Assembly (NCBI GenBank): GCA_023205875.1
Contig: CP060760.1
Coordinates: forward strand, 124,001 to 188,000
DNA from: Chloropicon primus
Lineage: Eukaryota; Chlorophyta; Chloropicophyceae; Chloropicales; Chloropicaceae
DNA length: 64,000 nt
Direction of reading: 5' to 3'
In this document: one piece after another, positions 1 to 64,000 of the stretch
Layout: each line of letters begins with the position of its first letter
How positions within the stretch are numbered: the stretch's first letter is position 1
Notes under the pieces: generated by a model
Seen by the model: only the letters and a program-made list of their open reading frames with translations
The model's database searches: none
Told to the model about the DNA's origin: nothing
Program-made: the position numbers and the translations under genes

Positions 1-4
1 GGAC

Positions 5-649
5 ATGGAGGTGGACGAGGGGGAAGTGTTGGGGGCGTCGGGGTCTCGGGCTACCAGGGCACGCCGGGGAGGAGTCCTGGACAGCGACGACGACGGGGAG
101 GACGACAAGAAGGGTGTCGCGAAGAAGGAGAAGCCGCTGACAGCCAGGCAGAGGGCGAAGATCAAGTCGGACCAAGAGGAGGAGGAGAGGAAGAGGAAGA
201 AGGAGGAGGAGGCGACCCTTCGGCGGGACAAGGAGGAGAGGGGTGCGAGACCCCTCACTCAGTCTCTCGACCACCAAGGCGGCAAATACAGCCCCATGTT
301 CCTCAAATTTGACGAAACGGACGAAACGGCAGACGAGGGACTGACGGGCGTGGTAGACGTGGATGGCAAGGACCTGGTCGAGAAGGGAGGCGGCTTCGTG
401 CTCTTCCAATTTCCCACAATTCTTCCCCCAAGGATGAAGCAGGGGTCGGGGAAGGTCGGGAAGCTGAGGGTGTACGACGACGGCTCGGCTGAGCTGGACG
501 TGGGTGGTGTGACTCTGGAGGTCTTCCCTGGCACGCTGAGCGACTGCTTTCACCAGGTGGCGATGATGTCAACCAAGGAGGACAAGTGCGTGTTCCTTGG
601 GAACGTCACGAACAAGCAAGTTTGCACGCCCAAGCTGGACGATGTCTAA
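5..649 (+). CDS. POLR3D: RNA polymerase III subunit RPC4 (Rpc53 family), possibly 5'-partial
   Basis: Subunit of the RNA polymerase III TFIIF-like RPC4/RPC5 heterodimer, which acts in initiation and termination of tRNA and 5S rRNA transcription. The last ~90 residues fit the RPC4 C-terminal domain: a QFPTILP segment, then GKVGKLRVYDDGSAELDVGG, then VTLEVFPGT, and an end containing CVFLGNV and VCTPKLDD. The first ~80 residues are charged and low-complexity, also typical of the family. The reading frame is still open at the left edge, so the ATG at 5 could be internal; 214 aa is shorter than many RPC4 proteins. The 3' end converges on OFD1 with about 70 bp between stop codons. Confidence 0.85.
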   Translation: MEVDEGEVLGASGSRATRARRGGVLDSDDDGEDDKKGVAKKEKPLTARQRAKIKSDQEEEERKRKKEEEATLRRDKEERGARPLTQSLDHQGGKYSPMFLKFDETDETADEGLTGVVDVDGKDLVEKGGGFVLFQFPTILPPRMKQGSGKVGKLRVYDDGSAELDVGGVTLEVFPGTLSDCFHQVAMMSTKEDKCVFLGNVTNKQVCTPKLDDV

Positions 650-718
650 AAAGAACAAGTTTTGTGTGAAGTTTTAGCCACCACGCCCTCCTGGTCGTTG
701 GGGTCGCTTTATTTATTT

Positions 719-3700
719 TTAGAATACACTGCCTTCGCTGGACAAGCCCGGGATGGAAAGGTTGCTCCCCTCCCCCGAGAAGGAGGCTACGGACATCTCT
801 TCGCTCTGGCCAGCCCCCAGCGATGGCCCAGAGTTTTCTTCCTCGCCGTAACCATCACCGTCGTCCTCGTTGAAGCCCCTGATGTCCTCGAGCTCGCTGT
901 AGTTGATATCACTGAGGTCAGAGGGCTCTCCTATCGGGGGCCCGAGTGGAGACCCTTCCGGAGCCTCTGTGGGAAGCACCCCCATCACCCCAGGCTCCCC
1001 TGCCACGCCGAAAGATCCGCCGCTTCCGTCTCTGGGGGAGAGGGAGCCATCGGAGGAGTGGATGTCGCTGTCGACCTCCTCGGCATCCTCGCTCATGTCT
1101 TCCGACGACGATTCCTCCTTTGCCGCCTGCGTCAGGATCTGGGATACGGTCAACGGAGCCGCGGGCTCTTCCCTCCTGGAAGAAGACTTGCCTCCACCAC
1201 CTTCCCTGGCTTGAGGGGACGTGTACGGGGCGACGTGGGGGCTGGGGAAGTTCTCGGAGGGGCTCTCCAGCACTCGTGGAGGCGATGAAACAATTCCCTT
1301 CCCAATCGGTTCCTCCTCTGCTTTCCCTTTGTGAGGAGTACCAGCCTTGATGTCTTCGACAGGGTCTTCCTTGGAGACTACTGGCTCGACCGGCGTACGC
1401 GTCACGGCGGCCTCCTCCTCGCCCCCGGGCACACTCTTGGCTTCAGGGGTCTTCTGCTTCTGCTTCCGAGGCGTTGTCTTGGAGGCCTTGGGCTGTGGAC
1501 TCTTCTTCGGGCTCCAGCTCGGGGAGTAACGTTCCTCCTCCCCCGGCTTCTCACGGGAAGTCAGTCCAGGGCTGTAAGGCTTTGCCGCTGGGTTCAAGGG
1601 CGAGGAGGAAGTCGATCCCCCCTTTGCCTCCTTCTTCTCCTTGGGTGACACCGATTTGGGTAGTACGGCTTCCTTCACAGTTTGCGGGGATTTAGCCCTG
1701 CTTGCCGCTCTGGTCGACGGTGATCCTGCTCGCTTCACGGGTGTTGTGGATGACGAGGCCGCCCCCGTCTCGATACTCACTGCCTCAGAATCTTTGGGTT
1801 TGGGGCTGCTCCTCGCTGCAATAGGCGACTGAGTCTTTCGCTGCCCTTGATCCTCCTCTGCTACCTGCGTTGCTTGGCCCTTTGGGGACGGTTTCGCCCA
1901 TTTAGGCGACGATGATTTCTTGCTGCTGCTTTTCGGGGATGCCCCTGGACTTGCCACACCCTTCGAAGGGATTGGCGATGAGACCTCCTTGCGCTTTCCT
2001 GGAGTCTTCACCGGAGGCGATTGGACTGGCTCCCCTTGCTTCTTCTTCGTCGGGGTTGCCTGGCTCGAGGGGGCCTCGTCCCCCTTCCCGGAATCTCCTG
2101 GTATCTCTATGGGCTTGATCTTCGCAGGAGTGACGATTTTCTCTTCCACCTCCTTCTGCGCAACGACTCCCGCTGCAGCGGGAGATGAGGCTTTCTCCTC
2201 GCCAGGCACCTGGATCGGTGCTTTCGCGGCCTCCTTCAAGACCTTGCTGGATTCCGCTCCTGGTGATGCTGGCACAGCAACCTTGGATGGTGAGGGCCTC
2301 TCCTTTTCCTCGGCGGCCGGCTCGTCAGAGCTGGAGCTGCTGCTGCTCGAAGAAGAAGATTCGGAATGGATCTTGGGAAGGGTGTCCTTGAACTTTGGAG
2401 TTTCCTCCTTTTCTGGAGATGATTCCTTTGCCGTGCCCCAAGACTTCTCCTGAGGAGACGGTGGTGGCTTCAGATCCTCAGAGCTTCCAGACTTGGACTC
2501 CCTCAGGGTGGTCCCGAGCGCGCCCGAAATGTAAGCAGGCACCTCCTGGACTCTCTCTCCCACCAAGGCACCTTCCATGATGGTCTGGCTCTCCTTCACG
2601 TAATCCCTCTCCATGACCTCCTCGCCTTCAGCAGGGCTTTGAGCGATCTCTGCACGGGGAGAAGGCAAAGGCGCAGGTCTGCTGAAATGTGGCCGAGCAT
2701 CGGGTTGGGGTTCCAGCGGCAGTGGGTCCGGCACCCTGCTCGTCCAGCTTCGAGATTTGAACGACTCCAAGCGACTTTTCAATCCATGCTCCAGCTTCTC
2801 GAGCTCTTCGAGATTCACCGCCGTGGAAGTTACAGGAGTCCTCTGGACGAAGGAGGACGAGTCGTCAGCCCGGAGGTATCTGCTGCTGGAATGGCTCCGA
2901 TGCTGGTAGAAGTTGCTATCGAAAGTGACTTGAAGCTCCCTGGCGTAGCTTCTCAGGTCCGAAGCCTCCTTTGACGCCAAGGCAGCCTTCATCTTCGCCT
3001 CCTCCAGTTGGTTCAAGGCCTCTTCTTGGCCATTGGTGGCCTCCTCAACAGCGGCGTTCGCCCGGTGGAGCGCGCTCTGCCACGTGCTCTCCCTCAGCAC
3101 CAGGGCTTCCCTCTCCTTTTGCCAAGAGCTTCTCTCCCGATCAAGTGTCTCCCGAGGTACCAGAGTGTCCGCGTGGATCTCGAGCTGCCTAATCTTTTCG
3201 CGCAGGTCTTCGTTCTCCCTCGTGCGCTCGATCAGCTTCTTTCTCAGGTCCTTGGCTTCCTTTCGAGCATTGGTCAGCATCTCCATTGCGACCTCTGGGG
3301 ATGAAGGCTGGCCGGCTTTGCCCCCAGTGATGTCCAGGGTCCTGGCCTTGAGCAGCCTGGCTTGCTCAAGCTGCTGAGCCGCAAAGTCCAGCAATTTCTC
3401 CGCCTCGATTTGCTTGACCTGGGCCGCGCTCGTTCTCTCGTCAAGGGCCTTCTCTCGCCTCTCGAGGCCCACGCGCCTCTCACCCACCTCGTCCTCGAAC
3501 CTCTCCCTCTCCAACCCCATCTCTTCCCTCTGGCGTGCAATCTCCTTCCTCGATTCGTTTTCCTTGATCTCCAAGGACCTCCACTTCTCCGTGATCCTTT
3601 GCATTGTCTCGAGCTCGCTCTCTTTCAGAGCAGCGAGTCTTTCGCCGTGTATCTTGTCCAGCTCCTCCTTCTCCTTGGCCAGGGACTCCCACGCCTTGGC

Positions 3701-4450
3701 GGATTCTTGAATACGTATCGACCTCGTCTCCATGTCCCTCACCCGGTCGACTTGCGCCTGCACGTCGGCCCTCGAGCGGATCTCCACGTCCCTTCGATAG
3801 TCGCTCATCTTCGTCTCAAAGATGGCCTTCATCGAAGCCCGCTCGGACTCAAGCCTGTCTTGCAGCCTCGACTCGATGCGTTGGACCTCGATGGACACGC
3901 TCTGGCTGCCCTCGGTGACCCCGTGGAGGTCCCAGGTCTGCGTCTCCGCCTCGTGCAGCGGCTTGGCAGAGTTCACTTGAGCCAGAGACTCCAATATCAA
4001 GGTCGACAGACACGAGGACGACGAGGATAGCCCCGGATCCGACGCTTCCTCCGCCCCTTCGCTTCTGCTCTGGATCGCTCGAGCCATCTGCGAGGTCTCG
4101 TCTATCTGAAGCATTTTCATGATCTCCCTCAAAGAAAGGGAGGACGACGACTGAAGGCCGCTCTCCGGAAGGAAAACCGAAAGCGTGTAGTCGTAACCAT
4201 TCCTCTTGAGGTAGTCCGTGAAGAGACTGTCGAGGACCCGAGGTATCAGGCCCTCCCTCGTTCTGCTTTGCCCTCCGACGCTCGTCCTGTCGTTCCCTCC
4301 CGAAAGCTTGGAAAGGATCCGCGTCCTGAGGTGGGACTTGAGGTTGTCCAAGATCCCGCTCGTGTGCAGCTTATCGTAAAGCCCGCGCTTGTACTCCCTC
4401 GCGGACGAAAGGTCCACCCCAACGTGCTCGCCTTGTCGCGTGCCGACCAT
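719..4450 (-). CDS. OFD1: OFD1-like LisH/coiled-coil centriolar protein
   Basis: The N-terminus matches OFD1, a centriole distal-end and ciliary protein: residues ~18-45 give KRGLYDKLHTSGILDNLKSH, and residues ~70-100 form a LisH-like motif containing YLKRNGYDYTLSVFLPESGL, close to vertebrate OFD1. Residues ~185-540 are a long heptad-rich coiled coil, as expected. The remaining ~700 residues are Ser/Lys/Pro/Glu-rich and probably disordered, with many SPK-type sites and an acidic end. It is a single uninterrupted 1243-codon frame starting at an ATG. A 23-nt poly-T run (4499-4521) lies ~50 bp upstream. Together with the DRC8-like gene at 27.8 kb it implies a centriole and cilium. Assignment rests mainly on the LisH region; the tail is too biased to compare. 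Confidence 0.85.
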   Translation of the reverse strand: MVGTRQGEHVGVDLSSAREYKRGLYDKLHTSGILDNLKSHLRTRILSKLSGGNDRTSVGGQSRTREGLIPRVLDSLFTDYLKRNGYDYTLSVFLPESGLQSSSSLSLREIMKMLQIDETSQMARAIQSRSEGAEEASDPGLSSSSSCLSTLILESLAQVNSAKPLHEAETQTWDLHGVTEGSQSVSIEVQRIESRLQDRLESERASMKAIFETKMSDYRRDVEIRSRADVQAQVDRVRDMETRSIRIQESAKAWESLAKEKEELDKIHGERLAALKESELETMQRITEKWRSLEIKENESRKEIARQREEMGLERERFEDEVGERRVGLERREKALDERTSAAQVKQIEAEKLLDFAAQQLEQARLLKARTLDITGGKAGQPSSPEVAMEMLTNARKEAKDLRKKLIERTRENEDLREKIRQLEIHADTLVPRETLDRERSSWQKEREALVLRESTWQSALHRANAAVEEATNGQEEALNQLEEAKMKAALASKEASDLRSYARELQVTFDSNFYQHRSHSSSRYLRADDSSSFVQRTPVTSTAVNLEELEKLEHGLKSRLESFKSRSWTSRVPDPLPLEPQPDARPHFSRPAPLPSPRAEIAQSPAEGEEVMERDYVKESQTIMEGALVGERVQEVPAYISGALGTTLRESKSGSSEDLKPPPSPQEKSWGTAKESSPEKEETPKFKDTLPKIHSESSSSSSSSSSSDEPAAEEKERPSPSKVAVPASPGAESSKVLKEAAKAPIQVPGEEKASSPAAAGVVAQKEVEEKIVTPAKIKPIEIPGDSGKGDEAPSSQATPTKKKQGEPVQSPPVKTPGKRKEVSSPIPSKGVASPGASPKSSSKKSSSPKWAKPSPKGQATQVAEEDQGQRKTQSPIAARSSPKPKDSEAVSIETGAASSSTTPVKRAGSPSTRAASRAKSPQTVKEAVLPKSVSPKEKKEAKGGSTSSSPLNPAAKPYSPGLTSREKPGEEERYSPSWSPKKSPQPKASKTTPRKQKQKTPEAKSVPGGEEEAAVTRTPVEPVVSKEDPVEDIKAGTPHKGKAEEEPIGKGIVSSPPRVLESPSENFPSPHVAPYTSPQAREGGGGKSSSRREEPAAPLTVSQILTQAAKEESSSEDMSEDAEEVDSDIHSSDGSLSPRDGSGGSFGVAGEPGVMGVLPTEAPEGSPLGPPIGEPSDLSDINYSELEDIRGFNEDDGDGYGEEENSGPSLGAGQSEEMSVASFSGEGSNLSIPGLSSEGSVF

Positions 4451-4833
4451 CTTGGTTTCGTAATGCTTTGGCCAACTCTTGCTCGCTGTCTCTTTTGCTT
4501 TTTTTTTTTTTTTTTTTTTTTATCGCGCGAAATTCAGCCGAACGATAACTCAAAACAGTGGAGAAAACGAGAGCAAGGAGAGTAAGTGCTGGAGGGTGAG
4601 GGTGGAGAACATCAGACCCGTGGCCTGGAGACTGTGGAGCACGGATTGGTTGGATTGGTTCCCTCCAGAGGAGCACGGATTGGATTGGGTGGTGCCAATG
4701 ATTTTCGACGACGGTCCAGGGAACGAAGCTGCCGCCCGGGACTTTTTTATACGAGTAGTTGTGAGTGAAGTGAATGAAACACGTGCAAGACGGGGTTAAC
4801 CGAGAGAGCCTTGAGGTCTGGACCTCGCTCTTC
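4451..4833. other. Intergenic region with long poly-T run
   Basis: This 383-bp stretch separates the OFD1 start (minus strand) from the stop of the next minus-strand gene. It holds a homopolymer of 23 T at 4499-4521, read as poly-A in the direction of OFD1 transcription and about 50 bp before its ATG. I see no credible coding sequence; short frames here are compositional. Confidence 0.6.
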
Positions 4834-5889
4834 TTACTTGGATGGGTCCTTGCTCTGGAAGAAGAGGGAAACTCTCTTCTTGATGTAGTTGTTGATGCGT
4901 GTGCTTTCGTCCCTCGTAGAGTCGTCCTCAGCGCTTGAGTCTTCCTCGATGGCGTCCTCCGAAGTGATGGAGAGGGTGTCGTTCTCGATCGTCATCTCAT
5001 CAGTGTCCTGAGGGGTCGCCTGCTTCTCGTTCGCGTTCTCGTTCTCCTCCCCCTTCTCCTCTTGCTTGGCCTCGCTCTTCACCTCGGCGCAGTAGCTGCT
5101 CGGCTCCCTCGACCACAGGGAGTTCATCTCCTTGTCCACGGCGGCGGCGGCAAGGTTCGGGTCCCCTTGCGCCTCCTCGGCTGCCTGGTCCATCGCCAGC
5201 TTCACGCCCTCGAACGAGACCTCCAGGTTCTTCTTCATCTCCTGGAACTGGGTGTTCACGTTGGAGTTCACGTTCAGAATCATCTTCGTCACCATTTGGA
5301 TCCTCGAGTTCATCTCTTGCAGCATCAGCTCGTAGCGCTCTTGGGTGGAGTCGCTCTGGCTCGCGGGCGCCTGAGCCCCGCCCCCGACCCGAGGGGACGC
5401 GCCCTTGTCGAAGCCGCGCATCTCGTTGTGGTACCTCCTCGCGTAGTAGTGGGACCTCGCCACGTCCTCGCCGCCGTGCATCGCGGAGCCGCGCTCGAGC
5501 TCCGAGGAGGGAATCGATTGGAAGAGGTCCGCGAAGGACTTCTTCCCCAGCTTCCCCCTCTGAGAGGTCGGGTACTGGCTCTCCTTGCTCTCGTCGCGGT
5601 TCACCGGCGACTCGAAGCCGACGTAGCCCTGGGATCTCCTGTACAAGGGCTGGCGGGCCACCATGGTGTTGCTCTCCACCTGTCCCACGAACCTGTGCTT
5701 CGTCTGGATCGAGTTCTCCGTGTTGTAAGTCGTGTTCTGGGACGATTCCCTCCAGATCGAGTTGAAGTGCTGCTGCTGCTGCTGCTGGTAGCGCTGACTG
5801 TTGGCGGTCATCATCATGCTGTCGTCAGAGGCATTCATACTCGCATGAGTCGCCGACGGCGGGGGGTTAATGCACCACGACGACATCAT
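4834..5889 (-). CDS. Hypothetical coiled-coil protein with acidic C-terminus
   Basis: Not recognised. The ATG at 5889 (MMSSWCINPP) is preferred; the frame extends only to a GTG upstream. The 351-aa product has a polar Met/Gln-rich N-terminus including a Gln run near residue 38, a middle with a KSFADLFQSIPSSE segment, a predicted amphipathic coiled coil at about residues 185-240 (RYELMLQEMNSRIQMVTKM and following), and an acidic Glu/Asp/Thr/Ser-rich tail ending in a short basic segment. No membrane segment or signal peptide is seen. Normal codon composition and unbroken length support a real gene; function is unknown. Confidence 0.65.
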   Translation of the reverse strand: MMSSWCINPPPSATHASMNASDDSMMMTANSQRYQQQQQQHFNSIWRESSQNTTYNTENSIQTKHRFVGQVESNTMVARQPLYRRSQGYVGFESPVNRDESKESQYPTSQRGKLGKKSFADLFQSIPSSELERGSAMHGGEDVARSHYYARRYHNEMRGFDKGASPRVGGGAQAPASQSDSTQERYELMLQEMNSRIQMVTKMILNVNSNVNTQFQEMKKNLEVSFEGVKLAMDQAAEEAQGDPNLAAAAVDKEMNSLWSREPSSYCAEVKSEAKQEEKGEENENANEKQATPQDTDEMTIENDTLSITSEDAIEEDSSAEDDSTRDESTRINNYIKKRVSLFFQSKDPSK

Positions 5890-6472
5890 CTCCGTCCCCG
5901 TCTCCTTGAGTCTCTCAACCACCTCTCGTACCTAATCGCGCGTGAGCCAAAAAACCTAACCTAATCGCCGCTCGCAGTGGGAAGAGTGAGAGTGAAACCA
6001 CCTCGCCACCTTTCCCGTTCGTTCGTTTCGTTTCTTTGGAAAAAAAAAAAAAGAAAGCTCCAAAAGCCAAAACGTGTTGCGACACCGCGGTCCTCGTCAC
6101 CCTCCTCGCCGTCCTCGTCGCCGGTCGTGGGATCGCTCTCGCTCACTGCCTCAATCGATCGCGATCGCTTCTTCGGTTTCAGCCGTTTGAAAAAAAATTC
6201 TGGCGCGAACGCACGCTTTGCGTTACACTCATTTTATGATGTTGTTGGACACTGCATTTCCGCCCCATGTGACAGGGGGGCAGGGATCCCAAGGAAAGGA
6301 TTGTGTCTGAGGCTGTCCTGGGTGGAAGGCGGTCTGCGGTCGAGGGCGAGGGTTTGGGGTACCAAGGGCCCAGAACAGGGCATCTGTGTCGAAGCATCGT
6401 GTCGAGATCTTTCTGTTGACTGGTCGGTTGTAGCGAATGACGCCGGATTGAGGATTGGAGCGGCTTGGCAAG
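5890..6472. promoter_or_regulatory. Divergent promoter region upstream of the K+ channel fusion gene
   Basis: This 583-bp interval lies between two divergently transcribed genes. A short A run (6042-6053) sits in the middle. A copy of the dispersed 5' motif (GAAGCATCGTGTCGAGATCTTTC) occurs at 6391-6428, plus orientation, 45 bp before the channel ATG. No coding sequence is supported. Confidence 0.5.
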
Positions 6473-8548
6473 ATGGAGAGCGTGGCAAAGGTTTGGACGG
6501 GGAAGAGCTCCGGGGACAAGAGCGGCAAGGCGGTGGGAAGTGTCAGATCGGGTGCCCACTGGAGGTCTGCGGTCGACAGGCTCCGAGCTGTGAACTTCAT
6601 GGGGGAGTACAGTAAGGACGCGGGCCGGAGGGAGTACCTGCGCTCTCTCATCAAGAGGGCGAACAAGGGGACAGCAGCTTCCAGGCCAGCGAGCAAGGCT
6701 TCTCGACTGCTGAGGTTCACGCCCTCGACCCTGTACTTTCTCATCCTGGAGAAGGACTGGTGGTTCTGCTGCTTTCTGGCGTCCCTGTTTTACGCCATTC
6801 CAGTTACCATCTTCGGGCTCCTGTCGATGACCTTGGAACTCCAGAACGATACGGCGGATGTGGAGCTCGCCCTGCACGACTACGTCCCGTCCCAAGCCCT
6901 CGTGGCTTTCCGGTTCAGCTCGGCCAACATCATCGGAATGGGTTACGGAACCGTGGTGCCGACTTCGAACGAGGGCTTCTTCCTCGCGATCATCTCGCAG
7001 CTGCTCGGGATCATGATCAACGTGTTCGTCTTTGCGGCGGTGATGGCAAAGTTCCAAAGCCCAAGGGCGGACATCATTTTCTCGGACAAGATCTGCCTGT
7101 TCACGCGAGATGGCGTCCGGCACCTCTGCCTTCGCGTCGGCAACCTCCGATGCCACACTCTGTACAGCCCGTCGCTTCGAGTGTTTGTGCTGAAGGAGCA
7201 AGGGACGAGCGAGGGCGAGGATTTCGTCCAGAGCGTGGAGCTCTCGGTCGAAGAACCTGGAACGGTCAGCGGGTTCTACAACATCACTCACAGGATCGAC
7301 GGGAGTTCGCCCCTGTACGACTTGAGGGCGGAGGACATGAGGGTACCAGACAACATCCTGGCCTTTCAGGTCATCTTCACGGCGGTGGATCCGGTGTATC
7401 AAGCGGAGGTTTGTGCCAAGTGCTCCTACAGCACCAACCAGTTGGAGTTCGGGAAAAGGTTTGGGGACATGATGAAGTACGACGCGCGGGGCAAGCGCTT
7501 CCTGATCGACTTCACGTGCTTCGAGGACTTTGTCGATGCCCCAGAGTACTGGGAGGAGGAAGAGGCCATCTTCATCAAGAAGGACCTCCCGATGGAGAAC
7601 GGGGAAGCCCCGCCGGAGATCGAAGGGGACAAGCCTGGCCTGCTCCTTGGGTTTGGCCGCGAAAGCTTTGGGGATCCCTTGCTCGACGGCGACCTGCCGA
7701 GGGGAGGTCTGAGACCACAGTGCTGCTTCGCCCTGTCGGTAGCCATGACGCTGCTGGAGGCTGGGGACGACTACGAAGAGTACAGATCGGACCTCGCGGA
7801 CAAACCGACCTGGCATGCCAAGGTGGACGAAAAGCTGGAGACGCCGGCTTTGAGGCTGCCGCGCACGTCCGAGTGGCTCGACGGAACGGACCGCATCATC
7901 GAAACCCTTGTGGAGAAGAATGCAAAGGTCGCAGAGCTTGCGAGGTGCGAGCCAGGCGAGGGTTTGGACCCAAGCAATGCCCACTGGGAGGTCCACGCTC
8001 ACGTCTTTGCTCTGTGCCTCGTCCACGCGCCCAAAGCAGTTAAGATGAGAGCGTTCTTCTGGGGAAAGTTCGGTTGCGACGAGGCGTGGCCGGCGCACAA
8101 GTGCGAGGCACATCTGCAATCGGAGGCCATGAAAGTGCTGCGGCGTTGGGAATCCGCGCTAAAGGAAAGGCAGTACCTTTGCGGGTCAAGGCCAGGGCTG
8201 CTCGACTGTCGTGCGGCTCCCAAGCTCTTCTTGGCATTTTCACTCGCGGACTCTGGATTGGGGAACCTCGGGAAGCCCTTCAAGGAGCTCGCGCCTAGGG
8301 CTTTCCACTACCTGAACAGGTTCAGCAAGCGGCCGTCTTGGAAGAGAGCCTACGGCCCAGGGCGCGGCGTTCGAGTCGGGCCGGACATCATCACGGTGAG
8401 GACGCTTGCCAACAAGTTCGTAACGCTTGCCCCGACTACGGTTGATTCGGTCATATTGCCTGCCTTGGAGAAGGCGAGAAACAGGAAAGTCGAGAGGAAA
8501 CCTCGGGAGCGAGCGGAGAGGAGAAACAGCGCGGCCCTGTGCCTCTGA
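6473..8548 (+). CDS. Inward-rectifier K+ channel (Kir/KirBac type) fused to a DHAR/GST-like domain
   Basis: A 691-aa two-part protein in one unbroken frame. Residues ~80-195: slide-helix region, TM1 (~96-121), pore with selectivity filter GMGYG (GYG at 157-159), TM2 (~169-194). Residues ~200-360 follow the Kir cytoplasmic beta-domain closely, with landmarks LCLRVGNLR, SPLYDL, CSYSTNQLEFGKRF and IDFTCFEDF. Residues ~410-640 resemble plant dehydroascorbate reductase and animal CLIC: CCFALSVAMTLLEAGDDYEE then SDLADKPTWH (thioredoxin half) and CGSRPGLLDCRAAPKLFL (helical half). Alignment puts C417 at the catalytic Cys of DHAR (CPFC/S becomes CCFA). Start: the frame runs to a TTG upstream, so the first ATG, 6473, is taken. 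Oddity: the usual filter threonine (TxGYG) is Gly. Role inferred: K+ channel under redox control; the membrane is unknown. Confidence 0.9.
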   Translation: MESVAKVWTGKSSGDKSGKAVGSVRSGAHWRSAVDRLRAVNFMGEYSKDAGRREYLRSLIKRANKGTAASRPASKASRLLRFTPSTLYFLILEKDWWFCCFLASLFYAIPVTIFGLLSMTLELQNDTADVELALHDYVPSQALVAFRFSSANIIGMGYGTVVPTSNEGFFLAIISQLLGIMINVFVFAAVMAKFQSPRADIIFSDKICLFTRDGVRHLCLRVGNLRCHTLYSPSLRVFVLKEQGTSEGEDFVQSVELSVEEPGTVSGFYNITHRIDGSSPLYDLRAEDMRVPDNILAFQVIFTAVDPVYQAEVCAKCSYSTNQLEFGKRFGDMMKYDARGKRFLIDFTCFEDFVDAPEYWEEEEAIFIKKDLPMENGEAPPEIEGDKPGLLLGFGRESFGDPLLDGDLPRGGLRPQCCFALSVAMTLLEAGDDYEEYRSDLADKPTWHAKVDEKLETPALRLPRTSEWLDGTDRIIETLVEKNAKVAELARCEPGEGLDPSNAHWEVHAHVFALCLVHAPKAVKMRAFFWGKFGCDEAWPAHKCEAHLQSEAMKVLRRWESALKERQYLCGSRPGLLDCRAAPKLFLAFSLADSGLGNLGKPFKELAPRAFHYLNRFSKRPSWKRAYGPGRGVRVGPDIITVRTLANKFVTLAPTTVDSVILPALEKARNRKVERKPRERAERRNSAALCL

Positions 8549-8767
8549 TTGCCTCTTGTGCAGCGCGTTGTACCCATATAACACAACGTACGTATATATA
8601 TATATATATAGAGAGAGTCCAACCGAGCCCTGTCCCCCTGTCACACCCCCTCCCCGTCCTCGTGTTCGAGTTCTAGGCGATGGATCGGTTTCGCTCCAGC
8701 TCCAGCTGTCTCTTCTTGGATTTGATTTGAGGGACGGGAGCCAGGAGTTTTGGATAACGTTATCGCG

Positions 8768-10028
8768 ATGGAGGCGCCGGGGCGAGGGACGGGGAGGAGA
8801 GTGCTCCGGAGGGGAACACCGGTACCGGGGCGAGGGAGGGGATCCAGGCGAAGCCATGGGGACGCAAGGAGGGAATGCAGGAAAGAGAGGTGGCGCGCGG
8901 CATCGGGGAGTGGTACGTTGTGGGTTTTGAAAAAACGAAAATGAATGGAATGCGTGCATGGGGTTTGTGCTTTGCCCGTGGAAGCGAAAGGAGGCTGATG
9001 GTTGTGGTGGTTTCTCTGTCTCTATCTCTGTCTCTGTCTCTCTGTCTGTTTTTCTGTCTCGCTTGTTTCTCGCGTTGTGTGGCGAAGGCGACGGGGGCGA
9101 CGTGAACGGCGGTCCCTCGCAACGGACGGACGAGGAGGAGAGCAGGAACGACAACGGAGGAGGCGGCTGGTCGGACTGGTTTGCGAACGAGTGGCCCAAG
9201 TACAGCGAGGATGCGTCCACTATCACCATTGCCCTGGCTGCTTCGCTTGCATTTCGAACGTAAGGAACGAGGAGGAAGACGCCGGGTGGGGACTCTTGAC
9301 TGACGCCTTCTTTTGCTTGCACGTCGACGTCCGGCGTTCCAGGTGGATTGCTGAGCCCCGGTACATCCCTTCCCTCTCGATGTATCCAACCTTCAACGTC
9401 GGGGATCGGTTGATTTGCGAGAAGGTCTCGCGTCGCTTCAGTAAGCAGCCGACTGTTGGGGACGTCATCATATTTCACCCCGTCGAGGAGCTCCAGAAAG
9501 CGGGCTACGACGCGAGCGAGGTGTTCATCAAGCGAGTCATCGCGAGAGCAGGGGACACGGTCGAGGTGAAGAGGGGAAAAGTTTACATCAACGGGACACC
9601 AACGAGTGAAGCTTTTGTTGCGGAGGCGCCAAAGTATACGATGAACCCAGTGAAGGTTCCTGAGCATTACGTAAGTTGCCCAGGCGCCGCGGCGTCCTCG
9701 ACACTTCGACTCACACGCCGTTTGCTTCTCTCGCCCCTTGGAACGAAACGGATTGCCGCCATGCAGGTCTTTGTTATGGGGGATAACAGAAACAACAGCT
9801 ACGATTCACACCTGTGGGGTCCTCTTCCCGAAGAGAACATTATAGGCCGGGCCGTCTTCCAGTACTGGCCCCCGGGAAACGTGGGTGTGGTCCAAGGTAG
9901 GAATTCAACTGGGCTTCTCTCGCTTTCTCCTCTTTCTGCCTGAGTGCTGACCACCGTCCTCTCCACACGTCGCCAAAGGTCGTGCGAGGGTCTTCGCCGC
10001 TGAGGAGGCCCCAGCCCTTGTAGACTGA
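8768..10028 (+). CDS. Signal peptidase I, thylakoid processing peptidase type (5 exons)
   Basis: Serine-lysine signal peptidase that removes signal peptides on the lumenal side of thylakoid or envelope membranes. Exons 8768-8912, 9088-9259, 9343-9670, 9767-9896 and 9979-10028 join in phase into 274 aa; all introns are GT-AG. Exon 1 is rich in Arg and Gly with some Ser, resembling a transit peptide. A hydrophobic anchor ([11 protein letters not shown]) precedes the catalytic box [11 protein letters not shown] (Ser118); the general base is Lys169 in [12 protein letters not shown]; the box E motif is [20 protein letters not shown] followed by PEENIIGRA. Homology is certain from exon 3 on; exon 1 and its start are inferred from the in-phase splice and could be wrong. 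Plastid location is an inference from the leader and the lineage. Confidence 0.88.
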
Positions 10029-10145
10029 TGCCCCGCCGCGCGGCGCGGGGGGTCGCCGTCGAGTCACGCTTCTCAAGCAAGAAACTAACAAAATTCATTA
10101 CGTCTATGATTCTTGTAAACATAAAGCACGTCTTCATGGAACCCG

Positions 10146-10904
10146 TCATGCTTGGTGCGCTTCTCCTCCGCCTTGCTCTTCCAGGAGCAGCAAAATCTTG
10201 TCCTGCGCGCTCCTCATGGAGCTCAGGACCTCTTGGATCCGCCGCAGGCTCGAGGTGTGCTCGGCTAACACCGCCATGATCTCCTCGTTGCTGCCTGGGT
10301 TTGCCGCCGCGTCCAAGGCGGTCTCCAGCACACCGCCGTTGTTCAGCTCGAGCCTCGGCCTCTTGTTCAGGCTGCCCCCCCGTCTCTCGATTTCGATTTT
10401 CTCGTGATCGGAGACCACCTGGGGCTTGCTCATGCTCTTCTGGTGCTCGACCTCGTGCTTTGCCTTGAGCATCTTCTCGAGCAGCACCTCCCAATCAGTG
10501 AGCTTGTTCTGGAGCTGGGCTGGCACGGCCCTCCTCCGCTCCCAGTAGTCCAGCAGCCTCTTCACCTGGTTATGGCAGTTGCTGTGAACGCACTGGCTCT
10601 TGTCGAACGCTTCCTTCTCGTTCAGAGCCGCCGAGATCGAGTCCCACACCACCTTGACCTGTCCGAACTTGACAGAGAACGGCTTCTGCTTCAGGACCTC
10701 CTGCACCAGCAGCATGTTCTTCTCGGACTCTGCGTGGAACGGCACCGCCCACACGGTACGAACTTTCCTCTCCTTCTTCGCATGGGCCGCGGAGGTGTCG
10801 CCCTCCGGGACGCCGCCGCCCTCCACGCGGTGTGGCACCGCGCCCCCCTGCAAGCCCATGACCACCTGAGGCGGGTAAACCTTTCGCGGACTCCCTGCCT
10901 CCAT
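10146..10904 (-). CDS. Hypothetical Myb/SANT-like DNA-binding protein
   Basis: The 252-aa protein has a helical region at about residues 50-125 that begins WAVPFHAESEKNMLLVQEVL and contains VWDSISAALN and CHNQVKRLLDYW, resembling the Myb/SANT-like (trihelix) three-helix fold in spacing of aromatic residues. A second helical stretch near the C-terminus (IMAVLAEHTSSLRRIQEVLS) could be a dimerising coiled coil. A basic RRGGSLNKRPR segment could be a nuclear signal. The ATG at 10904 is used because the frame upstream only offers TTG. Its end faces the signal peptidase gene 117 bp away. Role as a transcription factor is an inference. Confidence 0.7.
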   Translation of the reverse strand: MEAGSPRKVYPPQVVMGLQGGAVPHRVEGGGVPEGDTSAAHAKKERKVRTVWAVPFHAESEKNMLLVQEVLKQKPFSVKFGQVKVVWDSISAALNEKEAFDKSQCVHSNCHNQVKRLLDYWERRRAVPAQLQNKLTDWEVLLEKMLKAKHEVEHQKSMSKPQVVSDHEKIEIERRGGSLNKRPRLELNNGGVLETALDAAANPGSNEEIMAVLAEHTSSLRRIQEVLSSMRSAQDKILLLLEEQGGGEAHQA

Positions 10905-11473
10905 CCTTTCGCCCCTGGGCCGTTTCTTTCGACCAAGGGCGCAAACGAAAGACCAAGACAAGACGCTTCCACCTGTCGTCCTTGCACACGTCCTCGCACA
11001 AGCCGTCCCGCTCCCTTCCTTTGCGGCGGTTACGGCCGTTACGACTCCCCTCTCTCGATCGATTGGTCAACGCAATTGAGGAGCGCGCGCGCGAGGCGAG
11101 GGCTTTGCGGTGGCGGAGGAAGAGGAAGAGGAAGGGGAAGGGGAAGGGGAAGAGGAAGAGGAAGAGGGTACGGACGACTTGTGCTCTTTGTCGGGAGGGA
11201 TGCACGAGGAGGACGAGGAAGCGCAAGTCCGAGCGTAACGTTTTCTTCTGTTTTTTTTTTTTTGGTTTGGAGGGAAGGGGCGAGCTGAGCGTAGGAGCCT
11301 CGCGGGGGGGGAAGGAGCTCGATTGGCTTGCGAAGGTCGAGGGGGAGGCGGTGGGCGGCGTCCTCGCGTCGTCGTCGTCGTGGTGTGACCTGCGCGGTGC
11401 TCGCTGCGTCTGCGTTCTTTTGGGGAGAGAGCGAACTGAAGTGAAGTGAAGTGAGCTGGGCGAGTGGAGTGGC
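10905..11473. other. Intergenic region between divergent genes
   Basis: About 570 bp containing a GGAAGAGGAAG-type purine repeat (11115-11170), a T run near 11252-11263 and a GAAGT pentamer repeat near 11437-11452. Presumably holds two promoters. No coding sequence is supported. Confidence 0.45.
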
Positions 11474-12028
11474 ATGGGGTCTTGTTTTGCCAAGGCGCCG
11501 CGTTTTGCGGAGAGCAAGGAGTGTGGAGATGGCCTGGAGTTCAAGCAGCACGAGCCGAGCCTGTCGCAGAGCAGCGACGGCATGGCGTGGACCTCGCCGA
11601 GCGCATCCCAGCGGCAGGAGAGTGTAAGACTGACGGTGGTCGCGGCCAAGAACTACAAGAGGCGGGAGAGCGAGATCATCAAGACAGCCAAGGAGAACTT
11701 GAAGAAGGTGCCCGCGAGGTCCTCCTTGAAGCTGAGTAGCGCGAGAACGAATAGCACGGTCATGAGCAATAGCAAGCGGGATGGCACGGGGGACCAATCT
11801 GAGGACGCGTACCCGAGCAACACGAGCTCGACGAGGGACCTCCTCGAGAGCGGGTCGGCGATGTCTCAGAACGGAAGTGTGGCGGAGGGTGCCTATCCGA
11901 AAGGCGGGGCTGTGACAGACCCGGGGAGGGGGAAGGACCTCTCGTGCCAGTCGCACCCCTTGAGGAGATCGGTGTCCTTTTGCCAGGAAGTCATCATGAT
12001 CCAGTACTCGAAGAGAGGCTTCTCCTGA
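11474..12028 (+). CDS. Hypothetical protein with N-myristoylation signal and RVxF-like motif
   Basis: Not recognised by family. The 184-aa product begins MGSCFAK, the classical N-myristoylation pattern (Gly2, small residue at position 6) with a Cys at position 4 that could be palmitoylated, so membrane attachment is likely. The middle is basic with Lys-rich helices (SEIIKTAKENLKK), followed by a Ser/Thr-rich region. Near the C-terminus RRSVSFCQEV fits the RVxF-type docking motif for protein phosphatase 1. The start is fixed by the myristoylation context and an ATG. Could be a small membrane-tethered PP1 regulator, which is inference only. Confidence 0.6.
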   Translation: MGSCFAKAPRFAESKECGDGLEFKQHEPSLSQSSDGMAWTSPSASQRQESVRLTVVAAKNYKRRESEIIKTAKENLKKVPARSSLKLSSARTNSTVMSNSKRDGTGDQSEDAYPSNTSSTRDLLESGSAMSQNGSVAEGAYPKGGAVTDPGRGKDLSCQSHPLRRSVSFCQEVIMIQYSKRGFS

Positions 12029-12443
12029 TGCTGCTGAATTGTCGCGGCGTGGCGAGGGGGGGTTCGGGGGCCACGACCGATTTTGAGGGAGCCGCGGGGT
12101 GCACACGCCGCTGCGCGGGGAGCCGCTCCCACCGCCCGAGCCGGGGGCTCGGTGCACGAGAGGCGAGGGAGACGGGAGAGTTCCGCCGTTGTTGTCGTCG
12201 CCGCGTCTTGCGTGGCTCCACGGGAGGGAAGGAGAAGAAAGCGCAAGGAGCGCGGCGTTGCAACTAATATTTGATTTCATATACATTTCAAGGAGCCGCG
12301 CACAAAGGGGCAGCGGAACGATGATGCTGAGAAGAAAAAAAGAAAGAAAATTCACTTTTCGCGGACGCCGAGGCAACGCACGCACGCACGCACGAGCGGC
12401 CGCGCTCTCGCTGCACGGGAGCCCCCCCCCCGGAGAGGCTCTC
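12029..12443. other. Convergent intergenic spacer
   Basis: About 415 bp between the stop codons of the myristoylated-protein gene (plus) and plastid bS6 (minus). It holds a short GCAC tetramer repeat (12375-12392) and a C run (12422-12431). No coding sequence or RNA gene is evident; it probably carries both polyadenylation regions. Confidence 0.4.
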
Positions 12444-13001
12444 TCAAGCCCTCGTGGTCATGAACCTGAGGATGGTCTTTTCCTTCTCTATCGAGGGGGC
12501 GGCAAGGATTCCCTGAATCGTCTTTGCAGCGCTGGCGGGTGCCGAGTACATGAAGAGCACGTAGATGCCGACGTTGTAGCCCTCGATTGGGTACGCCATC
12601 CTCTGAGGCACGTTCTCGTAGCTCACGGCGATGTCTAGGGCGCCGAGGGAGGTCAGGGTATCCTGGAACGCCTGGATGTCGTCCTCCCTCTCCGCGTCTT
12701 GCGCGTCAGGGTTGTAGATGATCATGGTCTCGTACACCTTGAAGCCCCTTGGCGGGCTCGTCCAGCTCGTGGGCAGGTCAGAGGTCGCCGCCACGTCCGC
12801 GGCCGCCTTCAACCGCAACGCCGAAGCCCCTCCCCTCCCTCCTCCCCCGACCCTGGAGCACTGCCCGCACCACAAACTCCTGGTCGCCTGGCATGTTCCT
12901 GCCGGATACCTTTGGACTCTTCCGCTCGCCCTCCACGCCAACGCCCCTCCCCCCACGCTCCTTCCCACGACCACTCTCTCCGCGTTCATCCCAAGCGTCA
13001 T
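12444..13001 (-). CDS. Plastid-type 30S ribosomal protein bS6
   Basis: Small-subunit ribosomal protein of bacterial type. The last ~95 residues are a bS6 domain: KVYETMIIYNPDAQDAERED, then SLGALDIAVSYENVPQRMAY, GIYVLFMYSAPASA and ILRFMTTRA. The preceding ~90 residues are Arg/Gly/Val/Ala-rich with few acids, as in transit peptides. The ATG at 13001 is chosen (next in frame at 12989); the frame further upstream has only TTG. Import into the plastid is inferred from the leader and from the plant-type family; a mitochondrial version cannot be excluded. Confidence 0.82.
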   Translation of the reverse strand: MTLGMNAERVVVGRSVGGGALAWRASGRVQRYPAGTCQATRSLWCGQCSRVGGGGRGGASALRLKAAADVAATSDLPTSWTSPPRGFKVYETMIIYNPDAQDAEREDDIQAFQDTLTSLGALDIAVSYENVPQRMAYPIEGYNVGIYVLFMYSAPASAAKTIQGILAAPSIEKEKTILRFMTTRA

Positions 13002-13689
13002 AACCACCACCACCAGCAACAACCCACCAGCCTATCCAGCTCTTCGATAGAACACACTCAAGCCAAGCAAGCAAGCGCTCGTGTCCTTGGTCCTTATCTC
13101 TCTGCTAAAGCACACACACACACACACACACGACACACGAATATATCCGAAACCGAAACCAAGCGGATGCCAAGGTATAATGCTCGTCCACCGTCCTCGT
13201 CCTCGTCCACCGTCCTCGTCGTCGTCCTCGTCGTCGTCGTCGTCGTCGTCGTCGCTTTTGTGGCTCCCTTTTAATGCGGCGCTCCATCTTATCCGCTTTC
13301 TGTGGCTCTCCATCATTTAGTGTCCGAGTCGCAATACGAGTGCAATCAAAACCACACAGGCGGTCTGGCATCGAGGAGCATCGCATCGGAGCCTATCGAC
13401 GGAGACCCAGGGCGTAAGGGAACGAAGAGGGGTCCAGGAGGGTGTTTGGGAGAAGCGTCGTGTCGCGGGCTTTCCAAAGAGCCGTCGCTCGAAAGGAGAA
13501 GTGGTCGGGTTGGGATTTGGCATAGGATTGAGTGAGACCCCACCACGGGCAGAGGGAGAGGGGAGAGGCCCGAGGCATCGACGGAGACCAAGGGTGGGAG
13601 GGAAAGGGGAGGGGTTCAGGAGGGTGCTTGGGAGAATCATCGTGTCGCGGTCTTTCCAAAGAGCCGTCGCTTGAAAGGGGAAGCTTGAC
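13002..13689. repeat. Divergent intergenic region with simple repeats and a tandem ~105-bp duplication
   Basis: This 688-bp region separates bS6 (minus) from the Get3/ArsA gene (plus). It contains a CA repeat (13109-13130), a TCG/GTC repeat (about 13196-13254), and two imperfect copies of a ~105-bp block at about 13392-13500 and 13574-13683. Each block runs from ATCGACGGAGACC to the dispersed motif CTTTCCAAAGAGCCGTCGCT (13470-13494 and 13652-13676). The second copy ends 7 bp before the Get3 start codon. Confidence 0.7.
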
Positions 13690-16062
13690 ATGACGACGAG
13701 GACGACGAGGACGACGAGGACGACGCGGGCCTTCAAGCGCCTGGCGTCCAACCAGCAGAGGCGCACGAGGTCGACCCGAGCCGCTTCTTCTTCTTCGGCG
13801 TCGTCTTCGGGTGGCGCCGGTGCGAGGGGCCTCCTTGGCCCGGTGCTTCGGTGCAGATCCTGCGAGAGGTCTTGGGCCAGGCTCCATCATCCGTCCAACA
13901 AGCTTGAGATGCCGCTGACGGTGCCGAGGGCGGTGGAGGAACCCGAGGGCGTTCAGGTGCGGGATCGAGGGACGGGAACCAAGGTGACGCTCCTGGGGGG
14001 CAAGGGCGGGGTGGGGAAGACGACGATGGCAGCGAGCTTCGCCGTGAGCGAGGCGAAGAGGACGCAGCTCCCGACGCTCATCGTGTCGACGGACCCCGCA
14101 CATTCCCTCGGGGACGCCCTCGGGCAGGACGTCAGCGGCGGAAAGCCAGTCCTGGTGGAGAGCTACACGTCCCTTCCGCTCTGGGCCCTGGAGATCGACC
14201 CGGCGAAGGCCAAGGAGGAGATCAGCGCCAAGGCCAAGGAGGCCAAGGAGAAGGCGGAGGAGGGCGGGGGCAACCCCTTGGGCTCCCTCACCGGCCTCCT
14301 GAAGTTGGTGGGCGTCGACCTGAACCCCGAAGTGTTCGAGGACCTCAACCTCGGGGAGCTGCTCACCAGCCCGCCTCCCGGCTTTGACGAGATCTTGGCG
14401 GTGGCGAAAATCATGGATTTCGTGGCGGGCCAGCAAGGCAGCGCCTCCGGGGGCGAGAGCCAAAAGTTCTCGAACATCATCATAGACACCGCGCCGACGG
14501 GCCACACCCTCAGGCTCCTTGCCGCCCCGGAGCTCCTAGACAGGTCGCTGGGGAAGGTCCTGGCGGTGAAGAAGATGCTTGACGGGGCCTCGTCCCTCGT
14601 CAAGTCCATCCTCTCTTTCGGTCAGAGGGGCGGGGGTGGTCAGGACGCCGGGGAAGACTCGCTGTCGCAGAGGGTAGAGAAGGCCCAGCTTCGCCTGAGA
14701 GCTTTCGGGGAGCTCCTGCACGACGGGAGGAAGAGCGAGTTTGTTGCCGTGACCATCCCCACGCAGATGGCGGTGAGCGAGACCATTGGCCTGGCCACGA
14801 CCCTGAAGGAGGAGGGGATTCCACTGAGAAGGTGCGTCGTGAATCAGGTGCTTCCTTCAGACCTGGTGGACGGGGGCCTCAAGCTTATCGAGAGCAGGCA
14901 GAAGGACCAGAAGAGGGCGCTCGACATGCTGAGGGAGGACGGAAAACTGTCCCAGCTGGAGCAGCTGCGGTCACCCTTCCTGGACTTGGAGGTGAAGGGC
15001 GTCCCAGCCCTTCAGTACTTTGGGATGGGGCTCTGGCGGGACAGCTCCACGCTGAAGGACTCGGTGACGCAGCGAGACCAGAAATTCGTGATCGTTGGCG
15101 GCAAAGGCGGCGTTGGGAAGACTACGACGTCCTCCTCCCTCGCCCTGTCTTACGCTCAGGAGGGGCACACCGTTCTGATCGTATCCACGGATCCGGCTCA
15201 CTCTCTGGGCGATTCCCTTTGCCAGGACGTTTCCGGGGGGCAGCCCGTGCTCCTGGAAGGCACGGACCTCCCCGTGTACGCCATGGAGATCAACCCGGAG
15301 GAGACCATGGACCAGCTCAGGGGGCTTTTGAGGAAGGTGGAGGAGAGCGACGTGTCGAGCGATCCCGGGGCGCAGGGCAACCCCAAGCTCGATCTGGGAA
15401 ACATTCTTGAGAAGGTCCAGGACTTGAAGCTCGAGGAGCTCTTGGAGGACCCCCCGCCTGGCACGGACGAGGCCATTGCCGTCGCAAAGGTGGTCCAGTT
15501 TGCGGAAAAGCCCGAGTTCGAGAAGTTCACGAGGATTGTGATCGACACGGCGCCGACGGGCCACACGCTGAGGCTCCTCACCTTGCCATCTTTCATCGCT
15601 CTGAGCATCGACAAGATTCTCAAGTTCAGGAGCGTGATCTCCCAGCTCGCGGGCAAGTCAAAGGGTGACTTGGCCATCGAGAAGCTGCAGGAGCTCCAGA
15701 GGCAAATGGATGACGCCCAGAGCCTATTCAGGGACAACACCAAGACGGAATTCGTCATCGTTGGCATTCCAACGTACCTGTCCGTGGCGGAGTCCTCGAG
15801 GCTCGTGAGGGCTCTGGAGGACGAGAAAGTGTTCGTGAGGCACCTCGTCGTGAACCAGATTCTGGATTTCGAGTCCAAGGAGGAGGAGAAGATCAAGAGG
15901 TTCGTCACCTCAAGAATGAAGGAGCAGGAGTCCGCCCTCGGCGCTCTCGAGGAGGCCCCGAGCATCCAGGGCTTGGAAGTCTCCCGCGCCCCGGTCATCA
16001 ACATGGAAGTCAGGGGAGTTCCTGCGCTCGAGTACTTTGCCTCCCTCGTTTGGGACCCATAA
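13690..16062 (+). CDS. Two-domain Get3/ArsA ATPase, probably plastid-targeted
   Basis: Deviant P-loop ATPase of the Get3/ArsA family, which binds tail-anchored membrane proteins. Two complete ATPase halves lie in one 790-aa chain: half 1 has GGKGGVGKTT at residue 104, half 2 repeats it at ~471. Each half carries STDPAHSLGD (switch I region), IDTAPTGHTLRLL (switch II) and a CVVNQ/LVVNQ strand. Most eukaryotic Get3 proteins have one domain and dimerise; the tandem form recalls bacterial ArsA. No CxxC zinc-dimer motif is seen, as in organellar Get3. The ~85-residue leader is Thr/Arg/Ser/Ala-rich, suggesting plastid import. The first residues (MTTRTTRTTRTTR) derive from a GACGAC-type repeat. A duplicated 5' block with the dispersed motif precedes the ATG. 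Confidence 0.9.
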   Translation: MTTRTTRTTRTTRAFKRLASNQQRRTRSTRAASSSSASSSGGAGARGLLGPVLRCRSCERSWARLHHPSNKLEMPLTVPRAVEEPEGVQVRDRGTGTKVTLLGGKGGVGKTTMAASFAVSEAKRTQLPTLIVSTDPAHSLGDALGQDVSGGKPVLVESYTSLPLWALEIDPAKAKEEISAKAKEAKEKAEEGGGNPLGSLTGLLKLVGVDLNPEVFEDLNLGELLTSPPPGFDEILAVAKIMDFVAGQQGSASGGESQKFSNIIIDTAPTGHTLRLLAAPELLDRSLGKVLAVKKMLDGASSLVKSILSFGQRGGGGQDAGEDSLSQRVEKAQLRLRAFGELLHDGRKSEFVAVTIPTQMAVSETIGLATTLKEEGIPLRRCVVNQVLPSDLVDGGLKLIESRQKDQKRALDMLREDGKLSQLEQLRSPFLDLEVKGVPALQYFGMGLWRDSSTLKDSVTQRDQKFVIVGGKGGVGKTTTSSSLALSYAQEGHTVLIVSTDPAHSLGDSLCQDVSGGQPVLLEGTDLPVYAMEINPEETMDQLRGLLRKVEESDVSSDPGAQGNPKLDLGNILEKVQDLKLEELLEDPPPGTDEAIAVAKVVQFAEKPEFEKFTRIVIDTAPTGHTLRLLTLPSFIALSIDKILKFRSVISQLAGKSKGDLAIEKLQELQRQMDDAQSLFRDNTKTEFVIVGIPTYLSVAESSRLVRALEDEKVFVRHLVVNQILDFESKEEEKIKRFVTSRMKEQESALGALEEAPSIQGLEVSRAPVINMEVRGVPALEYFASLVWDP

Positions 16063-16224
16063 ATTACCACCCTTTTCAGGAATCTCATTCCTTGTTCCCT
16101 TCATCCTGTCCTCACACACACCCAAAGCCATCATCATTATCATCATCATCTGCTCTCCCCCTGAGCTTCATCCATCTCTCTCTGGACATCAAACTCCCAG
16201 CAGCAGCAGCCTGACCACCACACT

Positions 16225-16344
16225 ATGTCGCGTTCGAAGGCAGCCAGGAGGAGGCAGCAATACCTCCAGAGTCCCCGGGATCTCAATCATCACCTCTTGT
16301 TCCCTTCATCCTATCCTCCCCCCCAAGCCAAGCCATCATCATGA
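16225..16344 (+). promoter_or_regulatory. Upstream ORF created by a 5' duplication of the TRF4-like gene
   Basis: The bases around the main start codon (ACTATGTCGCGTTCGAAGGC) also occur 196 bp upstream at about 16223, in a different frame. The upstream ATG opens a 39-codon frame starting MSRSKA like the real protein and ending at 16342-16344, before the main ATG at 16421. Flanking sequence is partly repeated too (GTTCCCTTCATCCT at ~16096 and ~16308; CCATCATCAT runs). If present in the mRNA it would act as a uORF; whether it is transcribed is not known. Confidence 0.5.
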
Positions 16345-16420
16345 TGATGATGCCCTTTTGAGCCTTTCATCCAGCAGAGCAGGGGGGAGCAGTAGCAGCC
16401 GTCGACCGTACCGTACTACT

Positions 16421-18331
16421 ATGTCGCGTTCGAAGGCGAGGAGGCGGCGGTCACCCGAGGCCAAGGGGAGTCCGAAGGGCCCACAGGGTGGCGTGAAGAA
16501 GGCCAAGAGTCCTTCCACGAAGAGGTCTCAGAATGGCTCGAAACGGCTTCCTCCTCAGGGCAAAAAGGGAATGGCGGGAGGCAAGTTCAAACAAAAGAGG
16601 AAGCAGAGGCAGTTCCAGCAGAGAGCAGCTCGGGAGGAAGAGATGAGGCAGAGGGAGGAACCGGAAGGTATCTTGAACGAGACCACCGTCTCGGACGAGG
16701 AAAAGAAAACGGTTGCGCCCGAAGTTATTGTGCTTGACTCGGACGAGGACAACGAACTGCCGTTGCCTCTGTACGATGATGCGACGGCGTCCTCGGACAA
16801 AGCAGAGGTCGAGGAGGCCGGGAGCAAGAGGTCAGAGGGCGTTGGATCGATCCAGAGGCATGCATCCTCAATGCCGCCGGCCGAAGAACTCGCAGGAGTC
16901 TCGGGCTCCCTGTCTACTGATATTCATGCTTTCGTGAGGTGCGCCAGGAACTCGGAGGAGGCTGAAAAGGAAGTGAAGATGATTCTGAAGCACGTATCAG
17001 ATGCTGCTGGCGCAATCTTTGGAGCCTCGGCGAAGACCTGCCTTTTTGGATCCAGAGCTACCGGGTTGTCTCTGCCTTGTGGGGATTTGGATATTGGGAT
17101 ACTGAACCTCTCGTGCTTGGACATCAAGCAAGCTGGTGCAGGGTTCCAGCGAAGGGACCGGACGAAAGCGTCCTCGATGCTGACGAAGCTCTTGTCTAAG
17201 CTGCGAAAGATGAAGTTGGTGAAGCGGGCCCAGGTGATAAGGGCGAGGGTTCCAATCATCAAGTGTCAGATGGGAAGGTCTCAGTGGAACTGCGACATTT
17301 CTCTTGGCGTCTCGAACGGGGATCGAGCTTGCGCTCTGATCAAAGAATACATGAAGCAGCTTCCGCACTTTACGGAGCTTGTGCTGGTCATCAAGGCTGT
17401 TCTGATGAGCAACAACTTGAACGAGGTGTACACGGGTGGCTTGGGCTCCTACAGTCTCTACAACATGGTCATCGCTCATTTACTGGTCAGTCGGAAGGGC
17501 GCGAAGGAGGAAGAAAGCGAGGAGACCGCCGTGGGCTCTCTGTTGATCACGTTCATGCAGCGGTTCGGTTACGGCTTTGATTACGAGAGCCAAGCAGTAT
17601 CGATCAACAAGGGGGGCTTCGTCAAGAAGCGACCTGGGTGGAAAGACCCGGAGAAGCCGTATCTGATAGCGATCGAGGATCCTCAGGAGGCCGGTCGGGA
17701 TATCGGCGCAGTGTCATACAACATCAGGAGGGTGAGGCAGTGCTTTGCTTGGTGCTACGATACGTTGCGAAAGCAATCTGAGAAGGAAGATCAAAAAAAT
17801 CAGGAAAGCTTGCGAGAGAAGGACGGGGAGATGCCCTTCCTGGCCCAGATCATGCACGTGACCAATGCTCTGCGTCAGAAGCCACAAAGTCTTGGGGCGA
17901 AGATGCAAAGCTCTAACGGAGGTGGCAGCAGGCATGCTGCACGCAAAGATGTTGCAGAAGGACCGAAGAAAGGCGCGAAGGCCGCTAAGAAGCGGAATGG
18001 AGATCTGCGAAAGACTCTCCAACGAAGAATCACCAAGGTGGAGCAGTCACCTAATCAGTGGTTCAAGAAGAAGGATAAGGGTTTGGCGGCCCGTTATGTT
18101 GCGTTCGTCGAAGAGGCCATCGGAACAGCATCAGAGCGTGCCGAGTTCACCGGGGCCCCGACTTTTGAGGAGTTTGTTAAAACCCCCGCGAAATATTTGG
18201 AAGGGAATGGCGGAAGGAAGAACAAGAACAAGAACAAGAAGCCCGTCAAGGCCAAGGCCCAGAAGAGGAAGCCCAATCCCAACAAATCCCCACCTGCATC
18301 GAGAAAGGCAAGGCGGCAAGGGAAAAAATGA
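16421..18331 (+). CDS. TRF4/PAPD5-type non-canonical poly(A) polymerase
   Basis: Nucleotidyltransferase that adds short oligo(A) tails to nuclear RNAs for exosome decay (TRAMP complex). The catalytic domain has the FGSRATGLSLPCGDLDIG signature with Gly210-Ser211 and catalytic Asp222/Asp224, the third acidic region near WNCDISLG, a central domain with HFTELVLVIKAVLM and the GGLGSYSLYNMVIAHLL segment of the PAP-associated domain. Flanks of ~140 N-terminal and ~200 C-terminal residues are basic and low-complexity, typical of TRF4 and nuclear retention. The ATG at 16421 is chosen; the frame continues upstream but through repeat-rich, non-protein-like sequence. DIS3, the exosome nuclease, follows 300 bp downstream on the same strand. 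Confidence 0.9.
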   Translation: MSRSKARRRRSPEAKGSPKGPQGGVKKAKSPSTKRSQNGSKRLPPQGKKGMAGGKFKQKRKQRQFQQRAAREEEMRQREEPEGILNETTVSDEEKKTVAPEVIVLDSDEDNELPLPLYDDATASSDKAEVEEAGSKRSEGVGSIQRHASSMPPAEELAGVSGSLSTDIHAFVRCARNSEEAEKEVKMILKHVSDAAGAIFGASAKTCLFGSRATGLSLPCGDLDIGILNLSCLDIKQAGAGFQRRDRTKASSMLTKLLSKLRKMKLVKRAQVIRARVPIIKCQMGRSQWNCDISLGVSNGDRACALIKEYMKQLPHFTELVLVIKAVLMSNNLNEVYTGGLGSYSLYNMVIAHLLVSRKGAKEEESEETAVGSLLITFMQRFGYGFDYESQAVSINKGGFVKKRPGWKDPEKPYLIAIEDPQEAGRDIGAVSYNIRRVRQCFAWCYDTLRKQSEKEDQKNQESLREKDGEMPFLAQIMHVTNALRQKPQSLGAKMQSSNGGGSRHAARKDVAEGPKKGAKAAKKRNGDLRKTLQRRITKVEQSPNQWFKKKDKGLAARYVAFVEEAIGTASERAEFTGAPTFEEFVKTPAKYLEGNGGRKNKNKNKKPVKAKAQKRKPNPNKSPPASRKARRQGKK

Positions 18332-18360
18332 ATTGAATGGAATCGAATTTGAATGTGATG

Positions 18361-18397
<37 letters not shown>

Positions 18398-18632
18398 ATC
18401 CCTCCAAGCAGAACAGAACGCCTTTATTCCTTGTCTGATGAAGCAGCACCCAGCATTGGGAGCTCGATCAATCGATCGATCGAGAGAGTGACAGATTGAA
18501 TTGAATCCCCCTCCTCCCCACGATAATGCTGCTGCTGCTGCTGCTGATTCCTCTCTCTCTCTCTTCATCTCCCTCCCTCCCTCCGCCGAGCCGAGGCCAT
18601 CGCCGAGCAGCAGCCATTTAGTGGAGGCGAGA
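18332..18632. repeat. Spacer with CT and GCT simple repeats
   Basis: The 301-bp gap between the TRF4-like gene and DIS3 contains a CT repeat of ~35 bp (18361-18395), an ATCGATCGATCGATCG stretch (about 18468-18484), a GCT repeat (18527-18545) and more CT-rich DNA. It probably combines the upstream 3' end and the DIS3 promoter. Confidence 0.6.
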
Positions 18633-21600
18633 ATGGCGTCGAGCAAGTTGTACGCGCAGGTGCACATCACGAAGCGGACGCGGCGGAACCAAGTCGTCCG
18701 CATCGTGAGGGAGCACTACCTTCGGGACGACATCGACAATCCTTTGCGCACGAAAACTTTTCATGGCGAGACGGCTTCGAACGACCAGGTAAGTTGCATC
18801 AAGGAGGAAGGAATGCAAACCGATCTGGAGAGAGGTCTCTCTCTCTCTCTGTGTGTGTGTGCGTTTCGCTGAGGTCTGACGAAGGTGTTTCGGTTCAGGC
18901 GGAGCGTTACGTGTTGCTCGACAGCTCTTGCCTTCCTTACCAGGTTGACTTGCTGGAGAGGGGCGCGGCGGAGGGCGCGGTTACTGGAGTCATCTTGCTG
19001 TCGACGGTGCTGGAGAGGGTGAGGAGGTTGAGAGGGGAGGCAGCGAAGCGGAGGGTGCTCGACCTTCTCTCGGAAGGTCAAGGTGTCGGGAGGTTCTGCG
19101 TGTTTCCGGACGACTACCATGCGAGGACGTCGGTGACGGCGCAAGCGGCGAGGAGGGGAGAAACGAGGGACGAGCTCGAGAGGAGGGGCTTCGCCAGAGC
19201 CTGCAAGTGGCTCGTGGAGGACGGCAATGGGCTGTCGAAGGAAGGTGAAAGCGGCATGGAGGTTGACCCCAAGGGAGGAAAGACTTCGAGGGTATTGGTG
19301 GTCTCGGATGACAGCGACACGCGAGCCTATCTCGAGGGGGCTGAGGAGCTCCAAGGCCTCGTGGCAAAGGGCCTCGTATCGATACAGTCGACCGAGGAAT
19401 GGATCACTCGGTCACACCCTCACCTCTTGGATCTCGTCGCCGTGCATTCGGCCGGCGACAAGGAGGGCGAGGCGAAGACCTCGGGCTCCTCCGCGTCTTT
19501 CTTGCCCTACCGCCAGCACATCACCGTGCAGGAGGCGGAGAGGAAGATCAAACTCGGCCTGGCTTTCAAGGGCAAGCTGGCGTGCACCTCAAGGTACAGC
19601 CCGTGGACGGCCCTGGTGAGCGTGAGGAGCACCGAGAAGCCAGAGCTCACGGAGGTGAAGGTTGTGGGGAGGGAGGCTCTGAACCGGGCCATGGAGGGCG
19701 ACCTTGTGGCGGTCGAGCTCATCGAGAAGGAGAAAGTGCAAGAGACGGCCAAGGCGGAGGAGGCAGGGGAGGACGGAAAAGGCGTCGGCGAGGTGGGCAT
19801 CGCCTCCGTAGCCGAGAATGAAATGGATGCGGAAGAGGTGTCGGATTCCGTCCAGTACGCCCGCGTGGTTTGCATCATCAGGAGAGCTTGGAACGACAAG
19901 GGGTACTGTGGGTCGATTCAGCCGAAGAGTTTGCCCAAGTCCGAGGAGCTCCTTCAGAGCTCGGGCAGGGCGCTGGGCGTTCTTTTCCAGCCTTCGGACA
20001 GGCGCCTCCCCTTGATCCGGGTGAGGACGAGGCAGGCGAACGTCCTCAAGGACCAGAGAATCATCGTGGTCATCGACTCTTGGGAAAAGGAGTCTGCCTA
20101 TCCCAGCGGGCACTACGTGAGGGCGCTGGGGATGATCGGGGACAGGGAGACGGAGACAAAGGTGATCCTCCACCAGCACGATGTTGCGGACCCAGAGGAG
20201 GGCTTTTCTCCAGCCGTGCACGCCTGCGTTCCGGAGCTGCCTTGGAGCGTGCCCTCTACCATCGAGGACTCCTGGCGCCGAGACATCAGGTCGATGTGCG
20301 TCTTCAGCGTGGATCCTCCGGGGTGCCGCGACATCGACGATGCCCTGAGCGCGAGGTTCGTCTCCCCCTCCGAGGTTGAGGACAGCGGGGACGTGACTTG
20401 TGTCTCGCTTGCGGCGGACAAGAAGTTGGTCGAGCTGGGCGTCCACATTGCGGACGTGACCCACTTTCTCAAACCGAACACCCCGATGGACTTGGAGGCC
20501 TCCAGGAGGTGCACCAGCGTGTACCTCGTGGACCGGAGGATCGACATGCTCCCCAAGCCCTTGACGGAGGACATCTGTTCGCTACGGTGCAACGTGGACA
20601 GGTTCGCCTTCAGCGTGCTGTGGAGGGTCAACGTGGACACCGCCCAAGTCGTGGGGGAGCCGGAATTCTTCAAGAGCGTCATCCACTCCAAGGCGGCTCT
20701 GACGTACCAGGAGGCCCAGGAGAGGATCGACCGGGGGGGGACCGACGTCATCACCACCAGCCTGCTGCTCCTGAGGAAGGTGACGAGGAAGCTGAGGCAG
20801 AAGAGGGTCGACCTCGGGGCCCTGACGCTGGCCTCGCCGGAAGTCAAGTTTGAGATCGACCGGGACACGCACGACCCTCTGGACGTCGGGATGTACGTCA
20901 CCCGCGAGACCAACAAGATCGTGGAGGAGATGATGCTCCTGGCGAACGAGACGGTGGCGACTTGCATCTTCGAGAAGGGCTTCTCGAGGTCCGCCCTGCT
21001 GAGGCGGCACCCCGTGCCGACCAGGACGATGTTCGAGCCCCTGCTCAAGGCCTGCAAGTCCGCGGGCATCGCCATGGACGTCACGACCTCCCGGCACCTC
21101 GCGGACAGCCTGGACGCCGCCGGCGTCAGCAAGGACACCAAGGACGGTTACCTGAACACTCTGATCAGGTTCATGGCCACGAGGTGCATGACGCAGGCCG
21201 AGTACTTCAGCTCCGGGGAGGTCGCCCAGTCCCAGTTCAGTCACTACGGCCTCGCCATGCCGATTTACACGCACTTCACGTCCCCCATCAGGAGGTACGC
21301 CGACGTCGTCGTCCACCGGATGCTCTCCGCCTGCATCGGCCTGGAGGCCCCGAGCGTGGAGCTCTGCGAGTCCGCCCTGGTCACCGAGCAGTGCGGGATC
21401 CTGAACGTGCGCCACAAGAACGCCCAGCTGGCCGGCCGCGCCTCGGCCGAGCTCTACACCCTCGTGTTCTTCCGGGACCGCCCGAGCGAGGAGAGCGCCA
21501 GGGTCGTCAAGGTGAGGGACGTGGGCGTGGTGGTCTTCGTGCCCAAGTACGGGATCGAGGGCACCGTCAAGCTCGAGGGGTGGACCAAGGACGAGGGGGG

Positions 21601-21730
21601 GAAGCCCCTGACCACGTCCCCGGACGGTTCAAGGAGCCTGCGCCTGTTCGACAAGGTCAGGGTCAAGATCCAGGTCGAGCAGGAGGGCCAGTCCAGGCAG
21701 GAGCACCTCGTGCTCAGCCTGGTGGCCTGA
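18633..21730 (+). CDS. DIS3: Exosome 3'-5' exoribonuclease DIS3/RRP44 (2 exons)
   Basis: Catalytic subunit of the RNA exosome. Exon 1 (18633-18788, 52 codons) gives the typical N-terminus with VRIVREHYLRDDI; intron 18789-18898 is GT-AG; exon 2 (18899-21730) continues in phase for a 995-aa protein. Order: PIN domain (~53-220, beginning YVLLDSS, with DDSDTRAYL late), two cold-shock domains, RNB domain with the four-Asp site DPPGCRDIDDA at ~524, landmarks YLVDRRIDMLPKPL and HFTSPIRRY, then an S1 domain (VVFVPKYGIEGTVKL). The Cys-rich CR3 motif of the yeast enzyme is not seen between exon 1 and the PIN domain. All landmarks match RRP44 rather than DIS3L2, which lacks PIN. The TRF4-like gene lies immediately upstream. 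Confidence 0.95.
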
Positions 21731-22379
21731 TCAAAGTACTACGGTGGGTGGGCTACTAGTAGTAGTAGTAGTAGTTGAACCATCATTACGCGCGGCGGCG
21801 TTGATCGGCGTCGTATTCGAGAGAGAGAGAGGGAGAGAGAGATGACGTTGTTGTAATCTATATATATTTTGAAAGGACCGCCGGTGATTGTACCAAGGCC
21901 ACTGCTTCAGCAGTTCAAGCAGGTGGGATGATGATGATGATGATGATGATGATGAGGAGGAGGAGGAGGAGGAGGAGGAGGAGGAGATCTTGCTCCCTTC
22001 GTTCCAGTGTGTGTATATGTGTGTGTGTGTGTGATAGAGAGAGAGAGACCGTGTGTGCGGCAACCAAGCCAAGCCATCCCCACCTGTATTGCATTGCATT
22101 GTACCAAGGCCGATCCAAATGCTGCTGCTAATGATAAAATTCGCCTGAGATTTCCCCAAAGAGGTAGACACTAAAAACACCACACCAACAAAATATCTGC
22201 GAAGAGATGATTGGTGGAGAATGGAGAGAGAGGGGACAAGCCAAAGCAAGAGGGGTTCTTCCGTCCAATCCAATCCAGGGAACGAAGGCGCGAGACCCGA
22301 GAACCACGAGTAGCCTAGCGCTACTTCCTATCGTATCGTATCCTTGGTGATCAGTTCTTCTTTCTTCTTCTGGAGAGAG
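21731..22379. repeat. Intergenic region rich in microsatellites
   Basis: About 650 bp between DIS3 and CURT1 with TAG trimers (21757-21774), GA runs (21821-21841), an ATG trimer array changing into a GAG array (21927-21986), a GT repeat (22018-22033) and ATTGC repeats (22088-22102). Long frames here are repeat translations (poly-Met, poly-Ser, poly-Arg). The last ~100 bp presumably hold the CURT1 promoter. Confidence 0.65.
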
Positions 22380-22829
22380 ATGATGTCGAGCGCAGTGAGA
22401 GTGAAGGCGAGCGTGGCGAGCGTGAAGGCGTACGCGACCGTGGTGGGATCCAGATCGAACGTCTGTCGTTCCTCTTCCCTGTCGTCCACGGCTTCCTCTT
22501 CCTTGCTTCCGGTGAGGAGAGGGGTGAGGGTTCAGGCCGGGAACGACTTGAAGGACACCGCGCAGGATTTGTTGACGACCGCCACGGAGAAGTGGGAGGA
22601 GACCGAGGACAAGCCAACCGTGGTGACCCTCGGACTCGCGGGTCTCGTGACCCTCATCGTGTTGTCCAGCCTCCTCGGGGCTTTGGACAAGGTGCCTTTC
22701 TTGGGAGGGATCTTGGAGCTCGTTGGAATCGGGTACGCGGCCTACTTCGCCTACAACAACTTGCTTTTCACTCCAGACAGGGAGGAGCTCATGAAGAAGG
22801 TCGACGACCTCAAGTCCAAGGTTCTCTAA
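22380..22829 (+). CDS. CURT1: CURT1 thylakoid curvature protein
   Basis: Small membrane protein of the CAAD/CURT1 family that bends thylakoid membranes at grana margins. The 149-aa precursor has a Ser/Val/Ala/Arg-rich transit peptide (~55 residues) and a mature part with an amphipathic helix (EKWEETEDKPTVV), two transmembrane helices (residues ~75-95 and ~100-122) and a C-terminal charged helix (REELMKKVDDLKSKVL), the layout and spacing of CURT1. The segment FLGGILELVGIGYAAYFAYN then LLF matches the family's most conserved stretch. Two adjacent ATGs (22380, 22383) are possible starts. Confidence 0.93.
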   Translation: MMSSAVRVKASVASVKAYATVVGSRSNVCRSSSLSSTASSSLLPVRRGVRVQAGNDLKDTAQDLLTTATEKWEETEDKPTVVTLGLAGLVTLIVLSSLLGALDKVPFLGGILELVGIGYAAYFAYNNLLFTPDREELMKKVDDLKSKVL

Positions 22830-23073
22830 GTTGGAGAGCTTTGTAGGTTTTTTTTACCTCCTCTTCTTCGTCGTCATCGTAAGAAAGTGAAGGGTGGCGG
22901 AGGCTTGCTCTCACCCAGCAGGCTCTCGGGCGAGGAAGGAGACATAGTGGTGCAATCCAAGAACAAGCATTTTTTCTTTCTATCTAGATCACAAGCCAAG
23001 CCGAGAAGAAACCTCGAGAAAAGTTCTCCGACCGTCTTCGTCGCACGCAGAGTTACTCCACCGCACCTCCTCT

Positions 23074-24144
23074 CTACTTTTTCTTCTTTCCCTTTCCTTT
23101 CTTCTTCTTGCTCTTCTTCGCGGCCTCGGCGGCAAGCCTCGCCTCCTCCTCGGCGATCTTCTGCCTCAGCTCGGCGGCCTTCCTCGCCTCCTCCTCTGCC
23201 TTGGCCTTGGCCTCCTCCTCGAGACGGATCCTCTCCCTCTCCTCCTCCTCGAGCCTGGCCTCCTCGGCGTCCTCCTCCTGCCTCCGCCTCACCGCCTCCG
23301 CCTCGTACTCGAGCCTCAGCTGGGCCTTCTCCTGCTCCTTCTTTATCCGCTCCTCGAGAGCAATCTGCTCCCTCCTCTCGATCTCGTCCTGCTCCTTCTT
23401 CAGGTCCAGCCGGGCGCTCTCTCCGCCGTTCTCGATTCTCTTCAGCATCTTGCTGCACTGGGCATCCTTCGTCAGGTGCCTCGGCTTGTTCCCGTAATCG
23501 TTCAGGCTGTTCACGCTCGCGCCAGACATGATCAGGTTGAACACCACCTTCGAGTTGCCGCTGCTCGCTGCCAAATGGAGTGGCCTGTTCCCGGCGTCCC
23601 CGGGGACCTCGAACGGCGCACCGTGAGACAGCAACGCCGCCACGCTCCTCCAATCACCCCGGTAGCAAGCCCAATGCAATGCAGTGTCTCCCACCTGGTT
23701 GCAGTTGCTCGTGCTCGCTTGCTGACTGTTCAGAAGCTTCTCCACCATCTCAGAGTGCCCAAGCTGCACCGCCCTTATCAGCACAGTGTTTCCTCGCTCG
23801 TCCACCTGCTGTGCCACGAAGTCGTCCTCCTCATGAGCACTCAGTATCGCCTGGCGAAGCGAAGACACAAGACAACACGCGCTCGTCAGTCGGTTGCGGT
23901 TCCAAAGTTCCTTCATTCACGCTTCCCTCCAAACTCTTACCTCGAGGGCTTCTGTCGAGTTGCTCTCGATGGCGTCAAACAAAGCCTTGGCAGAGGTCAC
24001 GTCCGTATCCGTCTTCCCCACACCTTTGGCATCCTCCTCTCCCCCTGTCGTCGTTGCATCCTCCTCCCTGTTCACCGCCTTGGCATCCTCCACCTTGTCC
24101 TTGTCCTGGTCCCCCTCCACCGCTTGCTGCACCGCTACTGACAT
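23074..24144 (-). CDS. Ankyrin-repeat protein with charged coiled-coil tail (2 exons)
   Basis: Exon 1 24144-23941 (68 codons) and exon 2 23850-23074 join in phase across an 90-bp GT-AG intron to give 326 aa. Exon 1 is acidic and ends in the start of an ankyrin repeat (ALFDAIESNSTEALE). Residues ~70-200 hold about four ankyrin repeats (GNTVLIRAVQLGHSEMVEKL; GDTALHWACYRGDWRSVAALL; GNRPLHLAASSGNSKVVFNL). Residues ~215-315 form a Glu/Arg/Ala-rich single helix or coiled coil, and the end is a poly-Lys tail (KKSKKKKGKGKKKK). No specific family is recognised; a scaffold role is inferred. The true ATG is at 24144; the frame further up has only GTG. Confidence 0.8.
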
Positions 24145-25304
24145 CCCAAACACAAAGCTCCCAACTCCACAGCTTTGGGAGTTGAGAACAAAAGGAAAAA
24201 CTTCACTTCACTTCACTTCACTTCACTCCGCTTGAGTGACAGAGAGAGAGAGGACACCGGACACAATATATTTTTTGTGCGTGTTCGATGCAAAAGTCTT
24301 CGCCTTTGGGTCCGGTTGCGGTCGCCCTTGTCCTCTCTTGTGTGTCCTGACTCCTGTCGCCTTTGACTCCTCGTCTTTGACCCTCCGAAAACGAACACCA
24401 ACGAACAAATTAGGGAACGGGGTTCTTTCATTGAGTGTAAAAGGGTAAAAGATGATGGGATGGTCGCGGAGGAAGAGACAGAGACAGAGCGACTTGAAAA
24501 GGCGGAGAGATGGATGGATGGACCGAATGCGATGTGACCCTCCGTCCACCTGGCGCCACTCCCTCATCCTTCTCTCCCTCTCTCTCTGTGTGTGTTTGTG
24601 TGTGTCTTTGTCTCTTCCTCGCACACTGTGATGGACTGGACGAGACTCTTGAGGGTTGGAGGGGGAGAAGGTTGGACACAATGCCACACACACACACACA
24701 CACGCACGCGCAAAATAGGTCTCCTCCGTCACTCCAGCCCGTCGATCCCGAAGCATCGTCCACATTCTCTCTCTCTCTCCCACGGTCTCCTCACCCTGCA
24801 CTTCCTCCTTGACAGAGATAGATAGATAGAGAGATAGAGAAAGAGAGAGAGAGAGAGAGGTGGAGGGGGGAATGGAGGGAGAGGGAGAGGTTGGATCAAT
24901 GCACCGTCCTCCCCCTCCCTCCCTCCCCCTCTCCCTCCATTCCCACCCTCGCTCCCTCCGCTCCTCTTCCTCGAGGGTGCTCCTCGAAAAAATCTTCATA
25001 ACGCCCAATCAGATCTGATCTGTCCTCCCTCGAGGGTTTCGTCGTTGTCGTTGTTGAGGTGAGTTGTTCGAGGGGGAATGGACGACGGTGACGGGGGCGA
25101 GGGGTGAAACGCGTCGCGCCACCAGAACGACGACCTCGCCCTCTCTCGATCGAGCCCTCGCTTCCTCTGTTTGGCCTCGTTTCGGCAAGGATCTCGGACT
25201 AAAACAAACCAAAAAAACACTTTTTCTTTTTTCCCGATCGAACTCTCTCTCTGTCCATGGATGGACCACCGGTAGCTTCGTAACGTCCGGCGTATTGTAA
25301 CGCC
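24145..25304. repeat. 1.16-kb divergent intergenic region with simple repeats and an inverted repeat
   Basis: The longest gene-free stretch. It contains a CTTCA pentamer repeat (24201-24227), a GT-rich run (about 24588-24606), a CA repeat (24685-24702), a GATA/GA run (24818-24859) and an imperfect purine/pyrimidine inverted repeat with arms at about 24859-24890 and 24913-24947. Frames in it translate to low-complexity Ser/Leu/Arg sequence. No gene is supported. It must contain the promoters of the ankyrin gene and the lumenal protein gene. Confidence 0.6.
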
Positions 25305-27791
25305 ATGGTGAGGGGCGCGAACGTCTCGGTGAGTGCGACGCCACTGAGTTGCGCGGGAAGATCTCGGACGACGAGAACGAAGCGGACCAAGCAGAACGGT
25401 GGCGAGAGGAAGGTGTACCCTTGTGAACAACAAGCCAAGGACTCGGACGAGGCGGTTGGGAGGAGAGAAGCGGTTGCACACGATGCGAGGAAAGCCCTGT
25501 CGATTGGTGTGTACCTCGCCGCGAGCACGGCGGCCGTGGCGCTGCAGTGCAGCGTTCCGGGCGGGAGGGCGCACGCCGCTTCTGCTCCGACATCTTCCTC
25601 CTCCACCCCTGGGAAGCCCGAAGACTTTCCAAAGTTCTTGGCGTCTGGCGGGGAGTGGACCCAGAACAGGTACAAGGAGGTGATCAACTTTTATACCACG
25701 CGGGTCGAGCAACTCAGGACCGGCAGCCAGCAACCTCAGCAACCAGCAAAAAAAGCGACGAAGAAATCAAAGCCAGCGTCGTCGTCGGCCTCTGCCCAGA
25801 AGTCAAAGCCAGCGTCGTCGTCGGCCTCTGCCCAGAAGTCAAAGCCAGCGGCGTCGCCGGCCTCTGCCCAGAAGTCAAAGCCAGCGGCGTCGCCGGCCTC
25901 TGCCCAGAAGTCAAAGCCAGCGGCGTCGACCTCTTCCGCCGAGATGAAGGCGGCGAGAAGGCCGGCGGCAAGGCCAGTCACTGAGCCAAGGAGCGCGACG
26001 GAAGAATTTTTCCAAGTCGGCAACTTGGTGAAGTACACAGAGAAAGCGACGGGCCAGGCACACAAGGCAAGAATCACCCAGGTGCAGAAGAAGAAGACCG
26101 GAAACGTCTATCGCTTGGAGACGGAGGACGGCTCGAGGTGCTTCAAGAACGTGAAAGAAGGAGAAGTCTCTCTGCTTCTGTCAGCGAAAGCTGTGGATTT
26201 GGCCCTCAAAGCGAAAACGGCTTTGGGTTCGGCCGCGCAAAAGGTGATCGCTTTCGTCCTGTGGGCCTTCAACAGTGCCACGCATTTCACCTCTCTCGCC
26301 CTCGGAGGGGTCAAGGGGTCTCTTGGCAGCTTGTGGCAAAAAACCAGCACCGCGCTGGCCCAAATAGACTTCTCCGTTTCAGACTCCTTGACTAAACTTG
26401 CGGGCGCCCTTCAGAGCCTCTTCAAAGAAATTTCTGCGAAGGCGGCGGGGGCCATGACTGCCATCACAGGCCTTGTGGGCGGCCTCTCCCTCGCCAAAGG
26501 TTCGGCCGAGAGCTCCGGCGAGGGGATTTCATTCTCATCGTTGGCCGAGGTCGGCACCAAGTCCCAGGAATTCCTGGGCTGGCTCCAAAGCAAGGCCGGA
26601 GAAGGTCTCAAGCTGGTCTCAGAGCTTTTCACCAAAGTCATGGCTGGCTTGACGGGCGTCTTTGGAGAATTTCCCTCAAAGGTGACCCAAGCGTTCGCAG
26701 CGATCGCTGCTGGGGTGGCTGCAAAGTGGACAGAGGTGTCTTCCCACCTATGCAAGTGCTACCACGAGGCTGCTGGAAGGATTGGAAACTTCCCAGAGAG
26801 CCCGTTCTTCTTGCCGGGGGTGGGTCTCGCGCTGGTCCTGCTTGGGTTTGCCTGGCTGATCAGGAGAGGAAAGGGCAACGATGGCACGTCCTTGGGGTAT
26901 ACGGAGCCATCTGTGGTCTTTGATGGCTCGGCCAGAGCGCAAAACACGAAAGAGCAGGAGGAGGAGTTCACTGCAAAGGCAGTCGCTCCTTCTCGCCCTC
27001 CTCCTCGGGCTGTTCCAACGAAACAAGTCGTCGAGGGCAAGGAAGCGGGGGAGACAGAGTCAGAGAAGCAGGCAAAAGAAGTGAATCCAATTGCGGTTCT
27101 CGGAGCCGCTGTATCTCTGGGGGCCGAAGCGGTCAGCGCAGCAATGCAGGCCAACGAGGGAAGCGATGTGGACCCAGACGGGCAGTCGGAGAATGTGCTC
27201 AAAAGCTTCGGGAAAGATTTGACCAGATTGTCCAAGGACTTTGACAAAGCCATGGCTAAGGGCGGGGCATCCGTAGCGCAAGCCGCGACGTCGTTTGTGC
27301 CTTCAATCGCCGAGGAACAGGAGAGGAAGGAGCGAGAAGCGGAGGAGGCAAGGGCAAAAGAAGAGGAAGAAAGGAAGGCCAGGGAGGTGAAGGCGAAGGA
27401 GATAGCAGCAAACGTAGAGGATGTTGAGAATTGGATCTCAAACTTTAGATCCAGAACACTGGCGTACGAGGGCGCCATCAAAAACTTGGATCCCGCCGAC
27501 GTTGATGACTTCAAGGACTATGTGTGGAGAACGGGTTCCAAGGACTACAAGGCTTTCAAGCCGAGGCCGAGGGACGCTGCTGCTGTTGCGGGGGAGCAGG
27601 GGGTCAGCGAAGAGGAGAAGGTTGAAGTTGCAAAGCCAGAGCCAGAACTGAAAATGGAGACGCCCGTTATGCCCGGAGTGGCATCGGCAGTGGCAGCTAA
27701 GGCGAAAGCACCTGCTTTTGGTGAGGATTGCTATTGGGAGAGATTCGACCCTGTGAGGGGGTTGAGGACATGGCTGCGAAAAGGCAAATAA
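25305..27791 (+). CDS. Plastid lumen-targeted hypothetical protein with 12-residue repeats
   Basis: An 828-aa protein not recognised by family. The N-terminus looks bipartite: a basic Ser/Thr/Arg-rich transit region, then a hydrophobic stretch (ALSIGVYLAASTAAVALQ) ending in AHA-A, a thylakoid lumen cleavage pattern. Residues ~154-213 hold five copies of a 12-residue unit of the type KSKPA(S/A)S(S/P)ASAQ. A segment at ~238-285 (VGNLVKYTEKATGQAHKARI) resembles a small SH3/Tudor-like barrel. The middle (~290-480) is Ala/Ser/Leu-rich helical. One membrane helix (PGVGLALVLLGFAWLIRR) lies at ~507-524, followed by a charged Glu/Lys helix. Ends with a Trp-containing YWERFDPVRGLRTWLRKGK. Function unknown. 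Confidence 0.75.
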   Translation: MVRGANVSVSATPLSCAGRSRTTRTKRTKQNGGERKVYPCEQQAKDSDEAVGRREAVAHDARKALSIGVYLAASTAAVALQCSVPGGRAHAASAPTSSSSTPGKPEDFPKFLASGGEWTQNRYKEVINFYTTRVEQLRTGSQQPQQPAKKATKKSKPASSSASAQKSKPASSSASAQKSKPAASPASAQKSKPAASPASAQKSKPAASTSSAEMKAARRPAARPVTEPRSATEEFFQVGNLVKYTEKATGQAHKARITQVQKKKTGNVYRLETEDGSRCFKNVKEGEVSLLLSAKAVDLALKAKTALGSAAQKVIAFVLWAFNSATHFTSLALGGVKGSLGSLWQKTSTALAQIDFSVSDSLTKLAGALQSLFKEISAKAAGAMTAITGLVGGLSLAKGSAESSGEGISFSSLAEVGTKSQEFLGWLQSKAGEGLKLVSELFTKVMAGLTGVFGEFPSKVTQAFAAIAAGVAAKWTEVSSHLCKCYHEAAGRIGNFPESPFFLPGVGLALVLLGFAWLIRRGKGNDGTSLGYTEPSVVFDGSARAQNTKEQEEEFTAKAVAPSRPPPRAVPTKQVVEGKEAGETESEKQAKEVNPIAVLGAAVSLGAEAVSAAMQANEGSDVDPDGQSENVLKSFGKDLTRLSKDFDKAMAKGGASVAQAATSFVPSIAEEQERKEREAEEARAKEEEERKAREVKAKEIAANVEDVENWISNFRSRTLAYEGAIKNLDPADVDDFKDYVWRTGSKDYKAFKPRPRDAAAVAGEQGVSEEEKVEVAKPEPELKMETPVMPGVASAVAAKAKAPAFGEDCYWERFDPVRGLRTWLRKGK
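25764..25943 (+). repeat. Tandem array of five 36-bp units inside a coding sequence
   Basis: Units start at 25764, 25800, 25836, 25872 and 25908. Each begins AA(A/G)TCAAAGCCAGCG and encodes 12 residues; copies 1-2 share GTCGTCGTCGG while copies 3-4 share GCGTCGCCGG, indicating stepwise duplication in pairs; copy 5 is diverged at its 3' half. The unit length keeps frame. Likely length-polymorphic. Confidence 0.9.
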
Positions 27792-27836
27792 GATTTTTTT
27801 GGTTTCTTTTGTACACATATTTTGTCAACAATTCGT

Positions 27837-28316
27837 TCAAATTGCTCGGCCGTCGTCGGCAAGAAGCCTGGCGTACTGTTCATAGTCTATGTTTCCAGTC
27901 TCCTTATCCACCGCCGAGGCCATGAAGTCTCTGATTTCCTCCTTGGTGAACTGGTCACCCGCGGACTCTAGGATTGCCTTGAAGTCCTCGGCGTTTATGT
28001 AGCCAACCCCTTGCTTGTCAAAGGCCATGAAGGCTCTCATAATCGTCTCCTTGCTGTCGCGAATGACCTCGTCCAGCCTCTCCTTCATCGCCAGCATTAG
28101 AATCTTCTCCAAGTTATCAAAAGATATGACCTCGGCCTCGATGTCTTTGCTGTGCACCTCCTTCATCATGTCCGCCATCAGTTGCTCCCTCGGGTTCAAA
28201 CCAGAAGACCTAATGATGGAAGGAACCTCGCGCTTGTACACGTACCCCGGAGTGTCCTTCTGCTCATAAATCGCAAAGGCCGTCTTCAGCTTGGCCTTGA
28301 CGTGTTCGGTGTACAT
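27837..28316 (-). CDS. DRC8/EFCAB2-like flagellar EF-hand protein
   Basis: A 159-aa calmodulin-fold protein best matching subunit 8 of the nexin-dynein regulatory complex of motile cilia. Landmarks in order: KLKTAFAIYEQ, then VPSIIRSSGLNPREQLMADM (second helix pair), a middle FDNLEKILMLAMKERL, then IMRAFMAFDKQGVGYINAED and EEIRDFMASAVDKETGNIDY, ending YARLLADD. Loop sequences are degenerate at several calcium ligands, as in DRC8. Other calmodulin/centrin relatives are possible but the spacing and the AAID/AVDKE-type last loop favour DRC8. Its 3' end faces the preceding plus-strand gene only 45 bp away. Confidence 0.72.
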   Translation of the reverse strand: MYTEHVKAKLKTAFAIYEQKDTPGYVYKREVPSIIRSSGLNPREQLMADMMKEVHSKDIEAEVISFDNLEKILMLAMKERLDEVIRDSKETIMRAFMAFDKQGVGYINAEDFKAILESAGDQFTKEEIRDFMASAVDKETGNIDYEQYARLLADDGRAI

Positions 28317-28672
28317 CCTGCCGCCCGTTCTGAACCTCGACCTTGTGCTTCAGTTGACCGAGACTTCTGTCCTCTACTCCCCCAAGGTGAGACAGGCCAA
28401 GATGTGAATCTTTGAAGCGAAGCTCTTTGTTCTGGCGTCAAGGGAAGTCGGGTTGGGTTCCTGGGCCGTGGAACTCCGCTCTCGTTGGTCGCTCTGTCCC
28501 GTCTACGCCACTCGGTCGTCGTCCCAAGGAATTCTCTTCTGTTCCTGTTTGTTTTCGAGGGGAGAAGGACGAGAGAAGAAGCAGCTCCGGAGGGGGAGGA
28601 CGGACCGGGCCCCCCAGGATGCAAGAAGGAAGGCACACGACTGCAATGGCAGTGGGGACGGATGACTTGTTA
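28317..28672. other. Spacer between tandem minus-strand genes
   Basis: About 356 bp separating the DRC8-like start from the stop of the nucleotide-sugar transporter gene. No repeat or coding sequence of note; it should contain the DRC8-like promoter. Confidence 0.4.
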
Positions 28673-30052
28673 TTATTGAGTCTTGGTTTTTGCTCTTACT
28701 TTGGCCAACATTGACTCCTTGGTGTGCATGAATGAGCCCTGCGCAACGAAGAGCAGAGCGAGGAGGGCGTTCCAAGGAAGCATGACACGGGTCACGGCGC
28801 ACTGGCAGACTGCAGAGACGGCCAGGCCGCAAACAAAAGAAATTCCTTTGTCGATGCTGCCGCAGTAGTTCGTCACCAGGCCAACCAGGAGCCCACCGAG
28901 TGCTTGGGTGATCACAGGCACGATGCTAGACGCGGTCCAGTGGTCGAACACGGACAGTAAAGGCTCCCCCATAATCTTGGTCTTCAGGTCGAAACAGAAT
29001 GCAAAAAAAAAAAAGCGTCAGCACGTCAGGTCAAACCACGTTCATCAAGATCAAAGAAGGCTTACCTGCGAGACTATGCTAGACCCAACCGTGACTATGC
29101 TCACGATGCACATGGCAAGCGTAACCAGGAAGGGGCTCAGTCGCATGTCTTGCATAAATATTTGCGTAACTGTTGCCGCGATGCCCGATAAAACGGTCCC
29201 GGTGAGGCTCATCGCCACGCCAGTTGTCGTGGACATGTTCTCTGCGTTCGCTCCATTCTCAGACCCTCTGACAGACAAGAGCATGGCTCCCACGGAGACG
29301 AGGGACAGGGCCAACATCTGCTTCTTGTTTTGCCTCACTCCCTTGATGAGATACAAGGCCGTAGCCGTCGTGATCAGCTTTGTTTGGTTCAGGCAGTTGA
29401 ATGTGATGGGGTTGAGCTCGACGTAAGCAGTCTGGACGCAGAAATTCTGCACCACGTAGATGAGGGCGGGGGCGGAGCACAGGACCACGCTTCTAGCCGT
29501 CTCTCTCGAGAACAGATTCACGGGTTTCCCATTCATGCTCTCGACGAACAGGGCCGCCATCGCGATGATCAGCTTGATCACCTCACACGCCAAGATGAGA
29601 CCAAGCTTGTTCACGTCCTTCGACAGGTACTTTTTCTGGAAATGCGTTTGCAGTCCGTACTGCACGGCCAGTGCCGCCATCAAGGGAAACCTCACGAGGA
29701 GTGACGCGCCCCCGTCCCCTCCCTTCGCAGCGACCTTGCCCCCGCTCGCCTTGCCCCCGCCCCTCTCGTCGATGATGATGGAAACACTTCCAGTGGAAGG
29801 GTCGAAGAGAGCTCCGTCCGGGTCACCTTCCAAGAAGAAGCACAGGCGGGGTTCTTCGCCCTCAACCTCTACCAGGCTCACGGTCGCTTCCTCCAGGAGC
29901 CTCGACACAAGCACCGGCTTCGTCCCGCCCACACCGAGGTCCAGGAATCGCAGGATGCTCTTCAAATCTGCCACCTTGAGCTTGGCGAGCCACCTCTCCC
30001 CCTCCTCCTCCCCCAGCACCGACGTCTGGTGCATCCCCTTCACCTTTCCCAT
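28673..30052 (-). CDS. Nucleotide-sugar transporter with N-terminal SAP motif (2 exons)
   Basis: Golgi/ER antiporter of the UDP-galactose/CMP-sialic acid transporter (SLC35A) family. Exon 1 30052-29066 and exon 2 28981-28673 join in phase across an 84-bp GT-AG intron: 431 aa. The transporter part starts at ~115 and has ~10 hydrophobic helices with family landmarks NPITFNCLNQTKLITTA, KQMLALSLVSVGAMLLS, FMQDMRLSPF and ITQALGGLLVGLVTNY. The ~110 residues before it are unusual: LKVADLKSILRFLDLGVGG then KPVLVSRLLEEA fits the SAP helix-loop-helix consensus and is followed by a short beta-rich region. The ATG at 30052 is taken because the frame further upstream has only TTG. Substrate cannot be told from sequence. 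Confidence 0.87.
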
Positions 30053-30236
30053 CGCAGGATATCCTCCTTTCGGCCAAGTTCTCCTCCAAATCCGCACCGA
30101 TTTGAACCAGCGAGCGGTCAATCGAAAGATGTTGAGACGCTCTTTCGTCCAATGCAATCAAACCTCCCGCCCTCTCCCTCCTCGACTCGTCCCTCGCTCC
30201 CCTTCCTTCCCCCCTCCTCCTCTGGGCTGTGGACCA

Positions 30237-31311
30237 ATGAAGAGCACGAGACCAGCCGTGGCAAAACGAACGATGGCGACGACGACGACGACGACGACGA
30301 CGGAGAGGGAGCGCGCGGCGGGAGGAGAGGAGGAAGCCATGAGGGTGGAGCTCGCGCAACTCGAGAGGGCTTACGCGTACACCTCCCCTCTCCTCGAGAA
30401 GGCAGGAGACTCCGCAAGGAACTCCTTCGACTGGGTGAAGAGAGCTCTCGGCACCGTCACAGGGACGCAAAAGGTAAGCGAGGCGAGTGAGTGAGAGGGG
30501 TAACGTAACGCTCGCTCCTCGTGCATGTAACGGTTCCGAGAGACGGTTACGACCAGGAGGCTCCTCGCGTAGTTCTCGCTCTCGTTGGATTCTTCTTGTC
30601 TTCTGACTGTTTTGCTTTTTGGATGATGATGTTGTTGTTGATGATGTTTTTTCTTCTTGTTGTTTTTGTTGTTTGTCTTAGGTCTACGAGCTGCTTCAGC
30701 AGAGAGTGGAGGACGAGTCCTTCGTGACTTGTCTCGAGAAGGCGAGCGAGGCGACCTTGGTCGGAGCCAAGTCCCCAGGGCTGAAGCAGATGGAGAAGGA
30801 AGTCCTGGAGGAGCACAAGAGACACGAGAGCGCCGAGGAGGGGGAGGAGGGAACCAGGAGGACTGGCTCAGAACAAGCCGAAGGACTTAGCGAGGGCTGG
30901 GAAATCATCGAGAAGGAGGAAGTCATTGATGCCATGGCATCCTTCATTGCCGCGTACATTCAGGTAAAGACAAAAGTCACGACCACGACGCTTTTCTTGG
31001 CCTGGTCACTGACGCACACACACGCTCGCTCTCTCGTCCTTGTTTCTTTCTTTCAGGCCCACCCGCAAGCCTCCAAGCTGAAGCCGCAAGAGCTGCAGAA
31101 GGCGCTGGGCATTGCTTTCAAGGAGTTGAGGAAGAGCAAGGTCTTGGTGCTGTGGCAGTGGGGGTCCGCCATCTGGAGGATCGGCGCCATGAGCTACGGG
31201 GCGTTCACCATGTACACCAACCCCTGGCTGGTGAGGACGGTCCTGCAGGCTGTCTGGTGCTGCAGCAGGCTAGCCATCGGGGCGACCGCGACAGCGGTCG
31301 GCCTGTTGTAA
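30237..31311 (+). CDS. Hypothetical protein with hydrophobic C-terminus (3 exons)
   Basis: Exons 30237-30473, 30682-30963 and 31057-31311 join in phase with GT-AG introns (208 and 93 bp) into 257 aa. Not recognised. The N-terminus has a Thr run; residues ~35-105 are helical (LERAYAYTSPLLEKAGDSAR; VYELLQQRVEDESFVTCLEK); an acidic linker ends in GWEIIEKEEVI; the last ~70 residues include LKPQELQKALGIAFKELRK and two hydrophobic segments (VLVLWQWGSAIWRIGAMSYG; LVRTVLQAVWC). Helical amphipathic front and hydrophobic end would fit a membrane- or lipid-droplet-associated protein, but this is conjecture. The ATG at 30273 is an alternative start. Confidence 0.72.
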
Positions 31312-31503
31312 AAAGTCCGGTCCACACGCCTCACGGTGCCGTATCCTTTATTTTGTAATCTATTGAACTACTCGTCGTCGTCATCGCGGTGGGTGAAGGG
31401 ACCGAGGAAAACAACAACAACTTTCTGACTTTCACGCTCTTCGTATTAAAGACTTTAAGAAAGCACTTCGGTTATAAATCTCGTTCCAAGCTCGTCAGAC
31501 GGC

Positions 31504-32445
31504 CTAGTCGAACAGAGAGAATCCCATGTCGTCGTCAGACTCCTCCTCGGACTCCTCCTTGGCCTCCTCCTTGGCGGCGGCGGCGGCAGGGGCAGCGGCA
31601 GCAGCAGCGGCAGCGAAGGCCTCAGGGTTCTCCAAGATCTCCTTGACCTTATCGGCAAGGGGGAAGGAGTACTCGGTGGCAAGAGCCACGGAGAGGACCT
31701 TCTTGTAAGCGTTGATGATGCTGTGAGGAACAGAGGACAAGGTTGGCACACCAGTCTCCAAAGCAACGGAGTTGATGTTGTTCAAACCAGCCTGGAAGCT
31801 CGCCAACAAGTCGTCGTCGGTGATGTCCAAAACCTTTGGGCTGTAGATGCTCTCGTTCTCGAACACGTGCTGCAAGACCAAGCCGTAAGCGAACGGCTTG
31901 ATGTTAAGCTTGGCAAGAAGAGCGGCCTCGGAGGCTCCGACCTTGTCACCCTCGGTAATGACCTTGACGTCGGACAAAATCTCGACGGCTCCCCTGTTAA
32001 TCTTGGTTGGGATGGACAGGGCCTGGAAGAAACTTGTCTGGGAGGGGTCAAGTCCGGTGCCACCAGCAGGGCAAACGACGTCCACAGGGGCGATAGAACC
32101 GGCCTTGGCAGGAGCACCGACCTTGTACTTGGCGATCTCGTCCTTGATATCAATCAATGGAGCGTTCGTGAGAACGACTCCGACGTTTCCAACGAGAAGC
32201 GCAGCGACCTCGTTCCAGAAAGGCTTGTCGTTCTTCTCGGCGTAAACCCTGAACGCTCTGCGAACCATGGTGTTCTTACCCATGAGCACGGCAGAGGTAT
32301 CACGAATTCCACGACGGATATCCATGAACTGCTTACTGCTCACGTTATCGGCGTGAACGATGAACCCGCTCGAGTACGTGTCCAACATGTCGAAGATCTT
32401 CTGAGCAAACTGCTCCTTCTTCTCAAGTCTCGCAGCAGAAGGCAT
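31504..32445 (-). CDS. RPLP0: 60S acidic ribosomal protein P0 (uL10)
   Basis: Scaffold of the ribosomal stalk that binds P1/P2 dimers and the GTPase-associated centre. The 313-aa protein has the uL10 rRNA-binding domain (GKNTMVRRAFR; LLVGNVGVVLTN), the eukaryotic insert (CPAGGTGLDPSQTSFFQAL), the P1/P2-binding helices, an Ala-rich hinge and the conserved acidic tail ESDDDMGFSLFD. Codon use differs from neighbours: GGA, CCA, GTT, AGA and GCC are favoured over the AGG/GTC/GGG-rich pattern elsewhere, as in uS19 at 53 kb, which suggests selection for high expression. Confidence 0.98.
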   Translation of the reverse strand: MPSAARLEKKEQFAQKIFDMLDTYSSGFIVHADNVSSKQFMDIRRGIRDTSAVLMGKNTMVRRAFRVYAEKNDKPFWNEVAALLVGNVGVVLTNAPLIDIKDEIAKYKVGAPAKAGSIAPVDVVCPAGGTGLDPSQTSFFQALSIPTKINRGAVEILSDVKVITEGDKVGASEAALLAKLNIKPFAYGLVLQHVFENESIYSPKVLDITDDDLLASFQAGLNNINSVALETGVPTLSSVPHSIINAYKKVLSVALATEYSFPLADKVKEILENPEAFAAAAAAAAPAAAAAKEEAKEESEEESDDDMGFSLFD

Positions 32446-33296
32446 CTTGACCCAAAAACTTTAAAGTTCTTCTTCGTCAAAGGTTGAAAAAAAGAGAAAG
32501 CGTTTTGGTTTTCGTAGCGGGGACCAAGACCGGGTTCTTTAGCCGGTAGGTTCGTAGCGGTACGTTTTAACCCCAATGCAATAGCCGTCGTCCACGAAGG
32601 GTCGTCGAGCGATGCTTTTTTCGTTATGCTCGAGTTCGAGCGCTCGTTTCGCCCGAAACGCTGATTTTCGGCCATTTGCGCCGCCAACGGGGGATAAGAA
32701 GGGAAAGCTACAGGGACGATGCGTACACTGATGCGTGGTCGAGGTACACCCTTTGTGAGAAAACACAAGGAGAAGTGCAGGGGAGAGGGATGAAGGAGGG
32801 ATGAAGGATGTGAGGGACGAGACAAGGATTCATCCATGACTCCATCCCTCCATCCCTCTCTAGGACTCTCTCTCTCTCTCTCTCTAGGACAGGATTAAGT
32901 GATTGGTCTCTCTCTCTTGGTCTCTCTCTCTCGTGTTGTGGTTTGTTTGGGCTTCTCTGAAACTCCAACCCTGGGAGTGATGGGGTGGTGGGCTAGGGTG
33001 CCAGGGTGATTGACGTCAGGTCAGGGGTTTCGGGGTTCTCGTTGCATTAGAACGGAGTGCTGCTTGAAGTCTTTCAGGGGGGGGGCAGGGATTTACAGCT
33101 TTAGAGACACGCGAGAGGACGGTGCGATGGGGGGAGCGGTCGTCGAGAGAGAGAGAGAGTCCAAAAAGTGTGAGGCCCACAAGAAGTTTTTGTGTGCCCC
33201 GCTCCAAAGAATAATCAGCGAGGGAAGAATTATAATCCTATGTGAAATAGATACATTTGCGAATGGCCACCCAAACCAGCAAGCACGGCGCGAGCA
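32446..33296. other. Upstream region of RPLP0
   Basis: About 850 bp between the RPLP0 start and the stop of NDUFA5 (both minus strand). It contains CT repeats with TAGGAC joints (32870-32889 and nearby), a GA run (33146-33158) and otherwise unremarkable DNA. Frames here are not protein-like. It likely holds the strong RPLP0 promoter and 5' UTR. Confidence 0.45.
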
Positions 33297-34177
33297 TCAC
33301 TTCTTCTCCTCGTCCTCTGGGACTGGCTCGGGAACGGGCTCGTCGTCTACAATCATCCTTATCTTGTGGCCCTTTGGGACGTCCCACGGCTTCCACTCTG
33401 CTCCGAGGCAAAACCAAAAGCGACCCCGCGTCGTCAGTAATCGTTCTTTCCGCGCCCAAGAACCTGGCCGCGCGAGGGGGAGGGCCTCGTCGCCCGAGAA
33501 CTTACCTGCCATCTTCGGAATGAGGGAGAGCTCGTCCTTCGCGTGGAGGATGAGCTCCTCAAGCTGCCCCTGTCCGATCTCGTCCTCCATCTGCGCGCAA
33601 GTTCGAAAAGGAAGAGGAACAAGAAGAAGAAGAGACGGTGAGAAAAAGTTCGTTTGGGGTCTCAGGAGATATCTCTCCCTAATTGGCAAAACCAGCATCA
33701 CGCACCTGTTCTGGGCTAATATCCTTCGAGACGACTGCTAGCCTCTCGTTTGCCATCATCTCTACGCTCGTGCGGTACTGGGCATTCTCAGGGATCACCT
33801 TCACCTCCTGTGCCGTCCCGATGCCGAACGGGTTCCCAAATGAAATGAAACGGAGAGGAAGAGAAGACAAGGAGAGGCAGACAAGGCCACGAAAGAGAAA
33901 AAAGAAAAGTCGAGGTCAGCGCTAGCTCGCGTCCGCTCCGTCAATCCCCTGGCCACGTCCTCGGTCTCGACTCCCCACTTACCCTAAGTATCTTCTTCAG
34001 CAAGTGTCTGAGAGTTTCAGGTGCGTTCGGGTCGACTTCAACCCCAACGATTCCCGTCGTCGTTTTGTATCCTCTCGCCGTCTGCGTCTGTGGCAGAGCG
34101 AAGACGGACACAGCTCCCGCGTGCTGTGTCCGCAGGAGGTACTTGGTCGCCAATTGGCGCATGCAGGAGGACGCCAT
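33297..34177 (-). CDS. NDUFA5: NDUFA5 homologue, complex I 13-kDa subunit (4 exons)
   Basis: Accessory subunit of the matrix arm of mitochondrial NADH:ubiquinone oxidoreductase. Exons 34177-33983, 33807-33706, 33590-33506 and 33397-33297 join in phase (GT-AG introns of 175, 115 and 108 bp) to give 160 aa. An Arg/Thr-rich mitochondrial presequence is followed by KTTTGIVGVEVDPNA, then VIPENAQYRTSVEMMANERL, then QGQLEELILHAKDELSLIPK, and EWKPWDVP, all family landmarks in the plant arrangement. The C-terminus is a short Glu/Pro-rich tail. The ATG at 34177 is the first usable start. Confidence 0.92.
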
Positions 34178-34630
34178 CGTATCGTACTCGTTCCCTCTCT
34201 CCGTTCCTGTCACTCGACACACACAAAACCAAAACCACTTCCGCCGAGGCCTCTGCTGCTCTGCTGCTCGAGCTCGAGGGAGGAAAAGGAAAATTGCTCG
34301 AGGGTCATCTCCTGGAGGATTGGATTGCAGAGGAGGAGGAGGAGGATCGGGAGGATCAGGAGGGAGGGAAGGGGAGCTTGGTTGGTTTGGTGGGACCGGA
34401 TCACACTATATCTCGGTTCTCTCTCTCTCTCTCTCTCCGTTGTTGCTGTTGTATTGATAGGGCTTGGCGAAAAGGAAATGAAAATGATGGAGGAGAGGAG
34501 AGGGGAGGGGAGTGGTGGATGAGTGGTCGGTTCCCTTTTTGAATACTGGGTGGAGACAACTTTTATAAATTAAACATCACGAATCCGGCGCTTACTTGGG
34601 CAACCAATCAAACCAGACCCCCCTCTCGGT
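34178..34630. other. Spacer between NDUFA5 and carrier gene
   Basis: About 450 bp. Contains a GGAGGA run (34332-34375) and a CT repeat (34417-34437). No coding sequence supported. Confidence 0.4.
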
Positions 34631-35551
34631 TCAATTGCCTTTCCCGCTTTTCGAGGAGAACGTCTTCAGCAGGAGCACGGCAAAGGTTCTCTCTGCCTGG
34701 CTGATCTTCTCCTTGAGCATGAGCCCGATGGCGGCACTCAGCACCGTCTTGGTGAGCTGCTGGGGCAGGCCCTTGTACAGCCCCTTTGGGCCGTCTAGTT
34801 CTACAATCTTTTGCATGGCATGCGCCAGGCCTTTGTACTTTGCCCCGTGCACCGACTGGCAGAGCACCTTTCCCCTGATCGCAGGGTACGTCACCACGGT
34901 GGCCACGCACTTTGAGAACGCTCCGAGGAAGAAGGCCTGCTGCGCGGAGAGAGCGGCGTTCTTCCTCTTCTCCTTCCTCAGCAGGAACGACTTGACCTGG
35001 TCGAATATGGCGTACTGGAGCCCCGGGTTGATGGAGAGGAACAGGGAAGGCCCGAGCGCCGCGTACAGGCCAACGTCCTTCTTCTTCTTCTTCTTCTTCT
35101 CCTCATCATCATCACCCTTCCCCCTTCTCACGAGAACGTCCGACTGCTTCATGGTCACGTAAGTGTCGAGCGGCTGAGTCACCAGCACGTTCACGGAGCC
35201 CGCCAGCATGCCTATCAGCACGTTATCGAAGGCTTGTATGCGCCTCCCCGTCGCCTTCACCCTCTTCTTGATGTACTCGTACGTGTAAAAGAACAGGAAC
35301 TGCGAGACAATCGTTTGCACCGCCTTGGTTTCTATCCCGGTGTACAAGCTCACGAACCACTCCTTCCAGTTCTCATTCCCCTGAGCCTTGGTGTCCTCCT
35401 CCTCGGCCTTGCCCTGGTCCAAGCTCGCTTGCACTCTCGTCTTGCTCGTGTCCAGCGGGTAGAGCAACATCGTGCTGCAAAGCTGACCGAGAGCTCCAGC
35501 CGAAGCCTCCGACAACGTCGACAGCCATGGCATCCTCCTCCCTTTCCCCAT
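34631..35551 (-). CDS. Mitochondrial carrier family protein, peroxisomal adenine-nucleotide type
   Basis: A 306-aa six-helix carrier of the SLC25 family. It has three ~100-residue repeats with the P-x-D/E signature adapted as YPLDTSKTRVQ (repeat 1), QPLDTYVTMKQ (repeat 2) and YPAIRGKVLCQ (repeat 3). The set YPLDTSKTR, AALGPSLFLSINPGLQYAIFD and YKGLPQQLTKTVLSAA resembles PMP34/PMP47/PNC, carriers that exchange ATP, AMP or CoA across the peroxisomal membrane. A Lys-rich loop (EEKKKKKKKD) lies between helices 3 and 4. Peroxisomal location is inferred from family similarity; the ligand is not provable here. It would suit the ATP need of the peroxisomal oxalyl-CoA enzyme at 56-59 kb. Confidence 0.85.
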   Translation of the reverse strand: MGKGRRMPWLSTLSEASAGALGQLCSTMLLYPLDTSKTRVQASLDQGKAEEEDTKAQGNENWKEWFVSLYTGIETKAVQTIVSQFLFFYTYEYIKKRVKATGRRIQAFDNVLIGMLAGSVNVLVTQPLDTYVTMKQSDVLVRRGKGDDDEEKKKKKKKDVGLYAALGPSLFLSINPGLQYAIFDQVKSFLLRKEKRKNAALSAQQAFFLGAFSKCVATVVTYPAIRGKVLCQSVHGAKYKGLAHAMQKIVELDGPKGLYKGLPQQLTKTVLSAAIGLMLKEKISQAERTFAVLLLKTFSSKSGKGN

Positions 35552-35563
35552 CCCGAACCCACA

Positions 35564-35605
<42 letters not shown>

Positions 35606-36162
35606 GTCTCACACAACAACACACGATTGGTGATGGCGATTGGAATGCACAAACAAGTGAGGAAAACCAAAGTGAAAGTGAAGCAGGAGAAGGAGCGTGT
35701 GTAACGGACGAAAGAGCGTTACGACCTCCCTCCCGCCTTCGTCGTCCCCAACGCGCACGACAACAACAACAACAACAACAAAGGCACCACGCCCAGGAGT
35801 CGAAAACAAGACCAAAGGTTCTTCTTCGCTCAGCGTCGGCGGGACACGTTACTTTTCTAGGCGCCGCGGAGGCCGACCGACGAGAGACGGGTGGGAAGGG
35901 AGGGGCGAGGTTGTCGTCCTTGGGTGTCGTCTGCGTCTGTCTCCCTCTCCTCTCTCCTCTCTCCTCCTCCTCTCTCTTTCTTTCTCTTTCTCTTTCTCTT
36001 TCTTTTGCTCGTGCGTTACGGTGGAGTGCGAGAGGAAACGCCTCCTCCTGTCAGGTGGAGGAGACCAGACCCGGAGTCGAGGACGAGCCAAGGTGGGCGG
36101 CGGTTGGGAAGGGCGTCTCGTGATCTTTCGAATGAGCCCTCGCTCGCGCTCTGGCTCGCGCG
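35552..36162. promoter_or_regulatory. Divergent promoter region with 5' motif
   Basis: About 610 bp between the carrier (minus) and the IQM-like gene (plus). It holds a CT repeat (35571-35602), a CAA repeat (35759-35781) and a CTTT-rich tract (35966-36006). A copy of the dispersed motif (TCTTTCGAATGAGCCCTCGCTCG) sits at 36124-36146, 17 bp before the IQM start. No gene seen inside. Confidence 0.5.
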
Positions 36163-37185
36163 ATGAATTCCTTTCATATTTTGGTGAGCCTGCCGAGGGG
36201 GGAGGAGGAAGGGACACCAGAGAAAGAGAAAGTCTCGGCCACCAGCACGTCTGCTTCTCCGCCGGTACCGAGCACTGTGGCGAGCCTGGGCCGAAGCTCC
36301 TCCGCGTTGGACCTCAGAACGTGCATGAGGAGGACGATGGACGTGTTCCGGCGGAAGAGGATCGTGAGGGAGGCCTCGACCATCGGCAGGGGGATGGCGA
36401 GGACCCTGAGCTGCGGGAGCTTGCCCCCGGCGTGGACCGCGACTGACGGGGCTTCGACGAGGAAGAAGATCGCGTTCCTGAGCTCGCAGGGGGTGGTGAG
36501 GAAGGAGTCGGTGGACATACCCTCGGTCCAATCGATGCCGCTGAAGAAGAAGCACTGGCTCGAGGCCGTGGACACGAAGCACAGGTACGGCTCCAACCTT
36601 TCCAGGTACTACGAGATCTGGAAGGAGACCTCGAGCCGGGAGAACTTCTTCGTGTGGCTGGACCACGGCCCCGGCAGGGAGCTGGACCTCCCGGACTGCC
36701 CCAGGGAGGTGCTGGACAAGGAGGTCATCAAGTACCTCACGACCCAGGAGCGAGAAAAGTACGAGGTCGTCGTGAAGGATGGGATCATGGCGTACAAGGA
36801 GACGGGGAGCCCCGTTCACACCATGGACCGCGAGCCTCCTTCCTCTTACGGCCAGGAAGCAGGCGAAGGGAGCCGGCCAGGGGAGCCGGACGACATGAAG
36901 CAGAACGACACGTGGATATTCGTGTGCTCTCCCGAGGGCAAGATTTATGTGGGGAAGAAGAGGCTCAACCCTTCGCCTAGGTTCCAGCACTCGAGCTTTC
37001 TGGCGGGAGGGGCCGCGCTCGCAGCGGGGCAGATGGACGTCCATCGAGGAAAGGTGATCGAGGTGCGAGCCTTCTCCGGCCACTACCGGCCGAAGCGGGA
37101 GAACCTGCTGGCTTTCCTTCAGATGCTGAACGACAACGGGGTGGACACCAGGCAGGTGCGATTCAGGCAGTTTAAATCCAAGTGA
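36163..37185 (+). CDS. IQM-family (IQ-motif calmodulin-binding) protein
   Basis: Plant-lineage protein related to Arabidopsis IQM1-IQM6. Residues ~125-335 match the IQM core in order: KKKHWLEAVDTKHRYGSNLS, RYYEIWKE, NFFVWLDHGPG, VIKYLTTQEREKYEVVVKDG, then WIFVCSPEGKIYVGKK, FQHSSFLAGGAALAAGQM, AFSGHYRPKRENL and FLQMLNDNGVDTRQVR. The N-terminal ~120 residues are Ser/Arg-rich and I cannot find a clear IQ calmodulin-binding motif before the core, where plant members have one; a basic helix (MRRTMDVFRRKRIVREAS) sits there instead. Molecular activity of the core is not established. Start is the first ATG after the motif at 36124. Confidence 0.9.
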   Translation: MNSFHILVSLPRGEEEGTPEKEKVSATSTSASPPVPSTVASLGRSSSALDLRTCMRRTMDVFRRKRIVREASTIGRGMARTLSCGSLPPAWTATDGASTRKKIAFLSSQGVVRKESVDIPSVQSMPLKKKHWLEAVDTKHRYGSNLSRYYEIWKETSSRENFFVWLDHGPGRELDLPDCPREVLDKEVIKYLTTQEREKYEVVVKDGIMAYKETGSPVHTMDREPPSSYGQEAGEGSRPGEPDDMKQNDTWIFVCSPEGKIYVGKKRLNPSPRFQHSSFLAGGAALAAGQMDVHRGKVIEVRAFSGHYRPKRENLLAFLQMLNDNGVDTRQVRFRQFKSK

Positions 37186-37241
37186 CTGACCTTGTACACA
37201 ATAGGATACACCATAGGATTACACGCGTGCCGCTGCTGTTG

Positions 37242-38468
37242 CTACGAGAAACTCCTCGTCTCTCCGTGCTCCAGGACACAAAATGGGTTCAGATCCCCTT
37301 TCCTCATCTCGCTCGCCAGCAGCCTGGGTGGCTCTAGGACGGGCTCCGCCGTGAGCTGAAAGGTTCCCCAATGAATTCCGATGGATTGCCTCGACTTCAA
37401 GAGGACGTGGCACTTCACCGCTTCCTCGCAATTCATGTGGACCGGCTTCATGAACCAGCGCTCGGTCTCGTGGCCGTAAGCCCCGATCGGGATCGCCGCG
37501 AGGTCGATGGGTCCGAACGCTTCGCCGATTCCCTTGAAGATGGATTCACAGAACCCCGTGTCGCCGCCAAAGTAAAACGTTTTCCCTTCCCCCTGGACTA
37601 TCCAACTGCACCACAGCGTGCGGTTCCTGTCTCTCACGCCCCTCGAGGTGAAATGCTGGCACGGCAAGCAAGTAAGCAGGAGTCCGCCACCTTTCCCGGG
37701 GGTCTGGAGGTTCACCTGCTCCGTCCAGTCCAGCTCCACGACGTTCCGGATCCCAAGCTTCCTGAACCACTTTGCCAGACCTAGAGGAACGAAGAAGACC
37801 GGCTTGAACCGCTTGGCAACTTCAAGGACAGTCGAGGCATCCAGGTGATCGTAGTGGTTGTGAGATATGCACACGACGTCGACGGCCACGGTGAGGTCCT
37901 CCAACTTGAGAGGGCACTCTTGCAATCTCTCTGGCCCGACCCACTGGCTTGGCGAGCAGCGCCGGCTCAGGACAGGGTCGAAGAGCACGCAGTGCTCACC
38001 CACACGCAGGACCATGCTCGCGTGACCCAAGAACGTCGCCTGCAGGTCTCCTCGTGGCAACTGCGAACCGAGCTTGGTGTGGTCGACGGGAAAACCTTTG
38101 AGTCGAAGGAGTTCATCCTTGGTCGGTCTCGGGGTGGCCACGACGTTCCTCCTCCACTTGACGAAGTCCAAGAAACCAAAGCTCTTGGCCCCAGGAAAGT
38201 GCCTCGGATCGTGAACGAATACAGAACCATCTTCGCTTCTCGTCGATCGAGGCAATGGCAATGGCAATGGCAATGGCGATGGCGAACCTCCGACGAGGTA
38301 ACGCCTGCTTTTCACATCTCGAAAGCAAGGGAGGTCCTCGTCGTCTGGAACCTCCTTCCGGCTGTAATCCACGAAGACTTTGCGCCAACCCATCGACGAC
38401 GAGGACGACCCAAAGTCCTTCACGACAGACAGAAAACCGTTTAATGGCCAATGGCGGGAATTGGACAT
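37242..38468 (-). CDS. NAPE-hydrolysing phospholipase D (metallo-beta-lactamase fold)
   Basis: Zinc hydrolase of the NAPE-PLD family that releases N-acylethanolamines from N-acyl-phosphatidylethanolamine. The 408-aa protein has ATFLGHASMVLRVG (first strand region), the metal motif SHNHYDHLD at ~200, LPCQHFTSRGVRDRNRTLWC with the next His ligand, TFYFGGDTGFCESIF with the bridging Asp, and GIHWGTFQLTAEP with the last His. All are NAPE-PLD hallmarks, including the W-rich stretch. The N-terminus is basic, possibly a targeting or membrane-binding region. A CAATGG hexamer repeat (38254-38282 on plus) encodes a Pro-Leu run in it. The 3' end faces the IQM gene 56 bp away. Confidence 0.9.
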   Translation of the reverse strand: MSNSRHWPLNGFLSVVKDFGSSSSSMGWRKVFVDYSRKEVPDDEDLPCFRDVKSRRYLVGGSPSPLPLPLPLPRSTRSEDGSVFVHDPRHFPGAKSFGFLDFVKWRRNVVATPRPTKDELLRLKGFPVDHTKLGSQLPRGDLQATFLGHASMVLRVGEHCVLFDPVLSRRCSPSQWVGPERLQECPLKLEDLTVAVDVVCISHNHYDHLDASTVLEVAKRFKPVFFVPLGLAKWFRKLGIRNVVELDWTEQVNLQTPGKGGGLLLTCLPCQHFTSRGVRDRNRTLWCSWIVQGEGKTFYFGGDTGFCESIFKGIGEAFGPIDLAAIPIGAYGHETERWFMKPVHMNCEEAVKCHVLLKSRQSIGIHWGTFQLTAEPVLEPPRLLASEMRKGDLNPFCVLEHGETRSFS

Positions 38469-38752
38469 TTTTATCGTCCGTTTCTTCTTCCCTTCCCGCC
38501 ATTTTTCTGCTGTTCAAGGGTGAAGCAGAGAGGGTAGAGGAGCGAGGAAAGAGGACAAAGCGATTCATGTGTGAAGGCGCGTCTCGCGGGCTCTTGATTC
38601 GTGCCTCGGCCGACTGGTTTGGCTTGCTTTTGTTTCATATAACGTAGCTCTTCGCCATCTTCATCTTCATCTTCATCTTCATCTTCATCGGCATCGGCAT
38701 CAACGTCGTCACCATTGTCAGAGGAGGCAGAGGCTTTGGAGGCTTGAGGGGG

Positions 38753-40451
38753 ATGAGGAAGCCCGTGGCGGTCTCGGTCTCGGACGGGTGGGGGCGAAGC
38801 GGGAAAGAGTCCAAGCCGGTGCGTGTCAAGGTCGAGGAAAACGACGACGGCGAGAAGTCCTTCAGCCATGATGAGATTGCTGGGCTCAGGAGGGTCCTCC
38901 TGCAGTGGTACGACGTGAACCACAGGGTTCTCCCCTGGCGCAGGAATCCTCACAGCGTGAAGGCGGAGAGCAAGGAGGGCGCCCTGGCGAGTGCCGCCGC
39001 GGCGGAGGACAAGAGCGGGTTCGCGTATTGCGTCTGGGTTTCAGAGGTCATGCTGCAGCAGACGAGGGTGGAGACCGTGAAGGACTATTACTTGAGGTGG
39101 ATGCAAAAGTATCCGACAGTGGAGGACCTCGCCAATGCGGACATAGAGGAGGTGAACAAGTTGTGGGCCGGGTTGGGCTACTACAGGTGAGGACGCTCTC
39201 TTCACGCTCTCGCGCACGCCATCATGAGGGCGAGCTATCTGTTTTGGGCCACTGACGTCTTCTCCTCTGCTGGGGTTTGGTCTCGCAGGAGAGCCCGGTT
39301 TCTTCTGGAGGGGGCAAAGTACGTTTGTGAGCATTGCGGGGGCAAAATGCCGTCCCAAGTGGAAGACCTCCACAAAATTCCCGGCGTGGGGTTGTATACC
39401 GCATCCGCCATCGCCTCCATCGCGTTCGGCAGGCGGGCAGGCGTCGTGGATGGGAACGTGATCCGGGTGCTTTCGCGACTGCGAGCTTTGCCGGGGGATC
39501 CAAGGGCGCCCAGTGTGAGTTGATTTCCGCCCGAAGCGCCCCCTCCTCCCTTTCCGTGCCACTGACCTCGCCTTGACTTCGCTCTCTCTCTTTCTCTCGC
39601 ACCGCAGAACACAAAGTTGCAGTGGAAGCTGGCGAATTCGATCGTGGACGCAGATCGACCGGGTTGCTTCAACCAGGCTTTGATGGAGCTCGGGGCTACT
39701 GTGTGCACCCCCAAAGCGCCCAAGTGCGACAGCTGCCCCGTGAGCGGCAGTTGCCATGCTCTGCAGAAGGTCAAGTCCTGGGGCAAGAAAAGTAATCCAC
39801 CGAGCGTGATGGACTATCCCGAGAAGGTGAAGAAGAAACCGCCGAGGGAAGAAACAATTCGGTGCTGCATAACGATCCTTTCCGTGGAAGATCAGAGCTA
39901 CTTTGTGCTGGTGAAGCGGCCGGAAAAGGGGCTCTTGGCTGGGTTGTGGGAGTTTCCAAATGTCACCCTCAGCGGGGAGGGTGGTGCATCTCAGGTTGGT
40001 CTACCAAAACGTCTGCTCTCCGCTTGTCTCGTCGCCTGACTCCTCTCTCTCGTCTTCTCGCCTTTCGCAGGAGTCGGAGAGCGCAAGAAACCCTCAAGGA
40101 AGGGAGCAGCTCACAGCTCTGGTGAACGAGATCCTGGAGAACAGCTCCCTGGAGGTGTGCTCTGAGGGCGGCCACCAGGATCTCGCTGAGATAGGCTCGT
40201 TCGATCACATCTTTTCTCATATCAAGCAGAAATCGGTTGTCGACGTGGTTCGGCTGGAAGCGGACCTCAAGGCCCTCGAGGCGCTCAGGGAGAAGGAGAG
40301 GGTGTGGGTCATGCCTTGTGACTCCGAGGAGGGCATAAAGTCGCTGTCCACGGGAGTGAGGAAAGCGATCAAGCTCCAAAAGGCGGGGAGCAAGAGCAAG
40401 AAAGCCAGCAACCAGTGCACACTAGAGCAATTCTTTGGGAAGAAAAAGTAG
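38753..40451 (+). CDS. MUTYH: Adenine DNA glycosylase MUTYH/MutY (4 exons)
   Basis: Base-excision repair enzyme that removes adenine opposite 8-oxoguanine. Exons 38753-39186, 39289-39514, 39608-39994 and 40071-40451 join in phase into 475 aa; acceptors all read CGCAG, donors are GTGAGG, GTGAGT and the weaker GTTGGT. Landmarks: [34 protein letters not shown], helix-hairpin-helix [19 protein letters not shown] with the catalytic Asp in [13 protein letters not shown], a 4Fe-4S loop with Cys at ~253, 260, 263 and 269, and a C-terminal NUDIX-like domain ([18 protein letters not shown]) that recognises 8-oxoG. The extreme C-terminus [12 protein letters not shown] is a canonical PCNA-binding PIP box. 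The frame upstream of ATG 38753 offers only TTG. Confidence 0.95.
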
Positions 40452-40493
40452 GAAACGCCTTCTTGTAACGCGTTGCATCTCACTTTCGAGGTT

Positions 40494-42149
40494 TTAGTCG
40501 ACGCTGTTCACGTCCCCCCCCTCTGAGTCCTCGTCTTTCATCTTCTTTTGCTGGAACTTGAAGAGAGCGTCCTGCAGCTTTTGGTTCGCGTCCTGGGCTT
40601 TGGAAAGCCCCTGAGAGGGCTTTGGCGTGGCCGAGCTCTCGAAGATTTCTCCGAGTTTCTTCAGGGCAAGCGCCCTCTCCTTCCTGTCGACTTTTTCCTT
40701 GAAGACCCCTTTGCACGCCTGTGCCACGGTGTCTTCGATGTCCACGACATTCGCAGCCCACATCGCCTCCAGCACCAAGGGCAGGGCCATCTCCTCCATT
40801 TTTGCCTTCTTCTTGTCGGAACCGTCCCCACCACCCTTGGACGACGACGCCTCCGCGCTGCTGCTGGACCCCAGAGCCAGCTTCTTGTCCTTCTCGTTCA
40901 TCTTTTGTATCTCAAAATGAGCCTGCATGACTTTCATCGCGGCCCCCGCCACCTTCATTCGCGACTTGAGCTTTTGCTTCTGCATCTTCATTCCCGCCCC
41001 CAGCCCGGTCAAGCCACCGAGGGCCTTGGTGGCCTGAATTTTGTACACGTTCGCGATCACTCTGAGAAGCTGCTCCCCGAAACTGCAAGTGGAGAGCTCC
41101 TTGCCGTACAAGTGCATCTTCTTCATGAAGCTTTCTTTTTCCCCGTGCACCCAAGGAGACAGGAGGTCCTTCAGGGATGCCACTAGCTTGGCCACCCTCG
41201 CGCTCTGAATCTCCTTCATCTCGCTTTGGTCCATCTCGCCCCCCCGGCTCGTGGCGGTCGCCAGAATCAGCTCCCCGATCAGCGGCTCGAAATCTTCCGC
41301 CCCGAACAATATTGTGAACACGCAAGCATAGTCCATGAAGTTCACATCCAACGAGTCCTTCCCGTGCTTGTCGTACTTTGCCCGCATCTCGTGGTCGCTC
41401 AGGACTTGGTACGCCTCCCCCAGCAGCTGAAACCTCGCGTGCGCGTCCTCGTTCTCCTTGTTCTTGTCCGGGTGGTACTTGCGAGCCAGGAGATAGTACG
41501 CTTTCTTGATCTCCCCCTCGGTGGCGTCCCTGCTCACCCCCAAGACCTTGTAGTAGTCCGCCTCCTCCCCCTCCTCCAGCGCAGTGGCGAGGTACACGTC
41601 CTGGGGCCCCGCGGCCCTGAGCCTCGTCCTCTCGTCGTACGGCGGCCTCGGCGATGCCACCACCAGCGCGTTCCCCGACCCCTTCTCCACCCACTTCCTC
41701 TTCTCGGGGTCCCACACCTTGCCCTTGGAGTACTGCCACGCGGCGTTCGGCGTGTTCACGCAGCCCCTCGTGACCTGGATGCAGCACACGCAAGCCCCGG
41801 AGAGGGGGAGCACGACGAAGCCGAGGACCCCCAAGCCCAGCCCCTTGAAGCACCCGACGCAGGTCCCCCCCGGCCTGCAGCTCGCCCTCGCGGACTTGTT
41901 CTTCCTCGCCTCTTCCTCGTCGATCTCCTGCTCAAGGGCGTTGGACTCCGTCACCGCTCCGTACAGCGGCAGGCACAGGAGCGAGAACGCCCCGCCCAGC
42001 ACGCCCTTGAGCAGGCTCTTCAGACCCGAAGCGCACCCCGCCCTCACATCCCTCGGCTTCTTCAGGGAGAACAAGTTGTTCGCACCCTCGAGGCCGTCCT
42101 CCTGCAGCCACTTGGACGATCTCGGCAACGATCCCTGCTGACCCACCAT
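40494..42149 (-). CDS. DnaJ-domain protein with DnaJ-X-like C-terminus
   Basis: A 551-aa J-domain co-chaperone. The J-domain is at ~195-262: [20 protein letters not shown], then [10 protein letters not shown] with the HPD tripeptide, then [15 protein letters not shown]. The C-terminal ~280 residues resemble the X-domain of plant J-proteins: [20 protein letters not shown], then a helix-rich [13 protein letters not shown] segment and [20 protein letters not shown]. The N-terminal ~140 residues have two Gly/Leu-rich hydrophobic stretches ([37 protein letters not shown]) that could be membrane hairpins, followed by [20 protein letters not shown]. The ATG at 42149 is used; the longer frame begins at TTG. 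Converges on MUTYH with 42 bp between stops. Confidence 0.87.
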
Positions 42150-42591
42150 CCCCAACCACTCCGAGGGTATTTATCAATCGACAGAGCAAGGGAAGACGCT
42201 TCCCTTCCCTTCCCCTCCCCTCTCTGTCTCTGTCTCTCTCTCTCTCTATGTCTCCCCTCGATGAGGAAGAACTTCTCGTGCACTCCGGCCACCAAACGAG
42301 TCAACCAAGGTACCAATGGAAAAAGCAAGAGAAGACGCTTCCGTTGAACGTCACTCGGTCCTCCCTCTCTCCCTCTCTCCTCCTCTCTCTCCTCCTCTCT
42401 CGGGTCTCCTCCTCTCGCCTCCTGGTCTCTCCCGCCAAAAAAAAACCAGAAATTATTTTTCGCGGGAGAATTGTAACCGATGAGAGAGACGAAACGGACG
42501 GGACGGAAGGTGCGAAGCGTCTCGTCCTCCTCTTTCGATACAACGCTCTAGCATTCGCTGTGGGAGCACGTCATCATCAGCAGCATCGGTG
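42150..42591. other. Divergent promoter region
   Basis: About 440 bp between the DnaJ gene and the LCAT-like gene, with CT repeats (42218-42246 and 42357-42412) and an A run (42438-42445). No coding sequence supported. Confidence 0.4.
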
Positions 42592-43869
42592 ATGGCGAGG
42601 TTGGTTGCGGTGGCGTTGGTTGTGGTGGCGTTGTGCGGGTTGGGTGTGGAAGGGGGTCCAACGCCAGTCATCCTCGTGCCTGGGATAGCTGGGAGTCAGC
42701 TCGAGGTTAGACTCAACTCCAGTTACGAGGCACCGAGATGGTACTGCAGAAAAGGGGGCACGGGCGGTTGGACCCACGTCTGGTTCAATCTGGAGGACTA
42801 CGTCACGGCGGAGTGCGTGGCCAAGGAGCTCCACGTGAACGTCGATGTTGTTGAGGGCGACCGGCTGAGGTACTCGAACGCCGTGGGCGTGGAGGTCAGG
42901 CCGGTCGAAGGTTTGGCCGGCATCAAGTGCCTGGACCCCCATTTCTGCGAGCTCACGGCGTACTTCGAGCCCCTCATCGAGTTTCTTGAGTCCCAAGGCG
43001 GGTACGTCCTGGGAGAGACGCTCTTCGGCGCTCCTTACGACTTCAGGATGGCCGGAGACGGGCTGACTCAGTTGGGGTACGAGGAAAAGCTGACGCGGCT
43101 CATAGAGGAGATCGTGCAGAAGCAGCAGAGGCGGGTGACGCTCGTCGCCCACTCCATGGGAGGGATGGTGGTCACGTACTTCTTGGCTGGCAAGACGAAG
43201 ACCTGGTGCGACAGCCACGTGGAGACGGTGGTCACAGTCTCGTCACCCTACGGCGGCTCGTTCTTGGCTCTCCAGGGCTCCGTCTCCGGCGACCCCATAG
43301 GGTTGCCGTTCTACCACGATGCGTTTTTGGGGGTGCAAGCCAACTCGCCCAGCGGTCCCTGGCTCTTTCCTGCGAGTGGGCTCTTTAACCCCGAGGAGCC
43401 TGCGGTCGTCACGAAGGGGAAGAATTATACTGCTACGGCGGAGAGCTATGCCGAGCTCCTTTCGGACCTCGGCAGGAGCGAGCAGCTCAAGGCTTTGAGG
43501 GGCGTGCGAAGCCTGCGGGGAATCATGTTCGACCACGAGGGGGGGCCAAAGTACCCCGAGTTCTCTGGCCAAATGAATCACATTTGCTTCATAGGCGGCG
43601 GCCGCCCCACACCTTTGCAGTTCACCTACGACGATGTGGACTCCTTCTCTCCCGGCATGGATCCTCCAGCACCAAAATACACAAAGTTCGGGGACGGGGA
43701 CGGAATCGTCGATATCGACTCGCTCAAGCATTGCTCTCTCCCGGGCACAAACAGCACCGTCATTTCTATGCCCGGCCAGGAGCATCTGGCGATAATAAAA
43801 TCACCGGAGTTTCAAGCCGGATTGCTCAGCGTGTTGATGGCAAAGAGAGGGGTGAAAACTGTATCATAA
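42592..43869 (+). CDS. LCAT/lysosomal phospholipase A2-like lipid acyltransferase
   Basis: Alpha/beta-hydrolase of the lecithin:cholesterol acyltransferase / group XV phospholipase A2 family. The 425-aa protein starts with a signal peptide (RLVAVALVVVALCGLGVEG), then VILVPGIAGSQLEVRL (oxyanion region), the lid segment with WFNLEDYVTAECVAKEL, FGAPYDFRMA, and the nucleophile elbow VAHSMGGMV with Ser188. The remaining triad is Asp in FGDGDGIVD (~370-374) and His398 in QEHLAI. Several N-glycosylation sequons (NSS, NYT, NST) agree with secretion or a vacuolar location. The frame upstream offers only a GTG one codon before, so ATG 42592 is the start. Its stop overlaps the SDS22 3' end by 6 bp. Confidence 0.92.
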   Translation: MARLVAVALVVVALCGLGVEGGPTPVILVPGIAGSQLEVRLNSSYEAPRWYCRKGGTGGWTHVWFNLEDYVTAECVAKELHVNVDVVEGDRLRYSNAVGVEVRPVEGLAGIKCLDPHFCELTAYFEPLIEFLESQGGYVLGETLFGAPYDFRMAGDGLTQLGYEEKLTRLIEEIVQKQQRRVTLVAHSMGGMVVTYFLAGKTKTWCDSHVETVVTVSSPYGGSFLALQGSVSGDPIGLPFYHDAFLGVQANSPSGPWLFPASGLFNPEEPAVVTKGKNYTATAESYAELLSDLGRSEQLKALRGVRSLRGIMFDHEGGPKYPEFSGQMNHICFIGGGRPTPLQFTYDDVDSFSPGMDPPAPKYTKFGDGDGIVDIDSLKHCSLPGTNSTVISMPGQEHLAIIKSPEFQAGLLSVLMAKRGVKTVS

Positions 43870-44522
43870 CTTTAAGTCCTCCATATCCAGCTTCTCCAGC
43901 TTTGGCAGCCACTTGATAACTTTGCTCCTGTACTCTTCCCTCTTGACGGGATTCCCTTCCAGGTACAGGGTCCTCAGCTCACCTAATGTCTCCACGCCCT
44001 GCACCTGTTTTATCTTGTTGTTGTCCAGCCACAGGTCCTCTAGTTTCACCAACGTCTCCAGCCCCTCCATCTCCTTGATCTGGTTCGAGGCCAGGTCCAA
44101 AATCGTCAGACTCGTCAGGCTCTCCAACCCCTCGATCTTCGTCAGGCCATTGAAACTCAAGTAGAGCTCCTCCAGATTGGCGAGGGTCGCGAGGCCATCG
44201 ATCTTGGTGAGCCTGTTGTTTTGGATGCTCAGTTTCGTCAGATTCGTCAGGGTGGCCAGCCCACTGACCTCCTCGATCTTGTTCTTTCCCAACCACAACT
44301 CTTTCAGGTTCCCCAGAGCCTGGACACGCTCCATATTCCGGATACGGTTGCACCCCAGCTCCAGAAGGGTCAGCCGGCTGAGGTGCTCTATCGACTCTAT
44401 TTCACTGATCTTGTTCGAGGCGAGGTACAGCTCCTCCACGGAGTCGGACACCTTCGCCACCAGCTCCATGGAACGAATCTGTGGAAGAATCAAAAGGACC
44501 AAGCAAGCGGGTCAGTCGACGC

Positions 44523-44559
<37 letters not shown>

Positions 44560-44909
44560 CGAACAAGTTGGAGTCCGCCTTACCTTGTTATACGAAAAGT
44601 CCACTTTCGTGGCGACTTTGAAGTTGTGCAGGGATGGCAATCGCTTGATCAGATTGTCGTACAGAACCATCTCAACGAGGACCCCAGCACTCTTCATGTC
44701 CTCCAGAGCCTCGACGTTCCCCAGCAAGTTTTTCCGGAAGCTGATCTTCTTCAGGCCTTCCAACTTGACGATCCTTTCATCGATCGCCTTCAGCCTGTTC
44801 TCCGTCAAGTCAATCTCCTCCACGTCGTCCCCGATTTCAACCTGAAGAAGACAACGCAAAGCCAAACGCAAAGCCAGCGGTCAGACAAATCCTCTCTGTC
44901 TGTTTCTGC

Positions 44910-44942
<33 letters not shown>

Positions 44943-45107
44943 TCTCTCTCTCGAAGGGGCGACGACGATGGAGATGGAGAGCTGAGGGGAGGCAACAACC
45001 GCGGACGCTTTCCCACGGAAGGAAGATGGACCCATGCAGAATCGATTCCATCCACTTACCTTGGTGAGGTCCGCTAATTGACTTCCGTACAAGTCCAGGA
45101 CGCTCAT
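43864..45107 (-). CDS. PPP1R7: SDS22/PPP1R7, LRR regulator of protein phosphatase 1 (3 exons)
   Basis: Nuclear and cytosolic PP1 partner made of 22-residue leucine-rich repeats. Exons 45107-45060, 44841-44584 and 44478-43864 join in phase (introns 218 and 105 bp, both with long CT tracts) to give 306 aa. About eleven repeats of the type LEELYLSFNGLTKIEGLESL and LEDLWLDNNKIKQVQGVETL are visible, and the end caps with LYLEGNPVKREEYRSKVIKW, then LPKLEKLDMED, the LRR-cap seen in SDS22. Slightly shorter than human PPP1R7, mainly at the N-terminus. The start is short (MSVLDLYGSQLADLTK) and inferred from splice phase. A 5' motif copy lies at 45176-45202 in minus orientation. Confidence 0.9.
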
Positions 45108-45757
45108 CGGGGCCACGCTTCAAAAGTGTTCCTTTCCTCCCTCGATCCAAAAGAAAAGACCTTCCGAGCGTCAATTCGCTCGAGGCAGGTGTCGTTGGAA
45201 AGATCTCGAGACGAAGATTCACCTGGTATCGTCGACGCAAGAATTCTCGCTCTCCTCCCCCCTCTGATCCGCCTCTCCTCACTTCCCTCCCTTTTGCTTC
45301 GTCGCTTCGGGTGCGTTGGTGCGTTCATCCCAGGGACACGATTGATCGTTTCTGGCGGGGACCAGGATCCTCCTGGCTTCAAGGTGAGCGGGTTTATCGA
45401 TACTAAAGGGGACGGGAAGGGAGATGAGAAGCGTTGGTTGGAATCTTCGTGTCTTTGTCTTTCCAAAGAGCCCTCACTTGACAAGAATGGCTTCGTGGTG
45501 AGGATGTTGTGAGGAACTGAAACGAGTGATCTTTGCCTTGCCTTGGTGCTGCCCAGGGGATACAGGAGCACAGGAGAGGGAGGGACGGAAGCACTGGGGG
45601 TGGCGACGGGAGGGAGCGGCCTCGGAGGGAGAACGTAGTGAGAGAGAACCTCGCGGCGTTTCGACTGACTCACCTCGGTCGACGATTTTGTGTGCAGTGA
45701 GAACGCTGTTCTGCATAACCCATTCGAACGGGACAGTTTGGAAGACAAACGAAGAGC
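45108..45757. promoter_or_regulatory. Divergent promoter region with two oppositely oriented 5' motifs
   Basis: About 650 bp between SDS22 (minus) and the TLC-domain gene (plus). A minus-oriented motif copy (45176-45202) points to SDS22; a plus-oriented copy (45459-45483, CTTTCCAAAGAGCCCTCACTTGACA) points to the TLC gene. No coding sequence supported between them. Confidence 0.5.
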
Positions 45758-46537
45758 ATGGACTTGCTGGGAGCACTGGGCGAATGGAAGGCCATGGTGG
45801 GAGGTGCCTTGGCGGGAGGGAAGGAGGAAAAGTTCAGCGGGGCGTTCGACTTTGATGAGGAACAGGTGGAGCTGCTGAAGTTCACCGGGACAATATCCCT
45901 GGTGGGTTTTACCCTCTTCATGGTGCTGAGGTTCGTGTTCCTGAGGCACCTTTCCGCAGATTTCAGCAACCGCTGCGTTTCGATTTTGCACAATTTTGTT
46001 GCCCTGGCCTACTCTGTGTATCTCGTCAACTGGAGCGACCCTTTCGCAGACGTGGGGAGGGCGTCCACTCCCCTGGAGGCAAAGGCCTTGGCGATCAGCT
46101 TGGGCTACTTCTCGTACGACTTTTTGGTGTGCCTCTTCATCGAGGATGACATCACGGCCCACTTGCACCACGTTGTCTCGATATCAGGCCTGGTCTTGGG
46201 CTCCATCTACAAGAGGGGAGGGTACGAGCTCATCGTTTGCATGGTGATGGCAGAGTCGACGGGCCCCATGATGCACCTGAACTATCTCTTCAAGGAGCTC
46301 AAGCACACTGGGTCTCACGTGACGGCCAACAAGACGGCGTTCTCCGTCATCTTCTTCGTGGCTCGCATCCTCTTCGGGCCAGTCCTTGTGTACCACACGG
46401 TGAGGTCCCCCACCTCACCAATACTCGTCAAACTGTCCGGAGTGGCCCTAGAGGTCGTCAGCGTGTTTTGGTTCTACAAGCTGGTGAAGATCTTCATCTA
46501 CAAGATGAGAGGTGGGAAGCAGGCGAAGAAGGACTGA
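45758..46537 (+). CDS. TLC-domain multipass membrane protein
   Basis: A 259-aa protein of the TRAM-LAG1-CLN8 (TLC) superfamily, which includes ceramide synthases and TMEM-type lipid regulators. It has ~6 hydrophobic helices; the core is HNFVALAYSVYLVNWSDPF, then LAISLGYFSYDFLVCLFIED and TAHLHHVVSISGLVLGSIY, with the paired His typical of the domain, then AESTGPMMHLNYLFKEL. It lacks the Hox-like and catalytic extensions of LAG1 ceramide synthases and resembles the shorter TMEM56/TMEM136 (TLCD) group. The end has a dilysine-type KKD motif (KQAKKD), compatible with ER retention. Enzymatic activity is not predictable. Confidence 0.88.
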   Translation: MDLLGALGEWKAMVGGALAGGKEEKFSGAFDFDEEQVELLKFTGTISLVGFTLFMVLRFVFLRHLSADFSNRCVSILHNFVALAYSVYLVNWSDPFADVGRASTPLEAKALAISLGYFSYDFLVCLFIEDDITAHLHHVVSISGLVLGSIYKRGGYELIVCMVMAESTGPMMHLNYLFKELKHTGSHVTANKTAFSVIFFVARILFGPVLVYHTVRSPTSPILVKLSGVALEVVSVFWFYKLVKIFIYKMRGGKQAKKD

Positions 46538-47046
46538 GGCACCAAGTCTGAGTCCGATCCATCGGCAGACCCAAAGCCCTCGACTGGATACTTGATGCGA
46601 CAGAGGCGTGTTGCGAATATCGAGATGGATATGGATCGAGGAGGAGAGAGGAGGGACACAAGGGATGCCACTTCGGAGCAACGTTGTCGTTTCCTTTCAT
46701 GTACCGTTACCCTCACCTAAGTTTATCCTTGCTTGCTCTCGTTCACCGCCAACTCCTCGGCTTCGGCTCGTCTCTGAAATCACCAATCACCTGATCACCA
46801 ATCAATCATCAATCACGTTCATCGGTCGGTCGTTCCTGTCAAGCAAAGGCTTTTTCGAAAGAGGGAGATGCGATTCATCCGGCATTTCCTCCCACCACCT
46901 CCCCCCTCCTCGTCCTCGGACCTCCCTCCATCGCCAAACCTCGCCATCCCCTCCCCTTGCCTTCCCTCGCCTCGGCTGGTTTCCAGCAGAGCAAACCAGC
47001 AGCAGGGTGACGGCGCAAACGACGGCGAAGGGGTTTGCGTGACACA
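46538..47046. other. Spacer upstream of UTP18
   Basis: About 509 bp between same-strand genes. Contains a minus-oriented copy of the dispersed motif at 46839-46861 (GTCAAGCAAAGGCTTTTTCGAAAG), the only copy not oriented toward the nearest start codon, and AATCACCAATCA-type short repeats near 46778-46815. No coding sequence supported. Confidence 0.45.
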
Positions 47047-48681
47047 ATGGCGAGAACGAGGAGCGCTGCTCGCGACAAGGACGACGGCGAGGGGGAGGGG
47101 GAGGTCCGCGTCGAAGACCTCCGCGGGATCAGTGAGAACTTGGTCCTCGGTTCGAGTCCTGGGAAGCGCAAGTCTCGCAAGAAAGCATCGCGGGTTGATG
47201 ATGATGTTGTTGTTGTTGATGATGATGATGATGATGATGGAGAGGGGAAGCGGAAGAGGAGGAAGGAGGCGACGCGAGCGGCGGAGTTGGAGGACGAGCT
47301 GTTCGGTCGGCCGACGTTCGCTCCGTCTGCGGAGGACGAGGACGACAAGGCGACGACTTCTGGTGACGCGGAGCCGGAGGCTCTTTTCGTGATCGACACA
47401 GAGGGTGGACGAGAGACGGCAGCAGTGGAGGAGGAGGAGGGCGGGGCGAAGGCGAGGAAGCCGGCTTGGGTGGACGAGGGGGAGGAGGATGTCGTAGTGG
47501 ACCTGGTGGGCGAGTCGCGCCGCCGAAAGCTTCGGAAAGACATTGGGGAGAACCAAGTCGGCGGGAGTGTCTTCGCAGAGAGGCTGAGGGAGAAGTACAA
47601 GGAGCTGGGCAAGGGGAGCCACTCGTGGGCGGAGCTGTCGTCCAAGTCGAGATCGGCAGAGGGGGAGGAGAGGGCCAAGGACGCGCTGCTGAGGCAGACG
47701 GGAAGTCTGCTGTCGAGGCGGACCTCCGTCCTCCAGCCTCAGGTCGTTGAGGCGACGAGGGTGAAGGACGGGAACGTCGTCGAGCCGGCGAGCTGCGTCC
47801 TTCAGGCGATCGATTTCCACCCCAAGTCTCTCCTCATGCTCACTGCGGGCTTCGACAAGATGCTTCGATTGTTCGACGTCGATGGGGTCCACAATCCAAA
47901 GGTCAGGGCGGCCTTCTTCGAGGACCTGCCGATCAGGAGGGCCAAGTTCATCGACGAGCAGAGCGTCCTTTGCACGGGAAGGAGGCCGTACTGCTACAAG
48001 TTCAACGTCGAGACCGGCTCGATCGAGAAGCTTTCGGGGATCTCGGGGTTCGAGAGGTCCAGCCTGGAGAACTTTTCCGTGAGCACGGAGCTCAAGTGTC
48101 TGTCGTTCTTGGGGCGCAACGGCGAGGTCACGCTGGTCTCGTCCAAGACCAACAGGAAGGTGGCGGATCTCAGGGTCGACCACCGGGCGACCTGCGCCGC
48201 CTTCACCTCGGACAGGGAGCTTATCGCGACGACGAGCAAGGGGGAGGTGAGCCGGTGGGACCTTCGCACCTACAGGTGCCTGGACAGGTTCGTCGACGAG
48301 GGGAACCTGAACGCCACGTCCCTGGCGGTTCACCCCTCTTGGTGCGCCATAGGGTCGGAGAGCGGGGTCGTCAACGTGTACTCGGGGGGACTGTCGTCCA
48401 GCAAGCCAAAGAAGGCGATCATGAACCTCACGACCAAGGTCGACGCCCTGTCCTTTGACCAGACCGGGTCGATCCTCGCCATGTCGTCCTCCATGAAGAG
48501 AGACTCCCTGAGGCTGGTGCACCTCCCCACCTGCACGGTCTTCGCCAACTGGCCCACGTCCAAGACCCCGCTCCACTACGTTCACTGCACGGCCTTCAGC
48601 CCGTCGACCGGCTACGTCGCCGTCGGCAACGCGAGAGGAAAGTGCCTCCTCTACAGGCTCAGCCACTTCCCGGAGGGCTAG
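47047..48681 (+). CDS. UTP18: UTP18, WD40 component of the small-subunit processome
   Basis: Nucleolar U3 snoRNP protein of the UTP-B complex needed for 18S rRNA maturation. The 544-aa product has an acidic, Lys-rich N-terminus with a DDDVVVVDDDDDDD run encoded by a GAT/GTT repeat, a conserved helical segment (FAERLREKYKELG; WAEL), then WD40 repeats: VLQAIDFHPKSLLMLTAGFD, LRLFDVDGVHNPKVRAAFFE, GEVTLVSSKTNRKVADLRVD, TTSKGEVSRWDLRTYRCLDR. The last repeat SLRLVHLPTCTVFANWPTSK then TPLHYV and GNARGKCLLYRLSHF is characteristic of UTP18. ATG 47047 is used since the frame upstream begins at TTG. Confidence 0.95.
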   Translation: MARTRSAARDKDDGEGEGEVRVEDLRGISENLVLGSSPGKRKSRKKASRVDDDVVVVDDDDDDDGEGKRKRRKEATRAAELEDELFGRPTFAPSAEDEDDKATTSGDAEPEALFVIDTEGGRETAAVEEEEGGAKARKPAWVDEGEEDVVVDLVGESRRRKLRKDIGENQVGGSVFAERLREKYKELGKGSHSWAELSSKSRSAEGEERAKDALLRQTGSLLSRRTSVLQPQVVEATRVKDGNVVEPASCVLQAIDFHPKSLLMLTAGFDKMLRLFDVDGVHNPKVRAAFFEDLPIRRAKFIDEQSVLCTGRRPYCYKFNVETGSIEKLSGISGFERSSLENFSVSTELKCLSFLGRNGEVTLVSSKTNRKVADLRVDHRATCAAFTSDRELIATTSKGEVSRWDLRTYRCLDRFVDEGNLNATSLAVHPSWCAIGSESGVVNVYSGGLSSSKPKKAIMNLTTKVDALSFDQTGSILAMSSSMKRDSLRLVHLPTCTVFANWPTSKTPLHYVHCTAFSPSTGYVAVGNARGKCLLYRLSHFPEG

Positions 48682-48761
48682 GACGACGACCTGACTGGAG
48701 GTTGGAGGATCGGGAGCGCGAGTAATTTATGTTTTCTTATATATTAGATATCTTCGCCTGG

Positions 48762-48938
48762 TCATCTGATCAGGAGAACGATCTTTGCGTTCTCCGTCAC
48801 CGCGTTTTGCACGGACTTCTGCAACCTTCCCAGAGAAAATTTGTTCACCATCCTTGGGGACATCTTCCAAGCCACTGCGGCGCAGATGCAAGCGAACACG
48901 CCCACTTGCGCGTATGTCACGACCTCCTCGTCCTTCAT
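48762..48938 (-). CDS. Small single-pass membrane protein, hypothetical
   Basis: A 58-aa frame (ATG 48938) with one hydrophobic helix (YAQVGVFACICAAVAWKM) followed by a basic/amphipathic stretch (NKFSLGRLQKSVQNAV). The frame stays open upstream to a GTG at 48983 (NRTNPFGRSM), so a further spliced 5' exon is possible: the upstream bases TTTTGCAG form an acceptor-like site. It converges on UTP18 with ~80 bp between stops. Family not recognised; size and layout would fit a small organellar membrane subunit, but this is a guess. Confidence 0.4.
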   Translation of the reverse strand: MKDEEVVTYAQVGVFACICAAVAWKMSPRMVNKFSLGRLQKSVQNAVTENAKIVLLIR

Positions 48939-49426
48939 CGACCGCCCGAAAGGGTTAGTCCGATTCTGCAAAACCTTTTCCACGTCACCCGTCCCTCCTG
49001 TAACAGCAGCACCAGGCAGCTCCCAATCTCTCCTCTTGCGATGAGCTAATCAATCTGGCTCATTGATTGTTGAAAAAATCTGAAACGACAAACGAAGCAG
49101 CTCGCGTTTGTTTGGGGCGAAGGCGAAGGTGAGTTGGCGGACGAGAGCGACGACGACGACGACGACGACGGGGTTCGAGAACAGGCGCGAGTCGAGGAGT
49201 CAAACGCCTTGCCTTTTCCTCTTTCGTCTCACCCCTCGGTCAAACGGAGTGAACTGAAACGACGACGATTCTTCGTCCTCATCATCTAAACATCAGCTTC
49301 TTCACCTCCAACGCGGTTTGGCAGAGGGCGGAGGCGAGGGGTGGCATCGATCGGGACGTGTTCGAGGGTCTTTCCGCTTCTTCTACGACTCGAGCGCTTC
49401 CGCTTCTTCCGCGACCTTCGATCTCT

Positions 49427-49465
<39 letters not shown>

Positions 49466-49500
49466 GCGAAGACGTTCGACGAAACGGTCGTCGAGAGGAG
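48939..49500. other. Intergenic region
   Basis: About 560 bp between divergent small ORFs. It contains a GAC/GAG trimer run (49145-49170), a CT repeat (49423-49449) and CG dinucleotides (49450-49464). No confident gene; any 5' exon of the minus-strand ORF would lie here. Confidence 0.35.
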
Positions 49501-49893
49501 ATGCTGAGGTCGTCGAGGTCGTCGAGGTGCCTGGCGACGGAGGAGGTGGAGGGGGAGTGGCACGTGGTCAGGGGCTACGGGTCGTCGTCCTCGTCGTCGT
49601 CCTCGGGGAGGAAGGGGCGAGGGTCTCGAAGCCTGAGCAAGAATCTTAGCATCCAGCTCATCACTCTCGCAGCTGTGAACCGCAGCATAAACTCGCAGCA
49701 GGACAACCTGGAGAGGATGAGGGAGCGGATAACTTCGTCTTCGTCACCGCCCCCCTCCTCGGTGGTGTGCGACCTCGCCACGTCGGACCTCTCACTCGAC
49801 CCTCTCCAGGTCTTCCAGTGCTTCGACGACGCGATCGTGAACATCGACGCCCAGGTCAAGAAGTTCCATCAAGCTTTTTATTTGTTCGAGTAG
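49501..49893 (+). CDS. Small hypothetical helical protein
   Basis: A 130-aa ORF from ATG 49501, upstream of which the frame runs through CT/CG repeats and is not protein-like. The N-terminus is Ser/Arg-rich with a Ser run encoded by TCG repeats ([10 protein letters not shown]). Residues ~45-80 (SIQLITLAAVNRSINSQQDN then LERMRER) and ~105-130 (VFQCFDDAIVNIDAQVKKFH) look amphipathic helical, as in small coiled-coil complex subunits. Ends 90 bp before the TAF4 stop on the other strand. No family recognised. Confidence 0.5.
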   Translation: MLRSSRSSRCLATEEVEGEWHVVRGYGSSSSSSSSGRKGRGSRSLSKNLSIQLITLAAVNRSINSQQDNLERMRERITSSSSPPPSSVVCDLATSDLSLDPLQVFQCFDDAIVNIDAQVKKFHQAFYLFE

Positions 49894-49982
49894 GTCTCCT
49901 ATTATAACTCTCGTCGTCGCGAGCCGTGTAACATTATACTCCCAAAGGTTTCTGGTTCTACCGCGCTTGCACGCGCACTTCG

Positions 49983-52169
49983 TCACTGCTGGTCCAGCTG
50001 CATCAGCCACTTGGAGTCCTTGTACCTCCAGTCCCGCCTCAGCACCAGCAAGATGTCGTCCACGGTGATGCTCCTGTTCTCGACGGACCCGCTCGATTGC
50101 GCAAATCTCTTCAGGAGGCTGGACTTGTCGAGCAGGGTCCCGGACTTGCCCGCGGCGGACTTGGTGGGCGTGGACTTCTTCGCCCCGCTCCCCCACTTGT
50201 TCCACTTGGCGTCCGCGCCTCCGAGGACGGCCATGGTGGCCGCATTCGCGTCCTTGGCCAGCTTCTTCTTGTCCTCCTCCTCGATGAGCTTGTCCAGCTT
50301 CTCCTTGGTGGTGTCGTCCATGTCCTTCTTGCTCTTCTTCTTCTCTCCCTCCTTCAGCAAAGCGGCCTTCTCTGCGTTCTGCTTGGCCTTGGTCGCCGCA
50401 AACTCCCTCCTGTAGATCGCCGCCACTTCCTTCCTGGGGTCGTTCGTCAGGTTCACCATTCCGGACTTGACGAAGGGGATGGTCCTGGACGACATCACGT
50501 CCTTGGCTTTCGCCATGATGCTCCTCAAGTGAATCTCCACGCCTTCCGCCAGGGTCTCGAGCGCCCCAGCGTCGATGTCCAACCCAAAGAGCTTCAGGGA
50601 CTCGTTCACCATTCTCTTCTTCATCGCATGCGTAAAGATTCCGTCGTTGCTCTCGACGTACTGGTCCATGTAGGTCTTGATCCCCCTCCTCACGGGCTTG
50701 TGATCAAACACTTGCGCCGCAGCCAAGGCGTGCCCATTGTTGTTTTCTGCCGCCAACTGAGCTGTCCTCTCTGCCGCAGCTTTCCTCTTGGCGGCCGCTG
50801 TCTGCTTCCCCCTCACGACTTTCTTGGGCTTCTTCGCGGCGCTGGAGGCTTGCTCCGCCGGATCACCGTCGCTCCCCGCCCTGCGCTTCTTTCCCTTCGC
50901 TTGGCCCTTCTTCTGGCTGGGACTCAGGCCGTCCTCCGATTGCGGACTCTGCTGCTGGCCCGGAGGAAGCTGCTGCTGCTGCTGGCCGTAAAAGCCTTGG
51001 GGGTTCCCCCCCGGTGGGTACATGGACCCTTGGGCAGCCATGTAGTTTTGCTGCTGCATCCTTTGCCTCGCCTTCTTCTCCCTGTCCTTGTGGTAAATAA
51101 AAATGTAGATCACCCTCCTCCACAAGTACTCCAGGGTTTGGTGCCCCACCAAACGCAGCAGGGCCTTCAGGGCCTGCGTCTGGAGCTTGAAGTGGGCCGC
51201 CGGGGTCGACTTCTGGATTGCGAAGCCGAAGTTCACGTAAAGCGCGATGCACTTCATGTGGGTCTGGCTCCCCCTCTGCCGTTGAGACTGGTGCATCTCG
51301 TAAAGCACCAGCTTGAGAAAGTAGCCGGTGTACGCCACCTGAATCTTCTCAAACTTGTCAGGCCCGAGGACGTGCTCCTTCATGATCTTCAGAGTATGCT
51401 CCTGAAGCGTTTTGATCTGCTTCTCCTTTCCGTTGGTCTTGAGCTTCTCCAGGCCGTTTACGTACTCCCGAGCCACCCTCTGGACCCTCTCCAGGCGCTG
51501 GACATCGCTCTTGTCGTTCTGGATGTGCGCCCCCATCAGCTTGAGAGAGCACAAGGCGATGTCGTACTTTGGCGCAGCGTTGTAGAACTCCGTCAGCATC
51601 TGAAAGCTCGGCCCCCCGACGCCCCCGTAAAACGGGTAGGCCAAGAGTATCCTCTCAATGTTCTCCGGAGTGGGAAGCGGCTTGCTTTTTAATATGGTCG
51701 CCAAGGCCTCGTTCATCACCTGCTGCGGCGTCCCCCTCTGCGGCTGCCCCCCGACCCCCGGCTGGTCCGGCGCCATCGCCGGCCTGTACTGCTGCATTGG
51801 CATGCCCTGGCTCGTGGACGCCACCAAGAAAGGGTCCGGCTCCTGCATGCTCCTCTGCCTCGTCAGCCTGTAGTGCGCGGTGTCCTGCTGCGGCGGAGGG
51901 GCGTGCCCCATGCTCTGGGGCGGCATCATCATCTGCTGCGGGTGGTACCCGTGCTGCCTCGCGGCCGCGTACTGCTGCTGCATCTGCGCCGCGGCTCCTT
52001 GCGGGCCTCCCCTCTGAGGCTGCTGCTGCACGTACGATGGGGGATAGTTCGGGTACCTTCCCATGGGTGGCGCACCCATGGGTGTCGGGTCCCCGTACAG
52101 ATGCGCGTGCCCGTCGCTTTCCATCACCATCTTCGCCGCCTCATCGAAAGGGTCCGGGTGCCCTGCCAT
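49983..52169 (-). CDS. TAF4: TAF4, TFIID subunit
   Basis: TBP-associated factor 4, a core TFIID scaffold that pairs with TAF12 through a histone fold. The 728-aa protein has a Gln/Pro/Met-rich N-terminus (~1-165; poly-Q, PPQ and HAPPPQQ stretches), a helical middle (~170-365) ending EYLWRRVIYIFIYHK, a second Gln/Pro-rich and basic linker, then the TAF4 C-terminal domain (~505-728): FTHAMKKRMVNESLKLFGLD, ETLAEGVEIHLRSIM, then AANAATMAV-like KDANAATMAVLGGADAKWNK and the end RSITVDDILLVLRRDWRYKD then SKWLMQL, which parallels plant TAF4 closely. The middle region is not obviously the TAFH or RST domain of other TAF4s. ATG 52169 is chosen; the frame upstream has only GTG. Two motif copies lie upstream. 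Confidence 0.88.
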   Translation of the reverse strand: MAGHPDPFDEAAKMVMESDGHAHLYGDPTPMGAPPMGRYPNYPPSYVQQQPQRGGPQGAAAQMQQQYAAARQHGYHPQQMMMPPQSMGHAPPPQQDTAHYRLTRQRSMQEPDPFLVASTSQGMPMQQYRPAMAPDQPGVGGQPQRGTPQQVMNEALATILKSKPLPTPENIERILLAYPFYGGVGGPSFQMLTEFYNAAPKYDIALCSLKLMGAHIQNDKSDVQRLERVQRVAREYVNGLEKLKTNGKEKQIKTLQEHTLKIMKEHVLGPDKFEKIQVAYTGYFLKLVLYEMHQSQRQRGSQTHMKCIALYVNFGFAIQKSTPAAHFKLQTQALKALLRLVGHQTLEYLWRRVIYIFIYHKDREKKARQRMQQQNYMAAQGSMYPPGGNPQGFYGQQQQQLPPGQQQSPQSEDGLSPSQKKGQAKGKKRRAGSDGDPAEQASSAAKKPKKVVRGKQTAAAKRKAAAERTAQLAAENNNGHALAAAQVFDHKPVRRGIKTYMDQYVESNDGIFTHAMKKRMVNESLKLFGLDIDAGALETLAEGVEIHLRSIMAKAKDVMSSRTIPFVKSGMVNLTNDPRKEVAAIYRREFAATKAKQNAEKAALLKEGEKKKSKKDMDDTTKEKLDKLIEEEDKKKLAKDANAATMAVLGGADAKWNKWGSGAKKSTPTKSAAGKSGTLLDKSSLLKRFAQSSGSVENRSITVDDILLVLRRDWRYKDSKWLMQLDQQ

Positions 52170-53169
52170 CCTTCTCCAACGCGGACGAGCAAGCACGGGC
52201 GAGTTCTAAAAACCTTTCGCGCCAACAAAAAACGAAAAGGGACGCCTTGTTCGAAAGTCCAGACGAGAGAGAGTCACACGGCAGAGGTCCAGTCCCATCA
52301 GACTGCCCTCCCGCAGACTCCTCTCCCTCCTCCCCGTCCTCCTCCTCTCGCGATCGCCGAGCTGGCCTTCCTCCTCGAAGCGAAACCCAAAACACCGAAC
52401 GCGTTCCTTGCTCCAATCCTTCGACCGAGGGGTCTTTCGAAAGCCCAGGAGACGCCCTCTCGCACTCTCCGCCTCGAACTCCCTCCCTCCCTCCCGCCGC
52501 TCCCCGCTCGAGACACCCCCTCCCCTCCCTCAAAACCAACCAACCCTTCGCATCAAGAGCAAAAGCAAAACCTTTCCCGTCAGTAACCCTCCACCCTGGA
52601 CGCCATTCTTTTCAAGTGAGGGGTCTTTGGAAAGCCCAAGAGAAGCCCTCTCGCCCTCTTCCCGTCCCCTTCCCAACCCCGCACCCCCTCGTACCAAAAA
52701 ACCGTCCTCAAACCTCACCTCTTCCTCGCGTTCCTCGTCGTGATCGATCGGGCGCGTTTTTTGGGAAACATTTTCGGAGTGTATGATAACACGTTTTTGG
52801 AGTGTACCCCGCCGCCGCCACAAAACCTATTTCCCTCCCCTCAAGATGGAATTAGCACTCGAGAAAAGGAAGCGAAAATGAATTGCGAAAAAAAAGAAGG
52901 CGTCGGCGGAGGAGAGAGAGAGACAGAGGGGGCGCACCTTTGAAGGTAAGTTAACTTTGGCTTGCGTTTTGGTGACGGTGACGAGGGGAAGGTGTGGTGA
53001 AGGAGCACACGGATCGATCCGCCTTGTTGTGTTCTTTCCAACGACCCGCTTCGTGGAAAAGCTCGACCAAGGGTGAGGAACTTACACCCCTCTTTGTTGT
53101 TCTGCTTGTTGTTCCTTTGGCGATGGGTAGGCGAGGTAGTGAAGAGAGTTGAGAAAGGAGCAAGACACA
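52170..53169. promoter_or_regulatory. 1-kb divergent promoter region with duplicated 5' blocks
   Basis: Lies between TAF4 (minus) and uS19 (plus). Two minus-oriented motif copies (52420-52445 and 52611-52635), each in a related C-rich block, precede TAF4; one plus-oriented copy (53033-53059, CTTTCCAACGACCCGCTTCG) precedes uS19 by ~110 bp. An in-frame minus ORF over part of it is compositional. No gene supported. Confidence 0.55.
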
Positions 53170-53837
53170 ATGGCTGACGGTCAACCAAAGAGGAGAACAT
53201 TCCGCAAGTTCACGTTCAGGGGCATCGACCTCGAACAGCTTCTTGACATGAACAAGAACGAGCTCGTGGACCTGTTCTGTGCCAGACCTAGGAGAAAGTA
53301 AGTGTCGCGTCGTTCGGTCCAACCCAACGCAACCCAAGCGACGAGGAGGAGGAGGAGGAGGAGGAGGAGGAGGACGTCGTTGATGATGCTCGTGTCCTTC
53401 CTCGATCACCCGCGCGCCTCCGTTTGCTGATGGGGAACGAACGAACGAACGAACGAATGAACGTCGTTTGCTGATGCGAATTTTTCTTTTTTGCTTGGTT
53501 ACGTTTGTCTCTCCCTGTGTGCGTTTTCAGGTTCCAGCGTGGCTTGAAGAGAAAGGCCCACGCCTTGATCAAGAAGCTTAACAAGGCCAAGAAGGATGCC
53601 CCAGCCGGAGAGAAGCCAGAGGCTGTTAGAACCCACCTGAGGAACATGATCATTGTTCCAGAGATGATCGGATCTGTCGTCGGTGTGTACAACGGAAAGA
53701 GCTTCAACCAGGTCGAAATCAAGCCTGAGATGCTCGGACATTACTTGGGAGAGTTCTCCATTACTTACAAGCCAACCGCTCACGGAAGGCCAGGTATTGG
53801 TTCCTCCACCTCTTCCCGCTTCATTCCATTGAAGTAA
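53170..53837 (+). CDS. RPS15: 40S ribosomal protein S15 (uS19), 2 exons
   Basis: Small-subunit head protein near the decoding site. Exons 53170-53297 and 53531-53837 join in phase 2 across a 233-bp GT-AG intron into 144 aa: [20 protein letters not shown] with [20 protein letters not shown], then [76 protein letters not shown] and the C-terminal SSRFIPLK. Full-length for the family. The intron carries a GGA trimer repeat (53344-53373) and a GAAC tetramer repeat (53437-53462). Codon choice (AGA, GGA, CCA) is that of a highly expressed gene, like RPLP0. Confidence 0.98.
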
Positions 53838-53972
53838 GAGGACGGGTTTACGTGCTCTAAAACGTTATATTGTAAGCAAACTTAGGGAAATTATAACAGA
53901 ACCGATGGCCGAAAGGATCGTGCCTGACGAGGAGTACGCTCAACTCCATAGATATGAATACGAATACCAGGA

Positions 53973-55595
53973 TTATTGTTTTTCACCGGCCATCACGGCC
54001 ATCCCCTGCAGGGCGACCTTCCTGTCCGCTCCCCCGCTCGCCAGGGTCCCAGCAGAGAACCAGTCCAGGCAGAGAGCCTTGTCGCCGTGCAGCTCGATGC
54101 TGTGCAGCGGCATCGAGCTCCTCATGTCCCAAACCTTGACGAGCCCGTCATAGTCGCAGGACGCGAAGTGGAAGGGCGAGGAGGGGCTCCACCGAATGTC
54201 CGCAACGACGGCCTTGTGGGACTTGAACGACTTCACGGTCGCCAGCGCCATGCCGGTGCCCTTTTCCTTGGCCCTGAAGGACTCCCTTGGATCCCAAACG
54301 GCGACGAGGCCGTCCGCTGACCCAAAGGCTAAGCTCAGGCTCCCGCTGTGCCCCGCGTCCCGGGAGGAGTCCAAGCAAAACAGGGCGCTGTCCCTGATGA
54401 GGTTGGAGACCATCTTGCCCTTGGAGACGTCGAAGCACTTGACGGTGCAGTCCCAGGACGCGGAACAGATGAGGTTCTCCTCGGGCCAGCACACGCTGGA
54501 GATGCACTGCTTGTGACCCTCGAGAAACGTCGTCTCCACTTGCTCCAAGCTAACGGTGTTCTCAGGGAGCTCCTCCGTCGCCTTCTTTTGCTTCTTCGCA
54601 GCGTTCAGCTGCGACCCGGCAATGTCCTCCTCGTCTATGCTCCACACCCTGACCTTTTGATCCCAACCGCCACTGCAGAACCTGCCGCAGCCAGGGCTCG
54701 AGGCGACGCTCTCCACTCCCCCGGTGTGGCCCACGAACTCAAAGACCTGGACGAGGTCGAGCCCGGTGGCCCCGGCCTTGCCGCCTGCCCCCTTCTTCCT
54801 CCTCCTCTTGCCGCCGTCCCCCCCCGCCTCTCCTCCCGCCTTGTTCACGAACCAGCCTCTCATGCTGCTGTCCTTCGACGCCGTGACCAAGATCTGACCA
54901 CCTCCGTGCATGGAGGAGACCGATGAATCGTCGCCTTGCGGCCCTTCCTCGCTCACCTTCACCACCGCCAGGGCAGACACCGAGTCACTGTGTGCGACCT
55001 TGCTCCCCTGCAGCACCTCGCCCTCGCCCGAAGAGGTCCTGTGCATGCTCACTCCTCCGTCGTAACTTCCCGAGAACAGCAAGTCTCCGTGACCCCGCAC
55101 CGCTCCAACCCAATCCGGAAGATCCAGCTCTTTCGGCTGAGAGCGCAAAGGCAGAGGTCAGTAAGGCATCGGGCGGCAATCCCATTCCCTGGACACCGGA
55201 GAGGCCAGCAACCACCGAAAAGGGATGGACCCATGGGTGTGTGCGTGTGTGTGTCAAAGCATTGCCTCGCGAGCAAAAGGAATACTTACCGGTTGCGGTG
55301 GCTCCAAGGCGAAGAAGTATTCGATCACGATGGTCTTCTCGACGGAGAGTCCCCTCTTCGCCAAGTGCCGGGCGAGCTCCCCTCGTAACAGCTCTCCCGA
55401 CACGAGAAAGTCGAAGACCTTTGGACCCTCTTCATCGTCCTCGTCCGCGGTGCTAAGGAGCGCGTTGATCGTCTGGCTCAAGCCGTAACGCGTCGAGTTC
55501 GAAGGAAGAGCGATATCCGTCGACGGCACCTTCAACTCGTCCGGAAGCTTCGTCACGAACCGGCACAGAACCTTCTGACTCGCATCCGTCTCCAT
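53973..55595 (-). CDS. WDR12: WDR12/Ytm1 ribosome biogenesis protein (2 exons)
   Basis: PeBoW-complex member required for 60S maturation. Exon 1 55595-55290 (102 codons) encodes the NLE/UBL domain (CRFVTKLPDELKVPSTDIAL; FDFLVSGELLRGELARHL; VIEYFFALEPPQP); exon 2 55136-53973 continues in phase over a 153-bp intron: PKELDLPDWVGAVRGH followed by seven WD repeats, e.g. LLFSGSYDGGVSMHRTSS, VESVASSPGCGRFCSGGWDQ and ISSVCWPEENLICSASWDCT. Total 489 aa. The UBL-plus-WD40 order and the DLPDWVGAV start identify WDR12. An ATG at 55709 in frame could give a 38-residue extension; the ATG at 55595, directly before the domain, is preferred. Confidence 0.95.
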
Positions 55596-55873
55596 CGTGG
55601 CGGCTTGGCTTGGTTTCCTGAATGAATTTGAGAGATTGGCCTCCTCGCCCTGGAGTCTGGAGTGCTGGATGGATGGAGTGGCCATGATTGCTTGGGTGTG
55701 TCCGTGCATGGTGGGGCCAGGACCAGGACCACCCCGTTTCTCAATTCTGGTTCTGGGTCCTGGTGCCTCTACCTCTCCTCTTTTGTATCAATCATGCATC
55801 GTAACGATCGAGGACAAGGGGGACAGGGGTGGATCGAGGCCTTCAACAAAAAGGGGCTTGGGTTGCTTGTCGC
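55596..55873. other. Upstream region of WDR12
   Basis: About 280 bp between tandem minus-strand genes WDR12 and the oxalyl-CoA fusion gene. No repeats of note and no coding sequence supported. Confidence 0.35.
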
Positions 55874-58800
55874 TTAGAGTTTAGACGCAATTTTATTCAT
55901 GTGGTTCATCCTGGCGCTTTCCACCCCGCTCCTCGGATCGACAAGGACGTTGAACAGGGCCGGCTTTCCTTGGAGAAGGGCAGAGCGGAGGTTCTGTGCC
56001 AGCGCATCGGGATGGTAGATTGAGTGTCCCTGCCCGTGGAAGGACTTCATGATCATCTCGTACTGGGAGCCTGGGACAAAGTCCGTTGGCGCGGGGTCTT
56101 TCCCGAACCCAGCGGCCTCCATCCCCTTCTTCGCCTTCGTTTTGGTGCCCTCCTCCCTCCTGTCCCCCCCATAAATTCCACCGTTGTTGAGGACTACTAC
56201 TACGACTTTCAGGTCATACCTTGCGATCACCTCGCACTCCATGGCAGAGAAGCCGAACGCAGAGTCTCCCAACACGGCCAGAACGGGCCTCTCCGGATCG
56301 TTAAGGGCGGCCGCAACGGCGTAGCCCAAACCTACGCCCATCGTCCCCATCGTCCCCGAGTCCAGCCTCGTTCTCGGAACGTTGACCTCAATGGCCTGCC
56401 GCCCAATGTCCATCGTGTTCGCCCCCTCGTTCACAAACACGGGCTGCACGCCGTGGCCTGCCGCGAGATCCTTCAGGACGCCGTCGATGACGCCAAAGAC
56501 TTGGTAAAATCCCATCAGGTCGGTAGCCTTCGAAGCAAGCTTGGTCCGCAGATCCTCCTTCTTCGCTTCCTTCTCCTTCTGAAGAGCCTGGACCCACTTG
56601 GAGACCTTGGCAGCCGAGTAACCACTCTTGTACAGCGCGTTGCTCAGCTGCGAGACCACTGTTTTCGCGTCCCCCGGCAAGTAGAGGTTGGTGGTCCGCA
56701 GGCAATGCTTGCTTCTCTTCTTCGCGTCGAGGGTGTCCACCACGATGAACTTGGCGCTCTTTGACCATTTCGGAGCCTCTCCAAAGGACCACTGCCAATT
56801 CAGTCGCGTCCCGAGGACAAGGACCACGTCACACTCCTTCATCGCTTTCGATCTGGCAGCCCCCACGCACAGGTCGTGTGCATCAGGAATCAAGCCCTTG
56901 CCCATCGGGCTTGGGAGGCAGGGTATGCCGGTCAACTTCACAAAGTCTTCGAGCTCGGTTTCTGACCTCGAATACGCTGCCCCCTTCCCCACAATGATCA
57001 TTGGCCTCTTCGCCCTCAGCAGCAGAGCTGCAGCCTTTTCCACCTTTGCGTTATCTGCCGCGAAGCGGAAGATGTCCTGAGTGACGTGCTTGACATCCCT
57101 GAGGACCCTGGCGTCGTCGATCGGCCCGACGGTTGAGAACAAGATGTCCGCGGGAATGTCAACGTAGACGCCGCCAGGCCTGCCCGACAGAGCCTCGTGC
57201 ACCGCAGCAGACAAGACTCTGCCGGTTTGAGAGATCTTCTTGATCTGAAAGACCGCCTTGCAGTGGGGCCTCGCAGCTTTGCACTGGTCGATCTCCTGGA
57301 AGCCCCCCTTGCCAACACGCTTCCTCTCCACGGAGCCGGAGATCATGATCATCGGCCAGCAATTTTCCGTAGCATTCGAAAGTCCCGCCAGCCCGTGAAC
57401 GACTCCTGGACCAGACACGGTGAGCAGCACCGCTGGCTTACCCGTAAGGAAGCCCAGGCAGGAGGCGGCATAACCAGCAGATTGCTCGTTCCTGAACCCG
57501 ATGAATCGTATCCCTTGAGCTTGCGCAGAAGTCGCCAGCTGGGTCACCGGTATGCCGACGATTCCCAGCATGTGCTTCACCCCGATGGCCGACAGGCACT
57601 TTGCAACCGACTCGAATCCCTGAACGTCCGCTTGCTCCTCCTGCTCTGCTTCTGCGCCCCCTCCTGCTCCCCCCCTCCCGGCTTTGACCTGGTCTTGCAC
57701 GAACGATCTGACCATTCTCCTCTGTATTTTGCCCGTGGGGGTCTTGGGCATGACTTCGAGGTAGTGAAACTTGATGGGGATCTTGAACGTCGCTAGTTTG
57801 GGCTTGCAGTGAGCCAGGAGCTGGGCCTCAGACACGCTGCTTCCGTCCTTGACGACGACAGCTGCATGGACAACTTCCCCGTACTTCTCATCTGGCATGC
57901 CAAAGGCCACAGCCTCCGCGAGCGAGGGGTGGGAAAGCAGGGTGCTGTCGATCTCCAATGGCGATATTTTCTCCCCGCCCCTGTTGATGAGCTCCTTCAG
58001 CCTCCCGGTCAGCGTCAGGTACCCGTTCTCGTCGAGCCAGCCTTGGTCCCCGGTGTGGAACCAGCCGCCAGCAAAGGCCTCCGCCGTGGCCTTTGGGTTG
58101 TTCAGATACCCTGGGGTGACGTTGGGGCCCCGGATGCAGACCTCGCCGACCGATCTTGGGGGCAGCTCGTTTAGCTTGTCGCCCAAAATCGTGACCTGGA
58201 CGCCCATCCCTTTGCCCACGCTCCCGGGAATCCTCTTGCCGTACTTGGGAAGGGGGTTGCTCGTCATCTGGTGGCACGCTTCAGTCATCGCGTACGCCTC
58301 CACCACAGGGGCCCTGAAAGTGGTCTCCAGTTTGGTCAGGATGGCAGGCGCGAGGGACGAGCTTGAGCTCCTGATCAGCCGCAGGGGCGGGGGATCGTCG
58401 GCGGGATAGTCCTTGCCGGCCCTGAGAAGGAGGACTTGGTGGATGGTGGGCACGGCCGTGTACCAGGTGATGCGGAAGTGCCTGGCGTCTTTCCAAAACA
58501 TGTTTGCGCTGAACGCCCCGCCCGACGGGATGACGACCTGAGACCTCGACGCCAGCGCCGTCAGCAGGCCGCACATCAGGCCGTGGACGTGGAACAGCGG
58601 CATCACCAAAAGGGAAACGTCCTTTGGTCCGAATTCGTACGTTCTCCTTATGTTCGAAATCGAGGCGCAGATGTTGGCGTGGGTCAGCGGAACCCCCTTG
58701 GGCTTGCTGGTCGTGCCGGAGGTGTGCAGAAGCAGCGCGACTTCTTGGGGCCTCGGGAGATCCGACAGCGCGGCGTCGGAGCTCCCGGTCGCCCTCAGGA

Positions 58801-59329
58801 GCACCCCGCTCGCCACGTCCCAAACGGTGAAGAGGACGCCGCCCCACTCCGGGTCGTTCACCGCGGCGATTTGGAAAACTCGAATTCCCAGGTCCCTCGC
58901 TGCCTCTACGGCCGCCTCGGGAGCGCCCGTCGCCGGCAGCAGGACCGCCGCCGCCTTCTGGTCCTCCAGGTAGAAGAGGTACTCGTCTTTCGTGTACTTT
59001 GGGTTCAGGGGGGCCGCGACCGACCTCGCGATCGTTGTCCCGATGAAGGCGCCCGCGAAGGCGACGCTGTTCGGCATGACGATGGCCGCCACCGCTCCCG
59101 GCGTCAACACGGGCTGCGCATTGGAAGGCGACCTCAGGAGGTGGGCCAAGTTAAGCAGGGCCTTGTTGAGGTGGCCAAAGGTGATCGGCTTCAACCGCTC
59201 TTCCTCCGGGTCCTTTCCCCCAGGCACGTTCCCTGCTTTGGGCAGCCCCGCCTGGAAGCAAACAGCCCTCGACACCTCCCTGGTCTCCCCTTCACTCAGC
59301 AGTATCGCCTCGGCGAGCGTCCTCGACAT
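55874..59329 (-). CDS. Bifunctional oxalyl-CoA synthetase / oxalyl-CoA decarboxylase, peroxisomal
   Basis: One unbroken 1151-codon frame holding two enzymes. Residues ~1-545: ANL-family acyl-CoA synthetase nearest plant AAE3 (oxalate-CoA ligase): LLLHTSGTTSKPKGVPLTHA (P-loop), MPLFHVHGLMCGLL, YAMTEACHQM, GWFHTGDQGWLDENGYLTLT, GRLKELINRGGEKISPLEID and a catalytic Lys in PKTPTGKIQRR. A Gly/Ala/Glu linker (~548-568) follows. Residues ~570-1151: ThDP-dependent oxalyl-CoA decarboxylase: FRNEQSAGYAAS with the cofactor-activating Glu, GDSAFGFSAMECEV (ThDP/metal motif), VVLNNGGIYGGDRR, and DPAPTDFVPGSQYE. The chain ends ASKL: a PTS1 peroxisome signal. Predicted to turn oxalate, ATP and CoA into oxalyl-CoA, then formyl-CoA and CO2. 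A 2-hydroxyacyl-CoA lyase role for the second half is the main alternative. Upstream DNA carries two motif copies. Confidence 0.93.
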   Translation of the reverse strand: MSRTLAEAILLSEGETREVSRAVCFQAGLPKAGNVPGGKDPEEERLKPITFGHLNKALLNLAHLLRSPSNAQPVLTPGAVAAIVMPNSVAFAGAFIGTTIARSVAAPLNPKYTKDEYLFYLEDQKAAAVLLPATGAPEAAVEAARDLGIRVFQIAAVNDPEWGGVLFTVWDVASGVLLRATGSSDAALSDLPRPQEVALLLHTSGTTSKPKGVPLTHANICASISNIRRTYEFGPKDVSLLVMPLFHVHGLMCGLLTALASRSQVVIPSGGAFSANMFWKDARHFRITWYTAVPTIHQVLLLRAGKDYPADDPPPLRLIRSSSSSLAPAILTKLETTFRAPVVEAYAMTEACHQMTSNPLPKYGKRIPGSVGKGMGVQVTILGDKLNELPPRSVGEVCIRGPNVTPGYLNNPKATAEAFAGGWFHTGDQGWLDENGYLTLTGRLKELINRGGEKISPLEIDSTLLSHPSLAEAVAFGMPDEKYGEVVHAAVVVKDGSSVSEAQLLAHCKPKLATFKIPIKFHYLEVMPKTPTGKIQRRMVRSFVQDQVKAGRGGAGGGAEAEQEEQADVQGFESVAKCLSAIGVKHMLGIVGIPVTQLATSAQAQGIRFIGFRNEQSAGYAASCLGFLTGKPAVLLTVSGPGVVHGLAGLSNATENCWPMIMISGSVERKRVGKGGFQEIDQCKAARPHCKAVFQIKKISQTGRVLSAAVHEALSGRPGGVYVDIPADILFSTVGPIDDARVLRDVKHVTQDIFRFAADNAKVEKAAALLLRAKRPMIIVGKGAAYSRSETELEDFVKLTGIPCLPSPMGKGLIPDAHDLCVGAARSKAMKECDVVLVLGTRLNWQWSFGEAPKWSKSAKFIVVDTLDAKKRSKHCLRTTNLYLPGDAKTVVSQLSNALYKSGYSAAKVSKWVQALQKEKEAKKEDLRTKLASKATDLMGFYQVFGVIDGVLKDLAAGHGVQPVFVNEGANTMDIGRQAIEVNVPRTRLDSGTMGTMGVGLGYAVAAALNDPERPVLAVLGDSAFGFSAMECEVIARYDLKVVVVVLNNGGIYGGDRREEGTKTKAKKGMEAAGFGKDPAPTDFVPGSQYEMIMKSFHGQGHSIYHPDALAQNLRSALLQGKPALFNVLVDPRSGVESARMNHMNKIASKL

Positions 59330-59973
59330 GTCGTTCGATTAGCGCCACGAGTCTCGTATCCCCTCCTCCTCGCCTTACTCCTCCGCCGTTTTCCTCGAGC
59401 GAGGGCTCTTTGGAAAGACGAACGCGAGACACTTCCACTGGTTCGGTCCTCCCGATGTCTCCCTTCCCCTTCCTCCCGATGTCCTCGAGCCCCTCTGTCG
59501 ATTAGCACCACAAGTCTCCTCCCTCTCGTATCGTATCCCCTCCTCGCCTCACTCCTCCGCCGTTTCCGTCAAGCGAGGGCTCTTTGGAAAGAAGAACGCG
59601 AGACGCTTCCGCTGGTTTGGTCCTCCCGATCTGTCCCTTCCCCTTCCTCCCGATGTCCTCGAGCGTCTGCTGCCTTGTCCCGATCAAGCGTTATGAACGA
59701 GCGGCTGAGAGCGAGCCGTTGTTTTCCCCTCTTCTTCCCCCTTCATTTAAATTGACAGGCGGAAGGCATCGAGGCGGAAGGGGTTTGGGGAGCAAGTTTC
59801 GGAGCGAGTTTCGGGACGGAGCGGGGGCGAAGAGCGGAGGGAGAGGTACACAGGGAGAAAGGCACGGTCGCGGTCTTTCTTATGACCCGTCGCTTGAAAG
59901 ATTTGGGGCGGTGAAGGGTTTGGTGGAGGGAAGAGCTCGAGGATTTTGACAACTTGCTTGTGAGGTTGTTGTC
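59330..59973. promoter_or_regulatory. Divergent promoter region with tandem ~175-bp duplication
   Basis: Between the oxalyl-CoA fusion gene (minus) and SLX1 (plus). Two similar blocks, about 59341-59500 and 59505-59665, share AGC(G/A)CCAC(G/A)AGTCTC, CTCCTCCGCCGTTT, the motif (59394-59418 and 59569-59591, minus orientation) and CTTCCTCCCGATGTCCTCGA. A third, plus-oriented motif copy (59874-59900) precedes SLX1 by 74 bp. No gene supported. Confidence 0.65.
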
Positions 59974-60921
59974 ATGGAGGCCAGCGGTAGCAGGGGGAAG
60001 GGGAGGGAGGAGACCTCTTGCAGCTTGGCAACTTCTTCTCCCTCATGTTGCTTGGCATCTTCTTCGGCCTCGTGCAGCTTGACATCTTCTTCGGTTCGGC
60101 GGAAGAGGAAGGGAAAGTTTTACGCGAGTTACTTGCTCGTTTCCTTGAGCGAGAGGAGCTCGAGGGGGAAGGGGAGGACGTACATAGGGTTCACGGTGAA
60201 CCCTTCTCGGAGGATACGGCAGCACAATGGGAAGCTGGCGATGGGAGCGTGCAGCACGCGGGCCTTCCGGCCGTGGGAGATGGTTCTCGTGGTGTACGGG
60301 TTCTCCTCCAAGGGGAAGGCGCTGGCCTTCGAGTGGGCGTGGCAGCACCCTCGCAGGTCCAAAGCCATCAAGGAGAAGGTCGGAAAGATCAAGAGGACCG
60401 CGCTGACCGGGATGAAGGGCAAGGTGAGGATACTGAACGAGCTCCTGTGCTCGGAAGCCTTCGCCAGCGAGGCGCCGAACCTTCGCGTGCAGGTTCTGGA
60501 CAGCAAGCACTCGGACGTGTTGCCCTGCTTGAGCCAGACGCGAGTCCCCGTGAGCATCGCCCCGATGCAAGAGCTCCCGACGGAGGACTACGGTCAAGGG
60601 GAGGAGGAGGAGGAGGGGGCCTTGCCGGCGGGGGGCCTGGGAAAGTGCATGCTGTGCTTCGGCGAGCTCATCGAGGGGTGCGCGGTCTTGGCTTGCAGGT
60701 GCAGGTCGGCCTTCCACGTCAACTGCTTGGAGAAGCACCTGCCCAACCCTTGCCCGATGTGCCAGTACCCATTGACGATGGACGAGGCCTTGGACCTGGG
60801 GAGGGGAACGGCGGACGAGATCGAGATCGGGATCCCCACTGCTCAGTGCGGCACTCCGACCGCAAAGGAAAGAATCATCGAAAAGTCTTCACCCATCGTC
60901 ATTTCTCTCCTCTCCCCATAG
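59974..60921 (+). CDS. SLX1: SLX1-type GIY-YIG structure-specific endonuclease
   Basis: Catalytic subunit of the SLX1-SLX4 nuclease that cuts branched DNA and Holliday junctions. The 315-aa protein has a Ser-rich N-terminus (~45 residues), then the GIY-YIG domain: YASYLLVSLSERSSRGKGRT, YIGFTVNPSRRIRQHNG (catalytic Tyr and Arg), FRPWEMVLVVYGFSSKGKAL and the metal-binding Glu in FEWAWQHP. A C-terminal RING-type zinc finger (~225-262) is CMLCFGELIEG, then CRCRSAFHVNCLEKH and CPMC. Domain order and the FEWAWQHP block are diagnostic of SLX1. The ATG at 59974 is the first in frame; the N-terminal Ser/Ala-rich section is variable. Confidence 0.93.
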   Translation: MEASGSRGKGREETSCSLATSSPSCCLASSSASCSLTSSSVRRKRKGKFYASYLLVSLSERSSRGKGRTYIGFTVNPSRRIRQHNGKLAMGACSTRAFRPWEMVLVVYGFSSKGKALAFEWAWQHPRRSKAIKEKVGKIKRTALTGMKGKVRILNELLCSEAFASEAPNLRVQVLDSKHSDVLPCLSQTRVPVSIAPMQELPTEDYGQGEEEEEGALPAGGLGKCMLCFGELIEGCAVLACRCRSAFHVNCLEKHLPNPCPMCQYPLTMDEALDLGRGTADEIEIGIPTAQCGTPTAKERIIEKSSPIVISLLSP

Positions 60922-61105
60922 AATGACTTCTTCTTATTATTATTGCGATCTATGTCTTGCCCTCCTTCTTTAAGTTGTTCCCCGCCGGGAACGTTTCCAC
61001 CGTCACAATTCATTGCCTTCCCCTTCCCTTTCTCCCAACCCCTTCGCTTTTCAGCTGTCGATCCCTTCAGCTGTGGTTGAGGGAGAAGGAGAGGAACATG
61101 ACGTG

Positions 61106-62947
61106 ATGAGGAAGAGGGGCAGGTGCTGGATGAGCGAAGGGGACCAAGCGCTGGTGGATCTCCTTAGAAGGTCCCTCCGACAATACACCCCTCTCACGTG
61201 GGTCAAGTTCTCCTTCGCCATCCTCGGGACGATTGGGGCGAACCTCTGCTTCCTCGCACTCCCCATGCAGGTTCCAACTTTAGTTGCGGCGCTTGATTCG
61301 CCGTCGTCGTCGTCGTCGTCGGCTTCGTTGCTCAGCGGGTGCTTGTCGATGGTCACTCTCTACCTATTACGCGTCGTACTCTCCCACGGCGGTAGGCACT
61401 GTCTGGAGAGTGTTGGCGTTTTGACCTTGCTGAACATCCAAGGGGAGATCTTCTCGTCAGCCCAGAGGCTGACAGTGGAGGATTTCGAGATGAGGTTTGG
61501 ATTGGGCGACGTCTTGGGAGTGCTGGAGCACGACGCCGCTGTGATCAGAGATGTACTCACCGTCAACCTGGAAAGGGTGTTGACGGGACTGATCTATGTG
61601 GTTGGTGGGATCTACTTGTGCCTCGTGATTTCGACCTTCCTTACGGTTGTGATATTCTGTGCGATCCTTCCCATCGGCTTGGCTTCAGTCTTCCTCAAGA
61701 AGATAAGCGAGACCTTTGGCAAGCGCCTGTCTGAGAAGAGGTCTCTTGTTGTGTCCAGGGAGCGAGAGATCTTGGGCTGTGCTCGGTTGGTGAGGTCCCA
61801 CCGGATGGAGAGGGAGGAGGAGCGCTCGTACAGAAGGCTTGGGGAGGAATACAACGAGGAAGCGAATCGTTACAGCGCTTTCATGAGCATTTGCAAGGGA
61901 GGATCTGGATTGACTCATTCCTTCGCTCTCATGATGATCATTTACTTTGGCGTCAGCCAAGCTTCCACGAAGGACGGCCTTGGGTCGGGCCAGCTCGTGG
62001 CCTTGATCAACATAGTCGTGGAGATCGGCAAGCATTTGGAGGGCGCGGTGCAGAACTATCTCTTGATCTCCGCGGCGGGGGGGAACGCAAAGAAGATCAG
62101 ACGCATCCTTGATGCTGCTACGCATTCCGAAGACATCCAACGCGGCCAGGGAGATGGCCCGTCTGAGATAGACAGGATCAAAGACAGCCCGTCGGCGTGC
62201 ATTCTCGAGCTCAGAGGGTGCACTTACCTGTACAACGACGAGGGGACCACGAGGGGAGTGGAAAACATCTCCTTCGAGGCGAAGCCTGGGGAGATTTTGT
62301 GCCTCGTGGGTCCATCCGGCTGCGGCAAGAGCACGACGCTCGACTTGGTCGCCCTCTTCCGCCCTTGCCAAGCGGGGAAAATTCTGTTTCACGGCGTGGA
62401 CACTGCAGACCTGTCCCTCGGCTCGTGCCGCTCATTGGTGAGCTGGGTTGGACAAACGAATCCCATCGTTCCCGGGACCTCGATACGCGATAACATCGCG
62501 TACGGGATGCATCTCGCCAGCGATGAAGACGTCCTGGAGGCGATCAAATTGTCCGCGTGCGATGACTTCCTCGACGCCAGCAATCTCCACCAGAGTTTCG
62601 ACCACGGCTTCAACCTCAGTGGCGGCCAGCGAGCGCGGGTGTCGATCGCTCGCGGCCTCCTCAAAGTTCTGAAAGGTGACGCAAAAATCCTTCTGTTGGA
62701 CGAGGCTTGCGCCAATCTGGATGCCGTCTCAGAATCAAGCTTGCTGTCAAGCATAAGGACAATCGTGAAAACTCATCGCATCGCATGCCTCTTCGTGACG
62801 CATAGGATGAACCACACCGCGAAAATCGCGGACAAGGTTCTCGTCCTCAAAGGTGGACGGCTTCGAGAGGAGGGGACCCACGTCGAGCTAAGCGCCAGGA
62901 AAGGAATATACTCCACCTTGCTCGCTGCATCATCCGAGAGCTTCTGA
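61106..62947 (+). CDS. ABC half-transporter, ABCB (TAP/MDR) type
   Basis: A 613-aa exporter half-molecule: transmembrane domain (~6 helices, residues ~40-345) followed by one ATP-binding domain (~370-600). Landmarks: intracellular loop LTVEDFEMRFGLGDVLGVLE, Walker A GPSGCGKST at ~401, Q-loop VGQTNPI, signature LSGGQRARVSIARGLL at ~503, Walker B ILLLDEACANLDA, and the switch His in VTHRMNH. The D-loop reads CANLDA rather than TSALDA. It would work as a homo- or heterodimer. The basic N-terminus is short; ATG 61106 is used since the frame upstream begins at TTG (ATG 61130 also possible). Transported substrate and membrane are unknown. Confidence 0.9.
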   Translation: MRKRGRCWMSEGDQALVDLLRRSLRQYTPLTWVKFSFAILGTIGANLCFLALPMQVPTLVAALDSPSSSSSSASLLSGCLSMVTLYLLRVVLSHGGRHCLESVGVLTLLNIQGEIFSSAQRLTVEDFEMRFGLGDVLGVLEHDAAVIRDVLTVNLERVLTGLIYVVGGIYLCLVISTFLTVVIFCAILPIGLASVFLKKISETFGKRLSEKRSLVVSREREILGCARLVRSHRMEREEERSYRRLGEEYNEEANRYSAFMSICKGGSGLTHSFALMMIIYFGVSQASTKDGLGSGQLVALINIVVEIGKHLEGAVQNYLLISAAGGNAKKIRRILDAATHSEDIQRGQGDGPSEIDRIKDSPSACILELRGCTYLYNDEGTTRGVENISFEAKPGEILCLVGPSGCGKSTTLDLVALFRPCQAGKILFHGVDTADLSLGSCRSLVSWVGQTNPIVPGTSIRDNIAYGMHLASDEDVLEAIKLSACDDFLDASNLHQSFDHGFNLSGGQRARVSIARGLLKVLKGDAKILLLDEACANLDAVSESSLLSSIRTIVKTHRIACLFVTHRMNHTAKIADKVLVLKGGRLREEGTHVELSARKGIYSTLLAASSESF

Positions 62948-63100
62948 TGAATGGATGGCGCCACTTTCGCTCTTGTAACTCATTCTCATCATCAATCACC
63001 ATTGTCCTGCACACACACAACTCTGGAACTCGAGTCCTCCAATTTTGACAGCTGCCGGAGAGGGAGAGGAGAGAGGAGCTCTCTGCCGGAGGGGCATCAG

Positions 63101-63853
63101 ATGCCGACGTCGGGCGAGGAGTCGAGCGGCCCGCGCGGCCCAGGGTTCAACTCCCTGAAGCAAGCGCAGGTCGTGGTGTCCTCCCTCCTGGTCTTTCTCG
63201 TTGTCGTCGGAAGCCTCGTGCTGGACCAGAGGAAGGCCATGGGCAACAGGATATTGATGCCAATACTTTCGGTCATGCTCACTTCAGCCAACGAGACCGT
63301 TCACAGCGTGTTCCTGCCGAGGCACTCCAAGAAAGGGGGGAGCGTCGCCCGCCTTGCCGCGATGTCCGTGTCGGGAGGTACCGTGGCGTTCCTCTTCGCG
63401 GCGACTTGCTTCGGGGTTCCCATCAGGAGGTTCCTCGACACGATAAACTTTGGGTTCTTCCTGTCGACTCTGGTGACGATGCCTGGAGCTTGCTTGCTGA
63501 CCGAAGACTTTGAGCAGTGGAAGAGGAGCTACCTGACGCTGAAGCCGCAAACTACGGTGGAGAGGATATGCTCAACGCTCTTGTGCTCCTCGCTGCTGGG
63601 CTCGTGGCTGGGCGCTTGGGTCATCCCCTTGGACTGGAACTGCTCCTGGCAGGCTTGGCCCATACCCTGCTTCGCGGGAGGGGTCTTGGGCAACCTGGTG
63701 GGGTCCATGGTGCTGGTCAGGTGGCTGGGTCGGTGCCAGTCCAAGCTGGATGAGAAGGAGAAGAAGAGGAAGAAGTACGAGTTGGAGTCGAAGAAGAAGA
63801 AGCAGGGAGAAGTCCCCGTGTGCAACGAGACAAACTGGTGGATGTTTATGTAA
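63101..63853 (+). CDS. PIGF: PIG-F/GPI11, GPI-anchor ethanolamine-phosphate transferase subunit
   Basis: ER multipass protein that stabilises PIG-O and PIG-G, which add phosphoethanolamine to GPI anchors. The 250-aa protein has ~6 hydrophobic helices and the family signature near the end: LGSWLGAWVIPLDWNCSWQA then WPIPCFAGGVLGNLVGSMVL. A charged Lys/Glu tail (EKEKKRKKYELESKKKKQGE) follows. The frame remains open from an ATG at 62951 only 4 bp after the ABC gene stop, but that extension is not hydrophobic or conserved-looking; ATG 63101 is preferred. Confidence 0.88.
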   Translation: MPTSGEESSGPRGPGFNSLKQAQVVVSSLLVFLVVVGSLVLDQRKAMGNRILMPILSVMLTSANETVHSVFLPRHSKKGGSVARLAAMSVSGGTVAFLFAATCFGVPIRRFLDTINFGFFLSTLVTMPGACLLTEDFEQWKRSYLTLKPQTTVERICSTLLCSSLLGSWLGAWVIPLDWNCSWQAWPIPCFAGGVLGNLVGSMVLVRWLGRCQSKLDEKEKKRKKYELESKKKKQGEVPVCNETNWWMFM

Positions 63854-63905
63854 CTTTGTAACTTGCTGTGTTTTTTAGAAGCGCTGGAAGTGGTCCTCCA
63901 TCCGC

Positions 63906-64000
63906 TCACCCCCCTTTCTGGTCCAGCACGGAAAGGCAGTCCCTGTCGAGGACGACGCGGACGAGCCTGCGGAACATCACCCGGCAAAGGTTAAAGCAGC
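63906..64000 (-). CDS. Possible 3' end of a gene running off the window
   Basis: On the minus strand an open frame enters from the right edge and ends at a TGA at 63906-63908, giving CFNLCRVMFRRLVRVVLDRD and then CLSVLDQKGG. About 30 residues are visible, with normal-looking composition for this genome, and its placement convergent to PIG-F with ~50 bp between stops fits local gene spacing. Too short to identify. Confidence 0.35.
   Translation of the reverse strand, partial: CFNLCRVMFRRLVRVVLDRDCLSVLDQKGG

Follow-up and report, generated by a model that had tools for sequence, protein, structure and literature searches.

The window, by which we mean the whole stretch of 64,000 nucleotides that was analysed, comes from Chloropicon primus, a tiny marine green alga, and carries on its plus strand the Kir-GST gene of strain RCC138 (P0001, positions 6473-8548), a single open frame of 691 residues in which a Kir-fold channel precedes a GST-fold domain. 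Third-position GC lies between 0.74 and 0.86 in all five sections of the coding sequence. The features of the gene, in window coordinates, are the following:

6473-8548, plus strand: Kir-GST coding sequence, 691 amino acids plus stop, uninterrupted
6473-6709, plus strand: N-terminal region, residues 1-79, model confidence mostly low
6710-7072, plus strand: Kir transmembrane part (slide helix, M1, P-loop, M2), residues 80-200
6935-6949, plus strand: selectivity filter GMGYG, residues 155-159
7073-7543, plus strand: Kir cytoplasmic beta-domain (IRK_C), residues 201-357
7151-7153, plus strand: C227, aligned to position 219 (Lys) of Kir2.1 chain 7zdz
7631-8479, plus strand: DHAR-related GST-fold domain, residues 387-669
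7721-7723, plus strand: C417, predicted GST nucleophile
8534-8545, plus strand: conserved C-terminal tail A-L-C-L with C690

Around the gene, a signal peptidase I-like ORF (Peptidase_S26, 1e-39) lies downstream at 9002-9943 on the plus strand; on the minus strand, positions 719-4450 encode a 1243-aa protein with LisH and with a FOP_dimer match that lies below its cut-off, which recalls basal-body proteins, and positions 12444-13022 a Ribosomal_S6 domain protein. A 646-aa ORF at 6179-8119 on the minus strand, overlapping the Kir-GST gene, was set aside, as nothing in its favour came up.

The first-pass annotation had described one unbroken frame joining a Kir channel to a GST-fold domain, and the 691-codon frame, Pfam, PDB profiles and AlphaFold2 models concur in bearing this out. 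The Kir fold extends over residues ~80-357, and the HMM searches that had been proposed for the two parts returned IRK_C at 201-355 (3.6e-17, above cut-off) and GST_C_2 at 548-616 (3.5e-7). The Pfam IRK match at 99-197 (2.9e-3) remains below its curated cut-off, with 17.9 against 22.7 bits; the two-helix part is nonetheless recognised by other evidence, as the phmmer match to Kir2.1 begins at residue 105 and the fold match at residue 80. Similarly, GST_N_2 was detected at 417-480 below its curated cut-off (5.8e-4), and no NCBIfam match to P0001 was obtained at E up to 0.1. When the single sequence was searched against the PDB, Kir2.1 was matched at 8.6e-19 and DHAR at 0.012, and the model of the Kir part matched the folds of KirBac3.1 and Kir6.2. 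All together, we regard the fusion and the presence of both folds in P0001 as practically certain.

Within the genome (17,584,162 bases, 20 contigs), IRK_C was found four times, spread over three genes, namely the P0001 gene and two paralogues on contigs C11 and C16:

C11, 408071-412357, minus strand: Kir paralogue, in locus L007 (C11:404500-414400)
L006, 634-3102: C16 Kir with two tandem IRK_C and without GST, 822 aa, canonical TIGYG filter

The C11 gene is a single frame of 1429 codons arranged GST-GST-GST-Kir. Its Kir part is 65% identical to that of P0001 over residues 43-356 and its GST units 47-48%, while the three units, each of 945 bases and 315 residues, are nearly identical to one another. 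Specifically, units 1 and 2 differ at 11 of the 945 positions, units 2 and 3 at 33 and units 1 and 3 at 44, the differences in the latter two pairs falling mostly within the final 39 bases. Starting from MSRPAL, the encoded protein counts 1312 aa; removal of the middle unit leaves 997 aa, with one difference from the 997-aa GST-GST-Kir protein of C. primus CCMP1205 (P0003, A3770_11p63090). Therefore, either the strains differ by exactly one GST unit, or a unit was gained or lost in assembly.

Protein searches, in each of which 8000 candidates were scored, extended the family to at least 48 proteins (P0001 and P0003 included) and also matched a vertebrate Kir, P0017. A search for the same architecture in related algal proteomes had been suggested, and in the public sequences at least 42 family members carry both domains: among the matches listed, own profiles found Kir and GST together in 42 of 48, a share that is biased upward, the queries being fusions or their parts. 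By the same profiles, Kir alone was found in P0016, P0044, P0045 and P0048, all shorter proteins, and GST alone in P0018 and P0019, which from their sequences look like C-terminal pieces of fusions. No free-standing relative of the GST unit appeared among the 8000 candidates scored, and of 27 pattern matches in viral contigs none was confirmed as a relative. The domain order varies. Next to plain Kir-GST proteins, some have a second GST behind the first (Kir-GST-GST; P0004, P0024, P0026, P0027), and in P0008 an additional C half accompanies Kir-GST; in P0003 the Kir domain comes last (GST-GST-Kir), and in P0013 it lies between two GST domains (GST-Kir-GST). The two GST copies of P0013 are identical across the aligned unit, and this protein may be real or the product of assembly or of a tandem transcript. 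Some contigs barely exceed their frames (847 aa in 2584 bases for P0011, 825 aa in 2530 for P0025), which suggests that they may be cDNA.

Conservation was read from an alignment (A4) of 28 of the 48 family proteins, free of fragments, near copies and most permuted or double-GST proteins; in proteins outside it, the positions of C227 and of the nucleophile were checked separately. Trees of the Kir part and of the GST part return the same three groups, of which group i comprises the Chloropicon-like proteins and P0010, group ii P0011, P0039 and the P0033-P0030 groups, and group iii P0036 and the P0012-P0029 group. This agreement fits one old fusion, the domains having stayed together since before the groups split. 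When the Kir tree is rooted on distant Kirs, P0010 is unresolved at its base, and the arrangement of P0001, P0002 and P0003 differs between the Kir and GST trees.

Turning to the pore, the filter of P0001 has Gly in the Thr place of TxGYG, and from its GYG the Chloropicon pore should be K+-selective. The name 'inward rectifier' holds as far as homology to Kir is concerned, but not for the residue behind it: the M2 rectification site, which we take to be the acidic Asp172 of Kir2.1, is Asn in 28 of 28 A4 proteins and Asp in the aligned vertebrate P0017.

The GST part shows the thioredoxin-like N domain and helical C domain of the superfamily. A profile of nine GST units placed DHARs in the top eight positions against the PDB (best 2.4e-14), followed by RegF and an omega GST (1.9e-8) and, lower, by the Chlamydomonas DHAR 5xft (1.7e-7) and CLIC2 (1.9e-4). 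With a profile built from five divergent units, DHARs occupied the top four places (6.6e-10 to 3.3e-8), with a thiol-dependent reductase (5e-8) and an omega GST (1.6e-7) close behind and other DHARs under the omega GSTs. The best nine fold matches of the domain were likewise DHARs, those to tau GST, CLIC and omega being lower by no more than about 1 to 2.5 Z units. In a tree of 32 units from 26 family proteins and eight references, CLIC not being among them, the 32 units form one clade (100/98), apart from the clade of three DHARs (96/88) and from five other GSTs; a long-branch warning applies to this tree, and the order among its outer groups is not resolved. From these sequence comparisons, the domain is DHAR-related but of a separate lineage, and not a proven DHAR. 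Thus, of the domain originally announced as dehydroascorbate-reductase/CLIC-like, the kinship to DHAR stands, DHAR being nearest in sequence and fold, whereas membership of DHAR proper cannot be assumed, given the separate clade and the active-site changes described below; as to CLIC, the Cys-type GST fold is shared, but the match is weaker than that to DHAR and CLIC is not the nearest relative. Chloropicon primus also encodes an ordinary DHAR (L015, 3.4e-45 to plant DHAR) and an omega-like GST (L014).

The assignment of C417 to the catalytic Cys of DHAR is upheld: the Cys20 place of DHAR corresponds to C417 in P0001 and is Cys in 27 of 27 A4 rows despite variable neighbours, making C417 the likely nucleophile. 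The Cys-Pro-[FY]-[CS] motif around it is worn in Chloropicon, reading CCFA in P0001. Outside A4, 18 further GST units have the nucleophile Cys. In P0024, P0026 and P0027, the first unit lacks it and the second retains it, so that a thiol module cannot be the role of all units; each of these chains holds one worn and one presumably working unit.

Other active-site positions are less constant. According to PMC4726096, OsDHAR uses Cys20, Lys8, Asp19 and Ser23, and according to PMC5307357, AtDHAR2 binds glutathione through Asp72, Ser73, Lys47, Lys59, Val60 and Phe22. In the profile alignment of GST units with DHAR, from which the AtDHAR2 binding places were taken, the Phe22 place is Phe or Tyr in 27/27 A4 rows, the Ser73 place Ser or Thr in 21/27 and the Lys47 place Lys in 20/27, whereas the Asp72 place is acidic in 4 and non-acidic in 23. 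At the Asp19 place, just before the Cys, Asp is found in none of the 27 rows and Glu in three. Arg396, Arg in 28/28 rows, lies near the strand 1 Lys8 of DHAR, but the loop length differs. With Asp19 absent, Asp72 mostly lost and Lys47 kept in only 20 rows, glutathione binding may be weak or different; glutathione chemistry is plausible for the domain, while DHAR activity is uncertain and, since the Asp19 place is never Asp and the Asp72 place mostly non-acidic, cannot be assumed.

Outside the active site, C227 is Cys in all 46 Kir parts, that is, in 28/28 A4 proteins and in all 18 further members that have a Kir part (P0036 included). The region of Kir2.1 residue 219, adjoining Arg218, is an anionic-lipid and gating site, and C227 would presumably sit at the Kir gating interface between membrane and cytoplasm. 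At C314, the 28 A4 proteins are split between Cys (20) and Ser (8). C690 is Cys in all 24 A4 rows that are not gapped at this position, and [LI]C[LIT] forms the C-terminal end of 33 of the 48 family proteins, whether GST or Kir is the last domain; most of the 15 others are short or have an incomplete last domain. This ending fits what we take to be the class II PDZ-ligand pattern, and the tail is a possible PDZ ligand.

As a whole, these observations are best explained by a redox-gated channel with an on-board thiol-redox GST module, an explanation that we incline, with reserve, to accept. The protein would assemble into a tetrameric channel of the Kir type, every subunit bearing a DHAR-related Cys-type GST on the cytoplasmic side. 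C417 would take up or pass on glutathione, and either the resulting state of the GST domain, or C227 as its likeliest target in cis, would open or close the pore. For a channel that brings its own GST of the Cys type and has an invariant Cys where gating presumably takes place, the simplest reading is that gating would follow the glutathione redox state. Such a channel might couple oxidative stress, for instance excess light, to K+ flux, as the first-pass annotation proposed. There is precedent in certain K+ channels, which S-glutathionylation inhibits and glutaredoxin restores: PMC11631806 describes Kir6.1 as held closed by a GSH moiety bound at Cys176, an inhibition that glutaredoxin or DTT undoes, and PMC12040275 describes inhibition of the K+ channel AKT1 by S-glutathionylation.

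The GST fold might instead be a ligand-binding or clustering domain devoid of redox chemistry, a ligand or dimerisation gating or grouping the channels in the manner of ligandin-type GSTs. The missing Asp19 and the mostly lost G-site Asp would agree with this, as would the nucleophile-less extra units of P0024, P0026 and P0027 and the multiplication of GST units inside genes, as might be expected of binding modules or spacers. The invariance of C417 among variable neighbours, the Cys retained in the second unit of those same three proteins and the Lys frequent at the Lys47 place speak against it, and we consider such a domain possible but unlikely.

The filter gives the family a second aspect. 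On a tree of 31 Kir rows, in which filter states were read by hand and checked against the sequences, a G[YF]G filter is kept in 11 and changed in 20, to TMSGG, TMSWG, TMSAG, TMGGG, TMGSG, TGSPA, TGSSA and others. GFG is retained in group ii (P0011, P0023, P0025, P0045) and in group iii (P0036). The tree needs three changes, of which well-supported branches force two; because other Kirs have GYG, these are probably losses. Among eight regions compared in the four Chloropicon-type rows, the filter shows the highest conservation (0.90), and at 0.84 in a sample of five rows from clade ii it is changed but steady there. In a sample of seven rows from clade iii, conservation is lowest in the filter (0.54) and turret (0.53), compared with 0.87 for M2 and 0.84 for the cytoplasmic domain. 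Within these two other clades, members with the same chassis and a lost filter would be non-selective or silent channels. Taken to its widest extent, a eukaryotic family would have evolved as one redox-gated Kir and GST unit, with GST acting in cis on C227 at the gating interface and the K+ filter repeatedly lost, many members being either non-selective channels under redox control or redox receptors in the shape of a channel; we put this forward tentatively, as rather unlikely to hold in full.

These same filters bear on a different proposal, by which Kir would chiefly serve as membrane anchor or receptor, with GST as the working part, an enzyme at the membrane. It fits best where the filter is lost, as in the 20 rows above and in the clade iii sample, whose filter and turret are its least conserved parts. 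It is opposed by the well-conserved filter of the Chloropicon-type rows and by the NirBacs, which according to PMC4607889 conduct even without the filter, and we judge it improbable. Finally, a misread pair of neighbouring genes is hardly credible, as no stop codon crosses the Kir/GST join of P0001, the same join recurs in P0002 and P0005-P0007 (longest contigs 42,993 and 29,192 bases), and the C11 paralogue has the domains in reversed order.

The statement that no Kir-DHAR fusion had been described agrees with the literature searched: among the papers listed, no description of a Kir-GST or Kir-DHAR fusion was found by title and start of abstract. In the main texts of the two Chloropicon genome papers (PMC12301720 included), 'potassium' and 'glutathione' occur 0 times. 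In the databases, P0003 is labelled 'Inward rectifier potassium chan...' by UniRef and 'hypothetical protein' by NCBI, and P0012 and P0033 'glutathione S-transferase' by JGI; family members are therefore already deposited, named after one half. The many related fusions among public sequences suggest a channel carrying its own redox sensor. Where one chain also includes a GST module, glutathione redox state would be linked directly, and testably, to ion flux, and this in a class of ocean picoalgae that is ecologically important. The filter-changed members would be natural material on a Kir scaffold without K+ selectivity.

With respect to known systems, P0001 shares with Kir and KirBac channels the two-helix pore, GYG (in Chloropicon), IRK_C and the KirBac3.1/Kir6.2 fold match. 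The Kir-GST family differs from them by the attached GST domain, the Asn at the rectification site throughout A4, the Cys in place of Lys219 of Kir2.1 and the altered filter of two clades. Plant and algal DHARs are its best match in sequence profile and fold and have in common with it the catalytic Cys and often the Lys at the Lys47 place; in contrast, the GST units form their own clade, lack Asp19, have mostly lost Asp72, are fused to a channel and come with a tail of their own. CLICs and omega GSTs have the Cys-type GST fold in common with it, with a weaker match; CLICs, however, are the proposed pore themselves, whereas here the pore is the Kir domain. KefB and KefC are K+ efflux systems gated by glutathione and thus place K+ flux under the glutathione state, as proposed for Kir-GST, but with an unrelated transporter fold and without a GST domain. 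Finally, P0001 retains its GYG, and the 20 rows without a G[YF]G filter resemble NirBacs, which according to PMC4607889 combine a Kir chassis with a replaced, foreign P-loop filter and non-selective flux. Unlike NirBacs, which are bacterial, these members carry GST and filter sequences of their own, and are linked to an alga only via kinship to the algal protein; a filter change on a conserved Kir body would be a possible parallel to NirBacs outside bacteria.
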